Of a stretch of DNA of 64,000 nt, positions 1 to 64,000 are shown one piece after another. The DNA is from an uncultured Coriobacteriaceae bacterium (GTDB taxonomy: Bacteria > Actinomycetota > Coriobacteriia > Coriobacteriales > Coriobacteriaceae). The stretch is taken from contig CALUOP010000008.1 of NCBI GenBank assembly GCA_944322305.1, positions 1 to 64,000 on the forward strand, written 5' to 3'. Under the pieces are notes generated by a model that was not told the origin of the DNA, made no database searches, and saw only the letters and a program-made list of their open reading frames with translations. Position 1 is the first letter of the stretch. Each line of letters opens with the position of its first letter. A program made the translations under genes and the position numbers.

Positions 1-22
1 TCGGATGCTTTGGATCGGCCAT
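1..22 (-). CDS. Start of an unknown gene cut by the left edge
   Basis: Reading the minus strand, an ATG at 22-20 opens a frame that runs off the window as Met-Ala-Asp-Pro-Lys-His-Pro. It is preceded by AAGGAGG with four bases of spacing, the strongest ribosome binding site in this corner, which is the main reason for calling a gene. It lies 67 bases downstream of the serine dehydratase on the same strand, so the two may be co-transcribed. Seven residues do not allow a product call. Confidence 0.5.
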
Positions 23-89
23 CGAGCCTCCTTCCATAGGCCCTCGTGAAACTGTCCAACCTAGTGTAGCCAATCCAGGATGCGCGCCC

Positions 90-1661
90 CTAGCGGCACG
101 CTCCGCAGGCCCGGCACGCGCTCGGCGCCTGGGCGAGGCCGCCCTTGGCCGTCTCGCGCAGGGTGGCCGGCAAGGCGCGGCCCACCTCGAGCATAACCTG
201 GGCCGCCTCGTCAAAGGGCACGAGGGCCTCCACCCCGGAAAGCGCCAGCTGCGCCGAGGAGAAGGCCGCTGCCACGCCGATGGCGTTGCGGTTCTGGCAG
301 GGGACCTCAACAAGACCCCCCACCGGGTCGCACACGAGGCCCAAGAGGTTGCCCAGCGCGATAGACGCGGCGTTGAGGGCGCAGGCGGGCGAGCCGCCCA
401 TCATCTGCGTAAGCGCCGCCGCGGCCATGGCTGCGGCGCTTCCCACCTCGGCCTGGCAGCCGCCCTCGGCGCCCGCCACGCAGGCGTTCACGCTGAGGCA
501 GAGCCCCACCGCCGCCGCGCAGAACAGCGCGTCCATGATCGAGCCGTCGTCGAGCCCCAGGGCGTCGGCGGCCGCCAGCACGCAACCGGGAACCACGCCG
601 GCCGACCCCGCCGTGGGCGCCGCCACGATGACGCCCATGGTGGCCGAGCGCTCCAGCACCGCCATGGCGCGCGCCACCGCGTCGGTCTGCACCGAGCCCA
701 TGAGAGTTGCCGCCAGACGCGGTGCGCCCTGGGACACGCGCTGCGCCTCGCCGCCGATGAGGCCGCCCAGCGAGCGCTCGGGCCGCTCGATCGGCGCGGT
801 GGTCTCGTCGCGCATCACCGCGAGCACGCGCTGCATGGCCGCCACCATGGGCTGCTCGCCCATGAGCGCCGCCTCGCGCACGGCCATCACCGCGCCGATG
901 TTCATGCCGCGCTTGTCGCACAGGGAGAGAAGCGCCTCGCCGCTGTCGAACAGCTCGTCGATGGTGACGCCCGGAGCCGAGGGCGCCGCCCCCGGCACCC
1001 GCACGAAGGTGGCGGTGTAGATGTTCTCGCTCGACCGCAGCTCCTCGAGGAGGATCTCGCGCGGCATCTCGTCCATCTCGAAGACGGTGTAGGCGTTGCC
1101 GCCGCGCTCGGTGCGGTACGTGCGCATGAAGGCGATGTTGATGCGGTGGGCGGAGAGCAGCACGGTGAGGTTGGCGAGCACGCCGGGCGCGTCGCGGTGC
1201 GCCACGAAAAGGGTGTCGTACTCGCCGGAGATGTCCACGTCCACGCCGTTGATGCGGCTCACGCGCACCCGGCCGCCGCCCAAGCTCTCGCCGCGCACCT
1301 GCGTGGTGGCGCCGGCGCTGTCGGTGAGCTCGATGTCGACGGTGTTGGGATGCAACGCGGGGTTGTCCGGCGCGCAGGTGAAGCTGAAGTCCAGGCCGCG
1401 CTCACGCGCGAGCCCGAAGGCGTCGCGGATGCGCTCGTCGTCGGTGGCAAGCCCGAGCACGCCCGCCACGAGCGCACGGTCGGTCCCGTGGCCGCGGTAA
1501 GTGTGCGCGAAGCTGTTGTGCAGCGTGAAGCGCACGCGCACGGGCTGCCCCTCAACCAGCGAGGCCGCCACCTGCGCGCACCTGAGCGCGCCCGCCGTAT
1601 GCGAGCTCGAGGGCCCCACCATAACCGGCCCCAGCACCTCGAACGCCGACATCTGCGCCAT
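90..1661 (-). CDS. sdaA: L-serine ammonia-lyase, single-chain iron-sulfur type
   Basis: Deaminates L-serine to pyruvate and ammonia in the cytoplasm. The chain (523 residues) begins with the serine dehydratase beta domain (motif GPSSSHTAGALR near residue 15), continues through an ACT-like segment with the text APGVLANLTVLLSAHRINIA, and ends in the alpha domain, which contains the glycine/alanine-rich core AAPTAGSAGVVPG and the cysteines expected to hold a [4Fe-4S] cluster (VNACVAGAEGGC, LVCDPVGG, VPCQNRNA). The C-terminus ends in a CxxCxxC-like cysteine run. I chose ATG 1661 (MAQMSAFEV) because GGAGGTGG lies seven bases upstream; an in-frame ATG at 1736 has no such site. Oxygen-labile enzymes of this type are common in anaerobes. 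The fusion of beta and alpha domains is a known arrangement. Confidence 0.93.
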   Translation of the reverse strand: MAQMSAFEVLGPVMVGPSSSHTAGALRCAQVAASLVEGQPVRVRFTLHNSFAHTYRGHGTDRALVAGVLGLATDDERIRDAFGLARERGLDFSFTCAPDNPALHPNTVDIELTDSAGATTQVRGESLGGGRVRVSRINGVDVDISGEYDTLFVAHRDAPGVLANLTVLLSAHRINIAFMRTYRTERGGNAYTVFEMDEMPREILLEELRSSENIYTATFVRVPGAAPSAPGVTIDELFDSGEALLSLCDKRGMNIGAVMAVREAALMGEQPMVAAMQRVLAVMRDETTAPIERPERSLGGLIGGEAQRVSQGAPRLAATLMGSVQTDAVARAMAVLERSATMGVIVAAPTAGSAGVVPGCVLAAADALGLDDGSIMDALFCAAAVGLCLSVNACVAGAEGGCQAEVGSAAAMAAAALTQMMGGSPACALNAASIALGNLLGLVCDPVGGLVEVPCQNRNAIGVAAAFSSAQLALSGVEALVPFDEAAQVMLEVGRALPATLRETAKGGLAQAPSACRACGACR

Positions 1662-1855
1662 GAAACGCCACCTCCCCGCCGCATGCGCGGCACGCATCCT
1701 GATCGTGGCACCCATGGTACCAGCCCGTGCGGACACCTACGCGCGCGCTCGGCAGGAAGGCATGCCGTTTGTCGCGGCACCGCGGCTGGGCGAGATGCGT
1801 TGGGGCTGGCGCGCCCGGCCAAGCGCCGTGGACTCCTTCGGGGGCCCTCCCTCAC

Positions 1856-1882
1856 AAAAAGAGGCGCCCCTTCTGGAGCGCC
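1856..1882 (-). terminator. Rho-independent terminator of the L,D-transpeptidase gene
   Basis: On the minus strand an eight-pair stem (GGCGCTCC / GGGGCGCC, one mismatch) with an AGAA loop is followed by five T. It lies 38 bases after the transpeptidase stop codon. Confidence 0.75.
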
Positions 1883-1919
1883 CCCCTTGCTTCTCGGCAT
1901 GTGTCACGTTGCCCGGCAC

Positions 1920-3626
1920 TTACTTGTGCACGATCACGCAGTCGCCTACTTGGATCATGTTGAAGAGCTCGGCCGCCTTGTCCGGCGGGAGGTTCACGCA
2001 GCCGTGGCTGCCCACCGAGTAGTACGCCTCGGGGTTGGAGAAGTTGTCCGTGCGCTGCCAGCTGGCGTCGTGCAGGCCCACGAGGTTGTCCACAAACGGC
2101 ATCCAGTACGAAACCGGGCTCTCGTACTCCGGCTCGCCGGTTGCCGGGTTGGTTGCGCCGATGAGCTTCTGGTCGCGCAGCTTGTTGTTGAGGAAGTAGA
2201 TGCCCTCCGGCGTGTCGTTGCCCTTGCTGGGGTTGCCGGTAATGATGCCCGACTCCCACACCAGGTTGCCCGACGCGTCGTAGTAGCGCGCGTGCTGCTC
2301 GGTTATGTCAACGTCAACGTACGCGCCCCAGTCGGGCTGACCGAACGCCGTGTACTTGGCGGCTGTCTGCTTGGTGGGCACCGCCAGCTCGCCGGTGCGC
2401 TTCTCGGTCACCGCGGACTTGAGGTCCTGCACCAGCTGCGCCTCATTGGAGGTCCAGCCGTAGGTGCCGCCCGACACCGTGACCTGCTTGCCGTCGGCGC
2501 GCGTGTAGGTACGCGAGGAGCCCACGGTGTCCAGCTGGTCGGCCAGCTGCGAAACCCAGGCGGTGACGGCGTCTTCGGACACGGTTGCCTGGTAGTTCTC
2601 GTCCAGCGTGATCCACGAGGCAACCGTCTGGGCGTCAACCGTTGCCACCTCGGTGCCGCCCATGGTCAGCGTAAGGTCGGTGCCGAGCAGGGCGTTGGCC
2701 TCGTTCACCGCGCTGGCAAGCTCAGGGTCGGTGGAGAGGCGCGCGGGCTGCGCAATCTCGCTCTCCCCCAGCTCGAGGGTGGGGCGCAGGCCGAGCAGCG
2801 CGGTGCGCACGGCGGTAAGCACCGCCTCGGCGTCAAGCTGGTCGCCGGCCACCTCGGGCACCACCGCAAACGAGCCGGTTGCCTCGTTGTAGGCGATGGA
2901 GGCGTCCTGCGGGGCGGTGCGCCCTTCGTTGAAGGCCGCCACCTGCGCGTCAACCGCCTGCTTGAGGGCATCCTCGTTGATCTCGCCCTCGTTGCCGGCG
3001 TCCTCGTTGTGCGAGAACAGCAGCTGAACCGGCCAGGTCCAGGCGTTGTTGTCGGAAAGGGCCGCGCGGGCCACCCCCGCGTGATCGAGGCTGAGCCCGG
3101 CGTCTGCCGCTGTAAGCGTCCACGAAAAGCCGTCGCCCTGGACGTCGAGCGTGTAGTTCGCCATGCGCTTGTCAAGCGCGGAGGCTACCTCGTCGGCGCT
3201 TTTGAGCGAGATGTCAACGTCGCCGATCGTGCTCTGCGGGTAAAAATGCCCCGAGAAGAACCACACGCCCGTAACGTACACCGCAGCCACAACCACCACG
3301 GCCACCACCGCTGCGATAAGCCCCGCACGGTTGCGGCGCGGAGCCTTGGCCGCGCGCATGCTCTCCTCGCGCAAGGCGCGGGACGCGGTGGTATAGCCGC
3401 TTGAGGTGCGCGTCTGGGAATGCGGGCGCGCGGAGCGCTGAGATGCGGAGGCCGCGCGGGAATGCGGGTGCGCCGAGCTGCGCGAGGTGCGCGCGCTCGC
3501 GCCCTGCGCGGAGCCGGACGAGCTGCGCACCACCTCGGGGACGCGCCTCATGCGCACCGTCTGCTGCGGCGCGCCCGAACGCTGCGCGGGCGTGCCTCCG
3601 CGCTGGGATGCCTTGCCTTGAACCAT
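1920..3626 (-). CDS. Membrane-anchored L,D-transpeptidase (YkuD) with peptidoglycan-binding domains
   Basis: A 568-residue protein likely to make 3-3 cross-links in peptidoglycan or attach proteins to it. Residues 1-100 are a Ser/Arg/Gln-rich cytoplasmic tail; 101-125 form one membrane helix (AAVVAVVVVAAVYVTGVWFF); about 130-420 hold the extracellular region with the pattern of repeated PG_binding_4-type domains; about 430-568 is the YkuD domain. The catalytic motif SHGCVNLPP is intact with the nucleophile at Cys543, and the upstream GNPSKGNDTPEG strand is typical. The start has GGGAGGGTCGG upstream. It is monocistronic, with its own terminator and a TATAAT box in the upstream gap. The long basic tail is unusual but is a recurring style in this window (see FtsQ, FtsW, FtsI). 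Confidence 0.9.
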   Translation of the reverse strand: MVQGKASQRGGTPAQRSGAPQQTVRMRRVPEVVRSSSGSAQGASARTSRSSAHPHSRAASASQRSARPHSQTRTSSGYTTASRALREESMRAAKAPRRNRAGLIAAVVAVVVVAAVYVTGVWFFSGHFYPQSTIGDVDISLKSADEVASALDKRMANYTLDVQGDGFSWTLTAADAGLSLDHAGVARAALSDNNAWTWPVQLLFSHNEDAGNEGEINEDALKQAVDAQVAAFNEGRTAPQDASIAYNEATGSFAVVPEVAGDQLDAEAVLTAVRTALLGLRPTLELGESEIAQPARLSTDPELASAVNEANALLGTDLTLTMGGTEVATVDAQTVASWITLDENYQATVSEDAVTAWVSQLADQLDTVGSSRTYTRADGKQVTVSGGTYGWTSNEAQLVQDLKSAVTEKRTGELAVPTKQTAAKYTAFGQPDWGAYVDVDITEQHARYYDASGNLVWESGIITGNPSKGNDTPEGIYFLNNKLRDQKLIGATNPATGEPEYESPVSYWMPFVDNLVGLHDASWQRTDNFSNPEAYYSVGSHGCVNLPPDKAAELFNMIQVGDCVIVHK

Positions 3627-3692
3627 GGCCGTTCTTCCGACCCTCCCTCATCGCGGGATAAGCTCCCGCGTCATATGCTTATACAGAGACGC

Positions 3693-3698
3693 ATTATA
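3693..3698 (-). promoter_or_regulatory. Candidate -10 box for the L,D-transpeptidase
   Basis: A perfect TATAAT on the minus strand, 67 bases before the start codon. No convincing -35 sequence is seen at 16-18 bases. Confidence 0.45.
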
Positions 3699-3858
3699 GC
3701 AGGAGGACCACGGTCACGCGGAACGCCTCAAACCCTTCACCGAACGGCAACCCCCTGCGCTGGGCGGCGGTTGGGTGCTCTTTTGTCATCTAGGGCGCCG
3801 CTGCCCGCTCGAACGTTAAATAAGGATCACGTTGAACGCTTAAAGTGCAGGTAAGAAA

Positions 3859-4123
3859 CGGTTAGTCGTTGTTATCGCAGCTTAATCCCGGTTTTTCGGC
3901 AGTAGCGCTACGTTTGAACGACTAACTAGAATCTCAGCGACAAAATCGCGACCAACCGAACCACGTCGAGCCCTTGCCAGGCAGGTCCGCGACCAACCGA
4001 GCCACCCTGGCGCTCTATAAGTCAGATTCGCGACCAACCGCACAGCGGTGAAATCCTTATATGACAAAACAGCGGGCAATCGAGCGGCGACAAAGTCTTG
4101 CCAGCCGGATCCGCGGCCAACCG
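3859..4123. repeat. Phased repeat module, copy 1 (palindrome plus five inverted cores)
   Basis: The 549-base gap 3627-4175 has no gene. It holds a palindromic module: CGGTTAGTCG at 3859 and its inverse AACGACTAAC at 3917-3926 (10 paired bases, 59 bp between core starts). It is followed by direct copies of GCGACCAACCG starting at 3948, 3989 and 4030 and degenerate copies at 4072 and 4113. The steps from the right arm are 30, 41, 41, 42 and 41 bp. Intervening sequences differ, so it is not a simple satellite and not a CRISPR array (repeat too short, spacers unequal). Confidence 0.75.
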
Positions 4124-4175
4124 CGCTGGTGTCGGCGGGCGAGAGGTGCCGCCGGACCATGTCGCGCCTCTCTCC

Positions 4176-5351
4176 TTACACGGGCGTCTTGAAAAACGCC
4201 AGGTCGAAGCGCGCACCGCCGGCCGAAGCGTTGCGGGCGGTGAGCGCGCCGCCTTGGGCTGCCACGAGCTCGCGGGCAAGCGCCAGGCCGATCCCCACGC
4301 CCGCAGGGTTCACCTCCGACGTGGACGGGCGGTCGGCGTGCCCGCGGTAAAAGCGCTCGAAGATGTGCGGCAGATCCTCAGGCGCGATCCCGGGCCCCGT
4401 GTCCTCGACCGCGATGCGGCAGGCCAGCGCGTCCCCGTGCGCGAAGATGCGCACCGAGCCGCCGGCCGGCGTGTGTTCCAGGCAGTTCTTGAGCACGTTC
4501 TCCAGCGCCTCGGCCGTCCACGGCGCGTCGCCGGCAAACGAGGCGTCCGGGTCGATCTCGCAGGCAACCGCCACGTCAGCCGCCTCGAAGGCAACGGCCA
4601 GCGGCTCCAGCGCCGCAGCCACCACGTCGGCCGCCCGCACCTCGGCGCGCTCGAACGCCACGATCCCCGCGTCGATCCGCGCGAGCTTGAGCAGCGCCTG
4701 CACCAGCCAGCGGACTCGGTCAACGAGAGCCTCCGCGCGCCGCAGCCGCTCGAGGCGCTTCTCGGCCGCCGGCGCTGCCGGGCGAAAAGCGCTGCCGGCA
4801 ACCGGCGCGCCCGCATCCGGGCCGCTCTCCCCCAAGGGCGGCGCCGGGCGTGCCGCAAGCCCGGCGCCCGCGTTGCCGCGCGCAGCCTCGGCCGCCGCGC
4901 CGTCCAGCTCGCGCACCGCGTCGCGCTCCAGCAGCTCGACCACCAGCGCCAGCGAGGTGAGCGGCGTCTTGAGCTGGTGGGATATGTCGGCAAGCGCGTC
5001 CGAGAGCCTCCTGCGCTCGCGCTCGAGCTCCTCGCCCTCGCGCACGAGCTGGGCGAACAGCTTGTCGATAGAGCTTGCCAGCACGGCCAGCTCGCCCTCG
5101 CGCATGGTCGAGAAGCGCAGGCTCCGCTCGCCGGAAAGCGCCGCGTCAAGCGTGGCCGAAAGAGCGGCGATCGCACGGTAGCGCGCCCGGGTGAAGCCGG
5201 CCACGACAGCGCCCAGCGCGCACGCCGCGCCGAGCGTCCACACCCCGGCCGCCGCGCTTCCCAACAGCGTCGCGCCGCCGACCGCGCACGCCGCGGCCAC
5301 CGCGACATATGCGGTGGCGAAATACCTGAGCTCGCGGTTCCTGAGCAGCAT
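4176..5351 (-). CDS. Two-component sensor histidine kinase
   Basis: 391 residues. Two membrane helices with hardly any extracellular loop occupy about 10-52, which is the intramembrane-sensing layout often linked to ABC transporters. The HisKA motif SHQLKTPLTSLALVVELL has the phospho-acceptor at His125. The N box ENVLKNCLEHTP and the G1 box EDTGPGIAPEDLPHIFERFYRG complete the ATPase domain, ending with GIGLALARELV. Odd: an Ala/Pro/Gly-rich stretch of about 50 residues (149-197) sits inside the dimerisation hairpin after the first helix, where most kinases have a tight turn. The gene begins six bases after the response regulator stop, with GGGGGAG upstream, so the two are one operon. Its likely target is the divergent ABC transporter. 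Confidence 0.9.
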   Translation of the reverse strand: MLLRNRELRYFATAYVAVAAACAVGGATLLGSAAAGVWTLGAACALGAVVAGFTRARYRAIAALSATLDAALSGERSLRFSTMREGELAVLASSIDKLFAQLVREGEELERERRRLSDALADISHQLKTPLTSLALVVELLERDAVRELDGAAAEAARGNAGAGLAARPAPPLGESGPDAGAPVAGSAFRPAAPAAEKRLERLRRAEALVDRVRWLVQALLKLARIDAGIVAFERAEVRAADVVAAALEPLAVAFEAADVAVACEIDPDASFAGDAPWTAEALENVLKNCLEHTPAGGSVRIFAHGDALACRIAVEDTGPGIAPEDLPHIFERFYRGHADRPSTSEVNPAGVGIGLALARELVAAQGGALTARNASAGGARFDLAFFKTPV

Positions 5352-5357
5352 CCGGCC

Positions 5358-6044
5358 TCACTCCCCCGCTCGGTACCCGAGGCCGCGCACCGTGACGATA
5401 AGCTCAGGGTGCGCCGGGTCGCGCTCAACCTTGGCGCGCAGGCGCTTGACGTACACCGACAGCGTGTTCTCCTCCACGTACGCGCCGGCGGCGTCCCACA
5501 GCACGTCGCGCATGCGCTCGCGCGTGATGAGCCGCCCCGGGTTGGTGGCGAACAGCAAAAGCAGCCGGTACTCGAGCGCCGAAAGCGCCACCTCGGCGCC
5601 GTCTTTGGCAACCACCGCGCGCTCGGGATCTATGGCAAGCGGCCCCCACGTGATGCGCGGGGACGCCGCCGCGCGCGACCGGCGCAGCACGGCGGCCACG
5701 CGCGCCACCAGCTCGCGCGGGCGGAAGGGCTTGGCCACGTAGTCGTCGGCGCCCAGCGAAAGCCCCGTCACCGTGTTGACCTCGTCGTCCGAGGCGGTGA
5801 GGAAGATCACCGGCAAGTTGGGCCGGGCGGCCTTCACGGCGCTGCACACCGCGAAGCCGTTGCCGCGCGCCAGCGTGAGGTCCAGCAGCACCAGGTCGGG
5901 CGCCGTGCCGTCGGCCGGGTTGAGCGCTGAGGCGATCGCGCCGTCCTGGTCGGCCGCCGAGACCACCTCGTACCCCTCGGCCTCAAGCAGCTCGCTCAGC
6001 CCCTCCACGATGAGCGGGTCGTCCTCCACCAACAAGATGCGCAT
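5358..6044 (-). CDS. OmpR/PhoB-family response regulator
   Basis: 228 residues. The receiver domain (1-120) carries the acidic pair Glu7-Asp8-Asp9, the phospho-acceptor Asp55 (LVLLDLTLA), the FLTASDD switch and the lysine in DYVAKPF. The winged-helix DNA-binding domain (about 130-228) shows the family text LSALEYRLLLLFATNPGRLITRE and a final VRGLGYRAGE. GAAGGAGGG precedes the ATG. It is the first gene of the operon with the kinase and lies divergent to the ABC transporter; direct repeats of GTCAC at 6495 and 6506 in the shared upstream region are plausible binding sites (inference). Confidence 0.93.
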   Translation of the reverse strand: MRILLVEDDPLIVEGLSELLEAEGYEVVSAADQDGAIASALNPADGTAPDLVLLDLTLARGNGFAVCSAVKAARPNLPVIFLTASDDEVNTVTGLSLGADDYVAKPFRPRELVARVAAVLRRSRAAASPRITWGPLAIDPERAVVAKDGAEVALSALEYRLLLLFATNPGRLITRERMRDVLWDAAGAYVEENTLSVYVKRLRAKVERDPAHPELIVTVRGLGYRAGE

Positions 6045-6571
6045 CCGGCCGCCCTCCTTCCAACGTCCTCACCCGCGCGAGCGGGCGAGAATCACAACCA
6101 TGGCAAACGCCCGCGCCCGCAGCTGAAGCTCCAAGCGGGCGGGAACGCGGGGTTATGGTCCCGTGCTCAAACAGCTTCGCCGAGACGGAGGCGACATTAA
6201 GTCGACTCCTTCGGCTGCAGAACTGAGCCAGGCCCTTATGCCCGCCCCTCCGCCACAACGCTGCCCTTCTCGGTCCCCACTCGCCGAGAACAGCTTTGGC
6301 AGCTACAGCCCCGCAGGGCGATCCGGGGCGTTGCGTCCGGGCGAGTTCTGAGCGAGCCTTTTCGCACGGCGAAGCCGGCGAAAAGACCGCGAGCGAGCAC
6401 GGGCTCGGATGCAACGCCCCGAACCGCCCGGCCAAGCCCGCGCGTCCTTCTCGCCCATGGTAACCAAAACCGGCGCGCCGCGGGTGACAGATCCGTCACG
6501 CGCGCGTCACGGGACGGCAAGGGGCGGGCGGGATGATGGTATCGTCAGACAGGACTCCGAAGAAGGGACGC
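6045..6571. other. Gene-free control region between response regulator and ABC transporter
   Basis: No gene is supported in these 527 bases. Two structures stand out. First, a nested inverted repeat: CGGGGCGTTGCGTCCG at 6324-6339 against CGGATGCAACGCCCCG at 6406-6421 (one mismatch in 16), enclosing a second hairpin CTTTTCGC / GGCGAAAAG at about 6358-6385. Second, GTGAC at 6484 with GTCAC at 6495 and 6506, eleven bases apart. A TATCGT sequence at 6539-6544 may be the -10 of the transporter. Confidence 0.55.
6484..6510 (+). promoter_or_regulatory. Candidate response-regulator binding site
   Basis: GTGAC (6484-6488), GTCAC (6495-6499) and GTCAC (6506-6510) make an inverted pair plus an 11-bp direct repeat. 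OmpR-family regulators usually bind direct repeats one helical turn apart, and the site lies some 35 bases before a possible -10, so control of the ABC operon by the neighbouring regulator is plausible. Confidence 0.4.
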
Positions 6572-7432
6572 ATGATGCAGATCCTCTCCGTAGAACACTT
6601 GGGCAAGGTGTACGGCCGCGGCGACACCGCCATCCGCGCGCTCGACAACGTGAGCTTCACCGTGGAGGCCGGCGAGTTCATCGCCATCATCGGCAGCTCG
6701 GGCTCGGGCAAGTCCACGCTGCTGCACCTCATCGGCGGCGTGGACCGCCCCACCTCGGGCACCGTGCGCGTGGGCGGCGAGGACATCTTCAGCCGCAGCG
6801 ACGAGGAGCTCGCCGTGTTCCGCCGCCGCGAGGTCGGGCTCATCTACCAGTTCTACAACCTCATCCCGGTGCTCAACGTGGTGGAGAACATGACGCTGCC
6901 CGTGCTCATGGACGGCCGCCGCGTCAACGAGGAGCGCCTGGGCGCGCTCGTGCGCACGCTCGGCCTCACCGGGCGCGAGCACCACCTGCCCAACCAGCTC
7001 TCCGGCGGCCAGCAGCAGCGCGTAGCCATCGGGCGCGCCCTCATGAACGCCCCGGCCATCGTGCTGGCCGACGAGCCAACCGGCAACCTGGACTCCAAGA
7101 ACTCCGCCGAGATCATGCAGCTTCTGCGCCGCTCCAACCGCAAGCTGGGGCAGACCCTCATCGTGATCACCCACGACGAGGACATCGCCCTCATGGCCGA
7201 CCGCGTGATCGCCATCGAGGACGGCCGCATCGCGCGCGACGAGCGGCAGGGTGCCGCGCGCCGGGGCGACGAGACGGTGCGCACGGCGTCGCGGGTAAGA
7301 AGAACCGCTGCTACGGGCGCCGCCAAGACTGCCGGAACCGCCGGCGGCACAGGCGCCCCACGCCCCGCGGGGCTGGGCGGGGCGCACTTCTCGACCGGCG
7401 CCGCCAGTGCTTGGGCGGGGGTGCGCCGATGA
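6572..7432 (+). CDS. ABC transporter ATP-binding protein (MacB/BceA-like)
   Basis: Hydrolyses ATP to drive the FtsX-type permease encoded next. Seen: Walker A GSSGSGKST, Q-loop in GLIYQFYN, signature LSGGQQQR, Walker B IVLADEPTGNLD and the switch His in VITHDED. The ATPase core is complete in about 225 residues; the remaining 60 or so form an Ala/Gly/Arg/Thr-rich tail not expected in the family. I chose ATG 6572 (MMQILSVEHLGKVYG) because a possible promoter lies between it and the longer alternative at 6533, and GAAGAAGGG precedes it. The stop overlaps the permease start (ATGA). The BceAB/MacB class exports or detaches antimicrobial peptides; the substrate here is unknown. Confidence 0.92.
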   Translation: MMQILSVEHLGKVYGRGDTAIRALDNVSFTVEAGEFIAIIGSSGSGKSTLLHLIGGVDRPTSGTVRVGGEDIFSRSDEELAVFRRREVGLIYQFYNLIPVLNVVENMTLPVLMDGRRVNEERLGALVRTLGLTGREHHLPNQLSGGQQQRVAIGRALMNAPAIVLADEPTGNLDSKNSAEIMQLLRRSNRKLGQTLIVITHDEDIALMADRVIAIEDGRIARDERQGAARRGDETVRTASRVRRTAATGAAKTAGTAGGTGAPRPAGLGGAHFSTGAASAWAGVRR

Positions 7433-10400
7433 GCATCTTCACGCGTTTCACGCTGCGATCGCTTGCCAAGAACCGCGTGCGCACCGCCGTCACCGTGGTG
7501 GGCATCACGCTGTCGTGCGCGCTCGTGTGCGCCATCGCCACCTCGGTCACGAGCCTGCAGGCGGCGCTGCTCACCCGCGCACTCGAGACGGAGGGCGCCT
7601 GGCAGGGCTACGCCTCGCTGGCGACGGATGCGGCGGGCGGCGCGCTTGAGAAGCTCGGCGCCGACGACCGCGTAACGGACGTGGCGACCTCCCGGGAGCT
7701 GGGAAGCGCCCTCACGGGCCAGGCGGATGCCACTCAGTACGGCGGGTCGGTGGCGCTCGTGACGCTGCCCGCAACCGAGAAGGGCGCCGCGACACCCGGC
7801 GGCTATGCCCTGGTGCCGCTGCCCGAAATCGCGAGCGGCAGGATGCCCGAGAAGCCCGGCGAGGTCATGCTGCCGGAATACCTGGAGGGTGTTGAGCTAG
7901 GCGCCGCCGACGCGGACGCGGGCGTGCGCAGCGCCGGCGCACTCGAGCTCGGCGGCGTGATAACGCTTGACCTGGGCCGCTTTGAGCGCACGGACGGCGA
8001 CGGTGTCGAGACGATAAGCAACCTGGAGGCCGTCTCTGAGCTTTCATTTGCCGAGACAGGCAGCGACGAGGGGCGGGCGACCTCGATACGCCTTGCGGAC
8101 ACGCGCGCCGTCACGCTCACCGTCACCGGCTTCTACGAGACGCAGCCGGGCTTCTCGGGCACCTTCACCTCGCTCGGCAGCGGCACGGCCGCCGGCATCG
8201 TGAGCGCCGACACCACCCTGGAACGCCTTGGCACCGCCGGTGCCGCCGCAAGCGGGAACGCACTGCCGAGCTTCACGCGCGCCTGGATCGCCACCCAGGG
8301 GCTCGCCACCACCAACGCCATCTCGGGGGTCCTGCTCGACGCCGGGGCCGGCGACTGCGCCTTGAACACCGGCCTCACCCGCTACCAGGGCATCTACACC
8401 GAAGGCGCCGTCATCTACGACACGCTGTGGCTTTTCGCCGGCATCCTGGCCGCCATCGTGCTGGCGGCGTCGGTCTCGCTCATCTACAGCTCGTTTGCCA
8501 TCTCGGTGGCCGAGCGCACGCGGCAGTTCGGGCTGCTGTCCTCGCTCGGCGCCAGCCGCCGCCAGCTCAGGCGCACCGTGCTCGCCGAGGCGCTGCTCTT
8601 AGGCGCGGCAGCCGTGCCGGCGGGCGTCGCCCTCGGCGTCGGCGGCACCGCCGTGGTGCTCGGGCTCACCGGCAACGTCTTTGCCTCGGCGCTCTCACTC
8701 ACCGGCGGCGTGCCGCTGGCGGTGAGCCCGGTGGTGCTCGCCGCCTGCGCCGTCATCTGCCTGGCGGCGCTCGTGGTAAGCGCTTGGGTGCCCGCGCGGC
8801 GCGCCGGCCACGTCTCAGCCGTGGACGCCATCCGCCAGACGCAGGACGTGCGCCTCTCGCGGCGGGCGCTCCGGGTGGCCAGGCGCGAGGCGCGCCGAGC
8901 CGAGCGGGCGGCCGCGCGAGCGGCCGAGAAGCGCGCGGCGAATGCGGGCGCTTCTCGGCCGGCAGGGCTTGAGGGCGCCGGTGCCGCGGCAGGCGCGCCC
9001 GTTGTCCCCGCGCCCAAGCTAGGGCTTGCCGGCCGGCTGTTCGGCGTGCCCGGGTTTATCGCCCACCGCAACCTTGCGCGCTCCTCCGCCCGCGGCCGCA
9101 CCGTGGTGGCCTCGCTTGCGGTGAGCGTGGTTCTGCTGGTGTCCACCGGCGCGGTGGCGCTGTATCTGGAGCCGCTTGCCGACCGCGCCGAGCTCAAGGG
9201 TGGCGGCACGGCCGACGTCATCGCAAACGTCATGGCCGACCGCTCCAACCCCGCAAACAACCGCGAGCTCTCCAACCTGACCGGCGACTTTGCCGCCTTT
9301 GTGAGCGAGGCGCAGCGCATGCCCGGCGCCACCCTGCGCACCGTGGTGCGCCAGGGCCAGGCCGAGGCCGTGATACCCGCGGGCCTCCTCACAGACGCGG
9401 CATGCGACGCCATCCGCGAGCAGCAGCAGACGCAGGCCGCCGACTGGGTGCCGCGGCGCCTGCAGGCGGACGGCTCCTACGTGGGCGACGCGGCGATCTT
9501 TTACGTTGACGACGCCACCTGGAACCAGATGCTCGACGAGCTGGGGCTTGACGCGAGGGCCTTCACCGACCCCGCGCACCCGCGCGCCATCGCCGTGAAC
9601 AAGTACCAGGGCAACACCGCGGAGGGGCAGTACATAGACCTTGCGCCCTTTGCCCAGACGGGCGCGGTTGACCTGTACGCCACGCGCGGTTACAAGGGCC
9701 AGAGCCGCATGGGGCTCATGGTCGGAAGAGACGACGAGCTTGTTGCGGGCTACATCGACAACACCGCCGACGGCCCTGTTGACGACGCCGGCAACCCCGT
9801 GATCCAGGAGAAGCCGCTTGCCGAGGCGACGGTGCACGAGCAGGTTGAGGTCGGCGCGCTGTGCGGCGATCTGCCCGACGCACTGGTGTCCATCGGTGCC
9901 TCGGCGCACCTGCCGGCGCTCGTGCTGCCTGCCGGCATCCTGCCTGTCGGCGGCAACGCGGGCACCGACGACGACCCGGACGTATACACGTACTCCTTCG
10001 CCACGCTGCAGTTCTCGGCCGAAGACCACGCAGCCGCCGCCGAGGCCCTGCAGCAGATAGCCGACGATCACAACGAGCTCATGAGCGTCTCGGTCCTCGA
10101 CGCGGCGGCCACCGCCGAGGAGATGCGGTCGCTGGTGCGGGCCATGCAGCTGTTCGTGGGGTGCTTCTCGGTGGTGACAGCGCTGGTGGCCGTGGCCAAC
10201 GTGTTCAACACGCTCACGACCAACATCATCCTGCGCACGCGCGAGTTCGCCGTGCTGAAGTCGGTCGGCATGGGCGGACGCGCCTTTGCGCGCATGCTGG
10301 TGTACGAGTGCGCGAGCTACGCGGTGCGCAGCCTGCTTGCGGGGCTCGCGCTTGCCTGCGGGGTCACCTTCGCGCTGTACCACGCGGTGCGCCTGAGCTT

Positions 10401-10548
10401 TGCGGGGATCTCCTTCACCGTGCCGTGGGGGTCGGTTGCCGCCGGATTCGCGCTGGTGCTCGTCATTCTCGCCCTGAGCGTGGCATACGCCCTCAAGCGC
10501 AGCCACGCGCAGAACATCGTGGAGGCCCTGCGCGCCGACGCCCTGTAG
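7429..10548 (+). CDS. ABC transporter permease with two FtsX domains
   Basis: A 1039-residue membrane protein that partners the upstream ATPase. The N-terminal helix (RTAVTVVGITLSCALVCAIA) is followed by an extracellular region of about 270 residues, then three helices around 325-450 (first FtsX domain). A charged Arg/Ala-rich cytoplasmic linker of about 90 residues follows. A further helix (VVASLAVSVVLLVSTGAVALYL), a second large extracellular region and three C-terminal helices (second FtsX domain) complete the protein. This duplicated layout fits transporters that work on peptides at the cell surface rather than classical importers. Translation is coupled to the ATPase by a 4-base overlap. 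A strong terminator follows. Confidence 0.9.
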   Translation: MSIFTRFTLRSLAKNRVRTAVTVVGITLSCALVCAIATSVTSLQAALLTRALETEGAWQGYASLATDAAGGALEKLGADDRVTDVATSRELGSALTGQADATQYGGSVALVTLPATEKGAATPGGYALVPLPEIASGRMPEKPGEVMLPEYLEGVELGAADADAGVRSAGALELGGVITLDLGRFERTDGDGVETISNLEAVSELSFAETGSDEGRATSIRLADTRAVTLTVTGFYETQPGFSGTFTSLGSGTAAGIVSADTTLERLGTAGAAASGNALPSFTRAWIATQGLATTNAISGVLLDAGAGDCALNTGLTRYQGIYTEGAVIYDTLWLFAGILAAIVLAASVSLIYSSFAISVAERTRQFGLLSSLGASRRQLRRTVLAEALLLGAAAVPAGVALGVGGTAVVLGLTGNVFASALSLTGGVPLAVSPVVLAACAVICLAALVVSAWVPARRAGHVSAVDAIRQTQDVRLSRRALRVARREARRAERAAARAAEKRAANAGASRPAGLEGAGAAAGAPVVPAPKLGLAGRLFGVPGFIAHRNLARSSARGRTVVASLAVSVVLLVSTGAVALYLEPLADRAELKGGGTADVIANVMADRSNPANNRELSNLTGDFAAFVSEAQRMPGATLRTVVRQGQAEAVIPAGLLTDAACDAIREQQQTQAADWVPRRLQADGSYVGDAAIFYVDDATWNQMLDELGLDARAFTDPAHPRAIAVNKYQGNTAEGQYIDLAPFAQTGAVDLYATRGYKGQSRMGLMVGRDDELVAGYIDNTADGPVDDAGNPVIQEKPLAEATVHEQVEVGALCGDLPDALVSIGASAHLPALVLPAGILPVGGNAGTDDDPDVYTYSFATLQFSAEDHAAAAEALQQIADDHNELMSVSVLDAAATAEEMRSLVRAMQLFVGCFSVVTALVAVANVFNTLTTNIILRTREFAVLKSVGMGGRAFARMLVYECASYAVRSLLAGLALACGVTFALYHAVRLSFAGISFTVPWGSVAAGFALVLVILALSVAYALKRSHAQNIVEALRADAL

Positions 10549-10605
10549 CGGGACGAGAAGACCGCCCGCCCTCCCATCCGCCCCCGCCTTCCTGCGGGCG
10601 TTGCC

Positions 10606-10652
10606 AGCCGGGGCGCGCTGTGTCCGACGTGACACGGTGCGCCCCGGCTTTT
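10606..10652 (+). terminator. Terminator of the ABC transporter operon
   Basis: AGCCGGGGCGC pairs with GCGCCCCGGCT, with a second inner stem GTGTC/GACAC, and ends in TTTTG. It starts 57 bases after the permease stop. Confidence 0.75.
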
Positions 10653-10678
10653 GTGACGCAAAATTCACGCCCAACGGT

Positions 10679-10707
10679 TTGACTTTACCGGTGAACGGTA
10701 GTATTAG
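10679..10707 (+). promoter_or_regulatory. Promoter of the MarR-type regulator
   Basis: TTGACT at 10679-10684 and TATTAG at 10702-10707 with 17 bases between them, directly abutting the palindromic operator. Confidence 0.55.
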
Positions 10708-10735
10708 TTGGTATAGCAACTGTTTGTATACCAAC
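10707..10735 (+). promoter_or_regulatory. Palindromic operator in front of the MarR-type gene
   Basis: Perfect 9-bp arms GTTGGTATA and TATACCAAC separated by 11 bases, so half-site centres are 20 bp (two turns) apart. It begins at the last base of the -10 box and ends 18 bases before the GTG start, the position expected for autorepression. Confidence 0.75.
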
Positions 10736-10753
10736 CATTGAAGGGAAGGCAGC

Positions 10754-11233
10754 GTGAGCGGAGACGCACCGAACCGCACGCCGGGCAGGCCGGGGGAACC
10801 GGCCCCGCTCAACCAGCAGCTGCTGGTGGCCTTTGCCCATTCCAACCGCGCCATGCAGTCGCGCACCCGGGCGCGCGGCCTCATGCCGGGTCAGCCCAAG
10901 GTGCTGGAGCACCTCGCCGACCACGACGGCTGCACCCAGCGCGACATCGCGCGCGCCTGCGTCATGGACAAGTCCACGGTCACGAGCGTGCTCGCCCGCA
11001 TGGAGGAGGCCGGCCTTGTTGCGCGCATGCCCAAGCCGGGCGACAAGCGCGCCGCGGCGGTGTTCCTCACCGAGCGCGGGCGCGCGGCGACCGCGCAGGT
11101 GCTCGAGCTGCGCGGCGAGGTGAACGCCATCGGCTGGGCAGGCCTCACCGAGGCCGAGCGCGCCCAGCTGGCCGACCTTCTGTCCCGCGTGATCGAGAAC
11201 TTCTCGGCCGCCGAGGACGCGGACGGGGCCTGA
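10754..11233 (+). CDS. MarR-family transcriptional regulator
   Basis: 159 residues with the winged-helix core of the family: the recognition part reads CTQRDIARACVMDKSTVTSVLARMEEAGLV, followed by the wing KPGDKRAAAVFLTERG. The flanking helices (QQLLVAFAHSNRAMQ and the C-terminal LADLLSRVIENFSAA) form the dimer domain. The start is GTG with GGGAAGG upstream. The operator between promoter and start suggests self-repression relieved by a small ligand. The next gene, a membrane protein about 100 bases downstream on the same strand, is the natural co-regulated target; ligand and substrate are unknown. Confidence 0.92.
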   Translation: MSGDAPNRTPGRPGEPAPLNQQLLVAFAHSNRAMQSRTRARGLMPGQPKVLEHLADHDGCTQRDIARACVMDKSTVTSVLARMEEAGLVARMPKPGDKRAAAVFLTERGRAATAQVLELRGEVNAIGWAGLTEAERAQLADLLSRVIENFSAAEDADGA

Positions 11234-11335
11234 GCCCGCGCGCAGCCTTGCCTGCGCCGCGCCCTGAGCGCGCAGCGCAGGCAGACGAGCAGCACCCCGA
11301 TGCAACGAACACCACCCCACCCCGAAAGGAGCCCC

Positions 11336-12088
11336 ATGACCCGCACGACCTCTGCCGCCCTCAACCCGCAAGCCACCCGGCGCACGCTGCAATCTGCCGC
11401 CCGCACCCTCAGGCGCCGGCGGCTCGCGAAGCGCTACGCGTGGTTCGTGCTCGGCGTGTGCGTCAACTCCTTCGGCGTGGCCTTCATCACCAAGGCGGCG
11501 CTCGGCACCTCGCCCATCTCCAGCATCCCCTACGTGCTCGACCTCGCCTCGCCCCTCACGTTCGGCGAGACCACCTTCATCCTCAACATGCTCTACATCG
11601 CCCTGCAGATCGTGCTGCTCCGCCGCGACTTCCAGCCGATCCAGTTTCTGCAGATCGTGGTGAACGTGGTGTTCAGCGCGCTGATCGACGTGAGCATGGG
11701 CCTGCTTTCCTGGCTCAATCCCGCAACGCTGCCGCTCAAGCTGGTGTCGCTCGCCGTGGGGTGCGCCATCCTGGGCTTCGGCGTCGCGGTCGAGGTGGCG
11801 CCCAACGTGATCACCGTGCCCGGCGAGGGCATCGTGCGCGCGCTGGCCGCCGTCACCGAGAAGCCGTTCGGCACCGTGAAGACCTGCTTCGACACCACGC
11901 TGGTGGTTATCGCCTGCGCGCTGTCCTTCCTGTTTTTCGGCTACCTCAACGGGCTCGGCGCGGGCACCATCATCTCGGCGCTCGCGGTGGGGCGCCTGTG
12001 CAACCTGTACAACCGCCACGTGCCGCTGCTCGCGCACGTCGCGCGCCTCACGCGCACGACGGCTGGCACCCCCGCCGAGGCGCTGTAA
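11336..12088 (+). CDS. YczE/YitT-like integral membrane protein
   Basis: 250 residues with five to six hydrophobic helices. The N-terminal membrane segment reads YAWFVLGVCVNSFGVAFI and is followed by TKAALGTSPISSIPYVL, a conserved feature of the YczE/YyaS group (DUF6198). Further helices include LQIVVNVVFSALIDVSMGLL, LAVGCAILGFGVAVEV and LVVIACALSFLFFGYL. GAAAGGAG lies upstream of the chosen ATG; an in-frame ATG at 11300 lacks a site. Function in this family is not settled; some members influence export of secondary metabolites. Position behind a MarR gene suggests an export or stress role (inference). It converges on the next gene with only 17 bases between stops. Confidence 0.75.
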   Translation: MTRTTSAALNPQATRRTLQSAARTLRRRRLAKRYAWFVLGVCVNSFGVAFITKAALGTSPISSIPYVLDLASPLTFGETTFILNMLYIALQIVLLRRDFQPIQFLQIVVNVVFSALIDVSMGLLSWLNPATLPLKLVSLAVGCAILGFGVAVEVAPNVITVPGEGIVRALAAVTEKPFGTVKTCFDTTLVVIACALSFLFFGYLNGLGAGTIISALAVGRLCNLYNRHVPLLAHVARLTRTTAGTPAEAL

Positions 12089-12105
12089 CGCGCGCCGCCT
12101 CGGCG

Positions 12106-13119
12106 TTACCCCAGGTGCCGGGCGAGAAACGCCCCCACCACCGACCAGTACCGCTCGGGGTCGACGCTTGAGGAGAGGCCGTGCGCCGCGCCCTCTACCG
12201 CCAAGCGCTCCTTCTCGGGCGCGGCGCAGGCGGCGTAGAGGCGGTCGAGCATCCAAAACGGCACGAACGTGTCGGCCGTACCGTGGATGAAGAGCATGGG
12301 GACGCGGGCGCGGCGGACGGCGTCTTCGGCCGAGGCCTCCTTGAAACCGTAGCCGGCGCGCGCCCGGCACACCGCGTCCGCCGCATTCAGCAGCGGCGTC
12401 GGCGGCAGGTGCAGAAGGTTGCGCATCTGGACGCTGAACTCGTCCCGCACGCTGGTGAAGCCGCAGTCCTCAACGATGCAGCGCACCTGCGGCGGCAGAT
12501 CGAGCCCCGACGCCATCATCACCTCGGCGCCGCCCATGGACACGCCGTACAGGGCGATCCTAGCCTCCGGGTCCGCCTCGACGATCCACCCGATCCAGCC
12601 GAGCAGGTCGCGCGCGTCGAGCCAGCCCATGCCGATGAGGCGGTCGGCGTTGCGCTCGTGCCCGCGAGCCGCCGGAAGCAGCACCGAGATACTCTGCTGA
12701 TGCGCCTTGTACGCCTCCGGCGCCAAGTCGAGCGGCCGGCCCGTGTAGCCGTGACACAGGATCGCATAGCGGTGCGTGCCGCCGCAAACGCGCGGGCGCC
12801 CGTCCGCCCCTGCAGCGAGGGAGGCACCCGGCGCCAGCACGTACCAGCCCATGAGCTCGCCTCCGTCGCGCGCCGGCAGCGCCGCGCTTTGCCGCGCGGC
12901 CGAGAACCACGCCCGCGCCTCCTGGCGCGCCGGATCCCCCGCGTAGGCCGACGTGTCGGCGCCGTCAACCTCGCCCGCGTTGATGCGCTGGGCGATGGAG
13001 CGGCGCGCCTTGGGGTTCAGCGCGAAGTCAAACAGCGCGTTGCCCAGCGCCGCCGAGCCCGCTGCGCCCGCCGCTGCCACCGCCCCGATGATGCCCGCCG
13101 GCCAAAACGTTGCGCCCAT
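12106..13119 (-). CDS. Alpha/beta hydrolase, membrane-tethered
   Basis: 337 residues. An N-terminal hydrophobic segment (FWPAGIIGAVAAAGAAGSAALGNALF) may be a signal anchor. The fold is recognisable from the oxyanion region YAILCHGYTG, the nucleophile elbow LYGVSMGGAEVMM (Ser), the acid strand LFIHGTADTFVPFWML (Asp) and the late histidine in VEGAAHGLSSS, so the catalytic triad is intact. This pattern matches the BAAT/dienelactone-like hydrolases often annotated as prolyl oligopeptidase-like or cocE-like; the substrate cannot be read from the sequence. Monocistronic, followed at the other end by a repeat-rich gap. Confidence 0.85.
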   Translation of the reverse strand: MGATFWPAGIIGAVAAAGAAGSAALGNALFDFALNPKARRSIAQRINAGEVDGADTSAYAGDPARQEARAWFSAARQSAALPARDGGELMGWYVLAPGASLAAGADGRPRVCGGTHRYAILCHGYTGRPLDLAPEAYKAHQQSISVLLPAARGHERNADRLIGMGWLDARDLLGWIGWIVEADPEARIALYGVSMGGAEVMMASGLDLPPQVRCIVEDCGFTSVRDEFSVQMRNLLHLPPTPLLNAADAVCRARAGYGFKEASAEDAVRRARVPMLFIHGTADTFVPFWMLDRLYAACAAPEKERLAVEGAAHGLSSSVDPERYWSVVGAFLARHLG

Positions 13120-13269
13120 GCGTCCTCCCCTGCCCGCCGCGCGATGCGGCGCGCGGCCCGTGTTTGCACGGGGCTGTTATGCCCGAAAGGCCGGCTGCCG
13201 CGGCAGGCGTCATCCCAAGCGCACAAAATCCGTATCGTTTGCTGCGCTGCAGTGTTGCGGCGCATGCCA

Positions 13270-13430
13270 GCGTTGCCCGCGCTTTTGTCGCCCAAGGGCG
13301 CCGTTGGTCTCACTTTTGTCGCATGAAAAGCGGTTACCCGTCCAAACTGCACGTAACTCCCGGATTTCCGAGAATTGCATGTCGTTTGAGCGGGTAACCG
13401 CATCTTAGACGACAAAAGGGCGATCAACTG
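13270..13430. repeat. Phased repeat module, copy 2
   Basis: The 361-base gap 13120-13480 has no gene. Left-orientation cores start at 13270 (GCGTTGCCCGC), 13301 (CCGTTGGTCTC) and 13331 (CGGTTACCCG); each of the first two is followed by CTTTTGTCGC. The palindrome pairs GCGGTTACCCG (13330-13340) with CGGGTAACCGC (13391-13401), again 59 bp from core to core. A further inverted core, GCGATCAACTG, starts at 13420, 30 bp on. The central part holds a weaker inner stem around 13354-13376. Confidence 0.75.
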
Positions 13431-13480
13431 GCAGCGGCACATGCACTCGATGCAGCCATGGCGCCCAAACGCACCCGGGT

Positions 13481-14770
13481 TTACTTCTCGCCCGACGCGT
13501 CCTGATCCCGATCCTTCCTGGGCAGGCTGTGCGGGCTTACGCTGATGCCGCCAGAGGTGCGGCTCACGCGCGAGCCGGCGCGCTGCGCGCGGTTGAACTC
13601 GGCCACCGCGCGATCGAGCTCGCTCACCTCCGGCTCCTTGCGCTTGCCGCCCAAGCCCAAGCGCCCAATGAAGCGGTCCCAGCGCGCGTGGATGCTCGCG
13701 TGGCGGGCCGACTTCAGCCCCAGCAGCGGCGCCGCGATGATGGTGGGCGCGATGAAGGTCACCAAGCGCCACACGAGGAAGGCCGCCGTGGCCGCCGAGC
13801 CGAACATATGCCCCATGAACAGCGCGAAGCCGCCCTCGGCGCCGCCCGTGCCGCCCGGCAGCGGCACCGCGCTGGAGAGCAGCTGCACGAAGGCCGCCGC
13901 CGCAATCACGGTGACAAAGTCGCTCGCGTCGCCGTGGCCGAACGCGAAGAGCAGGAAGTACGGGACCATGTAGAAGAACAGCAGCTGCAGCATCGTGATG
14001 ACCACAGTGAGCGCCATGGACGAGAAGTGCCCGGCGGAGTGCTTGAACTTCTGCGAGAAGGAGTAGATCTCCTCGTCAACGAACTCGCGCCAGTTCTCCA
14101 CCTTGTCCTCGGACACGCCGAGACGCGCGAGCACCGAGATCAGCCAATGCGCCACGCGCGTAACGCCCCTGGGGCACAGCGCGATGGCGAAGATGCCGAT
14201 CAGGATGCACACGTGCCCGCCAAAGCTGAGCGCGCACAGAAGCACCATGTTGCCGTACAGACCGGTGAAAAACCCCAGGCGCGCCGCGAGGAGGATCGCG
14301 CCCCACGCCACCAGACCGAACTGGTAGACGATGAAGCGCGTGAACTGCGTGGCGCCCGCCTCGCCCACGTTTTGCCCCGCCTTGGTGAGGCGGTAGATCT
14401 GCGCGGGGGTAGAGCCCACCATCATGGGCGTGAGGTTGCCGAAGAAGATGCCCGACGCCTCCACGGAGATGAGGTCGCGCACGCCCACCGGCGAGTCGGG
14501 GTCGAGCCACACGGCGATGGCGTAGGCGAGAATGCCGAAGACCAGGTAGAGGAACATGAAGAAGCACGCCGCGACAAGCCACGGCACCTGGATGTTGGCC
14601 ATAGCCTCCATGAACTGCGAGGCTTGGCCTGACACGAAGAGGTAGACCACGTAGACCACCAGCACCGCGCCGATGAAGATGGCGCCGCGGCGCGCACCCT
14701 TGCGGTCGTCGCCGCCCGAAGCGGTGTCTACCTGGGGCTTGGGAGCGTTGGTCTTCGTCTGTGCGGACAT
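13481..14770 (-). CDS. Flippase-like membrane protein (lysylphosphatidylglycerol synthase TM region family)
   Basis: 429 residues with about seven to eight membrane helices, beginning GAIFIGAVLVVYVVYLFV. Diagnostic text includes FFGNLTPMMVGSTPAQIY, the pattern of the UPF0104/AglD2 family that covers the membrane half of MprF, and PLPGGTGGAEGGFALFMGH. It has no cytoplasmic aminoacyl-transferase domain, so it is probably a lipid or glycolipid translocation factor rather than a complete MprF. The start MSAQTK was chosen for GAGGAG six bases upstream; the longer frame starting at 14848 has a non-hydrophobic Arg-rich leader. The C-terminal 80 residues are polar. No co-transcribed partner. Confidence 0.85.
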   Translation of the reverse strand: MSAQTKTNAPKPQVDTASGGDDRKGARRGAIFIGAVLVVYVVYLFVSGQASQFMEAMANIQVPWLVAACFFMFLYLVFGILAYAIAVWLDPDSPVGVRDLISVEASGIFFGNLTPMMVGSTPAQIYRLTKAGQNVGEAGATQFTRFIVYQFGLVAWGAILLAARLGFFTGLYGNMVLLCALSFGGHVCILIGIFAIALCPRGVTRVAHWLISVLARLGVSEDKVENWREFVDEEIYSFSQKFKHSAGHFSSMALTVVITMLQLLFFYMVPYFLLFAFGHGDASDFVTVIAAAAFVQLLSSAVPLPGGTGGAEGGFALFMGHMFGSAATAAFLVWRLVTFIAPTIIAAPLLGLKSARHASIHARWDRFIGRLGLGGKRKEPEVSELDRAVAEFNRAQRAGSRVSRTSGGISVSPHSLPRKDRDQDASGEK

Positions 14771-15006
14771 AGGTCTCCTCGCAGCTCTTCCGGGCGCCGG
14801 AACGCGGGCGCGGATACGTTTGAGCCGACCCGCCGGGCGGGCAGCCAAACGCTTCAGCTATACGTACAGTGTACCGCTCGGCGCCGGCGCGCATACCCAC
14901 GCACCCGCAGACGGCAGATACGGCGACGATGCCGCGAGGCGCTGCGCGCGAGAAAAACCGCGCGGCAAAGAAAAACCGTGCGGGCCGCACCCTGTTGTCG
15001 AGCCAT

Positions 15007-15030
15007 GAAAAAGGGCGCCGAAGCGCCCTT
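15007..15030 (-). terminator. Terminator of the tRNA operon
   Basis: On the minus strand AAGGGCGC, a UUCG tetraloop, GCGCCCTT and a T run. It lies ten bases past the CCA end of tRNA-Glu. Confidence 0.9.
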
Positions 15031-15040
15031 GTGCTATCGA

Positions 15041-15117
15041 TGGTAGCCCGTACCGGATTCGAACCGGTGATCTCCGCCTTGAGAGGGCGGCGTCCTAAAC
15101 CGCTAGACGAACGGGCC
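15041..15117 (-). tRNA. tRNA-Glu (anticodon CUC)
   Basis: The minus strand gives acceptor arm GGCCCGT paired with ACGGGCT (one G-U), D-arm, anticodon stem CCGCC/GGCGG closing the loop CTCTCAA with anticodon CTC, and T-arm with GGTTCGAATCC. The 3' CCA is encoded. 77 bases including CCA. Together with the upstream tRNA-Gln it forms a two-gene unit. Confidence 0.93.
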
Positions 15118-15138
15118 ATAAGCAAGGGGACAAGACAT

Positions 15139-15212
15139 TGGCTGGGATGGAGGGAATCGAACCCCCATTGACGGAACCAGAATCCGCTGTCCTGCCGTTA
15201 GACGACATCCCA
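15139..15212 (-). tRNA. tRNA-Gln (anticodon CUG)
   Basis: Acceptor arm TGGGATG pairs with CATCCCA, discriminator G, encoded CCA. The anticodon loop TTCTGGT has anticodon CTG, and the T-arm contains GGTTCGATTCC. 74 bases including CCA, 21 bases ahead of tRNA-Glu on the same strand. Confidence 0.93.
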
Positions 15213-15249
15213 AAGGTGCCTGTCCTAGCGCCTTGCTGCGCGAGAAAGT

Positions 15250-15278
15250 ATATTACGGGAGGCGACAGGTTTGCGCAA
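15250..15278 (-). promoter_or_regulatory. Promoter of the tRNA operon
   Basis: Minus-strand -35 TTGCGC (15278-15273) and -10 TAATAT (15255-15250) with 17 bases between them, 38 bases before the 5' end of tRNA-Gln. Confidence 0.65.
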
Positions 15279-15373
15279 GCCCTTCTCGCAACTTTTTTTA
15301 AAATGTGGACACTTTGCGGAGAGCGCAGGAAAAGCAAGGTGCGGCCGCGGTGTCACCGCACCCCACCCCGGCG

Positions 15374-16720
15374 TTACCGGTACCGCTCCAGCTCTTCGTC
15401 CGAAAGGTCGCGCGGCAGCCGGCGGGCGCCCCACAGCTGAGCCAGCAGCTCGGCGGAGGTTCGGTCGAAGTCCGTGCGGGCGCATGCACGCGCCTGGGCG
15501 AGCAGCGCCTCGGCCACCTCGGACACCGCGGCGCCGTACGGGCGCGCATCCCAGCCGCGCGCCCCCAGGTCGTCCCGCGCCGCCTCGACCGCGTTCTCGT
15601 CCACCTGCGCCACCGCAAACGGCATCCGCTCGTCCAGGTTCGGGCAGTACACCGCAGCCGCCACCAAACTCGCGCACGCCGCCGCCAGCCGCGGCGGCAG
15701 CGCGTCCATCTCGCGCAGCTCCACAAAACCCTTCAGACGCACGTTCGGGAACACCATCGAGAACAGGTGCAGCAGCTCCGACGGCTCGAGCACGCGCTGC
15801 GCCATGAGGTCGGCAGCGGTGAGCTCGCCGGTCGAGCGCGTCTCGTGCGCGGCGTCCGTGAACAGGATCGGCCGCACCGAGGACACCCAGCGCGCGTACC
15901 GCTCGAAGGTGAAGGCGCTCGACCCGTCCGGCGCTGCGGCCAGGCTGCCCGGCACCGTGCCGCAACGCTCCGGGTCCATGTCGCGCCAGATGCGCGAGCG
16001 CGCCATCCCCGGCGTCGGCTCGCCGCGGAAGCGCGGCGCGTTGTCGAACAGGAAGGCCAGCACCGGCCCCAGCACCGTGGCGCCGCGCATCAGGCGCATG
16101 GCGTCGCGCTCGTCAACGTAGTCGATCGAGACCTGCGTGGAGGCGGTGGCGCGCATCATGTCGCGCGCGTACCGGCCGCGCCGCACCAGGTAGGCGTCCA
16201 TGTCGGCGTAGCGCTTCTTGGGGATGAGCTCGAGCGTGCCGGGGTCGGAGACGACCGGGTTGTACCCGCGGGCAACCAAGCGGGCGGAAAGGCCCAGGCG
16301 CTCAAGCGCGGCGGCAACCTGCGCGTCGAAGGCGCGCACCGCCAGGTACAGCGGCTCGGCCGAGCATGCCGGCCCCGCCGCAACCTCCAGCTGCGCCGCC
16401 GGCTCGAGCGACACCGCCACCGGCACCGGCCCCAGCGCGGTCTCAACCGTGTAGGAGAACCCCATCAGGTGCCCGTCGACCATGACCTGCTCGTCCGGCG
16501 CGCGGTCCTCGGCCAGCACAGCGAGCAGCGCCGCCACGCCCTTCTCGCCCGAATACGGCACCGTGCGGCCGTCCGCGTCTATCAGGATGCGCTCGAGCTC
16601 CAAGCCGAGCCGCCGCTCGCCAGGGCGCTTCTCGCCCCCTGCCAGCAGGCTCACCATCCCCGCCAGGTTGCGCTCGAAGTTCTCCGCGGCGCCTTGCGCG
16701 CCCGTTTGCACCTGTTGCAT
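15374..16720 (-). CDS. gshA: Glutamate-cysteine ligase-like enzyme (GCS2 family)
   Basis: 448 residues matching the GCS2 ATP-grasp-like glutamate-cysteine ligases: the early glutamates LGLELERI, the strand pattern YNPVVSDPGTLELIPKKRY ADMDAYL, then MMRATASTQVSIDY, FDNAPRFRGEP and the late FPNVRLKGFVELREMD. The reaction would join glutamate and cysteine to gamma-glutamylcysteine. No glutathione synthetase is in the window, so the product may be gamma-glutamylcysteine itself or another gamma-glutamyl compound; EgtA-type enzymes belong to the same family. ATG 16720 is preceded by AAAGAGGG. The gene lies downstream of the CCA-adding enzyme on the same strand, 107 bases away, so it may be in an operon with it. 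Confidence 0.8.
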   Translation of the reverse strand: MQQVQTGAQGAAENFERNLAGMVSLLAGGEKRPGERRLGLELERILIDADGRTVPYSGEKGVAALLAVLAEDRAPDEQVMVDGHLMGFSYTVETALGPVPVAVSLEPAAQLEVAAGPACSAEPLYLAVRAFDAQVAAALERLGLSARLVARGYNPVVSDPGTLELIPKKRYADMDAYLVRRGRYARDMMRATASTQVSIDYVDERDAMRLMRGATVLGPVLAFLFDNAPRFRGEPTPGMARSRIWRDMDPERCGTVPGSLAAAPDGSSAFTFERYARWVSSVRPILFTDAAHETRSTGELTAADLMAQRVLEPSELLHLFSMVFPNVRLKGFVELREMDALPPRLAAACASLVAAAVYCPNLDERMPFAVAQVDENAVEAARDDLGARGWDARPYGAAVSEVAEALLAQARACARTDFDRTSAELLAQLWGARRLPRDLSDEELERYR

Positions 16721-16827
16721 CTCAGGCCCTCTTTCCCAGGTAGCTTGAGCTGCCTTATACCCCGTCCACCGCAAACCTTGCGCCGGGACGCCGGCGGCTC
16801 CTGACGAGGGGAAACGCGCTGGGAAGC

Positions 16828-18498
16828 TCAGCCGCGCGGCTCCGCACCGCTTCCGCCGCCCAGCGCGTAGGCGAGAAGCGCCGCGCGCTCGTTGGCAACC
16901 TCGCCGCGCATCACGGCGGCCAGAAGCTCGCCGAGGCGCCGGCCCAGCTCGGGCCCGGGGGCGATGCCGGCGGCGATGAGGTCGGAGCCGGTGAGCGCAA
17001 GCATCTTGGTGCGGTACGGCGCCCCTTCGGCTGCGAGCGCGCGCATCAGCGCGCGCATGCGCTCGATGTCCTCGAGGTAGGCAAAGCAGCGCGGCGCCTT
17101 GCTGAGCGCGTCGGCACGGCGCAGGTCGAAAAGCTCGTCCATGAGGCGCAGCGTGTCGAGCCCCTCCCCCGCAAGGCGCGCGGCCATGGCAAGCAGCGCT
17201 GGGCGCTCCGGCGCAAGCGGTGTGTCGTGGTAGCGCACGAGCAGGCAGACCTCGCGGATAAGCGCGGCGGGCAGCCCCAGGCGCCGCATGACGGTACGCG
17301 CCATGCGCTCGCCGGCCTCGGGATGACCGTAGAAGTGCCCTTGGCCGCTGTTGTCTTCGGTGAAGGTGACGGGCTTGCCCATGTCGTGGAGAAGCGCCGC
17401 CCACATGAGCGAGCGCGAGGGAGCGGGCGCCGGGGCGCCCTGAGCAGACGCGCCGGCCGCACCTGGTGCCCCACCTGCGGCAGGGCCGTCGGGCGGCGCG
17501 ACCGAGGTGCCCGAACCCGCCGCCGCGCTCCTCGCGCCGCCGGCGACGCTCGCCCCGCGCGGCCAGCGCTCCTGCGCGGCCAGCGCCTCGTCCGCAGCCT
17601 CCCCGCCCGCAAGCGGATGCCCACCCGCCCAGGCGAGCACGCGGGCCACGTGCCCGTACACGTCGTAGCAGTGGTAGGGCGTGCGCTGCTCGAAGCCCCG
17701 CATGGCCGCAAGCTCGGGCACCGCGGCGCACAGCACCTCGGGGTAGCGCGCCATGGCCTCGCCGCCGCGCCCGGTCAGCAGGATGCGGTCGAGCTCCCAG
17801 CCAACGCGCTCGCGCGCCACCTGGTCGAGCAGCGGGGCGCACGCGGCGAGCGCGCGGGCCGTGCCCTCCTCCACCGCAAAGCCCAGCCGGCAGGCAAAGC
17901 GCACCGCGCGCAGCATCCTGAGCGCGTCCTCCTCAAAGCGCGTGCGCGGGTTGCCCACCGCGCGGATGAGGCGGGCGCGGATGTCGGCCGCGCCGCCGTA
18001 CCGGTCGAGAAGCCCGCGGCGCGGGTGCCACGCCATGGCGTTCACCGTGAAGTCGCGCCGGGCGAGGTCCTCCTCCACCGTGCGGGCGAAGGTCACCGCG
18101 TCGGGATGGCGCCCGTCGGTGTAGAAGCCGTCGATGCGGTAGGTGGTGACCTCGATGCGCTCCGGTGCGGCCGCGTCCGCACCGCCCTTCTCGCCCGCAG
18201 GGGCGTCCGGGTACACCACCGCCGTGATGCCGCCGAACTTCACGCCCGACTCGACCACTGCGATGCCGGCGGCCTCGAGCGCGCGCTTGCTCTCTTGCCA
18301 CGGCGCCGAGCAGGTGAGGTCTATGTCGTGGTCGGGCAGGTCCATCAGCGCGTCGCGGACCCAGCCGCCGACGATCCACGCCTCCGCGCCCGCGGCCTCG
18401 AGCGCCGCGAGCACGCGCAGCGCGCCCGCCGAGGGCACGTGCCCGTTCAGCGCCGGAGCGCTACCGCGCCCCGCCTTCCTGTTGCCCGCTCTCGTCAC
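16828..18498 (-). CDS. cca: CCA-adding tRNA nucleotidyltransferase with HD domain
   Basis: Adds or repairs the CCA end of tRNAs. The class II nucleotidyltransferase head shows IVGGWVRDALM (44-54) and the catalytic pair Asp58/Asp60 in DHDIDLTC, followed by RRDFTVNAMAW and the RNA-binding text EEDALRMLRAVRFACRLGF. The HD domain has HCYDVYGHVARVLAW and LLHDMGKPVTF (His371/Asp372). Odd: about 70 residues rich in Ala, Gly, Ser and Pro (292-361) separate these two HD motifs. The start is GTG with GGGAGG four bases upstream; an ATG 40 codons earlier would add an Arg-rich leader. A TATACT on the minus strand (18566-18561) is a possible -10. Confidence 0.9.
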   Translation of the reverse strand: MTRAGNRKAGRGSAPALNGHVPSAGALRVLAALEAAGAEAWIVGGWVRDALMDLPDHDIDLTCSAPWQESKRALEAAGIAVVESGVKFGGITAVVYPDAPAGEKGGADAAAPERIEVTTYRIDGFYTDGRHPDAVTFARTVEEDLARRDFTVNAMAWHPRRGLLDRYGGAADIRARLIRAVGNPRTRFEEDALRMLRAVRFACRLGFAVEEGTARALAACAPLLDQVARERVGWELDRILLTGRGGEAMARYPEVLCAAVPELAAMRGFEQRTPYHCYDVYGHVARVLAWAGGHPLAGGEAADEALAAQERWPRGASVAGGARSAAAGSGTSVAPPDGPAAGGAPGAAGASAQGAPAPAPSRSLMWAALLHDMGKPVTFTEDNSGQGHFYGHPEAGERMARTVMRRLGLPAALIREVCLLVRYHDTPLAPERPALLAMAARLAGEGLDTLRLMDELFDLRRADALSKAPRCFAYLEDIERMRALMRALAAEGAPYRTKMLALTGSDLIAAGIAPGPELGRRLGELLAAVMRGEVANERAALLAYALGGGSGAEPRG

Positions 18499-18813
18499 TG
18501 AGCCTCCCTCGGCCGTGCCCTGCCGCCGGCTTCGCCGCGCGTCAGCTGCTTGGTTCTCAAAGTATACGGCAGCGGACCGACTCTTAAGCCGGCGCGCCCG
18601 CACCGGCTGCGTCCGCACCAGCCACGTCCGTCAAGATCTTTCGGGTTTTTCCGCTTGGCCGGCGGCCGAAGCTCGGCTGCGCCGCAGGGTCCCGCGCAGA
18701 TTTCCTGCCCGCACGCGGCGCTAGAATGGAGCGGAGCAAAATCGCACGGCAGGCGGGCTGGCCGGGGTCTGCGCGCCCGGGCTCGGAGCCCGCCGCGGGA
18801 AGGGAGCGCGCAC
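18499..18813. other. Divergent upstream region of cca and the AEC transporter
   Basis: No gene is supported in these 315 bases. A possible -10 TATACT for cca lies on the minus strand at 18566-18561, and TAGAAT at 18722-18727 may serve the transporter. Neither has a clear -35. Confidence 0.4.
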
Positions 18814-19722
18814 GTGGTTATCGCGCTGGTGCAGCAGATCGTCATCATGGCCGCCATCATGCTCGTGGGCTTCTGCCTGCGCAAGGAGCGCGTCATAGAC
18901 CAAGCGGGCACGAGCCAGTTCTCCGACATCGTGCTCTACGTCATCAGCCCCGTCGTCATCGTGCAGTCGCTCATGCTCGAGTTCACGCCCGAGAAGCTCG
19001 TGGACGCGCTTCTGTGCGCGGCCGTCACCGCGGTGACGCTCGCGGGCGCGGCGGCGATCTCGCGCGCCGTGTTCCACCGGGAGCGCAACGTCGCGCGCTT
19101 CGCCGTCATCTTCAGCAACTGCGGCTTCATGGGCATCCCGCTTATCCAGGGCGCGTTTGGCGAGGAGTACGTGTTCTACCTCTCCGTGTGCAACGCGGTC
19201 TCCACCTTCGCGGTGTGGACGTACGGCGTGTACCTGATCTCGCGCAACCGCGACGCCGTGTCACTCAGGCGTGTGGCCGCCAACCCCTGCGTCATCGCGC
19301 TGGTGGTGGGGCTCGCGTGCTTTGCCCTCTCCTACCGCCCGCCGGCGTTCCTGGACGCGGCGCTCACCACCGTGGCCAACGCCAACACCTTCCTGGTGAT
19401 GATCGTGCTGGGGTCCTACCTCGCCAGCGCCGATTTGCGCAGCGTCTTCAAAAGCAAGCTCATCTACCTCACCTGCGCGCTCAGGCTCGTGGTGGTGCCG
19501 GCGGCCCTGCTGGCGCTGCTTGCCGTGGTGCCGCTCTCCTCGCAGGTGGTGAAGCTTACCGTGCTCGTGACCCTCTCCACGCCCGCGGCCTCCGTCACGG
19601 CCATGTTCTCCGAGAAGTTCGGCGCCGACTACCGCCTGGCCTCGGGCATCGTTGCGGTGAGCACGTTTTTGAGCCTGTTCACCCTGCCTGTGGCCATCAT
19701 AGCCGGCACCGCCGTGCTGTGA
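18814..19722 (+). CDS. AEC-family (auxin efflux carrier) transporter
   Basis: 302 residues, nearly all membrane helices, with the family style of ten segments in two inverted halves: start MVIALVQQIVIMAAIMLVGF, then FCLRKERVIDQAG, the conserved LYVISPVVIVQSLM helix break, NCGFMGIPLIQGAFG, and in the second half TLSTPAASVTAMFSEKFG. AEC proteins carry small organic acids or amino-acid derivatives such as malate; substrate unknown here. The GTG start was chosen for AAGGGAG upstream and because the preceding frame has no membrane character. Confidence 0.88.
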   Translation: MVIALVQQIVIMAAIMLVGFCLRKERVIDQAGTSQFSDIVLYVISPVVIVQSLMLEFTPEKLVDALLCAAVTAVTLAGAAAISRAVFHRERNVARFAVIFSNCGFMGIPLIQGAFGEEYVFYLSVCNAVSTFAVWTYGVYLISRNRDAVSLRRVAANPCVIALVVGLACFALSYRPPAFLDAALTTVANANTFLVMIVLGSYLASADLRSVFKSKLIYLTCALRLVVVPAALLALLAVVPLSSQVVKLTVLVTLSTPAASVTAMFSEKFGADYRLASGIVAVSTFLSLFTLPVAIIAGTAVL

Positions 19723-19815
19723 GGCATCCCACCCTGCTCGCGCAGCGACGAAGGATGGGATGACACCGCCCGTCCCCAACGCGCCGTCCCCGGCCGGGTC
19801 GCGCAATGGCGCGCG

Positions 19816-20703
19816 CTAGTCGAGCTGCTCGATGGTGAGCACGTCGGGGATGCTCGCCGCGTCCTCGCCTGCGCAAAATGCCTCGATGGCCGCGCGGAAG
19901 TTCTCAGCCGGAGACACGCGGTAGCGGTGCGTCTCGGTAGCCCCGTCGTCAAAGGTCACCGTCACCTCTATCACCGAGCGGGCCAGCTCCTCCGCGCCGG
20001 CGAGAAACACCGCCGCGGATTCCTGCGCCCCCAGGCCGCCGCCCTGGACGGCCGCCCCCCACGCCTCTGCGACGCCCGGGGCGTCCGCCGCAACGTTGGC
20101 CATCACGTACACGACGCCCTCCCTGAACGGCGGAAGCAGTCTATCCAGCTCGCCGGGCTCGATGCTGTAGGAACGCGGTGAGAAGTCGTCGGGCATGGTC
20201 GCTGGATCCGCATGCGGGTCGTAGCGAAAGTACGCCGAGCCCTCGGCCACCGCGTAGCGCACGCGGCTGATCCCCGCGCCCTTCACCTCGAGGTCCAACG
20301 GAAACGACACGGCGAAGCCCTCCGCCACGCCGGTGTCCGCGATGCCCGTGCCGTCACTTGTAAACAGCCCGTCCGAGAAGCTCCACAAACCCCCCTGCCA
20401 AAACTCGCTGCCCAAGCCGACCGAGGCGCGCGACCCCCCGTCGGCAAACGCCGTCAGGGTGAACGCGTGCGCACCGCCGCCCCTCGCAAGCCCGGAGCCG
20501 ACAATCACCGCGAAGGCCACCGCGCAGGCCGCAAGCGCCGCCCACCTCCCCCGCGTACCGGCCGCCCTGCCCGCGCGCGGGGAAGCCTCCCTGCGCTCGC
20601 GGGCCGCGCGGCGCACGGCGGCTGCTATGCGCCCGCGCGCGTCCGGCCCCAAGTCGACCTGCCTGATCTGCGCGCACGCGCGCGCCACGTCGTCACGTCT
20701 CAT
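19816..20703 (-). CDS. Membrane-anchored partner of the ECF sigma factor (putative anti-sigma)
   Basis: 295 residues. A short N-terminal cytoplasmic part (MRRDDVARACAQIRQVDLGP, then an Arg/Ala-rich helix) is followed by one membrane helix near residues 68-85 (WAALAACAVAFAVIVGSGL) and a 200-residue extracellular domain with alternating beta pattern (FTLTAFADGGSRA, VRYAVAEGSAYFRYD, VTFDDGATETHRYRV) that I do not recognise. Its start overlaps the sigma factor stop by 11 bases, the usual arrangement for a sigma/anti-sigma pair, and this together with topology is the basis of the call. It lacks the zinc-binding HxxxCxxC motif of ZAS anti-sigmas, so its mode of sigma binding is open. Confidence 0.65.
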   Translation of the reverse strand: MRRDDVARACAQIRQVDLGPDARGRIAAAVRRAARERREASPRAGRAAGTRGRWAALAACAVAFAVIVGSGLARGGGAHAFTLTAFADGGSRASVGLGSEFWQGGLWSFSDGLFTSDGTGIADTGVAEGFAVSFPLDLEVKGAGISRVRYAVAEGSAYFRYDPHADPATMPDDFSPRSYSIEPGELDRLLPPFREGVVYVMANVAADAPGVAEAWGAAVQGGGLGAQESAAVFLAGAEELARSVIEVTVTFDDGATETHRYRVSPAENFRAAIEAFCAGEDAASIPDVLTIEQLD

Positions 20704-21292
20704 GAGTCGCCCCTCTCCGCTCGACATCCTCCGCCCCGGCCGCGCGCACGTCCCCGGGACGGCCCGACGCGCCCGCATCGGCCTCGCCGGCCAGCTCGGC
20801 GCGCAGGGCCGCGCGAGCGCGGTACAGCCGCGTGCGCACCGTTGTCGCCGGCACCCCCAGCGCGTCGGCAACCTCCTTGCACGAAAGCCCCTCCACGTAG
20901 TGCAGCTGCGCTGCGGCGCGGAGCTTCTCGGGCAGACGCCCGAGGGCCTCCCACACCGGGTTTCCCGCAAGCCCTTCCAGCGGATCCTCATTCCGGAAGC
21001 CGGCGCTCGCCGCGTCAAGCAGACACGGGTCGCCCACCGTCTGCACGCACCGGCGCCACGCGGAGCGCGCAAGCTCCCGGCACCGGTTGAGCGCCACGCG
21101 CAGGAGCCATGCGCGCAGGTGCTCGCGATCGCGAAAGCGCTTAGGGCATCCCAGAAGCGCGATGAAGGCATCCTGCACCACGTCCTGCGCATCGGCGTCC
21201 GAACGCGTCTGGCCAAGAGCGAGCCGGTACACCTGGCCTCCGAACTCGTCGAGCGCCCGCTCTACGAATTCCTCGTTGCGTCTCGCCCTCAT
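20693..21292 (-). CDS. ECF RNA polymerase sigma factor
   Basis: 199 residues. Region 2 reads FVERALDEFGGQVYRLALGQTRSDADAQDVVQDAFIALL with the usual DA-x-DVVQDAF core; region 4 holds LPEKLRAAAQLHYVEGLSCKEVADALGVPATTVRTRLYRARAALR, a clear helix-turn-helix. ATG 21292 has GAGGAGGTG at the right distance; a GTG at 21301 lies inside that site. The start of the membrane partner overlaps its end. A GGAACC element on the minus strand at 21341-21336 could be the -35 of a self-activated ECF promoter. Confidence 0.92.
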   Translation of the reverse strand: MRARRNEEFVERALDEFGGQVYRLALGQTRSDADAQDVVQDAFIALLGCPKRFRDREHLRAWLLRVALNRCRELARSAWRRCVQTVGDPCLLDAASAGFRNEDPLEGLAGNPVWEALGRLPEKLRAAAQLHYVEGLSCKEVADALGVPATTVRTRLYRARAALRAELAGEADAGASGRPGDVRAAGAEDVERRGATHET

Positions 21293-21415
21293 CTGAACCA
21301 CCTCCTCACCCTATACATGCGCCAGCGTGCGGAAAGGTTCCCCATCTCTGACAGAACCTTGAAACGCCACAGCCATATAATGCACGTGTACACACCCGTT
21401 CCGGAAGGGAGCCCT
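21293..21415. promoter_or_regulatory. Divergent promoter region of the sigma operon and pepC
   Basis: For pepC, TATAAT is at 21376-21381, 34 bases before the ATG, without a clear -35. For the sigma gene, minus-strand GGAACC (21341-21336) is followed about 18 bases on by TGTAT, a layout loosely like ECF promoters. Confidence 0.4.
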
Positions 21416-22783
21416 ATGTCCGGTAAAACCGACTTGCCGCTCAACCGCCTCATCACCGCCGAGCGCATCAAGCACGCCCACGAGCGCTTCGTGGCCGACC
21501 GCGCCAACGCCCTGGCGCAGCACGCCGTCTCCGCCACCGACATCCGCACCGCCGCGCGCGTGCCCGCGGCCGCCGCGCTGGCCACCACCACCTTCGACGT
21601 CCAGCTCGAGCAGGGCGCCGTCACCAACCAGGAGCGCTCGGGCCGTTGCTGGATGTTCGCCAGCTTGAACACCATGCGCTACCGCGTGATGAAAAGGCTC
21701 GGCCTCAAGAGCTTCGAGCTCTCCCAGGCCTACCCCCTGTTCTGGGACAAGTACGAGCGCGCCAACCTCTTCATGGAAAACGTCATCGCCACCGCCGACA
21801 AGAAGGCAAGCTCGCGCAAGGTGAGCTTCTTGCTCGCCGACCCCATGGGCGACGGCGGCCAGTGGGACATGTTCCGCGCGCTCGTGAAGAAGTACGGCGT
21901 GGTGCCCAAGGAGGCCATGCCCGAGACCTACGCGTCGTCCCACACCGCCAACATGGACAAGTACCTCACGCGCTATCTGCGCGCCTGCGCCCGCGACCTG
22001 CGCGAGGCGGTGGCGAAGGGCGCCTCGCGCGCCAAGCTCGACGCCTGCAAGGAACGCATGCTCGCCGACGTGTACCGCATGCTGGCCATCTGCCTGGGCG
22101 AGCCGCCGCAAAGCTTTGAGATCCGCATCCGCGACGACAAGGGCGCCCTCAAGGCGTCGGGCACCTACACCCCGCAGGCCTTCTTCGAGAAGTTCGTGGG
22201 CATGGACCTGGACGCGTATGTCTCGCTCATCAACGCCCCCACCCCGGACAAGCCCTTTATGCGCTCCTACACCGTTGAGTTCCTGGGCAACGTGCTCGAG
22301 GCCGGCGGCGTGCGCTACGTGAACCTGCCCGTGGAGTCGCTCAAGCGCGCCGCGGCGGCGCAGATCAAAGACGGGCTGCCGGTGTGGTTCGGCTGCGACG
22401 TGGACCAGTACTTCCTGCGCGATGACGGCGTGCTCGACCAGGCGGCGGTCGACGTTGACGGCCTGTTCAACCTGCCGCTGGCCCACGGCATGGGCAAGGC
22501 CGACCGCCTAACCTTCGGCGAGAGCCTCATGACCCACGCGATGGTGTTCCAAGGCGTGAACCTGGACGCCGAGGGCAAGCCCACGCGTTGGCGCGTGGAG
22601 AACAGCTGGGGCGACGACCGCGGCAAGAAGGGCTACGACATCATGAGCGACGCGTGGTTCAGCGACTACGTGTACCAGGTGGTGGTCGACAAGAAGTACC
22701 TGACGGCCGAGGAGCGCGCCGCCTACGAGATGAAGCCCATCGTGCTGGCGCCATGGGACCCCATGGGCTCGCTCGCGCGGTAA
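21416..22783 (+). CDS. pepC: Aminopeptidase C (bleomycin hydrolase family, C1B)
   Basis: 455 residues; a cytosolic cysteine aminopeptidase that trims peptides and, in the family, forms a hexameric barrel. The catalytic cysteine is Cys78 in NQERSGRCWMFASLNTMR; the histidine lies in FGESLMTHAMVFQGVN and the asparagine in WRVENSWGDDRGKKGY, so the triad is complete. Length is close to the family norm of about 450. GGAAGGGAGCCCT precedes the ATG. A HAD hydrolase follows nine bases later on the same strand and is probably co-transcribed. Confidence 0.95.
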   Translation: MSGKTDLPLNRLITAERIKHAHERFVADRANALAQHAVSATDIRTAARVPAAAALATTTFDVQLEQGAVTNQERSGRCWMFASLNTMRYRVMKRLGLKSFELSQAYPLFWDKYERANLFMENVIATADKKASSRKVSFLLADPMGDGGQWDMFRALVKKYGVVPKEAMPETYASSHTANMDKYLTRYLRACARDLREAVAKGASRAKLDACKERMLADVYRMLAICLGEPPQSFEIRIRDDKGALKASGTYTPQAFFEKFVGMDLDAYVSLINAPTPDKPFMRSYTVEFLGNVLEAGGVRYVNLPVESLKRAAAAQIKDGLPVWFGCDVDQYFLRDDGVLDQAAVDVDGLFNLPLAHGMGKADRLTFGESLMTHAMVFQGVNLDAEGKPTRWRVENSWGDDRGKKGYDIMSDAWFSDYVYQVVVDKKYLTAEERAAYEMKPIVLAPWDPMGSLAR

Positions 22784-22792
22784 GGAGGAGCC

Positions 22793-23410
22793 ATGGCGCA
22801 GATAGACACCGTGGTGTTCGACATGGGCGGCGTGCTCATGACCTTTGACGGCATGGCGTTCAGCCGCGCGTTCACCCAAACCGACCAGGACGCCCGCGCG
22901 CTCAACGACGCGCTCTTCGCCTCCCCCGAGTGGCCGCTGCGCGACGCCGGCGCGGTGGACGACGAGACGATCCTCTTCACCGCATCGAGCCGCTTGCCCG
23001 AGCGCCTGCACCCGGCGCTTGAGCGCGCGCTTGCCGGCTGGACCGCGCTGTCCGAGCCGATCCCCGGCATGGCCGAGGTGGCGTGCGCGCTCAAGCGCGG
23101 CGGCGCCAAGCTGTACGTGCTCTCGAACGCCGGGATGAACATCGCCGACCAGCTGGGGCGCTCGCCTGCCTACGAGGCCTTCGACGGCGTGGTGTTCTCA
23201 GCCGCCGAACGCGTGATGAAGCCCGACGCGCGCATCTACCGCGCGCTGTGCGAGCGCTATGGGCTTGACCCCGGGCAGTGCCTGTTCGTGGACGACAACG
23301 CCCTCAACGTGGCCGGGGCCGAGCGCGTGGGGATGAGCGCGTACCGCTTCGACGGCAACGTCGGGGCCTTCAAAGACGCGCTCGCAGGCTACGGCCTCAC
23401 GCTAGCCTAG
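22793..23410 (+). CDS. HAD-superfamily hydrolase (YihX-like)
   Basis: 205 residues. Motif I DMGGVLM (the general acid position is Gly rather than Asp, DxG, and a second acidic residue is absent), motif II LYVLSNAGMN, motif III lysine in VMKPDARIYRAL and motif IV LFVDDNALNVAGAERVGM. The cap is the small helical type of the YihX/epoxide-hydrolase N-domain-like group; members dephosphorylate sugar phosphates such as glucose-1-phosphate. The Asp-to-Gly change at the second position of motif I should be noted: in that subgroup it occurs and may alter activity. GTAAGGAGGAGCC precedes the ATG. Confidence 0.85.
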   Translation: MAQIDTVVFDMGGVLMTFDGMAFSRAFTQTDQDARALNDALFASPEWPLRDAGAVDDETILFTASSRLPERLHPALERALAGWTALSEPIPGMAEVACALKRGGAKLYVLSNAGMNIADQLGRSPAYEAFDGVVFSAAERVMKPDARIYRALCERYGLDPGQCLFVDDNALNVAGAERVGMSAYRFDGNVGAFKDALAGYGLTLA

Positions 23411-23426
23411 CGCGCAGGCGACCCCG

Positions 23427-24062
23427 TTAGAACTCGGCGAAGCGGCGCGGGCCCACCTGCGCCGGCTGGCCGCCGTTCATAAGCTCCTTGAGCTGGGCGA
23501 GAAACGCTTCCTCGGCGCCGGCGCGAAACACCAGCGCAAGCGTCACGTCGGCCGCGAAGGCCGTGTCGGCCACGTGCGCGCCCGCGTCCTCGGCCAGGCG
23601 CAGCACCTGCTCGTAGCGCGCGTAGGGCACCGTCACCGTCACCGGAACCACCTCGGTCATCTCCACGAAGGCGCCGGTGGCGCGCGCGTTGGCCACCGCC
23701 TCCTGCGTGGCGGCCGTGTAGGCGCGCACCAGGCCCCCAGGCCCCAGGAGCGTGCCGCCGAAGTAGCGCGTTACCACGCAGCACACGTCCTTCAGGCCCG
23801 CGCCGCGCAGCACCTCGAGCGTAGGCATGCCGCTCGTGCGCGAGGGCTCCCCGTCGTCCGACTGCCGCTCGCGCCCGTCGACGAGGATCCACGCCGGCAC
23901 GTTGTGGCGGGCGTCGTAGTGCCGCGCGCGCACCTCGGCGATAAAGGCGTTGGCCTCCTGCTCGGTCTCCACGTGCGTCAGCTGCGCGATGAACCGGCTT
24001 TTGCGGTCCTCGTACGCGCCGCGCGCCTCCGCACCCGCCCGCAGCGTGTTGTACCCCTCCAT
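23427..24062 (-). CDS. yigZ: YigZ/IMPACT-family protein
   Basis: 211 residues. The N-terminal IMPACT domain reads KSRFIAQLTHVETEQEANAFI, HYDARHNVPAWIL, the conserved SDDGEPSRTSGMPTLEVLRG and VVTRYFGGTLLGPGGLVRAY; a ferredoxin-like C-terminal domain (DUF1949) follows. Eukaryotic relatives modulate Gcn2; the bacterial role is not established, with proposals in translation or RNA/GTP binding. The start MEGYNT was chosen for GAGGAGGGG just upstream. Convergent with the HAD gene. Confidence 0.9.
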   Translation of the reverse strand: MEGYNTLRAGAEARGAYEDRKSRFIAQLTHVETEQEANAFIAEVRARHYDARHNVPAWILVDGRERQSDDGEPSRTSGMPTLEVLRGAGLKDVCCVVTRYFGGTLLGPGGLVRAYTAATQEAVANARATGAFVEMTEVVPVTVTVPYARYEQVLRLAEDAGAHVADTAFAADVTLALVFRAGAEEAFLAQLKELMNGGQPAQVGPRRFAEF

Positions 24063-24137
24063 CGCGCCCCTCCTCGCTTCTCGACCGTGCGGCAGACTGG
24101 CACAGGCTGCCTGCCCGCAGGTAAGAGCCATGGTAGC

Positions 24138-24162
24138 AAAAAGGCGCCCGCGTCGGGGCGCC
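24138..24162 (-). terminator. Terminator of the phosphate-transport operon
   Basis: Minus strand: GGGCGCC, six-base loop, GGCGCCC reversed pairing over seven bases, then five T. It lies 40 bases past the DUF47 stop. Confidence 0.75.
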
Positions 24163-24201
24163 CTTGCGCTCGGTGTTGTCCGCGCAACCGCGCGAAGCGC
24201 G

Positions 24202-24825
24202 TTAGCTGTTCTTCATCACCGTGGTCTGCACGATGGCGGCTACGCTCTCGCACGCGTCGGCGCAGTACTCGAGGAAGGTGTAAACGTCGCGCCACGCAAT
24301 GATCTCGCGCACGTCCTCGCACGTTGTGTGAAGGTTGCGCATGGCCTCGATGTAGACACCGTCGGCCTCCTCCTCGATGGTGTTGATGGCGATCACGTGG
24401 TCGCGCAGCGACTTGGAGCGCTTGAAGCGCGCGAGCTCGCCGATGAGGGCCTTGAGCTCGTTGCAGGCACGCACGGTAAGGTCAACCAGATCGAGCGCGT
24501 CCGGGCGAATGCTCGGGATGTTGGTGAAGTAGATGCGGTGCAGCACGCCTTCGATACGGTCCACCACCACGTCCAAGCCGTCGGAAAGCATGGCGATGTC
24601 CTCGCGCTCGAGGGGGGTGATGAAGGCGGTGATGAGCGCGTCGCTCATCTCGTGATGCTGCTCGTCCGCCTCCTGCTCGATGGCGTGCATCTCGTCGATG
24701 GACTCCTTGACGCGCTGCGGATCGAAGTTGCGCATGAGGTCGGCCAAGAACTCTGCCGCGCGACAGGCGCAGTCCGCACACGTTGCGAAGTTCTCGAAGT
24801 AGAAGGAGTCGCTTTTTTTTGCCAT
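24202..24825 (-). CDS. DUF47 (PhoU-like) protein, PiT partner
   Basis: 207 residues of amphipathic helices typical of the PhoU-like DUF47 group: FDPQRVKESIDEMHAIEQEADEQHHEMSDALITAF ITPLEREDI, including the acidic metal-binding pattern E-x3-D-x2 seen in PhoU repeats, and a second repeat around IEEEADGVYIEAMRNLH. These proteins sit beside PiT phosphate carriers and are thought to gate them. The gene is 63 bases downstream of the carrier, in the same transcript, and ends at a good terminator. Confidence 0.9.
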   Translation of the reverse strand: MAKKSDSFYFENFATCADCACRAAEFLADLMRNFDPQRVKESIDEMHAIEQEADEQHHEMSDALITAFITPLEREDIAMLSDGLDVVVDRIEGVLHRIYFTNIPSIRPDALDLVDLTVRACNELKALIGELARFKRSKSLRDHVIAINTIEEEADGVYIEAMRNLHTTCEDVREIIAWRDVYTFLEYCADACESVAAIVQTTVMKNS

Positions 24826-24888
24826 GGAAGTTTCCCTTTCTCACAGGCGCGGCACCACCGCGCCAAACGCACGATTAAGCCGTCCGGA

Positions 24889-25962
24889 TTAGAACAGGAA
24901 CATGAAGAGCTGAGCCATGAGGAAGCTGATGAGGCCGCAGCCCGGGAAGGTGAAGACCCAGGTGAGCACCATGTCCTTCACGACGCCGAAGTTGATGGCG
25001 GACAGGCGCTTGACCGCGCCCACGCCCATGATGGCGCTCGTCTTCACATGGGTGGTGGAAACGGGGATGCCGGTGAGCGTCATGCCGAGCAGGCAGGCGG
25101 CGCTGGCCGCGTCAGCCGAGAATCCCTGGTACTTCTCGAGCTTGACCATGTCGAGGCCCACGGACTTGATGATCTTCTCGCCGCCCACGCTGGTGCCCAG
25201 GCCCATGACGGTGGAGCACAGCAGCATGAGCCACACCGGAATGACGATGCCCTCGACGCTGGACTGGCCGTTGCAGAACGCCATGCCGAGGAAGAGCACG
25301 CCGATGAACTTCTGGCCATCCTGCGCACCGTGCATGAAGCTCATAGCCGCCGCGCCCACAATCTGCGCGTACTTGAAGAAGCCGTTGGTGCTGCGGCGGT
25401 CGAGCCCGGCGCACACAAAGCTCACGATCTTGCACACCAGCCAACCGATGGCAAAGCCCAGCACCAGGCTCAGCACCAAACCGTAGATGACCTTGACCCA
25501 CTCTGCGCCGTTGACCGCGTTCATGTTGCCGTGGATCGCGAACGCCGCGCCGGTGAGGCCGGCGATGAGGCTGTGGGACTCGCTGGTGGGGATGCCGAAA
25601 ACCGACGCGCCCACGCTGTAGACCACGATCGAGAACAGCGCGGCGCACAGCGCCACCAGCGCTTCTTGCGTGTTGCCGCCGAAATCGACCATGTTGGAGA
25701 TGGTGGAGGCAACCGACGCGTTGATGTGCGTCATGATGAGTACGCCCAAGAAGTTGAAGACGGCCGCCATCACGATGGCCGACCGCACGCGCATGCACCG
25801 AGTGGTGACGCAGGTGGCGATGGCGTTGGGGGCGTCCGTCCAGCCGTTCACGAAGATAACGCCCAACGTGAGGAGCACGGTAATCGCGAGAATGGGGTTC
25901 GCGATCATCTGCTGCGCAAAATTAGCAAGTGAAACGTCCACGATTCGCTGCTTTCTCCGCAT
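24889..25962 (-). CDS. pit: Inorganic phosphate transporter, PiT family
   Basis: 357 residues with about ten helices. The two PiT signature repeats are present: VNGWTDAPNAIATCVTTR near the N-terminus and FMHGAQDGQKFIGVL in the second half, each with the conserved Asp/Asn-Gly text. Imports phosphate with a cation. ATG 25962 has only a weak ribosome site; a GTG seven codons in (25941) is an alternative. The upstream region holds three TTACC repeats 11 bp apart directly before a possible -10, suggesting phosphate-starvation control. The DUF47 gene downstream completes the module. Confidence 0.92.
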   Translation of the reverse strand: MRRKQRIVDVSLANFAQQMIANPILAITVLLTLGVIFVNGWTDAPNAIATCVTTRCMRVRSAIVMAAVFNFLGVLIMTHINASVASTISNMVDFGGNTQEALVALCAALFSIVVYSVGASVFGIPTSESHSLIAGLTGAAFAIHGNMNAVNGAEWVKVIYGLVLSLVLGFAIGWLVCKIVSFVCAGLDRRSTNGFFKYAQIVGAAAMSFMHGAQDGQKFIGVLFLGMAFCNGQSSVEGIVIPVWLMLLCSTVMGLGTSVGGEKIIKSVGLDMVKLEKYQGFSADAASAACLLGMTLTGIPVSTTHVKTSAIMGVGAVKRLSAINFGVVKDMVLTWVFTFPGCGLISFLMAQLFMFLF

Positions 25963-26080
25963 GAGCCGCTTGCGACGGCTGTACCTTCATTGGTCTTGTG
26001 AGCTGTGAGACCGGTTTGCCGGGCGTCTGGACTGCCTGCATGCGCTGCACACACCCCCTCTGCTCGGTAAACCGTCCCAT

Positions 26081-26129
26081 AGGATACCATTTAACGAGAT
26101 GCTTACCAAGGGTTTACCTGCTCTTTACC
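26081..26129 (-). promoter_or_regulatory. PHO-box-like site and -10 for the PiT operon
   Basis: On the plus strand TTACC starts at 26103, 26114 and 26125, exactly 11 bp apart; read toward the PiT gene they are GGTAA repeats ending 16 bases before TATCCT (26086-26081). PhoP-type regulators in Bacillus and Streptomyces bind direct repeats with 11-bp spacing in place of a -35. The repeats lie between PiT and the RNase P promoter. Confidence 0.55.
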
Positions 26130-26157
26130 GTCCAAGATAGGGATAAACGGCCTATTT

Positions 26158-26188
26158 TTGAGGGAGCCAGGCGTTCCCATGCTACAAT
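26158..26188 (+). promoter_or_regulatory. Promoter of the RNase P RNA
   Basis: TACAAT at 26183-26188 lies just before the RNA 5' end; TTGAGG at 26158-26163 is a -35 candidate with a long 19-base spacer. Confidence 0.5.
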
Positions 26189-26193
26189 ACCGG

Positions 26194-26562
26194 GCAGCGA
26201 AGCGGGCCAGACGGCCGCGCGACCGGCCTTGCGCCGGCGTGAGGAAAGTCCGGGCTCCACAGGGCAGCATGCTGGCTAACGGCCAGGCGGGGCGACCCGA
26301 CGGAAAGTGCCGCAGAAAAGAAGACTCCCACCTGCGGGGCGCCTGCGCGCCCGTAAAGGGAAAAGCTGAAACGGTGGTGTAAGAGACCACCAGCGTCGCG
26401 GCGACGCGGCGGCTGGGCAAACCCCATGCGGAGCAAGCGCGAATAGGAGCGCGATGGATCGGCCCGGTCCGCGCTCGGGTAGCGTGCGAGGAGCTCGGCA
26501 GCAATGCCGAGACAAGATAAATGGCCGTCCTCGACAGAACCCGGCTTACCGGCCCGCTTTGC
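26194..26562 (+). ncRNA. rnpB: RNase P RNA, type A
   Basis: The catalytic RNA that trims tRNA 5' ends. The universally conserved 5' block GAGGAAAGTCCGGGCTCC (26239 onward) and the 3' block ACAGAACCCGGCTTA (26533 onward) are both present and would form P4. P1 closes between GCGAAGCGGGCC near 26197 and GGCCCGCTTTGC at 26551-26562. GGTGGTGTAAGAGACCACC and the GAGACAAGATAAATG element also fit. A T run at 26563-26568 follows as terminator. About 369 bases, normal for a high-G+C type A RNA. Confidence 0.96.
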
Positions 26563-26735
26563 TTTTTTGCAGCCGCGCGCGGCGCCCCTCCTCTTTCCTT
26601 CATCCATACCGCCCTGTAAGGGTGTGTGCCCGTAGGCACCATGCGGCGCGGGCAGCGCCAAGGCGCCGCCGCCCTTGTCGCCCGCCAAGGCGGCTCGGCA
26701 AGCGACACGGGCGGCGCGCCCCGAGCCCCGTACGC

Positions 26736-26764
26736 AAAAAGCCCCGCAGCCTGTTCTGCGGGGC
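26736..26764 (-). terminator. Terminator at the end of the division cluster
   Basis: Minus strand: GCCCCGCAG, six-base loop, CTGCGGGGC, then five T. It is 34 bases past the divIVA stop and closes the long minus-strand cluster. Confidence 0.88.
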
Positions 26765-26797
26765 TTGCTTCAACGCATATGGCCGAGCGCGGCGCTT

Positions 26798-27517
26798 TTA
26801 GTCCAGATCCTCGAAGTCGAAGGTCGGGGACGGCGCGAACGGATCGGCAACCGGGGCGCCGGCGCGGTCGGAGGCCGTCAGCGGGTCGGACACCACATGG
26901 GCCTGCGGATCCTCGGGCGCGCCAGCGAAAGCGGAGCCGACCACCTGCGCGGGCTTGTCGGCGGCAGCCTCGGAGCCGGAGGGCTTGGAGGCCAGCAGAT
27001 CCTGCGGGAAGGAGTTCTGGGCGTCGTCGATGAAGTGCTGCAGGAGCTTGAGGTACTCGGCGCGGAACTCCTCGCGCGAGCTCTTCAGGCGGTCGATCTC
27101 GTCCATCTCGTTTTGCTTCTCGGCCAGCGCCTGGCGGATGACCTCGCGCGCCTTGGCGTCAGCCTCGTTGCGGATGCGCTCGGCGTTGGCGCGCGCCTCG
27201 TCCACGATGCGGTCGGCAGACTGCTGGGCGGTGATGAGGGCAGCCGAGATCTGGCGCTCGGTCGCGGAGTACTCGTTCACCGGCGCGGGCGCAGGGGCCG
27301 GGGCGGGAGCTGCCTGAGCCTGGGCGAGCTGCTGCTTGGCCTCGGCCAGCTGCTGCTCGGAGGCGTCCAGACGGTTCTTCAGGTCAACGATCTTGGAGAG
27401 CATCGCGTCGACCTCGCTGGCGAGCTGCTCGAGAAAGACGTCGACCTCGCCGGGATCATAACCGCGCTTGGCCTCGGAGAAGGTCTGCGCTTGGATGTCA
27501 GCGGGAGTAATGGCCAT
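26798..27517 (-). CDS. divIVA: DivIVA/Wag31-like cell-division protein
   Basis: 239 residues. The N-terminal membrane-binding module is clear: PADIQAQTFSEAKRGYDPGEVDVFLEQLASEVDAML, including the F-x4-RGY-x3-VD pattern. A coiled coil (LKNRLDASEQQLAEAKQQLAQAQ), an Ala/Pro hinge and a long second coil rich in Glu/Arg (about 85-180) follow; the tail is acidic and ends in PTFDFEDLD. In actinobacteria DivIVA organises polar growth and septum placement. GAAAGGAAA precedes the ATG. Last gene of the cluster. Confidence 0.93.
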   Translation of the reverse strand: MAITPADIQAQTFSEAKRGYDPGEVDVFLEQLASEVDAMLSKIVDLKNRLDASEQQLAEAKQQLAQAQAAPAPAPAPAPVNEYSATERQISAALITAQQSADRIVDEARANAERIRNEADAKAREVIRQALAEKQNEMDEIDRLKSSREEFRAEYLKLLQHFIDDAQNSFPQDLLASKPSGSEAAADKPAQVVGSAFAGAPEDPQAHVVSDPLTASDRAGAPVADPFAPSPTFDFEDLD

Positions 27518-27580
27518 CGGACTTTCCTTTCAACGTGGGACGAACCGTCCCGGCAAGCCCGCCGGGAGCGAGCCTTTTGC

Positions 27581-27859
27581 CTACAGTATACCGACCAGAA
27601 CATTCACGAGCAGCCGCACAACGAGCTGCAACGCAATAATAGCAACAACGGGCGAGAAATCCACGCCACCCATCGGCGGGATGATGCGGCGGAACAGGTT
27701 GAGCCACGGGCCGCAGATGCGGTCGAGCGCCATGAAGATGTCGGCGGCCAACCCCCCTTCCTTGAGCGGGAACCACGTCATGAGGCAGTACACCAGCACC
27801 AGGAAGTTGTAGAAGTTGGCAAGGTTGTAAACGAGTTGGATCAAGGTATAGGCGGTCAA
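27581..27859 (-). CDS. yggT: YggT/YlmG-family membrane protein
   Basis: 92 residues, two membrane helices (LANFYNFLVLVYCLMTWF and VVAIIALQLVVRLLVNVL) around the conserved DRICGPWLNLFRRIIPPMGGVDFSPVV. The frame opens with TTG nine bases after the sepF stop, preceded by TTAGGATGA; an out-of-frame ATG nearby hits a stop at once, so TTG is the only sensible start. YlmG/YggT is commonly found between sepF and divIVA and is thought to help place division proteins. Confidence 0.9.
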   Translation of the reverse strand: MTAYTLIQLVYNLANFYNFLVLVYCLMTWFPLKEGGLAADIFMALDRICGPWLNLFRRIIPPMGGVDFSPVVAIIALQLVVRLLVNVLVGIL

Positions 27860-27868
27860 TCGATCATC

Positions 27869-28585
27869 CTAACGACGGAGGTAACCCTCGGATCGGAGCT
27901 TGGCGAGGTCGGACTCCTTGACCTCGCAACCCTGCGGCAGCACCATGAAGACGCGGTCCCCGACCTCCTTCACGCCGGCGCCCGAACCGCAGGCGAAGCC
28001 GTAGCTGAAGTCGAGCACGCGCTTGGCAACCTCGGTGCGCACGTTCACGAACACCAGCGCCACCGGCTGCTTGGTGCGCACGCGACGCACCACCGTCTCC
28101 ACGTCGTCGTAGCTCTCGGGCTTCAAGATGTAGGCCGGGAGCTGCGGGGTGGAGTTGGCGACCGCGCCGGTGGGGCGCTGCTCGGCGGCCGGCGCGGCGG
28201 CGCGGGCGGCCTGAGCGCGCTCGCGCTCGGCATAGCTGGACGGCGTGTCGTAGGCGCCGGGACGGTAGGCGTCGGCAGAGCGGGCGGGCGGGTTGAACGT
28301 AGAGGCGTGGCGGTCTATCTCGCCCACCGGCTGGCCGGAGCGCGTGTACACCGCAACCGACTCGGCCTCGCCGCGAGGCGACTGACCCAGCACGCCCATG
28401 GAGTGCGGCTCCTCGGTGTTGGCGCCCGAGGCGTACGAGTCGTTGTACGACTCAGGGGCGGGGCGGAACGGCGCGGCGGCCTGATCCTCCTCGTCGTAGT
28501 ACTCGTCCTCGTAGCCCTCGTCATACGCGTAGTCGTCGTTGTGGTTGAACGGGAGCCTGTTTTTCAGATCGTCCAAGAAGCCCAT
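27869..28585 (-). CDS. sepF: SepF, FtsZ membrane anchor
   Basis: 238 residues. The N-terminal amphipathic helix MGFLDDLKNRLPF is the expected membrane-binding segment. A long acidic/Tyr-rich linker follows (DDYAYDEGYEDEYYDEED onward), and the folded SepF domain occupies about 150-238 (LKPESYDDVETVVRRVRTKQ, then VALVFVNVRTEVAKRVLDF and GDRVFMVLPQG). The linker makes it longer than the typical 150-residue protein. With no ftsA in the cluster, SepF is the likely tether of the Z ring to the membrane, as in other actinobacteria. Confidence 0.93.
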   Translation of the reverse strand: MGFLDDLKNRLPFNHNDDYAYDEGYEDEYYDEEDQAAAPFRPAPESYNDSYASGANTEEPHSMGVLGQSPRGEAESVAVYTRSGQPVGEIDRHASTFNPPARSADAYRPGAYDTPSSYAERERAQAARAAAPAAEQRPTGAVANSTPQLPAYILKPESYDDVETVVRRVRTKQPVALVFVNVRTEVAKRVLDFSYGFACGSGAGVKEVGDRVFMVLPQGCEVKESDLAKLRSEGYLRR

Positions 28586-28644
28586 GGGAACCGCCTTCTC
28601 TGCCGTAGTGCGTTACCTGTACGTTTGGCACGGGTTAGGTGCAA

Positions 28645-29391
28645 TTATAGAGCAAACAACGGGTCGAACACCACTCGGCCCAGTCGCACGATGGTTGAGC
28701 CCTCCGCAAGGGCTGCCTCGAAGTCCTCGCTCATGCCCATCGAGAGCTCGGGCAGCGCCAGCTCCGGGCAGAGCTCGGCACAGGTGTCGCGCAGCTCGCG
28801 CAGGCCGCAGAAGGTGCGCCGCGCCACCGACTCGTCGCCCCGCGGCGCCATGGTCATGAGACCCTGGGGCGCGATACCCGGCATCTCCGCGAGCTCCTCG
28901 AGGCTTTCGCGCAGCTCAGCAGGGGCAAAGCCCGACTTGCTCTCCTCGCCGGAGACGTTCACCTCGAAGAGCACCGGCTGAGGCACCACGGGCCGGCCCG
29001 CAGCCTCGGCGGCGCGCACCACGCGGTCGGAGACGGCGCGCGCGAGCTTGGCCGAACGCACGGAGTGGATGAGCGCCGCGCGACCGAGCACCATGTTGAT
29101 CTTGTTGGTTTGGAGGTTGCCGATCATGTCGAAGCGGTACGCGCCAGCGCTGACGTCGTCGCGCGCCGCGAGCGCCTCGAGCTTGCGCGCGAGCTCCTGG
29201 GGGCGGTTCTCGCCGAACAGGGTGTAGCCGGCGCGCATGGCCGCCACCACCTCGTCGACGCCGACCGTTTTGGAAACCGCCAGGAGCCTGGCAGAATCGA
29301 TGTCGCGGCCGCTCACCACCAGCGCCGCGCGCATGCGGTCCATCAGCTCGGCGCGGCGCCGAACCATGTGCTCCTCGTACCCGTGCTCCAT
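28645..29391 (-). CDS. yggS: PLP homeostasis protein YggS/PLPBP
   Basis: 248 residues of the alanine-racemase-like TIM-barrel fold that binds pyridoxal phosphate without known catalysis. Seen: LLAVSKTVGVDEVV with the PLP lysine, FGENRPQEL, FDMIGNLQTNKI, HSVRSAKLA, VNVSGEESKSGF, GLMTMAP and the final LSMGMSEDFEAALAEGSTIVRLG. Some 20 residues upstream are in frame (starts at 29415 or 29430), and ribosome-site evidence is weak for all choices, so the start is uncertain. Conserved neighbour of sepF in many Gram-positives. Confidence 0.92.
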   Translation of the reverse strand: MEHGYEEHMVRRRAELMDRMRAALVVSGRDIDSARLLAVSKTVGVDEVVAAMRAGYTLFGENRPQELARKLEALAARDDVSAGAYRFDMIGNLQTNKINMVLGRAALIHSVRSAKLARAVSDRVVRAAEAAGRPVVPQPVLFEVNVSGEESKSGFAPAELRESLEELAEMPGIAPQGLMTMAPRGDESVARRTFCGLRELRDTCAELCPELALPELSMGMSEDFEAALAEGSTIVRLGRVVFDPLFAL

Positions 29392-29561
29392 ACCATCGCC
29401 CCCACGTGCGCTCATCCGTTGCAGAATCACCGGTGCTTGTACCCAGAACGCCGGGGATTGTACCGTGCGACAGCGCCCGGCAGCAGGTCGGAAACAATCT
29501 TCACGAGCCTGCGGGCCCGCCTGAGCGGAATGAGGCGCGCAGGCGACCGGCAGATGGGCCC

Positions 29562-30347
29562 TTACGGCATGAACGCCACCGCGGCGTGGCGCCCGGTGAC
29601 GCCTCCTTCCGCCCGGTACGAGAAGAACCGGTCGGTTTGGCTCAGGGTGGAAAGGCCGGTGTCGTGGATCGCGGCGGCAGGGACGTCCGCGCCCTCAAGC
29701 GACTCGGCGATGGCCGCCGACAGGTCAAGCAGCCGGTCGGGCTCTGCGGTGACAGACGAGAAGCGCGCGGCGAAGCGGTCGAGCAGCTCTTGCGAGACCT
29801 CGTACTCGCTGCCGAGGATATGCGGGCCGATGAACGCCTCGAGCTCTTCAGGCACGCAGCCGGCGGCCGCGCAAAGCGCGCGGGCGGTTTTGCCGGCGAT
29901 GCCCGCGTAGGTGCCCTTCCAGCCGGAGTGGGCTACAGCAAAGGCACCCGGCGCGACGATGACCACCGGCACGCAGTCGGCGAACATAAGCATCACCGGC
30001 ACGCCCGGCGCGGCGCACACCACGGCGTCAGCGCCGGCAGCCGCCTCGGCGCGCACCCGGGCAAGCTCCTCGGGCGCGGCCGACGTCACTGTGACCACGT
30101 GGTCGCCGTGCACTTGGTTGGGGGTGACGAGGCGATCTGCGCAGGCGCCCGCCCCGAGGGCCTTGAGGACGCGGCGGCGGTTCTCGGCAACGGCGGCTGG
30201 GTCGTCATCCACGTGCGCGCCCAAGTTGAGCGAGGCAAACGGCGGCTGCGAAACGCCTCCCGTGCGCTCGGTGAACCCGAAGCGCACGCCGGCTCCCTCG
30301 CCTCCCACCAACGTAACGCCGTCTTCGGTGTACCGCTTAAGCTTCAT
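29562..30347 (-). CDS. pgeF: Peptidoglycan editing factor PgeF (laccase-domain, YfiH)
   Basis: 261 residues. Conserved elements: FGFTERTGGVSQPPFASLNLGAHVDDDP, TPNQVHGDHVV with the metal-binding His, ADAVVCAAPGVPVMLMFADCVPVV with the Cys, and AVAHSGWKGTYAGI with the second His, so the Cys/His/His site is complete. PgeF removes wrongly placed L-serine from the UDP-MurNAc peptide, which suits its place in a cell-wall cluster. GGGAGGGCGCT precedes ATG 30347; the longer frame from 30389 overlaps a palindromic repeat and is rejected. Confidence 0.92.
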   Translation of the reverse strand: MKLKRYTEDGVTLVGGEGAGVRFGFTERTGGVSQPPFASLNLGAHVDDDPAAVAENRRRVLKALGAGACADRLVTPNQVHGDHVVTVTSAAPEELARVRAEAAAGADAVVCAAPGVPVMLMFADCVPVVIVAPGAFAVAHSGWKGTYAGIAGKTARALCAAAGCVPEELEAFIGPHILGSEYEVSQELLDRFAARFSSVTAEPDRLLDLSAAIAESLEGADVPAAAIHDTGLSTLSQTDRFFSYRAEGGVTGRHAAVAFMP

Positions 30348-30385
30348 AGCGCCCTCCCAGCTCGCCGTTTTGCCCCTCCTTGTAC

Positions 30386-30626
30386 CCAATGCGCCAAATT
30401 AGGCCGTGCTTAATTTGGCGCACAAGGCCGCACCTGCCGCGCTGCACGAAAATGGATGTTGTTTCACGCGGGTGCACCGAGTAGACCAACTAAGCGCCAC
30501 AGCTCCTACCTGCGCTTTCCTTGCGGCACCAAACGGCTCTACTCGCGCCTCCCCTCCAAAACAACATCCATTTTCACGCGCAAGACGAAATGCGCCAAAT
30601 TAGGCCCGGCCTAATTTGGCGCATCA
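30386..30626. repeat. Block of nested inverted repeats between ftsZ and pgeF
   Basis: The 303-base gap 30348-30650 holds two related palindromes and a longer inverted repeat. Palindrome A 30390-30422 (15-bp arms TGCGCCAAATTAGGC, one wobble, loop CGT). Palindrome B 30590-30624 (perfect 17-bp arms ATGCGCCAAATTAGGCC around one base). Between them GAAAATGGATGTTGTTT at 30448-30464 is perfectly inverted at 30559-30575. A third, decayed palindrome lies at 61799-61831. No gene and no T run. Confidence 0.8.
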
Positions 30627-30650
30627 TGCTGCGTGCTCTGTCAGCTTGGC

Positions 30651-31781
30651 TTAGAAGTTGCCGCGCTTGAGGAAGTCCGGCAGCTCAAAGGGCTCGTTGC
30701 CGAAGTTGGGCAGCTGCGAGCTGCCCGCGTTGCGGCTGGGCTGCTGCTGGGAGTCGCGCTGGGCGTGCTGGCCGCGCGGGGCCGGAGCGGCCGGCGCGGA
30801 GAACAGGTCGTCCTGCTGGCTCACGTTGTTGTCGTTGAAGCCGGTGGCGATGACGGTCACGCGCACCTGGTCGCCCAGGGACTCGTCGATGACCGTACCG
30901 AAGATGATGTTGGCCTCGGGGTCCACGGCGTTGGCCACCAGGTCGGCGGCGTCGTTGATCTCCTGCAGGCCGAGGTCCTTGTTGCCGGCGATGGAGAGCA
31001 GCACGCGGGTCGCGCCGTCGATGGAGCTCTCGAGCAGGCGGCTGGAAATGGCCTCCTGCGCGGCGTCGACCGCGCGGGAGTCGCCGGAAGCGGAGCCGAT
31101 GCCCATCATGGCGGTGCCGGCATGGCTCATGATCGTCTTCACGTCAGCGAAGTCGAGGTTGATGATGCCCGGCACGGTGATGAGGTCGGTGATGCCCTGG
31201 GTGCCGCGCGAAAGCACGCCGTCGGCGATGGTGAAGGCCTCGAGCATGGAGGTCTTCTTCTCGGCGATGTCGAGCAGGCGGTCGTTGGGGATGACGATGA
31301 GGGTGTCAACGCTGTCGGAAAGCTCCTTGATGCCCTCCTCGGCGCTGGCCTTGCGCTTGCGGCCCTCGAAGCTGAACGGCTTGGTGACAACCGCCACGGT
31401 GAGGGCGCCCACGTCGTTCATGGCGATGTCGGCAACGATGGGGGCCGCGCCGGTACCGGTGCCGCCGCCCTCGCCGCAGGTGATGAACACCATGTCGGCG
31501 CCAGCGAGCGCCTCCTTGATGTCGTCGCGGCTCTCGTCGGCCGCCTTGCGGCCGATCTCGGGCTGGGCGCCCGCGCCGAGGCCGCGGGTGATGTCGGTGC
31601 CGATGTGCACCTTGATGTCAGCGTCGGAGATGGCAAGCGCCTGGGCATCGGTGTTGATGGCGACGAACTCGACGCCGCGAATGCCCTCCTCGATCATGCG
31701 GTTCACCGCGTTGGTGCCACCGCCGCCGACACCGACGACTTTGATGACGGCAAGATAGTTGCTGATCTCATCCTCGTGCAT
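30651..31781 (-). CDS. ftsZ: Cell-division GTPase FtsZ
   Basis: 376 residues. GTP-binding loops: [15 protein letters not shown] (15-29), the tubulin signature [12 protein letters not shown] (103-114) and the T7 synergy loop text [15 protein letters not shown]. The C-terminus ends with the short conserved peptide [11 protein letters not shown] after a disordered linker; that peptide is the docking site for SepF in this phylum. GGAGG lies seven bases before the ATG. The 179-base gap upstream contains TTGACG on the minus strand (31897-31892), so ftsZ may have its own promoter besides read-through from ftsQ. Confidence 0.97.
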
Positions 31782-31960
31782 GTTGGTCCTCCGAACACCC
31801 TGCGTTTATGCACAGCCTGCAAACGTTCAAGTTCTACCTCAGAGTAAACCCCGAGGTAAATCATGTTATGTTTGCACACCTTACCACTCCGCGTCAAATT
31901 CATGAGCCGAAATTATGGATTTACCAGATGAACGGCGGCAAGCGCGGGGCGGGGACGGCG

Positions 31961-33679
31961 CTACTGGATGGTGACCTCGCGCCAGGTGGGGTTCTCCGGG
32001 TCGCGCACGTTGATGTAGGTCACGCCCGAGCGCTCGGCAAGGATCTTCTCAACCACGGTTTCCTTGTCCTGAACGTTGTCGGCGGGCCCCAGCGAAACCT
32101 CCACGCCGTTGTCGAGGTAGAGCGCGCACGCCTCCGGCGAGGCGGCCGAGATGCTGCGCACCTGCTCGAGAAACTCCTGGGAGAACCCGCGCGCGTAGGT
32201 CAGCGCGGCGGACACGCCCTCGTCAGCCACGGTGGAGCCGCTCTGCGGGTCGATGTCGGTACCCACATCGGTCACGAGCACCGCGCCCAGGTGCCGGGCA
32301 AGCTCAAGGGCCGCGTTGTAGCCCGTGCTCGCGCCGCTGTCCCCGGCGTCGCCGTCTGCACCTGCGTCGGCATCGGATCCGTCAGCAGCGCCGCCGTCGT
32401 CCGTGGCGGCAGCCGCGCCGTCGGTGTCGTTGGCATCCGCGGCATCGGCATCGGCATCGGTGCCGAACCCGTCGGCGTCAGCAACGGCCCCGTCTGCGGC
32501 CGCGTCACCGTCCGAGCCGTCCGTCTCCCCTGCGGCCTCGAGCGCCGTCGGGGCGATCCAGGTGCCCGAGCGGTCGACCGCCCAGGTGATGTCGCCCGTG
32601 GAGATGTAGACCAGCGCGAAGACCTTGCGCTCGACCGGCGTGACCACGAGCGTGTGCGGGAACTCCCGCTCGATGGAGACGCTCTCCACCCAGGGGTTCT
32701 GCCGCAGCTGGTCGGCTATGGCCTCGGCGTCGGCGTTGAGCAGCGTGGTGCCCTCGGGCAGGTCGACCAGCTTTTGGAGCTCGTCGGAGGTGATGTGCTC
32801 GGTTGCCTCGAGCCTCACCGTGTCGGCCGAGAAGAACCCGGCGTTGGCCACGAAGGTGAAGCCCACCCCGCCTACGACGATAAGGGCGAGAACCACGCCC
32901 AAGACGATGGCGATGACGCGTGCGGCCCCGCCACCTCCCGCGGGGCGGCGCGCGCCGGAGCTGTCGCTGCCGGCGCGCCGGCGCTGCTTGAGGGCCGCCG
33001 ACACGTCCGAGGCGGACGAGGCGCCGCTGCGGCGCTTGGCGATGCGCTTGATGAGCCCGTCGGAGGCGTGCGTCGAGCCGGCGCGCCCGGAGGGCTGGGC
33101 CCCGGCGAACCGCGTGGAGCCCACGCCGTCAGACGGCTGGGAGCGCGGCACGTTGACCCCCACCGGCACGCGCGCGGCGCCTGCGCCGCCTGAGGGCAGC
33201 GCCTGCGGACGGCGGACGGCGCGGTTCACCGGCGCGGCGGTGCCGCGCGGAACCGCCCGCCCCTGCGAGGACGTCGGGCGCGCGGCGGGCTGCCCGCCGC
33301 GCAGCGAAGACTTGGCCTGCTGCCGGCGCGCAAGCGCGCCGGCCTGGCGGTTGGGTGCGGACCCCGCGCCGCCGGAGGCTGCGCGGGGGCGCATCTGCGG
33401 CTTGGGCTGCTTGGGCTGCGCCGCCGACCTCCGCGCGGGAACCGCGGCTCCCGCCCCGGCGCCGCGGCGCTTCTTGGCCGCCGGCTGCGCGTAGGGCGAG
33501 TGCGCCGAGAGCCCTATGCGCTGGGGCACGGCTTGGCGCGGAGCGGCGGCACCGGCGTGCAGCGCCGCGCCCGCCCGCTGCGGACGGGCCACCGGCGCGG
33601 TGCGATTCCCCTTTCGATAGGTAGGCTTCGGCTGCCTAGAAGCCGAGGAACTTGACTTCTGGTTGTAGCTCGACGCCAT
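31961..33679 (-). CDS. ftsQ: Cell-division protein FtsQ with long tails
   Basis: 572 residues, about twice the family length. Residues 1-250 form a basic, Ala/Arg/Pro/Gln-rich disordered cytoplasmic tail. One membrane helix spans about 254-276 (VIAIVLGVVLALIVVGGVGF). The POTRA domain follows (FFSADTVRLEATEHITSDELQKLVDLPEGTTLL), then the beta domain (NPWVESVSIEREFPHTLVVTPVER). Residues 381-452 are an Asp/Ala/Gly-rich insertion inside the extracellular domain. It overlaps the end of murB by 44 bases and starts with ATG after AAGGGAA. FtsQ links early and late divisome proteins with FtsL and DivIC. Confidence 0.9.
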   Translation of the reverse strand: MASSYNQKSSSSASRQPKPTYRKGNRTAPVARPQRAGAALHAGAAAPRQAVPQRIGLSAHSPYAQPAAKKRRGAGAGAAVPARRSAAQPKQPKPQMRPRAASGGAGSAPNRQAGALARRQQAKSSLRGGQPAARPTSSQGRAVPRGTAAPVNRAVRRPQALPSGGAGAARVPVGVNVPRSQPSDGVGSTRFAGAQPSGRAGSTHASDGLIKRIAKRRSGASSASDVSAALKQRRRAGSDSSGARRPAGGGGAARVIAIVLGVVLALIVVGGVGFTFVANAGFFSADTVRLEATEHITSDELQKLVDLPEGTTLLNADAEAIADQLRQNPWVESVSIEREFPHTLVVTPVERKVFALVYISTGDITWAVDRSGTWIAPTALEAAGETDGSDGDAAADGAVADADGFGTDADADAADANDTDGAAAATDDGGAADGSDADAGADGDAGDSGASTGYNAALELARHLGAVLVTDVGTDIDPQSGSTVADEGVSAALTYARGFSQEFLEQVRSISAASPEACALYLDNGVEVSLGPADNVQDKETVVEKILAERSGVTYINVRDPENPTWREVTIQ

Positions 33680-34550
33680 ACGCTTCCCTTACCGTTGCAT
33701 GGACATGTTGGATGACGCGCACCACGTCCTCGGCGCGCGCGTTGCCCGTGTTCACGATAAAGTTAGCGTGAACCGGCGACACCTGCGCCCCGCCGATCGA
33801 AAAACCCTTCAATCCACAGTCCTCGATCATCTTTCCTACATGCATGCCGGCCGGGTTGCGGAAGACCGACCCGCACGAGGGCGCGCCCACCGGCTGCGTG
33901 CGCCGCCGCCTGGCCAGGCTCTTCTCCATGCGCGCGTTGATGGCGGCCTTGTCCTCGGGCTCCAGGTGCAGCTTGGCCTCCAGCACGATCTCGCCGCGCG
34001 GGATGCTCGTCTGGCGGTAGCCCCAGGTGATGTCCTCGTAGCCGTAGCGCTTGAGGCGCCTCTCCGCCGGCGAGAACACCCGGATCTCGTCGACGCGCGC
34101 GCCGATCCACTCGTCGCGCGAGCCGGCGTTCATGGAAACCGCGCCGCCGAGCGTGCCGGGGATCCCCACGCACGCCTCGAGGCCGGTGAGGCCGCGCGTA
34201 TACGCCTCGTTCACCACGCGCGAGAGCAGCGCGCCGGCGCCCGCCGAGATGGTGCACGCCTCCGGGTCGGTCACGAAGCGCGAGAACTCCCGCCCCAGCG
34301 TGATCACCGCCCCGTCGTAGCCCTCGTCGGACACCAGGAGATTGGACCCCTTGCCCAGGATCACCCACTCCATGTGCTCGTGCTCGAGAATCTCAACCGC
34401 GCGACGCAACCCGTGGTAGCTGTGGCAGGTGAGGAACAGCGCCGCCGGCCCCCCGATGCGGTAGGTGGTGTGGCGGCGCAGCGGCTCAGCCTCCGTCACG
34501 TCGATGTCGGCAGCGCCCGAAAGCGCCATGATCACGTTGAATGCGCTCAA
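33636..34550 (-). CDS. murB: UDP-N-acetylenolpyruvoylglucosamine reductase
   Basis: About 304 residues; FAD enzyme that reduces the enolpyruvyl group to make UDP-MurNAc. Seen: TTYRIGGPAALF, the FAD-binding VILGKGSNLLVSDEG, ACVGIPGTLGGAVSMNAG, the catalytic serine in SCGSVFRNPAG and the final glutamate in ELQPEVKFLGF, as expected for a type I/IIa enzyme. The start is uncertain: TTG 34550 has GGGAG six bases upstream, while ATG 34529, seven codons in, has no site; I give the TTG. Its 3' end overlaps ftsQ. Confidence 0.9.
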   Translation of the reverse strand: MSAFNVIMALSGAADIDVTEAEPLRRHTTYRIGGPAALFLTCHSYHGLRRAVEILEHEHMEWVILGKGSNLLVSDEGYDGAVITLGREFSRFVTDPEACTISAGAGALLSRVVNEAYTRGLTGLEACVGIPGTLGGAVSMNAGSRDEWIGARVDEIRVFSPAERRLKRYGYEDITWGYRQTSIPRGEIVLEAKLHLEPEDKAAINARMEKSLARRRRTQPVGAPSCGSVFRNPAGMHVGKMIEDCGLKGFSIGGAQVSPVHANFIVNTGNARAEDVVRVIQHVHATVREAYGVELQPEVKFLGF

Positions 34551-34600
34551 CGCCCTCTCCCGTCTCCCCGCAGCGCGGGGCGCATGCGCCGTCGCCGCCT

Positions 34601-36004
34601 TTAAGCCTGGCAGGCCTCGATGAACTCGGGGCCGACGTTGGTCACGTCGCCGGCGCCCATGGTGATGAGCAGATCGCCGGCGCGGCAGGTTGCCTTCAGC
34701 ACGTCGGACACCTCCGCGCGGTTGGACACGTAGCGCACGGGCTTGCCGGGGTGCGCGCGCTCGATGGCGTCGGCCAGCAGCTTGCTCGTGACGCCGGGGA
34801 TGGGCATCTCGCCGGCCGAGAAGACGTCGATCAGCACGACCTCGTCGGCGTCGGCGAAGGCGTCGGCGAACTGGTCGAGAAGCGCCTGGAGGCGCGAGTA
34901 GCGGTGCGGCTGGAACACCACGACCACGCGGTCGAAGGTGAGCTCCTTGGCGGCCGAGAGCGTGGCTTTGATCTCGGTGGGATGGTGGCCGTAGTCGTCC
35001 ACCACGGTGACGCCGGCCACGTCGCCCACGTGCGTGAAGCGGCGGCGCGCCCCCTCGAAGGTGGAGAGCGCGCGGGCGGCCTCGGCAAGGTCGAGCCCGA
35101 GGGCGCGGGCAACCGCCAGGCAGGCGGTGGCGTTCAGGATGTTGTGGCGGCCGGGGTTGTGCTCGACGCTCGCCTCGCACACCTCGCCGTCGGAGAAGCG
35201 CACCGTGAAGTCGCTCGCGATGGAGTGCGGGCGCGCCTGCCCCGCGCACACCACGTCGTTGTCCTCGTTGAAGCCGTAGGTCACCACGGTGCGGCCCGTG
35301 GCGCGGGCGAGCTCGGCCACGCGCGGGTTGTCGCCGCACACCACCACGGTGCCGTCCTCGCCCACCAGGCTCATGAACTTCTCGAAGGTCTCCTCGATCT
35401 CGACGAGCGAGGAGTAGTGGTCCATGTGGTCCTCCTCGATGTTGGTGACCACGGCCACGGTGGGATCGAGGTAGAGGAAGGAGCTGTCGGACTCGTCGGC
35501 CTCGGCCACGAAGTACTTGCCGGCGCCGTTCTTACCGTTGGTGCCGTAGCCCTCGACCACGCCGCCGATCAGAAAGCTCGGCTCCAGGCCCATGCGGTCG
35601 ATCATCGTGGCGCACATGGAGGAGGTCGTAGTCTTGCCGTGGGTGCCCGCCACCGCGATGGTCACGCGGCCGCGGCCCAGGTACGACAGCATCTTGGCGC
35701 GGGGCCACACCGGGATGCCCTTCTCGCGGGCGCGCACAAGCTCGGGGTTGCTCTCGGGAATGGCCGAGGAGATCACCACGACCTCGGGATCCACGGCGTC
35801 AACCGTCTCGGCGCGGTGCCCGATGCGCACGTCCACGCCGGCGCGCGTGAGCTGGCGCACGTAGCGCGAGGTCTTGAGGTCCGAGCCGCTCACCTGGTAG
35901 CCGCGCTCGTGCAGCACGAGCGCGATGCCGCTCATGCCTGCGCCGCCGACGCCGATGAAGTGAACGCGCTCGAACGGGCGCGCGGTATCCGAAGCTGCCG
36001 TCAT
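34601..36004 (-). CDS. murC: UDP-N-acetylmuramate-L-alanine ligase
   Basis: 467 residues. Adds the first residue of the stem peptide. The N-terminal Rossmann part has HFIGVGGAGMSGIALVL; the ATP loop is AVAGTHGKTTTSSM; EADESDSSFL, VVTNIEEDHMDHY and the C-terminal VDDYGHHPTEI plus VVVFQPHRYSRL complete the Mur ligase pattern. ATG 36004 was chosen for GGGGGAG seven bases upstream. Lies between murG and murB in the cluster. Confidence 0.96.
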   Translation of the reverse strand: MTAASDTARPFERVHFIGVGGAGMSGIALVLHERGYQVSGSDLKTSRYVRQLTRAGVDVRIGHRAETVDAVDPEVVVISSAIPESNPELVRAREKGIPVWPRAKMLSYLGRGRVTIAVAGTHGKTTTSSMCATMIDRMGLEPSFLIGGVVEGYGTNGKNGAGKYFVAEADESDSSFLYLDPTVAVVTNIEEDHMDHYSSLVEIEETFEKFMSLVGEDGTVVVCGDNPRVAELARATGRTVVTYGFNEDNDVVCAGQARPHSIASDFTVRFSDGEVCEASVEHNPGRHNILNATACLAVARALGLDLAEAARALSTFEGARRRFTHVGDVAGVTVVDDYGHHPTEIKATLSAAKELTFDRVVVVFQPHRYSRLQALLDQFADAFADADEVVLIDVFSAGEMPIPGVTSKLLADAIERAHPGKPVRYVSNRAEVSDVLKATCRAGDLLITMGAGDVTNVGPEFIEACQA

Positions 36005-36104
36005 ATGGATGCTCCCCCATGCCGGAGGGACGCGAGCGGTCCCTCGTACGTATCGTGATCCGACCCAAAACCCTATTACTGTACAGCAAAACAGCCGCGT
36101 GCGC

Positions 36105-37232
36105 CTAGGCGCACAAAGCCTCAACTTCGTCGGCAAGGCGCGCGGCGGCCTCGGCCTGACCGAGCCCGCGGGCGCAGGCGGCCATGCGCTGGCGCGCCGA
36201 GGCGTCGCCGAGCAGGCGCAGAAGCTCGTCGGAGAAGCGCGCGGAGTCCAGCTCGTCGTCGGGCACGAGCACCGCCGCGCCCGCGTCGGTGAGGAAGCGC
36301 GCGTTGGTGGTCTGGTGATCCTCGGTGGCCAGCGGATACGGCACGAGGATGGAGGGCACGGCGAGCGCCGCGATCTCGGCAACCGACGAGGCCCCCGAGC
36401 GGGAGAGCACCAGGTCGGCGGCGGCCAGCATGTCGCCCATGTCCTCGATGTAGGGGCTCAGCAGGTAGCGGGCGCGCTGGTCCTCGGGCAGCTTGAGCGC
36501 GGCCCGCGTGGCCTCGTAGCCGTCCTCGCCCGCGGCGTGGACCACCCACACCTCCTCGCGGCGCAAAAGCTCGGGCGCCAGGCGGGCAAGCGCCTCGTTG
36601 ATGTGGCGCGCGCCGAGCGAGCCGCCGAAGACGAGCAGCACCGTGGCGGACGCGGGGACCCCGAGCTTGGCGCGGCCGCGCTCGCGGCTGCCCTCGAGCA
36701 CCGTGCGGCGCACGGGGTTGCCCGTCATGACGATGCGGGTGTCAGGCCCCTTCTTGGCCGCGAAGACGCGCTCCACGCTCGGCTGCGCAATGGCGATGAG
36801 CGAGGCTATGCGCGCCGACTGCTTGTTGGCAAGCCCCGGCACGGAGTTCTGCTCGTGCAGGGCCACCGGGATCTTCAAGCGCGCGGCGGCGCGCACCAGC
36901 GGCAGCTCCACGTAGGCGCCGAAGCCTATGGCTACATCGGGCCGCGCGGCGGGCGTGTCCGAGAAGTACTTCGCCAGGCGGCGCTCCTCGTGGCGCAGGT
37001 GCGCAAGCGCCGTCACGAGCGTCCAGGGCCGGGAGCGGTCGAAGCCGGTCACCTCGACCGGGAAGAAGTCGAAGCCCGCCTCGGGCACGAGCCTGCCCTC
37101 GAGGCGGCGCGTCTCGCCGTAGAAGCAAACGTCGTGGCCGCGGTCGCGCAGCTCCTGCGCCAGCGCGAGCGCCGGGTTCACGTGTCCGGCGGTGCCGCCC
37201 GCCGCGATAGCCACTTTCCCAGGGGTTGCCAT
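36105..37232 (-). CDS. murG: Lipid II-forming N-acetylglucosaminyltransferase
   Basis: 375 residues, GT28 family. Transfers GlcNAc to lipid I at the inner membrane face. G loops IAAGGTAGHVNPALALAQ and LVFGGSLGARHIN, and the UDP-GlcNAc site SRSGASSVAEIAALAVPSILVPYPLATEDHQTTNA are all present; the conserved LHEQNSVPGLANK is intact. GAAAGGGGACGGC precedes the ATG. The N-terminus is seen as complete. Confidence 0.96.
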   Translation of the reverse strand: MATPGKVAIAAGGTAGHVNPALALAQELRDRGHDVCFYGETRRLEGRLVPEAGFDFFPVEVTGFDRSRPWTLVTALAHLRHEERRLAKYFSDTPAARPDVAIGFGAYVELPLVRAAARLKIPVALHEQNSVPGLANKQSARIASLIAIAQPSVERVFAAKKGPDTRIVMTGNPVRRTVLEGSRERGRAKLGVPASATVLLVFGGSLGARHINEALARLAPELLRREEVWVVHAAGEDGYEATRAALKLPEDQRARYLLSPYIEDMGDMLAAADLVLSRSGASSVAEIAALAVPSILVPYPLATEDHQTTNARFLTDAGAAVLVPDDELDSARFSDELLRLLGDASARQRMAACARGLGQAEAAARLADEVEALCA

Positions 37233-37299
37233 GCCGTCCCCTTTCCGTATCGTCCTCGCAGGCTCGGAAGGGCTCCTCCGCGCCTGCCGCTACCTTATC

Positions 37300-38934
37300 C
37301 TACCGCGTTTGGCCATCCCGGCGCGAGCGGGTGCGCTCGCCGGCGTCTGCCGGACGATAACCGCCGCCCAGACGCACGTGCGGCCCGCGGGTGCGCAGGC
37401 GCTCGCTGGGGTCGGGCCCCAGGTTCACGCGCTCGTAGCCACCCGCGCGGGCGGCTCCGCGCCCGTCGCGCGCGCCCGCGCGCCCAGGGCCCGCCCCGGT
37501 GCGCGGCGAGGCGCCGACGTCCCCGCGCCAAGGCGCGCGCCCCTCCCCGCCGCCGGAGCGCCCGGCGCCGCGCGGGCGCGGCGCGTTCGCGGTGCCCGCA
37601 CCCTTACCGCCCTCGTAGACGGTGAAGGAGCCGGAGCGCTCTGAGCGGCGGCGCGCCGGGCCGGCCGTGCTCTCATCCACCAGCTCGAAGCGCTCGCGGC
37701 GCGCGTCGTGGAGGGTGCGCACGTTGCTTTCGATGGAGACGCGCAGAATGAGTCCCGACAGGATGAGGCACGAGATCATGGAGGAGCCGCCGGCGCTGAT
37801 GAAGGGCAGCGGCTTGCCCGTCATGGGGATCACGCCGATGACGCCGAGTGCGTTGATAAGGAACTGCACCATGAAGATCACGGTGCACCCCGCAGCGATG
37901 AGGCGCCCTTGGAGCGTGGGCGACTGCCGGGCGATCTTGAGGCCGGCAAAGGCGAAGGCCGTGAACACCGCGAACAAGACGATGAGCCCGACGAAGCCCG
38001 CCTCCTCGCCGACGATGGCCAGGATGTAGTCGTTGTGGGCCTCGGGCAGGTAGGAGTACTTGATGGTGGAGTTGCCGATGCCCCGGCCGAACAGGCCGCC
38101 CGAGGCGAACGCCATGATGGCGCGCGTGGCCTGGTAGCCGGTGTCGTACTCGTCGAGCCACGGGTCGGCCATGAAGCGCTGCAGGCGGTAGGGCTCGATG
38201 GCCACGAAGATCACGAACAGCGCGCCCAGGATCACCAGGCCGCCGATGAGCAGGGCGTAGGAGAACCCCGCGAGGTAGCACATGAACACGATCGAGGTGA
38301 CGATGATCACCGAGGAGCCCATGTCGGGCTCGAGCATGATGCAGACGACGGGCACGCCCACGCACACCGCCAGCAGCTTGATGAAGGTGGGCGTGTCGAT
38401 GCGCGTCCCCTCGTAGTAGTCCGAGAAGATCTTGGCCGCCGTGAGCACCACGGTGGCCTTGGCGAACTCCGAGGGCTGAAGCTGGCCGAGCAAGGGGATG
38501 GTGATCCAGCGGCGCGCGCCGTTGGCCTCGGTGCCCACGAGGGGCGTGACGACAAGGAAGAGCAGCACAACCGTCCAGCAGATCCACGTCTTGTTGGTAA
38601 GCCAGGTGTCCAGCGGGACGAAGGCCGCCACCACGCAGGCGATGGCGCCCACGGCGATGAAGATGGCCTGGCGCGTGAAGTAGTAGGTGGCGTCCTCGAT
38701 CTGGGGGTCGGCCAGCGCCTCGATGGCCGAGGCGGAGTAGACCATGAGCAGGCCGAAGCCCACCAGCGCCACCAGGCAGGCGATGAACACCAGGCGCGGG
38801 CGCATGATGCGCGCCGGCACGCCGCCGATAAGGCGCTCGGACGACGAGACGCCCGCGCGCCCGGACGGGCGGGCGCCGGCGAGCGCCGTGGAAAGCGATT
38901 CGATGAGGTTGGGGTGCTGGGAGGTTCGGGCCAC
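37300..38934 (-). CDS. ftsW: SEDS glycosyltransferase FtsW with basic C-terminal tail
   Basis: 544 residues. The SEDS core (about 55-400) has ten helices with GLLMVYSASAIEAL, the motif PSEFAKATVVLTAAKIF, AIVGEEAGFVGLIVLF and the end VIGVIPMTGKPLPFISAGGSSMIS. The remaining 140 residues form an Arg/Gly/Ala-rich disordered tail, unusual in length. It polymerises lipid II together with the penicillin-binding protein FtsI. The start is GTG with AAAGGA; a short Ser-rich leader precedes the first helix. Confidence 0.93.
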   Translation of the reverse strand: MARTSQHPNLIESLSTALAGARPSGRAGVSSSERLIGGVPARIMRPRLVFIACLVALVGFGLLMVYSASAIEALADPQIEDATYYFTRQAIFIAVGAIACVVAAFVPLDTWLTNKTWICWTVVLLFLVVTPLVGTEANGARRWITIPLLGQLQPSEFAKATVVLTAAKIFSDYYEGTRIDTPTFIKLLAVCVGVPVVCIMLEPDMGSSVIIVTSIVFMCYLAGFSYALLIGGLVILGALFVIFVAIEPYRLQRFMADPWLDEYDTGYQATRAIMAFASGGLFGRGIGNSTIKYSYLPEAHNDYILAIVGEEAGFVGLIVLFAVFTAFAFAGLKIARQSPTLQGRLIAAGCTVIFMVQFLINALGVIGVIPMTGKPLPFISAGGSSMISCLILSGLILRVSIESNVRTLHDARRERFELVDESTAGPARRRSERSGSFTVYEGGKGAGTANAPRPRGAGRSGGGEGRAPWRGDVGASPRTGAGPGRAGARDGRGAARAGGYERVNLGPDPSERLRTRGPHVRLGGGYRPADAGERTRSRRDGQTR

Positions 38935-38991
38935 GCTGGTTCCTTTGTGCTGCGATTGATCTGCTGTCTCGATATGGCCGAAAGCCCGGGG

Positions 38992-40410
38992 CTACGCGCG
39001 GGCGCTCTCGGCAGCGAGCCTGCCGACGAGCTCCTTGAAGCGCGCGCCGCGCTCCTCGAACCCGCCGAACTCGTCGAACGACGAGCAGGCCGGCGAGAGC
39101 AGCACGGTGTCGCCCGCATGCGCGATCGAGCGCGCCACGTCAAGCGCGTCGGCCATGTGGTCGGCCGCGGCCAGGTCGATCTCGGAGGCGCCCTCGGTCT
39201 CGGAGAAGGCCTTGAGGAAGCGCGGGCCCGCCTCGCCGTAGCACACCACGGCGCGCACCCGGCTCGCCACCTCTGCGGCGAACTCCGCAAGCGGCGTGCC
39301 CTTGTCGGTGCCGCCCGCGAGGAGCACCACGCGACCCGCAGGGAAGGCGGTGAGCGCCTTCAGCACGGCGTCGGTGTTGGTTGCCTTGGAGTCGTTCACG
39401 TACGCCACGCCGTCAACCTCGGCCACCGGCTCGATGCGGTGCTCGAGCGGGGCGAAGGAGACGAGGCCTTGGCGCACCAGCTCGGCGTCGGCGCCCACGA
39501 ACAGCGCCACCGCCGCCGCGGCAAGCGCGTTCACGGCGTTGTGCTCGCCTTTGATCTTGAGCTCGGAGGCGGCGACGAGCTCGGTGAGCTCGCCGGCCAA
39601 GCGCACGAACAGCACGTCGTCCTCGGAGAGGAAGGCCGCGTCCGCAGCGCCGGTGTCGCGGCGCGCGAGCTCGCACAGGCGGATGCCGCGCGCGCGGATC
39701 GCGCCTGCCCGGGCGGCCGCGCCGGCATCGTCCATGTCCACCACCGCCAGGTCGCCGGCGTCCATGTTGGCGAACAGCCGCATCTTGGCGGCCGCGTAGT
39801 TCTCGTGCGTGCGGTGCCACTTGAGGTGGTCGGGGGTGATGTTGAGCAGCGCGCCGGCGCGCGGGTGCAGCTCGCGCGTGGTGGCGAGCTGGTAGCTGGA
39901 GAGCTCGGCCACGAACCACGAGCCCGGCGAGCGCTTGTCCACCCGCGAGATGGCGCAGGTGCCGATGTTGCCCACGGCGTCGGCGGCGATGCCGGCCTCA
40001 ACCAGCAGGTGACGCGTCAGCGAGGTCACCGTGGTCTTGCCGTTGGTGCCGGTGATGCCCACCCAGCGCTCGGGGCTTGCGCGGAAGGCCAGCTCGGGCT
40101 CGCCGAAAATCTCGGCGGACGCCGCGCGGGCCGAGGCGAAGAAGTCGGAGAACTCCGAGATGCCCGGGCTCGCCACGCACACGTCGAAGGAGCCGGCGAC
40201 CTCGTCGGTGCCGAAGACGAAGCGCACCCCCTCTGCGGCGAGGGCCTCGGTGGCAGTAGAGGGTGCAGACGCCGCGCCGCCGTACACGGTGATAGAGCTC
40301 ACGCGCGGGCGCGAGCCCTCGGCGCTGTGGGCGAGCGCCCAGCGCACCACGTCGAGGCCGGTCTTACCCTGGCCGAGGACAAGCAGCGAGAACGTGTCAG
40401 GTAAAGCCAT
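38992..40410 (-). CDS. murD: UDP-N-acetylmuramoylalanine-D-glutamate ligase
   Basis: 472 residues. Adds D-glutamate. Shows FSLLVLGQGKTGLDVV at the N-terminus, the ATP loop VGITGTNGKTTVTSLT, AELSSYQL, LLNITPDHLKWH and the central VNDSKATNTDAVLKAL, followed by VLLAGGTDKGT. GGTAGG precedes the ATG, seven bases after the mraY stop. Confidence 0.96.
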   Translation of the reverse strand: MALPDTFSLLVLGQGKTGLDVVRWALAHSAEGSRPRVSSITVYGGAASAPSTATEALAAEGVRFVFGTDEVAGSFDVCVASPGISEFSDFFASARAASAEIFGEPELAFRASPERWVGITGTNGKTTVTSLTRHLLVEAGIAADAVGNIGTCAISRVDKRSPGSWFVAELSSYQLATTRELHPRAGALLNITPDHLKWHRTHENYAAAKMRLFANMDAGDLAVVDMDDAGAAARAGAIRARGIRLCELARRDTGAADAAFLSEDDVLFVRLAGELTELVAASELKIKGEHNAVNALAAAAVALFVGADAELVRQGLVSFAPLEHRIEPVAEVDGVAYVNDSKATNTDAVLKALTAFPAGRVVLLAGGTDKGTPLAEFAAEVASRVRAVVCYGEAGPRFLKAFSETEGASEIDLAAADHMADALDVARSIAHAGDTVLLSPACSSFDEFGGFEERGARFKELVGRLAAESARA

Positions 40411-40416
40411 GTCAAC

Positions 40417-41448
40417 CTACCCCATTTGAAAGAAGAGTGCCAAACCCACGGCGCCGAACGCGGCCGCCAAGATCCAGAAGCGGATGACCACCTTGGTCTC
40501 GGCCCAGCCGCTCTGCTCGAAGTGATGGTGGATGGGCGCCATGCGGAACACGCGCTTGCCCGTGCACTTGAAGCTCACGACCTGGATCATGACCGAGAGC
40601 GCCTCCATGATGAACAGGCCGCCCACCACCAGCGAGATCACCTCGGTGTTGGTGAGGATGGCCACGCCGGCGAACGCCGCGCCGAGCGCGAGCGACCCGG
40701 TGTCGCCCATGAAGATGCTCGCCGGGTAGCAGTTGTGCCACAGAAAGCCGATGCAGGCGCCGGCGCAGGCCGCGCAGAAGATGGCGAGGTTGGCGTCGTG
40801 CGACAAAAACGAGATCGCCGCCATCACGAGCATCGACATCATGGAGGTGCCGCCGGCCAGGCCGTCGAGGCCGTCGGTGAGGTTCACCGCGTTGGACATG
40901 CCGGCGAGCAGCAGAAACACGAAGACGAGGTAGAGCCACGGGATGGTGACGACGCCGTCGCCCACGGGGATGGAGGTGGACAGCACGCCCAGGTCGATGG
41001 TGAAGCCGCCCGGGAAGCGCACCTCCGGCTCAACCCCGCACAGGTTCACGGCGCACAGGCAAAACGCCACGCAGATGACCGTGAGGCCCGCCATCTTGGC
41101 GGCCGGCGTGAGCCCGAGCGAGCGGCCGTGCGTAACCGAGGTGAGGTCGTCCACCAAGCCCAGAAGGCCGCAGCAAAGCGTCACGCCCACCGCCAGGAAA
41201 ATCTGCGGGGTGGGCTTGGCCATCACCAGGCACGAGACCACCAGGGCGATGAGGATCACGGCGCCGCCCATGGTGGGCGTGCCCTGCTTCACCAGGTGGC
41301 GCTGCGGGCCGTCGGCGCGCACCTCCTGGCCGAAGTGCTCGTGCTTCATGAGCTTGATCCACAGCGGCATGAGCAAAAGCGCCACGACCGCTGCGATGCC
41401 GAGGGCCAAAAACACTTGGTAGGTGGGGTAAGCAGGGTTGCCTAGCAT
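40417..41448 (-). CDS. mraY: Phospho-N-acetylmuramoyl-pentapeptide transferase
   Basis: 343 residues, ten helices. Forms lipid I from undecaprenyl phosphate. Conserved loops: KQGTPTMGGAVIL, GLVDDLTSV with the Mg-binding aspartates, NAVNLTDGLDGLAGG and APIHHHFEQSGW with the HHH motif. The ATG overlaps the end of murF (the murF stop falls at 41444-41442), so translation is coupled; AAGGAG within murF precedes it. Confidence 0.97.
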   Translation of the reverse strand: MLGNPAYPTYQVFLALGIAAVVALLLMPLWIKLMKHEHFGQEVRADGPQRHLVKQGTPTMGGAVILIALVVSCLVMAKPTPQIFLAVGVTLCCGLLGLVDDLTSVTHGRSLGLTPAAKMAGLTVICVAFCLCAVNLCGVEPEVRFPGGFTIDLGVLSTSIPVGDGVVTIPWLYLVFVFLLLAGMSNAVNLTDGLDGLAGGTSMMSMLVMAAISFLSHDANLAIFCAACAGACIGFLWHNCYPASIFMGDTGSLALGAAFAGVAILTNTEVISLVVGGLFIMEALSVMIQVVSFKCTGKRVFRMAPIHHHFEQSGWAETKVVIRFWILAAAFGAVGLALFFQMG

Positions 41449-42887
41449 GAGGAGCAGACTCCTTCCACAAAGCGGTCGAGGCCCACGAAGCGCGAGCCCT
41501 TCACGAGCACGAGGTCCTGCGGGCCGAGCGCGCCGCGCAGGCGGCGCACGCAGCGCTCGGCGTCCGGGATGACGCGGATGCGCGCGGGCTCCATCCCCAT
41601 GGTGCGGGCGGCCTCGGCCATGGCCTGGGCGTTGTCGGCGCCCACGCACACGAGCAGGTCGGGCTTCTTGGCGGCGGCGTAGGCGCCCACCAGCGCGTGC
41701 AGGCGCGGGCCCTCCTCACCCAGCTCGCCGATCTCGCCGAGCACGGCGACGCGGTCGCCCTCGCAGGGCAGCGAGCAGAGCAGGTCGAGCGCGGCGGCCA
41801 TGGAGTCGGGGCTCGCGTTGTACGAGTCGTCGATGACGCGGGTGCCGGCCGGCGTGACGCGCTGCTCCTGGCGCATGTGCGCCGGACGGGCGGCGGCCAG
41901 CGCCTCCTTGATCTCGTAGGCGGGGATGCCCAGCTCGCGGGCGCAGGCGCAGGCGAGCAGCGCGTCCGGCACCGCCTGAGCGCCGGTGATGCCCAGCGTC
42001 ACGCGCTCCTGCGTGGCGTCAGCCAGCTCGAGGGTGAAGCTCGCACGGCTCTCCGCGTCGAGCTCGACGTCGCGCGCCGACACGTCGTCGTCGCCGGACA
42101 TGCCGCACAGCACCACCTCGATGCCGCGGGGCTTGGCGTAGTTCTCGATGATGAAGGGGGTGAAGTCGTCCTCGCCCGAGAGGAACAGACGCGAGTGGTG
42201 CCCCTCGAAGTTCTCGGCGCTCGGCGGCATGCCCTCGAGCATCTCGGCCTTGGCGCGGGCGATGTTCTCGCGCGAGCCGAGCCGGCCGATGTGCGAGGTG
42301 CCGATCTTGGTGATGATGCCGTAGGTGGGCTGCGCCACGCGCGTGAGGGCGGAAATCTGCCCGGGCGCGTCCATGCCCATCTCGAGCACGAGGATCTGCG
42401 TGTCAGCCGGCGCCGCGAGGATCGTCAGCGGCAGGCCGATCTCGTTGTTGTGGTTGCCCTCGGTGGCGTGGACCCGGTAGCGCTTGGCGAGAAGGTCGCG
42501 CACGAGCTCCTTGGTGGTGGTCTTGCCCACCGAGCCGGTGATGCCCACCACGGTGGCGTGCATGCGGGCGCGGTAGCCCTGCGCCAGGCGCTGCAGGAAG
42601 ACCGTGGGGTCGTCGGTGGTGAACAGCGCGCACTCGTGCTCGTCGGCGAGCCTCACCAGGGCGCGGGAGGGCTCCTCGGTCATGACCACGCACGCGGCGC
42701 CGGCCTCGACGGCCTGCGGGGCGAAGGCGTTGCCGTTGACCTTCTCGCCCGGGAACGCAACGAAGATCGAATCCTGCGCGACGGCGCGCGAGTCTATCAC
42801 CACGCCGCGGCACACCCTGTCGGCGTTGCCGGTCACCGGTTTTGCGCCCGTCACCGCCTCGAGGTACTTGACCGCGATCTCTATCAT
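41442..42887 (-). CDS. murF: UDP-N-acetylmuramoyl-tripeptide-D-alanyl-D-alanine ligase
   Basis: 481 residues. Adds the D-Ala-D-Ala dipeptide. Seen: GVVIDSRAVAQDSIFVAFPGEKVNGNAF, the ATP loop VGITGSVGKTTTKELV, GNHNNEIGLPLTIL, EMGMDAPGQIS and IDDSYNASPDSM. ATG 42887 has AAGGAG seven bases upstream; the 87 codons of open frame before it run through an intergenic hairpin and are not coding. murE, normally between ftsI and murF, is absent here. A TAGAAT box on the minus strand (42957-42952) may give murF its own promoter. Confidence 0.95.
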   Translation of the reverse strand: MIEIAVKYLEAVTGAKPVTGNADRVCRGVVIDSRAVAQDSIFVAFPGEKVNGNAFAPQAVEAGAACVVMTEEPSRALVRLADEHECALFTTDDPTVFLQRLAQGYRARMHATVVGITGSVGKTTTKELVRDLLAKRYRVHATEGNHNNEIGLPLTILAAPADTQILVLEMGMDAPGQISALTRVAQPTYGIITKIGTSHIGRLGSRENIARAKAEMLEGMPPSAENFEGHHSRLFLSGEDDFTPFIIENYAKPRGIEVVLCGMSGDDDVSARDVELDAESRASFTLELADATQERVTLGITGAQAVPDALLACACARELGIPAYEIKEALAAARPAHMRQEQRVTPAGTRVIDDSYNASPDSMAAALDLLCSLPCEGDRVAVLGEIGELGEEGPRLHALVGAYAAAKKPDLLVCVGADNAQAMAEAARTMGMEPARIRVIPDAERCVRRLRGALGPQDLVLVKGSRFVGLDRFVEGVCSSC

Positions 42888-43028
42888 GTGCCAACTCCTT
42901 ATGTCAGGCCTTGCTCTGAGGCGCTGCTTCACGGATACACAGACGCTAATCATTCTAGCGCGTCCGTCCGCCCGCAACTCGCCCGCCCCCAGAAACCACA
43001 AGACAGGCGACGCGGCGATCCAGCGCCC

Positions 43029-43098
43029 GGCGGGCAGGGACACAAGAACCTCGATTTTGCCCGTTATCAAAATCGAGAACCTTGTGTCCCTGCCCGCC
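43029..43098. repeat. Hairpin element 1 of the ftsI-murF gap
   Basis: Arms of 30 bases with three central mismatches: left GGCGGGCAGGGACACAAG, then AAC, then CTCGATTTT; right is the complement with the three middle bases unpaired. The loop is GCCCGTTATC. The unpaired part gives the motif CAAGAACCT on one side and AGAACCTTG on the other. Same plan as hairpin 2 in the opposite orientation. Confidence 0.8.
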
Positions 43099-43260
43099 TC
43101 CAGCAGCGCGAGCCGCGTAACACCAAAAACACCCTCATGCGCCTGCAACGTAGCCGAAGCCGGTTCCGAAACCTAACAGCGGGCTGCCCTTAGATTCTTA
43201 CCGGCACTCCTCCCTCTCGCGCGCCCCCTTCCGCACCACCACCAGCGACAGCGCATACCT

Positions 43261-43332
43261 GGGCGGCCGGTCCGGCAAGGTTCTGAAATCCGATATCGGG
43301 CGGATTTCAGGTTCTTGTCGGACCGACCGCCC
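43261..43332. repeat. Hairpin element 2, just after ftsI
   Basis: Arms of 31 bases with five mismatches, starting GGGCGGCCGGTCCGGCAAG. Read on the minus strand it contains CAAGAACCT, stem GAAATCC, loop GCCCGATATC, stem GGATTTC and AGAACCTTG. It begins seven bases past the ftsI stop codon. No T run follows, so it is not a standard terminator. Confidence 0.8.
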
Positions 43333-43338
43333 CCGGAA

Positions 43339-45198
43339 TCATTCCTCGCTGGTAGAGGTGCGCGTGGGGGCTACGCGCAGGGTTGAGAGGGCCGTCTCCA
43401 TGATGGTTTTGAACGCGGGGGCCGCGAAGTCGCCGCCGTGGTAGGGGGTGCCGTCCAGGCACACGTAACCGAGCACGCGCGCGTCCTCGGTGGGCGCGAA
43501 GCCTATGAAGGAGCTCATGAACAGGCCCTCCTCGTAGCCGCCGTCCTGGTCCACGCGCTCGCCGGTGCCGGTCTTGCCCGCCACGTCGTAGCCGCTGATG
43601 GCGGCCGAGCGACCCGTGCCGTCGTCGACCACGCCCTGCATCATCTCGGCCACGTCGGCGGCGGTGTCCTCCCCCATGATCTTCTCGTCCCCGTCCGACC
43701 AGTCAACGGCCTGACCGCCCTGGGAGAGCAGGAAGTGCGGGGTGTGCGCCACGCCGCCGTCGGCCACGGCGGCCACGGCGCGCGCCATCTGGATGGGCGC
43801 CACCGAGAGCGCCTGGCCAAACGACATGGCACCCACGCTCGCGCCGGTGTAGTCCTCGCGCGCGGTGACGAGGCCGGTAACCTCGCCGGGGAAGTCGATG
43901 CCGGTGGTGGCGCCGATGCCGAACTTCTCCAGGTACTTCGAGAACGCGTCGTCGCCCACGGCCTGGCCCACCAAGGCGGCGCCGGCGTTGGAGGAGCGGC
44001 GCAGGATCTCGGCGAGCGTCATGTCCATGGTCTCGGAGCGACCGTCGTCGTCGCTCACGTAGTCGTCGCCCACCTTGACGCTCGCGGGCACCGAAAGCTT
44101 CGAGGAGGTGGTGAACTCGCCGGACTCCAGCGCCATGGAGGCCGTGAGCACCTTGAAGGTGGAACCGGGCTCGTAGGCGTCGGTCACGATGCGCAGGTTC
44201 ATGTCCTCGGAGGCGACCTGGGTGAGGTCGGAGGGGTCGTAGGTGGGGTTGGAGCAGGCTGCGAGGATCTCGCCGGTGGCGGGGTCGACCACCACCGCCG
44301 ACCCTGTCTCGGCCTCGCTGTTCTCAACCGCCTGGGCAAGCGCGTCCTCGGCGGCCTGCTGGATGTTCACGTCGATGGTCAGCACGATGTCGGTGCCGTC
44401 CTTGGCGGGCGTCTCCTCGTAGGTGCCGCCGGCGACGGCGGACCCGTCGAGGGCGTGCTCGCGCTTGAGGGTGCCGTTCTCACCCGAGAGGATGTCGTTG
44501 TACTGGAGCTCGATGCCGGTGATGCCCTCGTTGTCGGCGTTGACCACGCCGAGCACCTGCGAGGCCAGGCTGCCGTAGGGGTAGACGCGCTTCATGGCCT
44601 GCTCGAACTCGATGCCGTCGATGTCGAGGTCGGAGATCTGCTGGGCCACGTCGGTGTCCACCTGGCGCTTGATGTAGACGTAAGGCTCGTCTGAGCTCAA
44701 GAGGGCGTGCACGTCGCTTTCCTTCATGCCGAGGAGATCGGCGATGTCCGCGGCCGCCGCGTCCTTGTCCTTCACCAGGCCCGGGCGGGCGCAGACGTTG
44801 CGGCACTCCTCGCTCATGGCCAGGATGTTGCCGTTGCGGTCGTAGATGGTGCCGCGCTTGGCGTAGAGCGTCGCGTCGGTCAGGCGGTACTGGTCGGCGC
44901 GGGCGCGGTAGGTGTCGGCGTTCACGATGTCGTAGTCAACCAGGCGCACCACGCCCAAGGCGAGCACGACCAGGAACAGCGCCATGACGACGGTCCAGCG
45001 CGACGGGCGCTCGTGCGACATGTCGGCGTGCAAAAGCCACGGGCCGCGATTCCCGCGGCCAGGGCGGGCGGCACGGCCCCCGCGGCCCGCGGCTCCCTGC
45101 TGCGAGAAACGGCGCGAGCCCGTGTGCCCGCGCCGCTCGGCGTTGTTTCTGCTGTTGAGGGGACGGCGGTCCTGCCCGCCGCGACCGTATCTGTCCAT
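43339..45198 (-). CDS. ftsI: Septal penicillin-binding protein FtsI (PBP3/PBPB)
   Basis: 619 residues; transpeptidase of the septum. Residues 1-55 are a basic Arg/Gly/Gln-rich tail; one membrane helix at about 68-88 (WTVVMALFLVVLALGVVRLV); the dimerisation domain starts YAKRGTIYDRNGNILA; the transpeptidase domain has Ser346 in EPGSTFKVL (SxxK), RRSSNAGA with Ser402-Ser403-Asn404 region, and VAGKTGTGE. All three active-site motifs are intact. AAAGGGGACCCT precedes the ATG, 17 bases after ftsL. Confidence 0.96.
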   Translation of the reverse strand: MDRYGRGGQDRRPLNSRNNAERRGHTGSRRFSQQGAAGRGGRAARPGRGNRGPWLLHADMSHERPSRWTVVMALFLVVLALGVVRLVDYDIVNADTYRARADQYRLTDATLYAKRGTIYDRNGNILAMSEECRNVCARPGLVKDKDAAAADIADLLGMKESDVHALLSSDEPYVYIKRQVDTDVAQQISDLDIDGIEFEQAMKRVYPYGSLASQVLGVVNADNEGITGIELQYNDILSGENGTLKREHALDGSAVAGGTYEETPAKDGTDIVLTIDVNIQQAAEDALAQAVENSEAETGSAVVVDPATGEILAACSNPTYDPSDLTQVASEDMNLRIVTDAYEPGSTFKVLTASMALESGEFTTSSKLSVPASVKVGDDYVSDDDGRSETMDMTLAEILRRSSNAGAALVGQAVGDDAFSKYLEKFGIGATTGIDFPGEVTGLVTAREDYTGASVGAMSFGQALSVAPIQMARAVAAVADGGVAHTPHFLLSQGGQAVDWSDGDEKIMGEDTAADVAEMMQGVVDDGTGRSAAISGYDVAGKTGTGERVDQDGGYEEGLFMSSFIGFAPTEDARVLGYVCLDGTPYHGGDFAAPAFKTIMETALSTLRVAPTRTSTSEE

Positions 45199-45214
45199 AG
45201 GGTCCCCTTTAGGG

Positions 45215-45691
45215 TTACTCGGTGGCGCTTGAGGCGGGGGCAGCGTCGGCGTCCGCGGAGGCGGCGTCGGAGGAGCCGGACACGTCGAGAACCACGCGGT
45301 CCTCGGGCTCCACCATGCCGAGCGTGCCGGTGGCGATGCTCTTGATGCGGGCGTCGGCGCCGTAGACCGACTGCATCACCTGGAGGTTGCGACCCTCCTC
45401 CACGGCGGCGTCCATCTCCTCGCGGATCGAGGCGGTCTCGTTCATGGCGGCGTTGGTGGCGCCGAAGATGGCCACGCGCGCGATGCCCACGCCCACGAAG
45501 ATGAGGGCGAGCACCACGAACACCTTGACCACGTGGACGAACGCGGGGCTGACGAGCTGGTCGGCCTGGCGCCCGGCGCCGGTGTAGACGTCGAAGCGCG
45601 GCGCGGGGGCATGCGGCGCTACCTCGCGCCGCAGCTCCTCCGCCTCTTGGAAATCATAGGCAACGGCTGCGTTTGAAGTGTGATAGCCCAT
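45215..45691 (-). CDS. ftsL: FtsL-like septum protein
   Basis: 158 residues: short cytoplasmic part (60 residues), a single membrane helix (VVKVFVVLALIFVGVGIARVAIF), a coiled-coil stretch (MNETASIREEMDAAVEEGRNLQVMQSVYGA) and an acidic Ala/Asp tail. Sequence conservation of FtsL is low; the call rests on topology, the coiled coil with the ending LGMVEPED that recalls FtsL/DivIC proteins, and its position between rsmH and ftsI. The upstream ribosome site (ACGGGG) is weak. Confidence 0.8.
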   Translation of the reverse strand: MGYHTSNAAVAYDFQEAEELRREVAPHAPAPRFDVYTGAGRQADQLVSPAFVHVVKVFVVLALIFVGVGIARVAIFGATNAAMNETASIREEMDAAVEEGRNLQVMQSVYGADARIKSIATGTLGMVEPEDRVVLDVSGSSDAASADADAAPASSATE

Positions 45692-45805
45692 GATGAAACC
45701 CCGTATCCATCCGATCCTGGCTGTGCGTTTACGCTGCGTTCGAGCATGGTTGACCTGCGTTTGGGCCCGTGGCGCGTCCGCGGGGCCGGCAGGTCCCGGG
45801 GCGTG

Positions 45806-46789
45806 CTAGAGCTTCTCGGCCACGCGCGTCTTAGCTGAGCGCGCGCGGGGGTTGCGCTCGACCTCCTCGGCTGAGGCGGTGAGCGGCTTTTTGGTGACCA
45901 CCTTAAGCACCGGCACGTGTCCGCACACGCACGCCGGAAGGTCCGGCGGGCAGGTGCACCCGCGGCTCAGGTCTTGGAACAGGCGCTTGACGATGCGGTC
46001 CTCCAGCGAGTGGTAGGAGATGACGCAGATGCGCCCACCGGGGTTGAGCCACCGCACCGCCGCCTCGAGACCGCGCTCGAGCACCTCGAGCTCGTGGTTC
46101 ACCTCGATGCGGATGGCTTGGAAGCTCCGCTTGGCCGGATGGCCGCCGTGACGGCGCGCCGCGGCGGGGATGCCCGCCTTGACAGCCTCCACGAGCTGGC
46201 CGGTGGTGGCGATGGGCTCTTTGGCGCGGCGGCGCACGATCTCGCGCGCGATGCGCGCGGCGTACTTCTCCTCGCCGTAGGTGCGCAGAACGCGAGTGAG
46301 GTCGGCTTCGGTGTAGGTGTTGATGACCTCGGCTGCGTTTAAGGTGTCTTCCTCGTCGTTCATGCGCATATCCAAGGGGGCGTCCTCGTGGTACGAGAAG
46401 CCCCGTCCCGGGATGTCCACTTGCGGGCTGGAGATCCCTAAGTCGAACAGGAACGCGTCGACCCCGGGCACCTCAGCCTGGCAGAGCAGCTCGTCCAAGT
46501 TCCCGAAGTTGCCCTTCAGGAGCCTGTGCGGGGTCTCCGGCGCCTCGCGGTCCAGGCGCTCGGACGCGGCGGCGAGCGCCATGGGGTCTTGGTCGATCCC
46601 CAGGAGCAAACCGTCTGCGCCTATCTGCGCCGCCATCTTGACCGAGTGGCCCGCGCCGCCGAGCGTGCAGTCGCACACCACGTCGCCGCAAGCAAGGTCG
46701 AGGCTCTGGAGCACTTCCCCGAGCATGACAGGTTCGTGCACGAATGCAGGTGTCAAGGTGCGTCCCTCCGTGTTCTGTGCGTCGGCCAT
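45806..46789 (-). CDS. rsmH: 16S rRNA (cytosine-1402-N4)-methyltransferase
   Basis: 327 residues. Methylates C1402 in the 30S decoding centre using S-adenosylmethionine. Seen: HEPVMLGEVLQSL at the start, the SAM loop VCDCTLGGAGHSVKMA, FLFDLGISSPQVDIPGRGFSYHEDAPLDMRM, FQAIRIEVNHELE and GGRICVISYHSLEDRIVK. GGGGAGAAGC precedes the ATG. Adjoins mraZ, as in most bacteria. Confidence 0.97.
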   Translation of the reverse strand: MADAQNTEGRTLTPAFVHEPVMLGEVLQSLDLACGDVVCDCTLGGAGHSVKMAAQIGADGLLLGIDQDPMALAAASERLDREAPETPHRLLKGNFGNLDELLCQAEVPGVDAFLFDLGISSPQVDIPGRGFSYHEDAPLDMRMNDEEDTLNAAEVINTYTEADLTRVLRTYGEEKYAARIAREIVRRRAKEPIATTGQLVEAVKAGIPAAARRHGGHPAKRSFQAIRIEVNHELEVLERGLEAAVRWLNPGGRICVISYHSLEDRIVKRLFQDLSRGCTCPPDLPACVCGHVPVLKVVTKKPLTASAEEVERNPRARSAKTRVAEKL

Positions 46790-46804
46790 AGCTGAGCTTC
46801 TCCC

Positions 46805-47236
46805 CTAGTTCGCGAAGAAGTTCGCCAGGATGTCGGCGGTGCCCTGGCTGAAGGTGCGGTACGTCTCGCGATCCCAAACCTCGAGGCGGTCCTCGTTGCC
46901 GACGACCGTGACCTCGCGCTTGAGGTGCTTTTGCGTACGCGCGTCCTCCGGGAGGCTGATACGCGCGGCGGAGTCTATTTCAAGTGTGTTTGCCGCAGCG
47001 TACAGCGCTCGCCTCACCAGGATGTGCTCCTGCTTGGTGGGGTCGTAGCCCCCACGGGCGCGGAACACCGAATCCACCCAGTCACCAAAGGCGTCCTCAG
47101 TGAACACGTACAGAGCGTCGGCATCGGGAGCCGGCAAGACGAACACGCGCTCGGGAAGCTGCTTGCGCAGGGTTGCAGGCAGGGAGAGTCGGCCCTTTGC
47201 GTCGAGATTTCGATCGTAGGTACCGGAGAACTTCAC
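46805..47236 (-). CDS. mraZ: Transcriptional regulator MraZ
   Basis: 143 residues with two AbrB-like repeats: MKFSGTYDRNLDAKGRLSLPATLRKQL and SAARISLPEDARTQKHLKREVTVVGNEDRLEVWDRETY. MraZ is known in E. coli to bind direct repeats TGGGN spaced 10 bp in front of the cluster and repress it. The start is GTG with AAGGGGG eight bases upstream. TGGG boxes lie 138-160 bases upstream and a much larger array farther out (47724-47917). First gene of the division and cell-wall cluster. Confidence 0.96.
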   Translation of the reverse strand: MKFSGTYDRNLDAKGRLSLPATLRKQLPERVFVLPAPDADALYVFTEDAFGDWVDSVFRARGGYDPTKQEHILVRRALYAAANTLEIDSAARISLPEDARTQKHLKREVTVVGNEDRLEVWDRETYRTFSQGTADILANFFAN

Positions 47237-47301
47237 TGCTGCACCCCCTTAGGCTTCTCGGAAGGCGTGTTCGGGGAGCCACCCCCGCGTCGACGGCTTC
47301 T

Positions 47302-47307
47302 ATATTA
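47302..47307 (-). promoter_or_regulatory. Candidate -10 box of mraZ
   Basis: TAATAT on the minus strand, 66 bases before the GTG. The -35 position (TCAAGA at 17 bases) is poor. Confidence 0.4.
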
Positions 47308-47370
47308 GCCCCTTTGGGTTGCTTTCTTGACCCTTTTTTTGACTTTTTCTCCCCCAGCCCTACTTTTCCT

Positions 47371-47397
47371 CCCACCACCTCGCCCCACGATCTCCCA
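47371..47397 (-). promoter_or_regulatory. Candidate MraZ operator next to mraZ
   Basis: On the minus strand TGGG boxes begin at 47397, 47387 and 47374, with TGGT at 47377. The first three in register are 10 bp apart (TGGGAGATCG, TGGGGCGAGG, TGGTGGGAGG), matching the TGGGN plus 5-bp spacer plan known for E. coli MraZ. Confidence 0.6.
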
Positions 47398-47723
47398 CCG
47401 GGACCCGGCCACCACAAGATGTAGTGTTCATTGGGGGTGTTGGTGCTACGTGTTGCGGCATCCTTCAACCTCAACTAGAAGGTGAGGCGACTTCGAAGTT
47501 TGTTGCCAACTCATGAAGAGCGCACGTAATCGGGCGTTTCCACGAACGGGCGTTTGAAACCTCTGGTTCTTTGCCGGGGATGCAGCAAGGATTTTGCAGC
47601 AGCACTACATATTGTACTGCGTGGGGAGTTTTTTGCACGCGTAAGCAGCGAAAACGGCAAGTTTCGCTGCTATTGGAACGGTGCGGGCGGGCGAGAAGAG
47701 CGGCGGGGGCAGCGGTGCTGAGC

Positions 47724-47917
47724 TGGGCGTGGGGCGCGGTGGGAGATACGGTGGGACGTAGTGGGAGATGCGGTGGGAGCGTGTGGGACAGCGACGCGTG
47801 GGGCGCGGTGGGAGATGCGGTGGGAGACAATGGGGAGCTGAGAGTGCCCTGTGGCTTCCTGCGGCACCGCCGGACCGCCCTGCGGCCCCACAGGGCGCCC
47901 CGGTGGGAGAACGTGGG
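47724..47917 (+). repeat. Array of paired TGGG boxes with 22-bp period
   Basis: TGGG starts at 47724, 47730, 47740, 47752, 47762, 47774, 47784, 47799, 47809, 47821 and 47831, and again at 47904 and 47914. From 47730 on they form pairs exactly 10 bp apart; successive pairs start 22, 22, 25 and 22 bp apart. A sample unit is GTGGGGCGCGGTGGGAGATA. The pair at 47904 (CGGTGGGAGAACGTGGGG) is nearly the same as the mraZ-proximal site on the other strand. Confidence 0.8.
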
Positions 47918-47996
47918 GGCGAGAGGAGCGGGGCGCGAGGAATGCGGGCGCGGGAGGCCGGGCGCTTGGGCGGCGCGAGGTTTGAACGACGCGGCC

Positions 47997-48706
47997 GCGA
48001 GCAACCGAGCGCACCCCCCGCTTGCGTGTCGCAGCGGCGGGTAACCGGACGAGCCTTTTCGCCTGGGCGCCGAATTCGCGAGCAACCGGAAAGGACCACA
48101 GTACTTAGATGCCGCTGCGGCGGGCAACGCGAAGTGACGGCGCCGGTTGGTCGCTGTTCCGACAGGGAGAAGCTCGGTTGGTCGCTATTTCGTCGTTGCC
48201 GGAGCGGTTGGTCGCCCTTGTCGCACCCAATTCCCGGAAATCCGGGAGTTGTATGCGGTTTGAGCGACCAACCGCTCCTTAGAGGTCGGAACAGCGTTCA
48301 ACCGAGAGCTTAGGTGACAAATCCGCGACCAACGAAGCGCGCTCCCCCGCTTGCATGTCGTTTCCGCGGACAACAGGCGCCAAGCTTGGAGCCCAACCGC
48401 CAAGATAGCGACCAACAGCCTGACCCGCAAACCTTGAACGTCGGAACGGCGGGCAACTGGAAAGAGCCGCGATACATAGATGTCGCCGCAGCGGGCAACG
48501 TGGGATAGCAGCGCCAGTTGGCCGCGGTTCCGACAGGGAGAGGTTCGGTTGGTCGCTACTTCGTCGTCGCAGGAGCGGTTGGTCGCCCTTGTCGCACCTA
48601 ACTCCCAGAAATCCGGGAGTTGCATGCGGTTTGAGCGACCAACCGCTCCTTAGAGGTCGGAACGGCGTTCAACTGGGAGCTTAGGCGACGTGCCCGCGGG
48701 CAGCTG
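47997..48706. repeat. Double copy of the phased repeat module
   Basis: Inverted cores (GCGAGCAACCG type) start at 47997, 48037, 48078 and 48120; left cores (CGGTTGGTCGC) at 48144, 48175, 48205; the palindrome pairs GGAGCGGTTGGTCGC (48201-48215) with GCGACCAACCGCTCC (48264-48278); inverted cores follow at 48294, 48325, 48366, 48408, 48449, 48491. Then the second copy: left cores 48515, 48546, 48576, palindrome 48572-48649, inverted cores 48665 and 48696. Segments 48103-48318 and 48474-48689 are a direct duplication at 371 bp. Confidence 0.82.
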
Positions 48707-48993
48707 GGCGTGCCCCCTTCTTGACTCGCAACCAACAGAGAGCCGCGTGGCCCAAACCGGCATCAGCTCCGCGTGGCGCATGAAAAGAGGGGCGAGCCGA
48801 AGCCCGCCCCCCATGTCACGCCGCGTATACGGCACAACGCCAAGCAACCGGACGCACCGCAGCCCCGCGCCGGCCCGACGGTTCGCGGCAGCATCGTCCG
48901 CACAGGCAGACGCGCCGCACCCAATGCCAGCTCGCCGGCCCGTTCGCGGCAGCACTGCCGCCCGCAAGCGTCCGCGCAGGCGCGCGCCCGTCT

Positions 48994-50742
<1,749 letters not shown>

Positions 50743-51684
50743 CTACCCCAGCAGCGCGGCGATGAGCACCGGCACGAGCGCCGAGCACACCACCCCGTTC
50801 ACCACCGAGAACACCACCGTGCGCTCGTCGGTCACGCGGATCATCACCGGCAAGGTGGTGTCCTCGCTCGTGGCCGCGGCCGCCCCGATGCAGGCGAAGA
50901 AGTTGAGCTTGCGCGCGATGACCGGGATCAGGGCGAAGCTCGCGAGCTCGCGCATCAGGTTGGCGAGAAACGCCACCACGCCCATCTGCGCGCCGGCCAG
51001 CCCCTCGATGGTGACGCCGGCCAGGCTGTACCACCCCAGCCCGCTCGCCACAGCCATGCCCTCGCGCAGCGCGTCGCCGCACAGGGCGCTCGCCGCCGCG
51101 CCGCCGGCAAGCGAGCCGGCCACCACGCCGAGCGGGATGACGAGCATCTTGACGTGGTGCTCGCGCAAGCTGGCGAGAAGCCCGCGGCGCATGCCCACGC
51201 TCACCCCCACCGAGCACATCAGCGCGTAAAGCACCGCGTCGGCGCCTGCGGCAAGCGCGGCCGAAAGCATGTTGCCGGGCCACAACGCACCGGCGGCGAG
51301 ACCCGCCGCCAGCGCGGCGAGCACCGCAAGCGTCATGGGCTCCTCGCGCAGCGCCGAGGCAACGCGGCCGGGCAGCTGCCGCAGGGGCCGGCGGGCAGGC
51401 GCGGCCGCCGCCACCGCGCGCCGCGCGCCCAACAGGCGGCTCGTGAGCGCGTAGACCGCCGCAACCGAGGCAGCCGTGGCGCACAGGCAGTAGGCCAGGC
51501 TCTGCAAGCCGAACGACCCCAGGTTTTGGAAGAGGACGGGCGTGAGCGCGAGCGTCGAGCCCATGCCGCAGACGAGCAGGCAGGTGCAGGTGGTCTGCAC
51601 GAGTTCGTTTGCGCGGCGCAGACGCTCGGGCACGACCAGCCGTCCCAGCGCCACGCCGGCGGCCATCGCTATGAGAATGTCCAT
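50743..51684 (-). CDS. lysO: L-lysine exporter LysO (YbjE family)
   Basis: 313 residues, eight or so helices with the DUF340/LysO pattern: MDILIAMAAGVALGRLVVPERL, CSVGVSVGM, ASGLGWYSLAG, FLANLMRELASFALIPV and the conserved GAAAATSEDTTLPVMIRV. E. coli LysO exports lysine and toxic analogues. The ATG overlaps the acetyltransferase stop as TGATG, so it is translationally coupled to it. Confidence 0.85.
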   Translation of the reverse strand: MDILIAMAAGVALGRLVVPERLRRANELVQTTCTCLLVCGMGSTLALTPVLFQNLGSFGLQSLAYCLCATAASVAAVYALTSRLLGARRAVAAAAPARRPLRQLPGRVASALREEPMTLAVLAALAAGLAAGALWPGNMLSAALAAGADAVLYALMCSVGVSVGMRRGLLASLREHHVKMLVIPLGVVAGSLAGGAAASALCGDALREGMAVASGLGWYSLAGVTIEGLAGAQMGVVAFLANLMRELASFALIPVIARKLNFFACIGAAAATSEDTTLPVMIRVTDERTVVFSVVNGVVCSALVPVLIAALLG

Positions 51685-52436
51685 CAGCGCTCCGTGCGCG
51701 GCTCGGGGTTGATCCAGCATTGGGTGACGGGCACTTGGCGCAGGCCGAACTTGCGCTGCAGGCCCTGCGAGGCCGCGTTGTCCAGCGCCACGTGGCAGTA
51801 CACCTTGCGGCCCTGCGCGCGCAGGCGGTTGATGAGCGCGCCCTCGAGCTCGGAGGCGTAGCCGCGGCGGCGGTGCTCGGGGAAGACCTCGAGCATGCCC
51901 ATGGAGGCCTCGTCGTGCTCGCCGATGAAGCCCACGAGCTCGCCGGCGGCGTCAAAGCCGCCCAGGATCCAACCGCGGTCCAGGTGATCGTACACATCGG
52001 CTTTCTCGATGAGGTGATAGCGCTCGAGAACCACGTCGGCGTGGGCGCGGGAAAGCGGGCGGACGGCAAGGCTGCCGGCAACCGGCACGGGCTCGCCCTT
52101 CTCGTACACCCAGATCTGATAGGGGTGCACGGCACCGCCAGGCATGAGATCCTGCGCAAAGCGTGCGTCGGCAAGCGCCACCACCGGCGTGCCCGCCACA
52201 GCGGGCGCCATGCGGCGGGCGGCGTCCCTACCCGCCGGCGCGGCGAACAGCGCGCCGGTGCGCGTCACCTCGAGCAGCACGCCGTCCTCGCCCGCGTAGC
52301 GCACAGCCATGCGGCCCAGGCGCAGCGGCTCCTCGAGGTACCAGCACATGCCGGGGCAGGCTTCGTCCAGCCGCGCCAGCATCTGCTGCGCCCGCTCAAC
52401 CGCTTCCGCCCCGCATACCTCTGCGCGCTTGTCCAT
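51684..52436 (-). CDS. GNAT-family N-acetyltransferase
   Basis: 250 residues. The C-terminal half has the acetyl-CoA fold: GFIGEHDEASMGMLEVFPEHRRRGYASELEGALINRL with the RRRGYA pyrophosphate loop, then VALDNAASQGLQRKFGL, the usual N-x2-S-x2-L-x2-K-x-GF ending. The N-terminal 110 residues form a separate domain like the FR47/glycine-acyltransferase type. ATG 52436 is preceded by AGAGGAG. Coupling to lysO suggests the substrate may be an amino acid or amine that is also exported (inference only). Confidence 0.85.
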   Translation of the reverse strand: MDKRAEVCGAEAVERAQQMLARLDEACPGMCWYLEEPLRLGRMAVRYAGEDGVLLEVTRTGALFAAPAGRDAARRMAPAVAGTPVVALADARFAQDLMPGGAVHPYQIWVYEKGEPVPVAGSLAVRPLSRAHADVVLERYHLIEKADVYDHLDRGWILGGFDAAGELVGFIGEHDEASMGMLEVFPEHRRRGYASELEGALINRLRAQGRKVYCHVALDNAASQGLQRKFGLRQVPVTQCWINPEPRTER

Positions 52437-52582
52437 CTGCCGGCTCCTCTCGCTCTTTTTGCCGGAGCCAAGTATACGCCGGACGAAGCGCGCCCGGCAC
52501 GAGACGCAGGCGCCGGCGCGCAGAACCCGGCGCGCAGCCAGCGCGCGGGATCCTCGCACCGAACAGCCGCGGGCAGGGCGCC

Positions 52583-54130
52583 TTACGCCTTGAGAGGCCA
52601 GAAGCTGATGCGGGCGCCAGGCGCCTCCACGTTCACGCTCACGCGCTTGGGGTAGATCCGCGTGGTGAAGGCCGCCGCGCCGCCGTTCACGAACACCTCG
52701 ACGCTCGAGGTGTCCGCCAGCACGCGCACGTCCTCAAGCTCCCCCACCGGCCAGGTGCGCTCGGTGCGCCCGCAGCCGGCCGAGGCGCGGCTCGGGTCGG
52801 TGAAGCGCAAGGTGAAGGCCTGTGCGTCCGGGTTGTAGGAAAGCTCCAGCTCGTCGGCCACCAGGGCGTAGAAACCCTGCAGGCGCTGCTCGCCCGGCTG
52901 CGGCGCCACCTCCAAATCAAAGAGGCACGCCGGCTCGCCCTCGGCCGAGAAGACGTCGCCCCCCTCGTCAAGCGATCCGCGCAGAGCCTCGACCTCGCGC
53001 ACGGGCCAGGTGCGCACAGACCCGTCCGCCGCCACGGTCACCTCGCGCGGGACCGTGAGGGCGTGCTGCCAGCCGCGCGCAACCGTGGGGTCGTTGCCGT
53101 AGGCGGGCTCGTCGGGGATGCCCATCCAGGCAACGAGGATGCGCCGGCCGTCCTCGGCCTCGAAGCTCTGCGGCGCGTAGAAGTCGAACCCGGCGTCCCA
53201 AAGGGAAAAGTCGCCGAAGGCGCAGGGGTGCGCGGCATCCCACACGTCGCCTGCCACCGTGAAGTAGCCTGCCTGGTAGACGTTGAGCGCGTCCCACGGC
53301 GCACCGGAAAGCCCCTGCGGCGACACGGAGAGGATCTTCACCGCGGGTGCGGCGGGCAGCTCGAAGTAGTCGGGGCACTCCCACATGAAGCCGAAGCGCT
53401 TGGGCGTGCTCACGCGGTTGGCCAGCGTCCAGACGCGCTTGTCGGCCGAGGAGAACACCAGCACCTCGCCGGCGTCGCCGCCCTGGTCGGTGCTCTCGGG
53501 CAGGTCCCCGCGCCGGCGCGCGCCCAGCACCATGAGGTAGGGCCCCACGCCCGCCTTCGCGGCGCGCTCGGCCTCGGCGCAGGCAAGGCGCCACACCTTG
53601 GGGTCGCGCACGTGCAGGGTGTCGTCAGCGGGGTAGTCGGTGTTGGTGAGCACGACGCGCTTGGTGTCGACCAGGCCGGTTGCCTCGTTGTAGCAGGCGC
53701 GTATCACCGCGGCCTCGCGGCCCGTGGTGACGTAGTCGAAGCCGTCACCGTCCTCGCGTTTGACGTTGCCGGTGTAGAACAGCTCGAGGCGGCCGTCCTC
53801 AACGAGCGCGGAGCCCGAGTAGGCGCCGTTCACGTCGAAAGGATGGTCGGGGAAAAGCGGCGCGGGCAGGTACTCCCAGCTGAGCAGGTCGCGGCTCACC
53901 GCGTGGCCCCAGAGCTTGAGCCCGCCGTCTGCGTTGAAGGGCGCATACTGGAAAAACGCGTGGAACACGCCGTCTTTCTGGCACAGGCCGTTGGGGTCGT
54001 TGAGCCAGCCGGTGGGCGGCTGCACGTGAAAGCCCAGCCGGTAGGGGTCGGGCTCGGCGGCGCGGGACGAGGCGGCCGCGCGCTCGGCCGCCTCGGTCAG
54101 AAGCTTGAGGTCTTTGCTTGTTGCGTTCAT
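52583..54130 (-). CDS. scrB: Sucrose-6-phosphate hydrolase / beta-fructofuranosidase, GH32
   Basis: 515 residues. Five-bladed propeller with nucleophile Asp45 in GWLNDPNG, RDPKVWR and acid/base Glu251 in WECPDYFEL; the C-terminal beta-sandwich ends SFWPLKA. GGAAGGG precedes the ATG; some 65 upstream codons are in frame but lack a site. It follows the PTS gene on the same strand, so the substrate is most likely sucrose-6-phosphate, split to glucose-6-phosphate and fructose. Confidence 0.93.
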   Translation of the reverse strand: MNATSKDLKLLTEAAERAAASSRAAEPDPYRLGFHVQPPTGWLNDPNGLCQKDGVFHAFFQYAPFNADGGLKLWGHAVSRDLLSWEYLPAPLFPDHPFDVNGAYSGSALVEDGRLELFYTGNVKREDGDGFDYVTTGREAAVIRACYNEATGLVDTKRVVLTNTDYPADDTLHVRDPKVWRLACAEAERAAKAGVGPYLMVLGARRRGDLPESTDQGGDAGEVLVFSSADKRVWTLANRVSTPKRFGFMWECPDYFELPAAPAVKILSVSPQGLSGAPWDALNVYQAGYFTVAGDVWDAAHPCAFGDFSLWDAGFDFYAPQSFEAEDGRRILVAWMGIPDEPAYGNDPTVARGWQHALTVPREVTVAADGSVRTWPVREVEALRGSLDEGGDVFSAEGEPACLFDLEVAPQPGEQRLQGFYALVADELELSYNPDAQAFTLRFTDPSRASAGCGRTERTWPVGELEDVRVLADTSSVEVFVNGGAAAFTTRIYPKRVSVNVEAPGARISFWPLKA

Positions 54131-54269
54131 CGGGTTCCCTTCCCAAGGGCGCTCCGGCCGACGCCGGCGGGCCCGTTTTCGTTGTTGTACCCGCGCGGGC
54201 TCGCGGACAGCCCCCGCGGGCGCAAGGCGCAGCGGCCTGAGCAACCGCTGCGCCGGGCAACCGGAAGCC

Positions 54270-55658
54270 TTACGCGTCCTGCTCGTCAGCGTAGAGCACG
54301 AACGAGAGGGCGAAGGCGACCGCGAAGGCAACGGCGAACATCACCACGTACTGCACCGGCTGGGACAGGCACAGAAGCAGACCGAAGATGCCCGTGACGC
54401 CCGTGCCCGAGGCGGCGAGCCCGGTGAGGGCGCACACCAGCGCGCCGCAGCCGCCGCCGATGCAGCCGGCGATGAAGGGCTTCACGAAACGCAGGTTCAC
54501 GCCGAAGATGGCCGGCTCGGTGATGCCCATGAGCGCGGAGAGGCCGGAGGGAAGCGCGAGGCCCTTGACCTTGGCGCTCTTGGTCTTGACGGCCACCGCC
54601 AGCGCCGCGCCGCCCTGGGCGATGTTGGCCGCGGAGGCAACCGGCAGCCAGTAGGTCACGCCGTACTGGGCGAGCTGGCCCAGGTCGATGGTGGTGTACA
54701 TCTGGTGGATGCCGGTAACCACGGTGGGCGCGTAGAAGCAGCCGATGATGAAGCTGCCGATGCCGAAGGGCAGGGTCAGCAGCGCCTGGATGACGCCGAG
54801 GATGGCGTTCTCAGCCCACACGAAGATGGGGCCCACCAGCACGAGCGTCACGAGCGAGGTCACGAACACCGAGACGAGCGGCGTCACGAACAGGTCGAAC
54901 ATCTCGGGCACGATCTTGTGCAGGCGCTTCTCGATCACCGAGAGGATGAAGACCGCCACCACGATGGGGATGACGTGGCCCTGGTAGCCCACCCACTCGA
55001 TGTTGTAGAGACCGGGGATGACGCTCACGTACTGGGCAACGCCGTCGGCGGCCACGGTGTTGGCGTTCTGCAGCGCCGGGTTCACCAGCACCATGCCGAT
55101 AACCGCGCCGAGGTAGGGGTTGGCGCCGAAGGCCTTGGCGGCCGAGAAGCCGATGAGGATCTGCAGGAACGTGAACGACGTGCCGGAGACGAGGTCGGCG
55201 ATCTTGTAGATGAAGTTGTTGGTGTCGATGGCGATGAAGCCGTTGGTGTTCATGAAGTTGAGCGCGCTCATGATGCCCAGAAGCAGGCCCGAGGCCACGA
55301 TGGCCGGGATGATGGGCACGAAAACGTCGCCGAGGAGCTTGACGGCGCGCATCAGCGGGTTCTGGTGCGCGGCGGCGGCCTTCTTTGCCTCCTCCTTGGT
55401 GGACGCCTCGACGCCCGCCATGGCGATGAACTCGTCGTACACCTTGTTGACGGTGCCCGTGCCAAGGATCACCTGCAGCTGGCCCTGAGCCTCGAAAACG
55501 CCCTTGACGCCGTCGACGTTCTCGATCTCCTCCTTCTTGACCTTGCTGTTGTCGGCGATGACCAAGCGCAGGCGCGTGGCGCAATGCGCTGCGGAGGCGA
55601 TGTTGTCCTTGCCGCCCACGAGGCCGAGGATCTCCTCCGCACACTTCTTATAGTCCAT
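54270..55658 (-). CDS. scrA: Sucrose-type PTS permease, EIIBC
   Basis: 462 residues. The IIB domain (1-85) has the phosphorylated Cys26 in AAHCATRLRLV; the IIC part (about 100-455) is a ten-helix permease of the glucose/sucrose class, with VPIIPAIVASGLLLG, LIGFSAAKAFGANPYLGAVIG and the conserved GITEPAIFGVNLR. No IIA domain is fused, as in ScrA proteins that borrow the glucose IIA. AAAGGAGAACAAT precedes ATG 55658. Two LacI-type operators lie upstream and the hydrolase follows. Confidence 0.9.
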   Translation of the reverse strand: MDYKKCAEEILGLVGGKDNIASAAHCATRLRLVIADNSKVKKEEIENVDGVKGVFEAQGQLQVILGTGTVNKVYDEFIAMAGVEASTKEEAKKAAAAHQNPLMRAVKLLGDVFVPIIPAIVASGLLLGIMSALNFMNTNGFIAIDTNNFIYKIADLVSGTSFTFLQILIGFSAAKAFGANPYLGAVIGMVLVNPALQNANTVAADGVAQYVSVIPGLYNIEWVGYQGHVIPIVVAVFILSVIEKRLHKIVPEMFDLFVTPLVSVFVTSLVTLVLVGPIFVWAENAILGVIQALLTLPFGIGSFIIGCFYAPTVVTGIHQMYTTIDLGQLAQYGVTYWLPVASAANIAQGGAALAVAVKTKSAKVKGLALPSGLSALMGITEPAIFGVNLRFVKPFIAGCIGGGCGALVCALTGLAASGTGVTGIFGLLLCLSQPVQYVVMFAVAFAVAFALSFVLYADEQDA

Positions 55659-55774
55659 GGATTGTTCTCCTTTCTCCTGGACTATCACCGAAGACCGGCA
55701 CCCTCCCCTGTGCCTGGGAGACGGCGCTACCTGGGTGCGCCTCGCGTCGTGCTCCGGTGTGATTTCGATTTCAT

Positions 55775-55803
55775 ACTGTAATCGTTTTCATGTTTGGCGT
55801 AAA
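55775..55803 (-). promoter_or_regulatory. Promoter of the sucrose PTS gene
   Basis: Minus strand: TTTACG (55803-55798), 17 bases, TACAGT (55780-55775). The -10 is overlapped by operator 1. Confidence 0.6.
55777..55790 (-). promoter_or_regulatory. LacI-type operator 1 of the sucrose operon
   Basis: TGAAAACGATTACA, a near-palindrome with the central CG typical of LacI/GalR operators. It covers the -10. Confidence 0.75.
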
Positions 55804-55846
55804 GCGTCCGGCCCAAGATTTTTGACCTAAACGGCGGAATTTATTC

Positions 55847-55860
55847 TGTAAACGGTTTCA
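55847..55860 (-). promoter_or_regulatory. LacI-type operator 2 of the sucrose operon
   Basis: TGAAACCGTTTACA, a near-perfect palindrome, 70 bp upstream of operator 1. The pair could support repression by DNA looping. Confidence 0.8.
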
Positions 55861-55901
55861 CATTTTGGTGAGAAAAACACGGCGCACATTTGCATAGAGC
55901 G

Positions 55902-55931
55902 AAAGGGGCTGCCGAAAACGTCGGCAGCCCC
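55902..55931 (-). terminator. Terminator of the LacI gene
   Basis: Eleven-pair stem GGGGCTGCCGA with a five-base loop, followed on the minus strand by TTTCGC. It sits 47 bases past the regulator stop. Confidence 0.7.
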
Positions 55932-55977
55932 TTCTCCAGGCAGCGCCTGGTGGTGGTGCGCGGACGGCGGGGCTCCC

Positions 55978-56976
55978 CTACTCCATGCCGCCCACCTGGA
56001 AGCCCAGCTGCACCTGCGAGGTCACGGGGGCCTTGGCGCCCAGCAGGTCGATGAGCATCTCGGCGCCCTTGATGCCGCTGGTCATGTAGCCGAAGTGCAC
56101 CGTGGGAATGCCGCCGGTCACCGCGCGGAGCAGCTGGTTGTCGCCAAAGCCGCTCACCAGGGGCCTCTCGTAGGGCACGCCCGCCGCATCCGCCCCGCGG
56201 ACCAGCTCGTTGACGGCCTCGATGGCACCGGCGGCGATGGTGTCGGTCGCACAGGCGATAACCGCGATGTCGGGCTTGCGCGCAACCAGGTTCATCGCGC
56301 CGCGGTAACCCGAGCCCGTGGTGAACGCCCCGCGCTCGACGAGGCTCTTGTCGAGCGAGCGGCCGGCTGCGGCAAGGCCCGCCGCCAGTCCGTCCTCGCG
56401 CGCGGCGCCCGCGGCGGCGTCGGCGCGCGTCACGCCGACGTAGCCCACCGCGCCACCCTCGGGCACCCGGCCGGCGAGGTAGCGGCCCATCTCGTAGGCG
56501 GCGTGGTAGTCGTCGTGGAACACGCAGCTCGTCTCGGCCACCTTTTGGCCCACCACGACCACCGGCACCTTGGCGTCGGCTAGAAACGCGTGGTGCTCCT
56601 CGGTCATGACGGTGCCCGCCAAGATGATCCCGTCCACCGGGTAGCTCTCGAAAAGACGCAGGTAGTCGAGCTCTTTTGCGGGATCGTTGTCGGTGTCGGC
56701 CAAAAGCATCTGGTAGCGGCGCTCCGCCAGCACCTGCCCGACGCCGGCCACCACGCGCCCGATGGACTCCGAGCTTATCTTGGGCACCACCACGCCGATG
56801 AGCCGGCCGCTCTTGGTCCGGAGCGCCCGGGCCTGCGCCGACGGGCGGTAGCCGGTTTTGTCGATAGCCGCGCGGATGCGCTCGCGCTTCTCTTCCGCCA
56901 CGTAGCCGCCGTTGAGATAGCGCGACACCGCCGCGCTCGAGACGCCCGCCATCTGGGCGATTTCCTTGATCGTCAT
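55978..56976 (-). CDS. LacI-family repressor of the sucrose operon
   Basis: 332 residues. The N-terminal helix-turn-helix and hinge read MTIKEIAQMAGVSSAAVSRYLNGGYVAEEKRERIRAAI, followed by the GYRPSAQARALRTK linker and a periplasmic-binding-like sugar domain (IGVVVPKISSESIG to the end). GGGAG lies nine bases before ATG 56976. It has its own terminator; the two operators between it and the PTS gene are the likely targets. The sensed sugar, sucrose or its phosphate, is inferred from context. Confidence 0.93.
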   Translation of the reverse strand: MTIKEIAQMAGVSSAAVSRYLNGGYVAEEKRERIRAAIDKTGYRPSAQARALRTKSGRLIGVVVPKISSESIGRVVAGVGQVLAERRYQMLLADTDNDPAKELDYLRLFESYPVDGIILAGTVMTEEHHAFLADAKVPVVVVGQKVAETSCVFHDDYHAAYEMGRYLAGRVPEGGAVGYVGVTRADAAAGAAREDGLAAGLAAAGRSLDKSLVERGAFTTGSGYRGAMNLVARKPDIAVIACATDTIAAGAIEAVNELVRGADAAGVPYERPLVSGFGDNQLLRAVTGGIPTVHFGYMTSGIKGAEMLIDLLGAKAPVTSQVQLGFQVGGME

Positions 56977-57960
56977 GCCGAGATGCTCCCGCACACTCCG
57001 AAATCGATTGCAGATACAGCGCTATCCTACCCGAATCGCCCCGCGAAGTCGCGCCCCGGCTCCCTCAAACGGCATATCAGCCGCGGAAGCGGCAGGGCGA
57101 GAGGCGCGGTGCGGGGGCGAACACCGGCTGCAGCCCCGGTTGCCCGCGGTTCTGTCACGCAAGCGCACGCATGGATGCGACCTCGCGCCCGCTGCAAGGG
57201 TTAACCGCGATCGCGGCAGCTAACGAGAACAACGCGGCCGGCAGTTACCCGCGATTCCGTCACACAACGTTCAGTTTCCCGCGGTTCTGTCCTGCAGCTA
57301 CGGTTCGGTCGCACTTACGACAGATAGTGAAGACCACGCAGCCGGCAGTTAGCCGCAATCCTGTCACCCAGCGTTTGGCTGGCCGCGTTTTTGTCGTATA
57401 GCGGCGATTTAGCCGCAAACATAGCAGCTAACGAGAATCACGCGGGTGGCGGTTGGCCACTGATATGACAGGTAACGGGCAGTTGCCCGCGCTCTTGTCG
57501 CATAAGGCTTCAGTTACACGCACTTACGACAGCTAAGGAGCGGTTAGTCGCTCACACCGCAGCCAATTCCCGGAAAACTGGGAATTGGCTGTCGTCGGAG
57601 CGGCTAACTGGTTTCCAAACGACAAGATCGCGACCAACCGCCGCGACCTGTACGCACGCCTCCCCTCGCCCGCGCACCCAACCCAGCTCACAGAGCCACA
57701 CGCTCTTCGCCGGCCCGCACCGCCGCCCGAACGCAGGCTTCAAGGCGGCACCATTGTCGCACGCCCTCGCAACCCTCACCTGCACGCGGGTCTCTCCCCT
57801 TGCGTACCCAACTCCGCCGCAGCCCGCGCGCCTGGCCGGACACGCGTCAACACGCGTTTGTAGCAGTCGTGGCGATTAGCCAAAAACTTTCAAGTTAAAG
57901 TTTAAGGTGAGCTTTTCGGCTATACTGTCTCCAACGAGCAATCGCTGATTGGATGGTTTC
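56977..57960. other. Gene-free region between the LacI gene and the secreted RlpA-like gene
   Basis: 984 bases without a gene. From 57242 to 57640 it is filled by the phased repeat module (separate entry). The part from 57850 on is A+T-richer and carries TATACT at 57921-57926, a likely -10 for the next gene, with no good -35. Confidence 0.6.
57242..57640. repeat. Phased repeat module, copy with nine left cores
   Basis: Left cores start at 57242 (CAGTTACCCGCG), 57272, 57301, 57346, 57376, 57450, 57480, 57511 and 57541, that is steps of 30, 29, 45, 30, 74, 30, 31 and 30. Most are followed by a TGTC or TTGTCG. The central module starts at 57541 with the inverted core at 57600 (59 bp) and a perfect inner hairpin CAGCCAATTCCC (57560-57571) / GGGAATTGGCTG (57580-57591). 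Another inverted core, GCGACCAACCG, starts at 57630. Confidence 0.75.
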
Positions 57961-59124
57961 ATGCTGGATCACGACGACGCTACGTCACCACGCGCTGTGC
58001 GCGCCATCGCGCGCCTCGCCTGCACCGCCGGGCTCACCGCGAGCCTCGTGCTCAGCGGCAGTGCGGTTCTTGCGCCTGCCCAAGCTTGGGCAGCCTCCGC
58101 CTCCACCGAGGCTGAGCTCGCCAAGCTCACGCAGCAGATCTCCGAGGCCGAGGCAACCTACCAGGAATCGGTTGCGCAGGCCGACAGCCTGCAGGAGGAG
58201 ATCAACTCCGTGGCTGACGAGATTCTCGACCTCGAGCAGAACGTCATCCCCGCGCAGCGCGAGCGCGCGGCCGACGCCGCCTCCCAGCTGTACAAGATGC
58301 AGTGCAACACCCCCAACCTGGTGTCGCTGCTTCTGCAGGCCGACTCGATGGAGGACTTCATCTCGTCCAGCAAGTACCTCACCGTCATCCAAGACGAGCA
58401 CACAGCCGAGCTGCAGCGCCTTTCCGAGGTTGAGGACGACCTCAACGCCAAGATGGCCGACCTCAACGCCAAGCAGACCGAGGTAGCGACCGAGCAGCAA
58501 AAGGCCTCCGACGCCCTCGCCTCCGTGCAGAGCGCCGCGGCGGAGGTGCAGAAGAAAGCTGACGCCGAGAACGCCGCCGAGGCCCAGGCGGCCGCAGAGG
58601 CAGCCCAGCGCGCCGCAGCCGAGCAGGCCGCGCGCGAGCAGGCCGCGGCCGAGCAGCACAGCGCCGCCACCGAAACCGCTCCCTCCGAGCCGTCCGGCTC
58701 CTCGCAGAGCAGCTCCAACAGCTCCGGCTCCAACACCTCCAACAACTCCGGCAGCTCAAGCTCCAACCAGGGCGGCTCCAGCTCGGGTTCCAGCTCGTCC
58801 AACAGCGGATCGTCGGGCTCCTCCAGCCAGGGTGGCTGGCTCACCGGCAAAGCCTCCTACTACGGTTTGGGCGACGGCCTCATGGGCAGCATGTGCGCCG
58901 ACGGCTCCCCCGTTACCGAGACCTCCATGGGCATTGCCATGCTCAGCGTGCCGCTGGGCACCAAGGTTGAGATTCGCTACGGCGGCAAGAGCGTCGTGGC
59001 CACCGTGCGCGACCGCGGCCCGTACGCCGGCGGCCGCGTGATCGACATGCAGCCCGCCGTGGCGCGAGCACTGGGCTTCATCAGCGTGGGCGTCGACACG
59101 GTAAGCTACCGCATCTTGGGCTAG
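57961..59124 (+). CDS. Secreted coiled-coil protein with RlpA-like (DPBB) domain
   Basis: 387 residues. Signal peptide at about 1-45 (LACTAGLTASLVLSGSAVLA, cleavage near AWA). Residues 48-235 form a long coiled coil of the PcsB/CwlO type, with the recognisable LYKMQCNTPNLVSLLLQADS. A Ser/Asn/Gly linker covers 236-292. The C-terminal 90 residues are a double-psi beta-barrel: GKASYYGLGDGLMG, VPLGTKVEIRYGGKSVVATV and RDRGPYAGGRVIDMQPAVA. PcsB/CwlO proteins usually end in a CHAP or NlpC/P60 hydrolase, here replaced by DPBB. ATG 57961 has TTGGATGG upstream; a TTG four codons earlier is less likely. Confidence 0.85.
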   Translation: MLDHDDATSPRAVRAIARLACTAGLTASLVLSGSAVLAPAQAWAASASTEAELAKLTQQISEAEATYQESVAQADSLQEEINSVADEILDLEQNVIPAQRERAADAASQLYKMQCNTPNLVSLLLQADSMEDFISSSKYLTVIQDEHTAELQRLSEVEDDLNAKMADLNAKQTEVATEQQKASDALASVQSAAAEVQKKADAENAAEAQAAAEAAQRAAAEQAAREQAAAEQHSAATETAPSEPSGSSQSSSNSSGSNTSNNSGSSSSNQGGSSSGSSSSNSGSSGSSSQGGWLTGKASYYGLGDGLMGSMCADGSPVTETSMGIAMLSVPLGTKVEIRYGGKSVVATVRDRGPYAGGRVIDMQPAVARALGFISVGVDTVSYRILG

Positions 59125-59146
59125 CCCCCATAAGAATCGCACACGT

Positions 59147-59192
59147 CGCCCCTGCTCTCCTTGCGTAACGCTCGCGGAAGCAGGGGCGTTTT
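59147..59192 (+). terminator. Terminator of the RlpA-like gene
   Basis: CGCCCCTGCT and AGCAGGGGCG pair around a 22-base loop, then TTTTC. Confidence 0.75.
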
Positions 59193-59370
59193 CATGCCTG
59201 TCCGCGGCACGGCGCGTCCCCGGCGCCTTCGCCGCTGGGTAGCGGTTTTCGCCGGCGCCGCACCCTTGCCGAGCCATGCAAAAGCGCACCCGCCCTCTAC
59301 GGCAGGCGCACCCGCACCGCTTTCGCCTCAGATGCGCGCAGGTGCCAACCCGCGCCGCGCGCACGCTCCG

Positions 59371-60042
59371 CTACCCGATCAGGTTGGCCACCTGGTCGAT
59401 CTTCTCCAGCACCGTGCACTCGGAGGTAACGTAATCGTCGGCCGGCACCAGGTCGGGGATAAAGGCCACGTCCATTCCCGCCGCGCGGCCCGACTTCGCA
59501 CCGGTGACGGAGTCCTCAACCACCAAGCACGCCTCGGGAGCGCACTTGAGCTTCTTGGCGGCCGCGAGGTAGATGTCCGGCGCCGGCTTACCATTGGCGA
59601 TGTCGCCGCCGCCCACCAGCGCGTCGAAGTACGAGAAGATCCCTGCGCGCCTGAGGTTCTCCTCCACGAACGGGCGCTGCGAAGAGGACGCCACCGCCAG
59701 CTTGAGCCCGCGCGATTTGAGCGCCGTGAGCAGGCCCGGCAGGTCGTCGCCCTTGAGCGGCACCGGCTGGCTCGCGCGCATCTTGCGCCAGGCGCGACCG
59801 TGCTCGCTCATCATCTGGTCCACGGTAGGCTGGCCCGGGCCGTCAACCTGGCCGGCAAGGCCCTCGCGCAAGATCTCGGCCGCCCGCGGCACCGCCGACC
59901 CCGTGAAGCGCAGGATCAGCTCGCCGGGCACATGCACCCCGTACACGCGCTCAACCTCTTCCCACGCCTCGAACGACATACGCTCCGTGTCGAACAGCGT
60001 CCCGTCCATATCAAACAGAACCGCCTGGTAGGCCTTAGCCAT
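59371..60042 (-). CDS. HAD phosphatase / beta-phosphoglucomutase-like
   Basis: 223 residues. Motif I FDMDGTLFDTE, motif II LAVASSSQR, the lysine in NGKPAPDIYLAAA and motif IV CLVVEDSVTGAKSGRAAGM. The helical cap (PGELILRFTGSAVPRAAEIL) matches the subgroup that includes beta-phosphoglucomutase and 2-deoxyglucose-6-phosphatase. GTGAGGAGG precedes the ATG. The actual substrate cannot be told from the sequence. Confidence 0.88.
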   Translation of the reverse strand: MAKAYQAVLFDMDGTLFDTERMSFEAWEEVERVYGVHVPGELILRFTGSAVPRAAEILREGLAGQVDGPGQPTVDQMMSEHGRAWRKMRASQPVPLKGDDLPGLLTALKSRGLKLAVASSSQRPFVEENLRRAGIFSYFDALVGGGDIANGKPAPDIYLAAAKKLKCAPEACLVVEDSVTGAKSGRAAGMDVAFIPDLVPADDYVTSECTVLEKIDQVANLIG

Positions 60043-60373
60043 GGTGCCTCCTCACTTGCGTCGAGCCGTACTGCAAAGAAGAGCTGCGCCGCGCAGGCAC
60101 GCGCCCAGCGACACAGCGCTTCTCTGTAATGTGTAGTAGTACCCAGCAGCCAACAGTTCCTGCACCCTCCTCGCCGAACGGCCGCTCAGCGGCGCCAACG
60201 GCAAGCTACCTGACGAATTTAGGGGCAAGGCGACCGCTCGGCGGCGCTTAGGCACCATCGGCGCGGCGCCTAAGCGCGGGGTACGCAGCCGCAACACCCG
60301 CACTCGCACGCAGGCCACCCACCCCCGCGCCCGCGGCCGCGTCGGGCGGCCGTCCCCGCGCCCGGAGCGGCCC
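60043..60373. other. Gap between folC and the HAD gene
   Basis: 331 bases without a gene. It holds a hairpin with perfect 10-bp arms GCGCTTAGGC (60244-60253) and GCCTAAGCGC (60268-60277) without a T run; possibly the end of the folC transcript. Confidence 0.4.
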
Positions 60374-61732
60374 CTACGCCAGCGCCTGCTCGCGCCACAC
60401 GCCGGCTACCTCGCCGGCCAGGGTGATGGTGCCGCACGCCACAAACGGCTCCCCCGCCGCACGCAGGGCCGCCACCGCCTCGGGCACGCTCGCGTACACC
60501 GCCGCGGGCTCGAGGCCGCGCTCGCGCAGCAGCTCGGCAGCCTCCTGCGCAGGCAGGGCGCGCACCGCCGCCGTCTGCGTTGCCACCGCGCGCGGGAACG
60601 CGCGGGCGAGAAGGTCGGCGATGCCGGCCACGTCCTTGTCGGCCAGCACGGCAAACAGAAGCGTCGGGCGCTTCTCCACCGCCGGCGCCACCTCGTCCAA
60701 GCAGCTTGTGAACGTCTCGACCGACTGGGGATTGTGGCACGCGTCGATCATCGCCAGAGGGTCGCGTGAGAGCACCTGGAAGCGCCCGGGCACCGGCGTG
60801 GCGGCAAGGCTCTCCTGCAGGCGCGCGGCGTCCAGCGCGCGGCCCAGGTACTGCTCGGCCAGCGCCACGGCGCACGCGGCGTTCTGCGCCTGGTACGCCG
60901 GCTGCACCAGCGCGAGCTCGTAGGCGCCGTGCACGCCGCGCGCCGTAAAGCGCACCGCGTCGCCCAAGGCCGCCGGGCGGGCGAGAACCTCGTGCCCCGA
61001 GCAGAACGGCTCCACCCCGGCCTCGGCGCAGCGGGCGCGCATGACGACCTCCACGCTCGGCTCGTGGGTGCCCTCGCCCAGCACCACGCGGCGGCCGGGC
61101 TTGATGATGGCGGCCTTCTCGGCTGCGATCTCAGCGAGCGTGTTGCCCAGGATCTTCATGTGGTCGAGCCCGATGCCGGTCACGCCCACCACGCACGGGT
61201 TGGCCGCGCTTGTGGCGTCCCAGCGCCCGCCGAGCCCCACCTCCAGCACGGCCACGTCCACCCGGGCGCGGGCGGCGATGCAAAACGCCGCCACCGTGAG
61301 CACGTCGAAGGCGCTTATCGTGTAGGCGGGCTCGACAGCCGCGGCGCGGCGCTCGTTCACCCGGCGGCCGGCCTCCCCTGCCGCCGCAACGCCCCAGGCA
61401 AAGAGCTCGTCGGACACCGGATCGCCGTCGATCTCGATGCGCTCGTTGAAGCGCACGAGCTGCGGGCTGGTGTAGAGCATGCAGGAAAGCCCCTCGCCGC
61501 GCAGGATCCCCGCGCAGAAGCGCACCGTGGAGGTCTTGCCGTTGGTGCCGGCCACCTGGATGCAGTCGTAGGCGGCGTCCGGGCGCCCCAGCTCGTCGAG
61601 AAGCGCCACCACCACCTCGAGCAGGGGGCCCTCGGTGCTGCCCATGAAGCCCGTGTCCGATGCGACGGCCAGCGCCTGCTCGTACGAGAGCGCCGGCACT
61701 GCGAACGGCACGGCGTAAGCGGGTTTGTCCAT
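60374..61732 (-). CDS. folC: Folylpolyglutamate synthase / dihydrofolate synthase
   Basis: 452 residues. Mur-ligase-like enzyme that adds glutamates to folates. ATP loop QVAGTNGKTSTVRF, YTSPQLVRFNERIEI, VLEVGLGGRWDATSA, GVTGIGLDHMKILG and the C-terminal IDACHNPQSVETF and FAVLADKDVAGI are diagnostic. It lies downstream of valS, 100 bases away on the same strand, a common pair in Gram-positives. The ribosome site is weak. Confidence 0.95.
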   Translation of the reverse strand: MDKPAYAVPFAVPALSYEQALAVASDTGFMGSTEGPLLEVVVALLDELGRPDAAYDCIQVAGTNGKTSTVRFCAGILRGEGLSCMLYTSPQLVRFNERIEIDGDPVSDELFAWGVAAAGEAGRRVNERRAAAVEPAYTISAFDVLTVAAFCIAARARVDVAVLEVGLGGRWDATSAANPCVVGVTGIGLDHMKILGNTLAEIAAEKAAIIKPGRRVVLGEGTHEPSVEVVMRARCAEAGVEPFCSGHEVLARPAALGDAVRFTARGVHGAYELALVQPAYQAQNAACAVALAEQYLGRALDAARLQESLAATPVPGRFQVLSRDPLAMIDACHNPQSVETFTSCLDEVAPAVEKRPTLLFAVLADKDVAGIADLLARAFPRAVATQTAAVRALPAQEAAELLRERGLEPAAVYASVPEAVAALRAAGEPFVACGTITLAGEVAGVWREQALA

Positions 61733-61798
61733 ATCAGTCAGTCAGCTCCCACACACGGGCGGGGCAGCCTCCCGACCACCCCGCCCGTAAGACGAAAT

Positions 61799-61831
61799 GT
61801 GCTAAATTAAGCCCGGCCTAGATTGGCGCAG
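61799..61831. repeat. Decayed copy of the GCGCCAAATTAGGC palindrome
   Basis: ATGTGCTAAATTAAGCC and GGCCTAGATTGGCGCA around one C, preceded by the same AAGACGAA flank as the copy at 30590. It lies directly after the valS stop codon. Confidence 0.7.
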
Positions 61832-64000
61832 CTAGTTGAAATCGGCCAGCTGCGCGCGCAGGCGCTCGAGGTCGGATGCGAGCTCGGCGGCGCGCTCGCG
61901 CTTGGCCGCCACCACCTCGGGCGCCGCCTTGGCGATGAAGCCCTCGTTGGCGAGGGTGCGCTCGGCGCCGGCCAGCTCCTTCTCGGCCTTGGCGATGGCC
62001 TTCTCCACGCGGGCGCGCTCGGCAGCGAAATCCACCAAATCACCCACCACCACGAAGGCGTCGAAGTCCGGCCCGGCCAGGGCGATGGAGCCCGCAGGCT
62101 TTGCCACCGCGTCCTCAACGTCAACGGCAAGCTCGCTCACGTTGGCCGTGCCGCGGATGAACTCGCCCATCGAGCCGATGGCGCGCGCCGCCTCGTCGTT
62201 GTGGGCGCGCACGGCCACCGCCAGCGCCTCCTTGGGGCTGATGCGGTAGCGGGCGCGCGTGGAGCGCACGTCGGTCACCACGGCGCAAGCCAGCTCGAAG
62301 GACTTCTCGCCCGTCTCGTCAACAAAGCGGGCGTAGTCCTCCGGACGCGGCCAGGCGGCCACCATCAGCGCCTCGGCACGCGCGGCCTCGCCGGTGTCGG
62401 GGTCGACGTCGAGCCAGCTGGCGGGCATGTTGTCCCAGATGGCCTCGGTCACAAACGGCATCAGCGGGTGCATCAGGCGCAGCGCCGTGTCCAGCACGAA
62501 GATGAGGTTGCGCTGGGCCTGGAGCCGCTCACCGGGCTCGCGCAGGCGCGACTTGGTGACCTCGACGTACCAGTCGCACACCTCGTTCCAGAAGAAGGTC
62601 TGGATGGTGCGCGCCACCTCGCCGAAGGTGTAGCTCTGGATGCCCTCCGTCACGGCGGCCACGGTCTTGGCCAGGCGGCTCATCATCCAGGCGTCGGCGG
62701 GCGTCTCAACGCGCGGCTCTCCGGGGGTGTAGCCCTCCATGTTCATGAGAAGGAAGCGGCTCGCGTTCCAGATCTTGGTCACGAAGGCGCGCGCCTGCTC
62801 GGTGCGGGGGCTGCCCAGAAACTCGCGCGTCTTGGGGTCGATGTCGGCGTCGAACTTCACGTCCTGGTTGGCCGTGAACAGGCTCAGCAGGTTGAAGCGC
62901 ATGGCGTCGGCGCCATAGCGGTCCATGAGCACCATCGGGTCGACGCCGTTGCCCTTGGACTTGCTCATGCGGCTGCCGTCCTTGGCCAGGATCGTGGGGT
63001 AGATAACCACGTCGCGGAAGGGCACCTCGTGCAGGAAGTACTCCGAGCTCATGACCATGCGCGCCACCCACAGCGCGATGATGTCGCGCGCGGTGACAAG
63101 CGCCGTGGTGGGGTGATGGCCCTCAAGCTCCTCGGGGTGCTGCGGCCAGCCCTGCGTGGCGAAGGTCCACAGCTGGCTGGAGAACCAGGTGTCCAGCACG
63201 TTCTCGTCCTGGTGCACGTGGTGGCCGCCGCACTTGGGGCACACGTGCGCGTCCTCCATGAGCGCGTCCTCCCAGCCGCAGTCCTCGCAGTAGAACACCG
63301 GGATGCGGTGGCCCCACCACAGCTGGCGCGAGATGCACCAGTCTTTGAGGTTCTCCATCCACGTGAGGTAGCTCTGCTTCCAGCGCTCGGCGTTGAAGCG
63401 CACCTTGCCCGAGGTCACCGCCTCGATGGCCGGGCCCTTCAGCTTGTCGACCGCCACGAACCACTGCTCGGAGAGCCACGGCTCCAGCGTGGTGTCGCAG
63501 CGGTAGCAGTGCATGACGGAGTGGTCGTGGTCCTCGATGTGGTCGAGAAGGCCGTGCTCCTCGAACCACGCCACCACGGCCTCGCGGCACTCGTCGCGCG
63601 TCATGCCGGAGAACGCGCCGTAGCCCGGCACCACCACGGCATGCTCGTCGAAGATGTTGATCTTCTCAAGGCCGTGCGCCTCGCCCATGGCGTAGTCGTT
63701 GGGGTCGTGGGCGGGGGTCACCTTCACGAAGCCCGAGCCGAAACCGGCGTCCACGTGCCAGTCCTCGAAGATGGGGATCTCGCGGTTCACGATGGGCAGC
63801 ATCACGGTCTTGCCCACGAACGCCGCCTTCTCGGGGTCCTTCGGCGAGACGGCCACGCCGGTGTCGCCGAGCATGGTCTCGGGGCGCGTGGTGGCCACCA
63901 CGATGTAGTCTTGGCCGTTCACCGGCTCGGTGAGCGGGTAGCGCAGGTGCCACAGGTGTCCGTGCTCCTCGTGGTACTCGGCCTCGTCGTCCGAGATGGC
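61832..64000 (-). CDS. valS: Valyl-tRNA synthetase, 5' end outside the window
   Basis: The last 722 residues of a protein usually near 880. The frame stays open to base 64000, so the GTG at 63922 is only an internal codon. Seen: editing-domain text ATTRPETMLGDTGVAV, the zinc-binding CEDCGWEDALMEDAHVCPKCGG, the KMSKS loop as GSRMSKSKGNG, the anticodon domain and a C-terminal coiled coil (VEKAIAKAEKELAGAERTL). The HIGH motif lies beyond the edge. Attaches valine to tRNA-Val; folC follows. Confidence 0.97.
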   Translation of the reverse strand, partial: AISDDEAEYHEEHGHLWHLRYPLTEPVNGQDYIVVATTRPETMLGDTGVAVSPKDPEKAAFVGKTVMLPIVNREIPIFEDWHVDAGFGSGFVKVTPAHDPNDYAMGEAHGLEKINIFDEHAVVVPGYGAFSGMTRDECREAVVAWFEEHGLLDHIEDHDHSVMHCYRCDTTLEPWLSEQWFVAVDKLKGPAIEAVTSGKVRFNAERWKQSYLTWMENLKDWCISRQLWWGHRIPVFYCEDCGWEDALMEDAHVCPKCGGHHVHQDENVLDTWFSSQLWTFATQGWPQHPEELEGHHPTTALVTARDIIALWVARMVMSSEYFLHEVPFRDVVIYPTILAKDGSRMSKSKGNGVDPMVLMDRYGADAMRFNLLSLFTANQDVKFDADIDPKTREFLGSPRTEQARAFVTKIWNASRFLLMNMEGYTPGEPRVETPADAWMMSRLAKTVAAVTEGIQSYTFGEVARTIQTFFWNEVCDWYVEVTKSRLREPGERLQAQRNLIFVLDTALRLMHPLMPFVTEAIWDNMPASWLDVDPDTGEAARAEALMVAAWPRPEDYARFVDETGEKSFELACAVVTDVRSTRARYRISPKEALAVAVRAHNDEAARAIGSMGEFIRGTANVSELAVDVEDAVAKPAGSIALAGPDFDAFVVVGDLVDFAAERARVEKAIAKAEKELAGAERTLANEGFIAKAAPEVVAAKRERAAELASDLERLRAQLADFN

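What the first reader, a model, noticed from the sequence alone, without database searches (positions are those of the whole stretch)
47997..48706. Modular repeat with helical phasing and a fixed 59-bp palindromic centre
Cores of 11 bp (C-R-GTT-NN-Y-CGC) stand in one orientation at 30- or 31-bp steps, meet a palindromic centre, and continue in the inverse orientation (GCG-R-N-N-AACCG) at 30/31 and then 41/42-bp steps. The distance from the last left core to the first inverted core is 59 bp in every copy seen (3859/3918, 13331/13390, 48205/48264, 48576/48635, 57541/57600), and the next inverted core is 30 bp further in every copy (3948, 13420, 48294, 48665, 57630). Steps near 31 and 42 bp are three and four helical turns, so the cores face the same side of DNA. 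That suggests a multivalent protein-binding array, or an extended structured transcript. I know of no described family with this plan.
Basis: partly seen in the sequence, partly recalled or inferred. Interest (0 to 1): 0.88.

Follow-up and report, generated by a model that had tools for sequence, protein, structure and literature searches.

The report
Dispersed, helically phased palindromic binding-site arrays
About seventy places between genes in this bacterium carry the same mirror-image array of short sites set whole turns of the DNA helix apart, as expected if many protein molecules assemble side by side on one face of the DNA; neither the protein nor the purpose is known, and relatives carry similarly spaced arrays with different letters.

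Summary
The 48 kb pair belongs to a family of 66 aligned arrays (about 70 by profile) spread over a 2.35-Mb genome, all between predicted genes. Each is a two-sided array of units (A box CGGTTGSYCGC plus B box YGNCAYNYAAG) around a palindrome, CTCCCGGAAATCCGGGAG. A boxes sit at -35, -65, -96, -126 and their mirror positions; the 59-bp centre and the next 30-bp step hold in 63-66 of 66 copies. Other steps (19, 41-43, 52, 73, 82, 93, 104) fall on whole helical turns (best period 10.35 bp). Constrained columns average 90% pairwise identity, the least constrained 33% (near random); the arms show no compensatory change. This favours a multivalent protein-binding array over a structured RNA. It is not a standard REP/BIME: the genome's RAYT-like gene is flanked by other repeats. 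No Rfam, phage or plasmid match; 2 of 67 family genomes have it; two orthologous sites in a sister species lack it. Other genera carry arrays with different sequences and 51/52-, 61- or 71-bp steps; in one genus those units do covary as hairpins. Best reading: dispersed nucleoprotein-array sites, spread as blocks and kept by selection. Protein and function unknown.

The parts
48144..48304 (+). Array centred at 48240: left A boxes at 48144, 48175, 48205; palindromic centre; right (inverted) A boxes at 48264, 48294
   Evidence: highest-scoring copy of the family
48305..48420 (.). Outer inverted units of the 48240 array and the boundary with the second array (e.g. GCGACCAAC at 48326 and 48408)
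   Evidence: direct-repeat family D5
48515..48706 (+). Second array, centred at 48611: a local duplicate (371-bp spacing; 93% identical to the first over the 130-bp core)
47997..48090 (.). Inverted A boxes at 47997, 48037, 48078 (steps 40, 41) on the outer left of the first array, opposite in orientation to its left arm; perhaps part of an older, decayed array (inference)
48229..48252 (.). Palindromic centre, around AATTCCCGGAAATCCGGGAGTTG
3829..4123 (+). Array centred at 3894; A boxes at 3859 | 3918, 3948, 3989, 4030, 4113
13301..13430 (+). Array centred at 13366; A boxes at 13331 | 13390, 13420
57137..57640 (-). Array centred at 57576; long arm on the low-coordinate side (A boxes 57137-57541) and A boxes at 57600, 57630

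Best explanation
The element is one copy of a dispersed family of multivalent protein-binding arrays. SHOWN: each unit is a rigid pair of boxes (A, CGGTTGSYCGC; B, YGNCAYNYAAG, starting 16 bp after the start of A). Units follow each other at 30/31 bp, or at 41-43 bp with one extra helical turn inserted after the B box. Two oppositely oriented arms meet at a fixed palindromic centre. About 70 copies lie between genes with no preference for promoters, 3' ends or strand. Boxes are conserved while spacers are close to random. Copies have spread as blocks of up to about 330 bp, and one pair of copies differs by about one unit. INFERRED: a sequence-specific DNA-binding protein, probably a dimer per unit, binds the units on one face of the helix and assembles cooperatively outward in both directions from the centre. 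The resulting nucleoprotein filament or bundle acts as a dispersed chromosomal anchor (organisation or insulation of the chromosome) rather than as an operator for particular genes.
For: Copies and anatomy: 66 gap-free aligned copies with A boxes at -35/-65/-96/-126 and +24/+54/+85/+115; unit logo, with the B box fixed relative to A and the extra turn inserted after B. Helical phasing: steps of 19, 41-43, 52, 73, 82, 93, 104; best period 10.35 bp, R=0.64, n=137 for steps other than 29-32 and 60-62; one step per arm n=56, nR2=27 against a null maximum of 9.2. Selection on boxes: column variance 11 times binomial; 34 constrained columns 90% pairwise identical against 33% in the 24 least constrained, median one departure per copy. 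No arm covariation (within 0.582, between 0.592; 437 of 500 shuffles pair at least as well). No promoter, terminator or functional bias in flanking genes. Block dispersal, and a 31-bp difference between two copies. Other genera carry helically stepped arrays: 61/71 bp in g18, 61/62 with 42 and 83 in g49, 51/52 and 77 in g85.
Against: No binding protein has been identified. Copies are homologous, so their steps are not independent, and phasing could partly be inherited. Wrong-orientation sites also show some periodicity (R=0.46, n=69). The arrays are absent from the two orthologous sites checked in the sister species G003, whose genes are about 84% identical at one locus, and from G001 and G002; rapid turnover is odd for a housekeeping chromosome function. 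The genome has a RAYT-like gene, and its presence follows the arrays in the four genomes of the genus. In genus g18 the corresponding units do covary as hairpins.
Confidence: 0.5

Rival explanations
1. A mobile repeat population of the REP/REPIN/BIME kind: non-autonomous palindromic elements copied around the genome by a Y1/HUH transposase (RAYT), with box conservation reflecting transposase recognition.
For: Dispersed, extragenic, palindromic, lineage-specific, absent from orthologous sites. A few pairs of copies at different loci are 85-91% alike over the core, and one pair 85% over 332 bp. PF01797 occurs once in G000 and G003, which have arrays, and not in G001 and G002, which have none; it also occurs in G224, G286, G230 and G308, all with arrays of their own type. 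In g18 the units covary as hairpins.
Against: The G000 RAYT-like gene is flanked by different repeats (GGGTCAGATGGAACACGTCCCC type), not by array units, and R1 finds no array near it. The other RAYT-like loci read likewise carry their own unrelated short repeats, and R2 finds nothing there. No GTAG/CGTC tag, no arm covariation, ragged outer edges around a fixed middle, no target-site duplication seen.
Confidence: 0.27
2. Structured RNA or terminator-like element: the palindrome is transcribed and acts as a long hairpin.
For: Strong predicted folds in seven of the eight sequences tested (z -3.9 to -11.3).
Against: No compensatory changes; copy L072 folds little better than shuffles (z -1.75) although it belongs to the family; no orientation preference seen; no Rfam match; helical quantisation is a duplex-DNA property.
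Confidence: 0.08
3. Operators of a transcription-factor regulon.
For: Multi-site, helically phased operators are known for some regulators (own knowledge).
Against: 13 convergent and 41 tandem against 11 divergent gene pairs, in proportion to intergenic length; flanking genes are ordinary and functionally mixed; absent from most congeners.
Confidence: 0.1
4. Selfish or decaying relic of unknown origin (for example end-arrays of a lost transposon) without present function.
For: Lineage-restricted; no cargo gene seen.
Against: Decay would blur all columns alike; instead boxes stay 90% identical while spacers approach randomness, with a median of one departure in 34 positions.
Confidence: 0.05

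Closest known systems
BIMEs / REPs / REPINs with RAYT transposases (enterobacteria, Pseudomonas, Stenotrophomonas, Xanthomonas; PMC2817692, PMC3116915)
   Same: Extragenic, palindromic, dispersed, lineage-specific, arranged in regularly spaced arrays; BIMEs and REPs bind IHF, DNA gyrase and DNA polymerase I (PMC2817692).
   Different: Units here are not small tagged hairpins; arms do not covary; fixed centre with variable edges; step set in whole helical turns; the local RAYT-like gene has other flanking repeats.
BOX elements of Streptococcus pneumoniae (PMC3049150)
   Same: Modular intergenic repeat with a variable number of internal modules and many copies per genome (details from own knowledge).
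   Different: In BOX the ends are fixed and the middle varies (own knowledge); here the middle is fixed and the ends vary.
Dispersed chromosomal sites of nucleoid proteins (Noc, SlmA, MatP; PMC5540599, PMC3116907)
   Same: Many sites spread over the chromosome and bound by one protein (for the arrays: inferred).
   Different: Those are single short palindromes (own knowledge); here each site is an array with a median of about 8 units.
Plasmid centromeres and iteron arrays (sopC, parC, RepA iterons; own knowledge)
   Same: Tandem sites near whole helical turns that load a cooperative protein complex.
   Different: Typically one per replicon; here about 70 chromosomal, mirror-symmetric copies.

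Membership tests
REP/REPIN/BIME with RAYT | Small imperfect palindromes with a conserved GTAG/GTGG-type 5' tag | tested here: not met
   Unit is CGGTTGSYCGC-N5-YGNCAYNYAAG; no tag
REP/REPIN/BIME with RAYT | Genome encodes a RAYT (Y1/HUH) | tested here: met
   264-aa protein, PF01797 E=2.9e-14; NF047646 71.3 bits, below its cut-off of 80
REP/REPIN/BIME with RAYT | rayt gene delimited by two inverted copies of its cognate REP | tested here: not met
   Flanked by GGGTCAGATGGAACACGTCCCC-type repeats, no array units
REP/REPIN/BIME with RAYT | Palindrome kept by complementary mutations | tested here: not met
   G000 family: no covariation. The distinct g18 arrays do meet it
REP/REPIN/BIME with RAYT | Extragenic and dispersed | tested here: met
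   0 of 66 copies overlap a predicted gene
MITE with terminal inverted repeats | Sharp conserved termini and target-site duplication | tested here: not met
   Edges ragged, unit number varies, similarity of the closest pair ends inside arrays without a visible duplication
Structured RNA family | Rfam match or covariation support | tested here: not met
Helically phased protein-binding array | Site spacing in whole helical turns | tested here: met
Helically phased protein-binding array | Bound in vivo by a specific protein | not testable with these tools
   needs DAP-seq or pull-down

The most novel reading that the evidence does not exclude
Lineages of one bacterial order each carry their own version of a general element: a dispersed palindromic array whose unit step is locked to whole helical turns (3/4 turns here, 5 turns in g85, 6/7 turns in g18 and g49). 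A fast-evolving DNA-binding protein and its sites would co-diverge, forming dispersed nucleoprotein assemblies of a kind not yet described.
Probability: 0.3. Interest if true: 0.85.

Novelty: new variant of a known kind. Interest (0 to 1): 0.66.

Why it matters
If the arrays are protein-assembly sites, about 70 large nucleoprotein complexes sit along this chromosome without a known protein. They would offer a natural series for studying cooperative binding and phasing, since copies differ in unit number and step. The contrast between constrained boxes and near-random spacers gives a ready-made binding motif for finding the protein.

Tried and rejected
RNA-hairpin reading: rejected after the covariation tests. 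An early version used inconsistent copy orientation and was redone. RAYT mobilisation: looked good from presence/absence but the gene's flanking repeats are different. Regulon/operator reading: no bias in gene arrangement or in neighbouring functions. Phage or plasmid origin: nothing convincing. Empty-site alignment with G003: intergenic DNA too diverged to give exact borders. Literature searches found no description in this group.

Full report
WHAT WAS CHECKED. A DNA search of the window's own genome (G000, 2.35 Mb in 15 contigs) with the 48140-48346 segment returned 64 matches. Iterated position-specific scanning of fetched stretches gave 43 and then 66 gap-free aligned copies. A profile search of the whole genome lists a few more places, about 70 in all.

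ANATOMY. Relative to the symmetry axis, A boxes (consensus CGGTTGSYCGC) start at -35 (64 of 66 copies), -65 (63), -96/-95 (44) and -126/-127 (14) on the left, and at +24 (63), +54 (66), +85/+84 (43) and +115/+116 (39) on the right. A second conserved box, YGNCAYNYAAG, starts 16 bp after the start of A. When the step is 41-43 instead of 30/31 bp, the B box keeps its distance to A and the extra 11-13 bp lie between B and the next A. The centre is close to CTCCCGGAAATCCGGGAG in most copies. A median array has 8 units and spans 284 bp, with a range of 100-669 bp.

HELICAL PHASING. Adjacent same-orientation steps were 30 (187), 31 (104), 41-43 (53), 52 (7), 61-63 (37), and 73, 82, 93-95, 104 and others. 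Leaving out 29-32 and 60-62 bp, 137 steps gave R=0.64 with a best period of 10.35 bp. Because copies are related, one step per arm was also used: 56 steps, nR2=27.2 at 10.4 bp, against a maximum of 9.2 over 300 uniform controls scanned over periods. Sites in the wrong orientation show weaker periodicity. Background core-like sites in the rest of the window are sparse, about 0.6 per kb per strand, and show no such steps.

CONSTRAINT. Column conservation varies 11 times more than binomial. In the 130-bp core, 34 columns have a mean pairwise identity of 0.90 and the 24 least constrained columns 0.33, where 0.25 is random; the median copy departs at one of the 34. These columns were chosen by the same statistic, so the contrast is somewhat inflated, but the over-dispersion is not. 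Mean pairwise identity is 0.61 and the median nearest neighbour 0.73. This looks like boxes preserved while spacers have nearly saturated, not like uniform decay of a dead repeat.

NOT A CONSERVED HAIRPIN. Complementarity between the arms of one copy (0.582) is no higher than between arms of different copies (0.592). The formal pair count on alignment A1 agrees: 69.8% of cells paired, 437 of 500 shuffles at least as high. Predicted folds range from z -11.3 to -1.75. Rfam has no match to the element in the window, and nothing at the arrays in four further loci.

CONTEXT. With a simple codon-model gene finder written for this purpose, none of the 66 copies overlaps a predicted gene; 41 lie between tandem, 13 between convergent and 11 between divergent genes (one at a contig edge), about as expected from intergenic length. 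Of 94 neighbouring proteins scanned, no family stands out beyond ABC transporters. The pair at 48 kb lies between mraZ (46805-47236, -) and a glycosyl hydrolase 1 gene (48994-50430, -).

DISTRIBUTION AND DYNAMICS. Within the taxonomic family, 2 of 67 genomes have matches: G000 and G003. Two of the three G003 copies lie in stretches near-identical to G000: 98% over about 4 kb on both sides of the array, and close to 100% on one side of a breakpoint just outside the array where the other side is about 87%. This suggests recent exchange rather than inheritance. Elsewhere the two species' genes are about 84% identical at the mra locus. Two orthologous intergenic regions in G003 lack the array and are shorter. 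The most similar distant pair of copies is 85% alike over 332 bp, and another pair differs by gaps totalling 31 bp, about one unit. So arrays spread as blocks and gain or lose units.

SISTER ARRAYS. A class-wide search with the G000 profile gave two weak hits (E 2e-4 and 5e-4) in two species of another genus, g49. Searching those genomes with the hit region revealed a dispersed family there: CGCCGTTTAGG...CCTAACCGTTCGG units, mostly at 61/62-bp steps with some at 42 and 83. Its profile in turn reached genera g18 and g85. g18 has units TTCCGGACGGTTTG-N8-AAACCGTCCGGAA at 61 (some 59-60) and 71 bp, with on the order of 100 both-strand matches per genome in five of the eight species searched. g85 has arrays at 51, 52 and 77 bp. 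The g18 units do covary as hairpins, unlike G000. All share a CGGTT-like core, but homology between these families is not established.

MECHANISM. The rigid A+B unit, the quantised gap, the mirror-symmetric arms, the preserved boxes and the absence of arm covariation together favour cooperative protein binding on one face of duplex DNA, nucleated at the centre. That step is inference; no protein is known. RAYT-driven mobility is the main rival. A RAYT-like gene exists (below the NCBIfam cut-off) and its presence follows the arrays in four congeneric genomes, but it is bordered by its own, different repeats, the arrays have no REP tag, and the arms do not covary as REPs are reported to do (PMC2817692).

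LIMITS. The collections may leave out the own species. Gene calls are approximate. Helical steps within one family are partly inherited.

Noticed in passing
window 47724-47967: TGGG motifs at about 10-12-bp steps upstream of mraZ (46805-47236, -) resemble a long MraZ-box operator, with more repeats than the usual three or four (comparison from own knowledge; positions).
   Followed up: partly
L177-L208 (G224, G286): A second dispersed palindromic array family in genus g49, units CGCCGTTTAGG...CCTAACCGTTCGG at 61/62-bp steps.
   Followed up: partly
L218-L223, L239-L266 (mainly genus g18): Hairpin-unit arrays at 61 and 71 bp with clear compensatory changes, many units per genome.
   Followed up: partly
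L217:1384-1636 (G308, genus g85): Array of CGGGAAAGTCCGGACGGTTAGC-type units at 51/52-bp steps with one 77-bp step.
   Followed up: no
L230 (G000 C4:265 kb) and L229-L238: RAYT-like Y1 transposase genes, most flanked by their own short repeats (for example GGGGACTGTCCCC or GGGACAGTCCC types) unrelated to the arrays.
   Followed up: partly
L175:1800-1960 versus L095:3860: An insertion of about 150 bp flanked by TTGCAC in G000, absent from the otherwise 98% identical G003 segment; looks like a different small mobile element.
   Followed up: no
L064 about 3740-3780 versus L096: Identity between G000 and G003 jumps from about 85% to 100% just outside an array: a recent horizontal-exchange breakpoint.
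   Followed up: partly
window 6135-6257: A separate repeat of about 100 bp with more than ten matches in G003.
   Followed up: no
window 48994-50430 and G001-G003: Many glycosyl hydrolase 1 paralogues in this genus.
   Followed up: no
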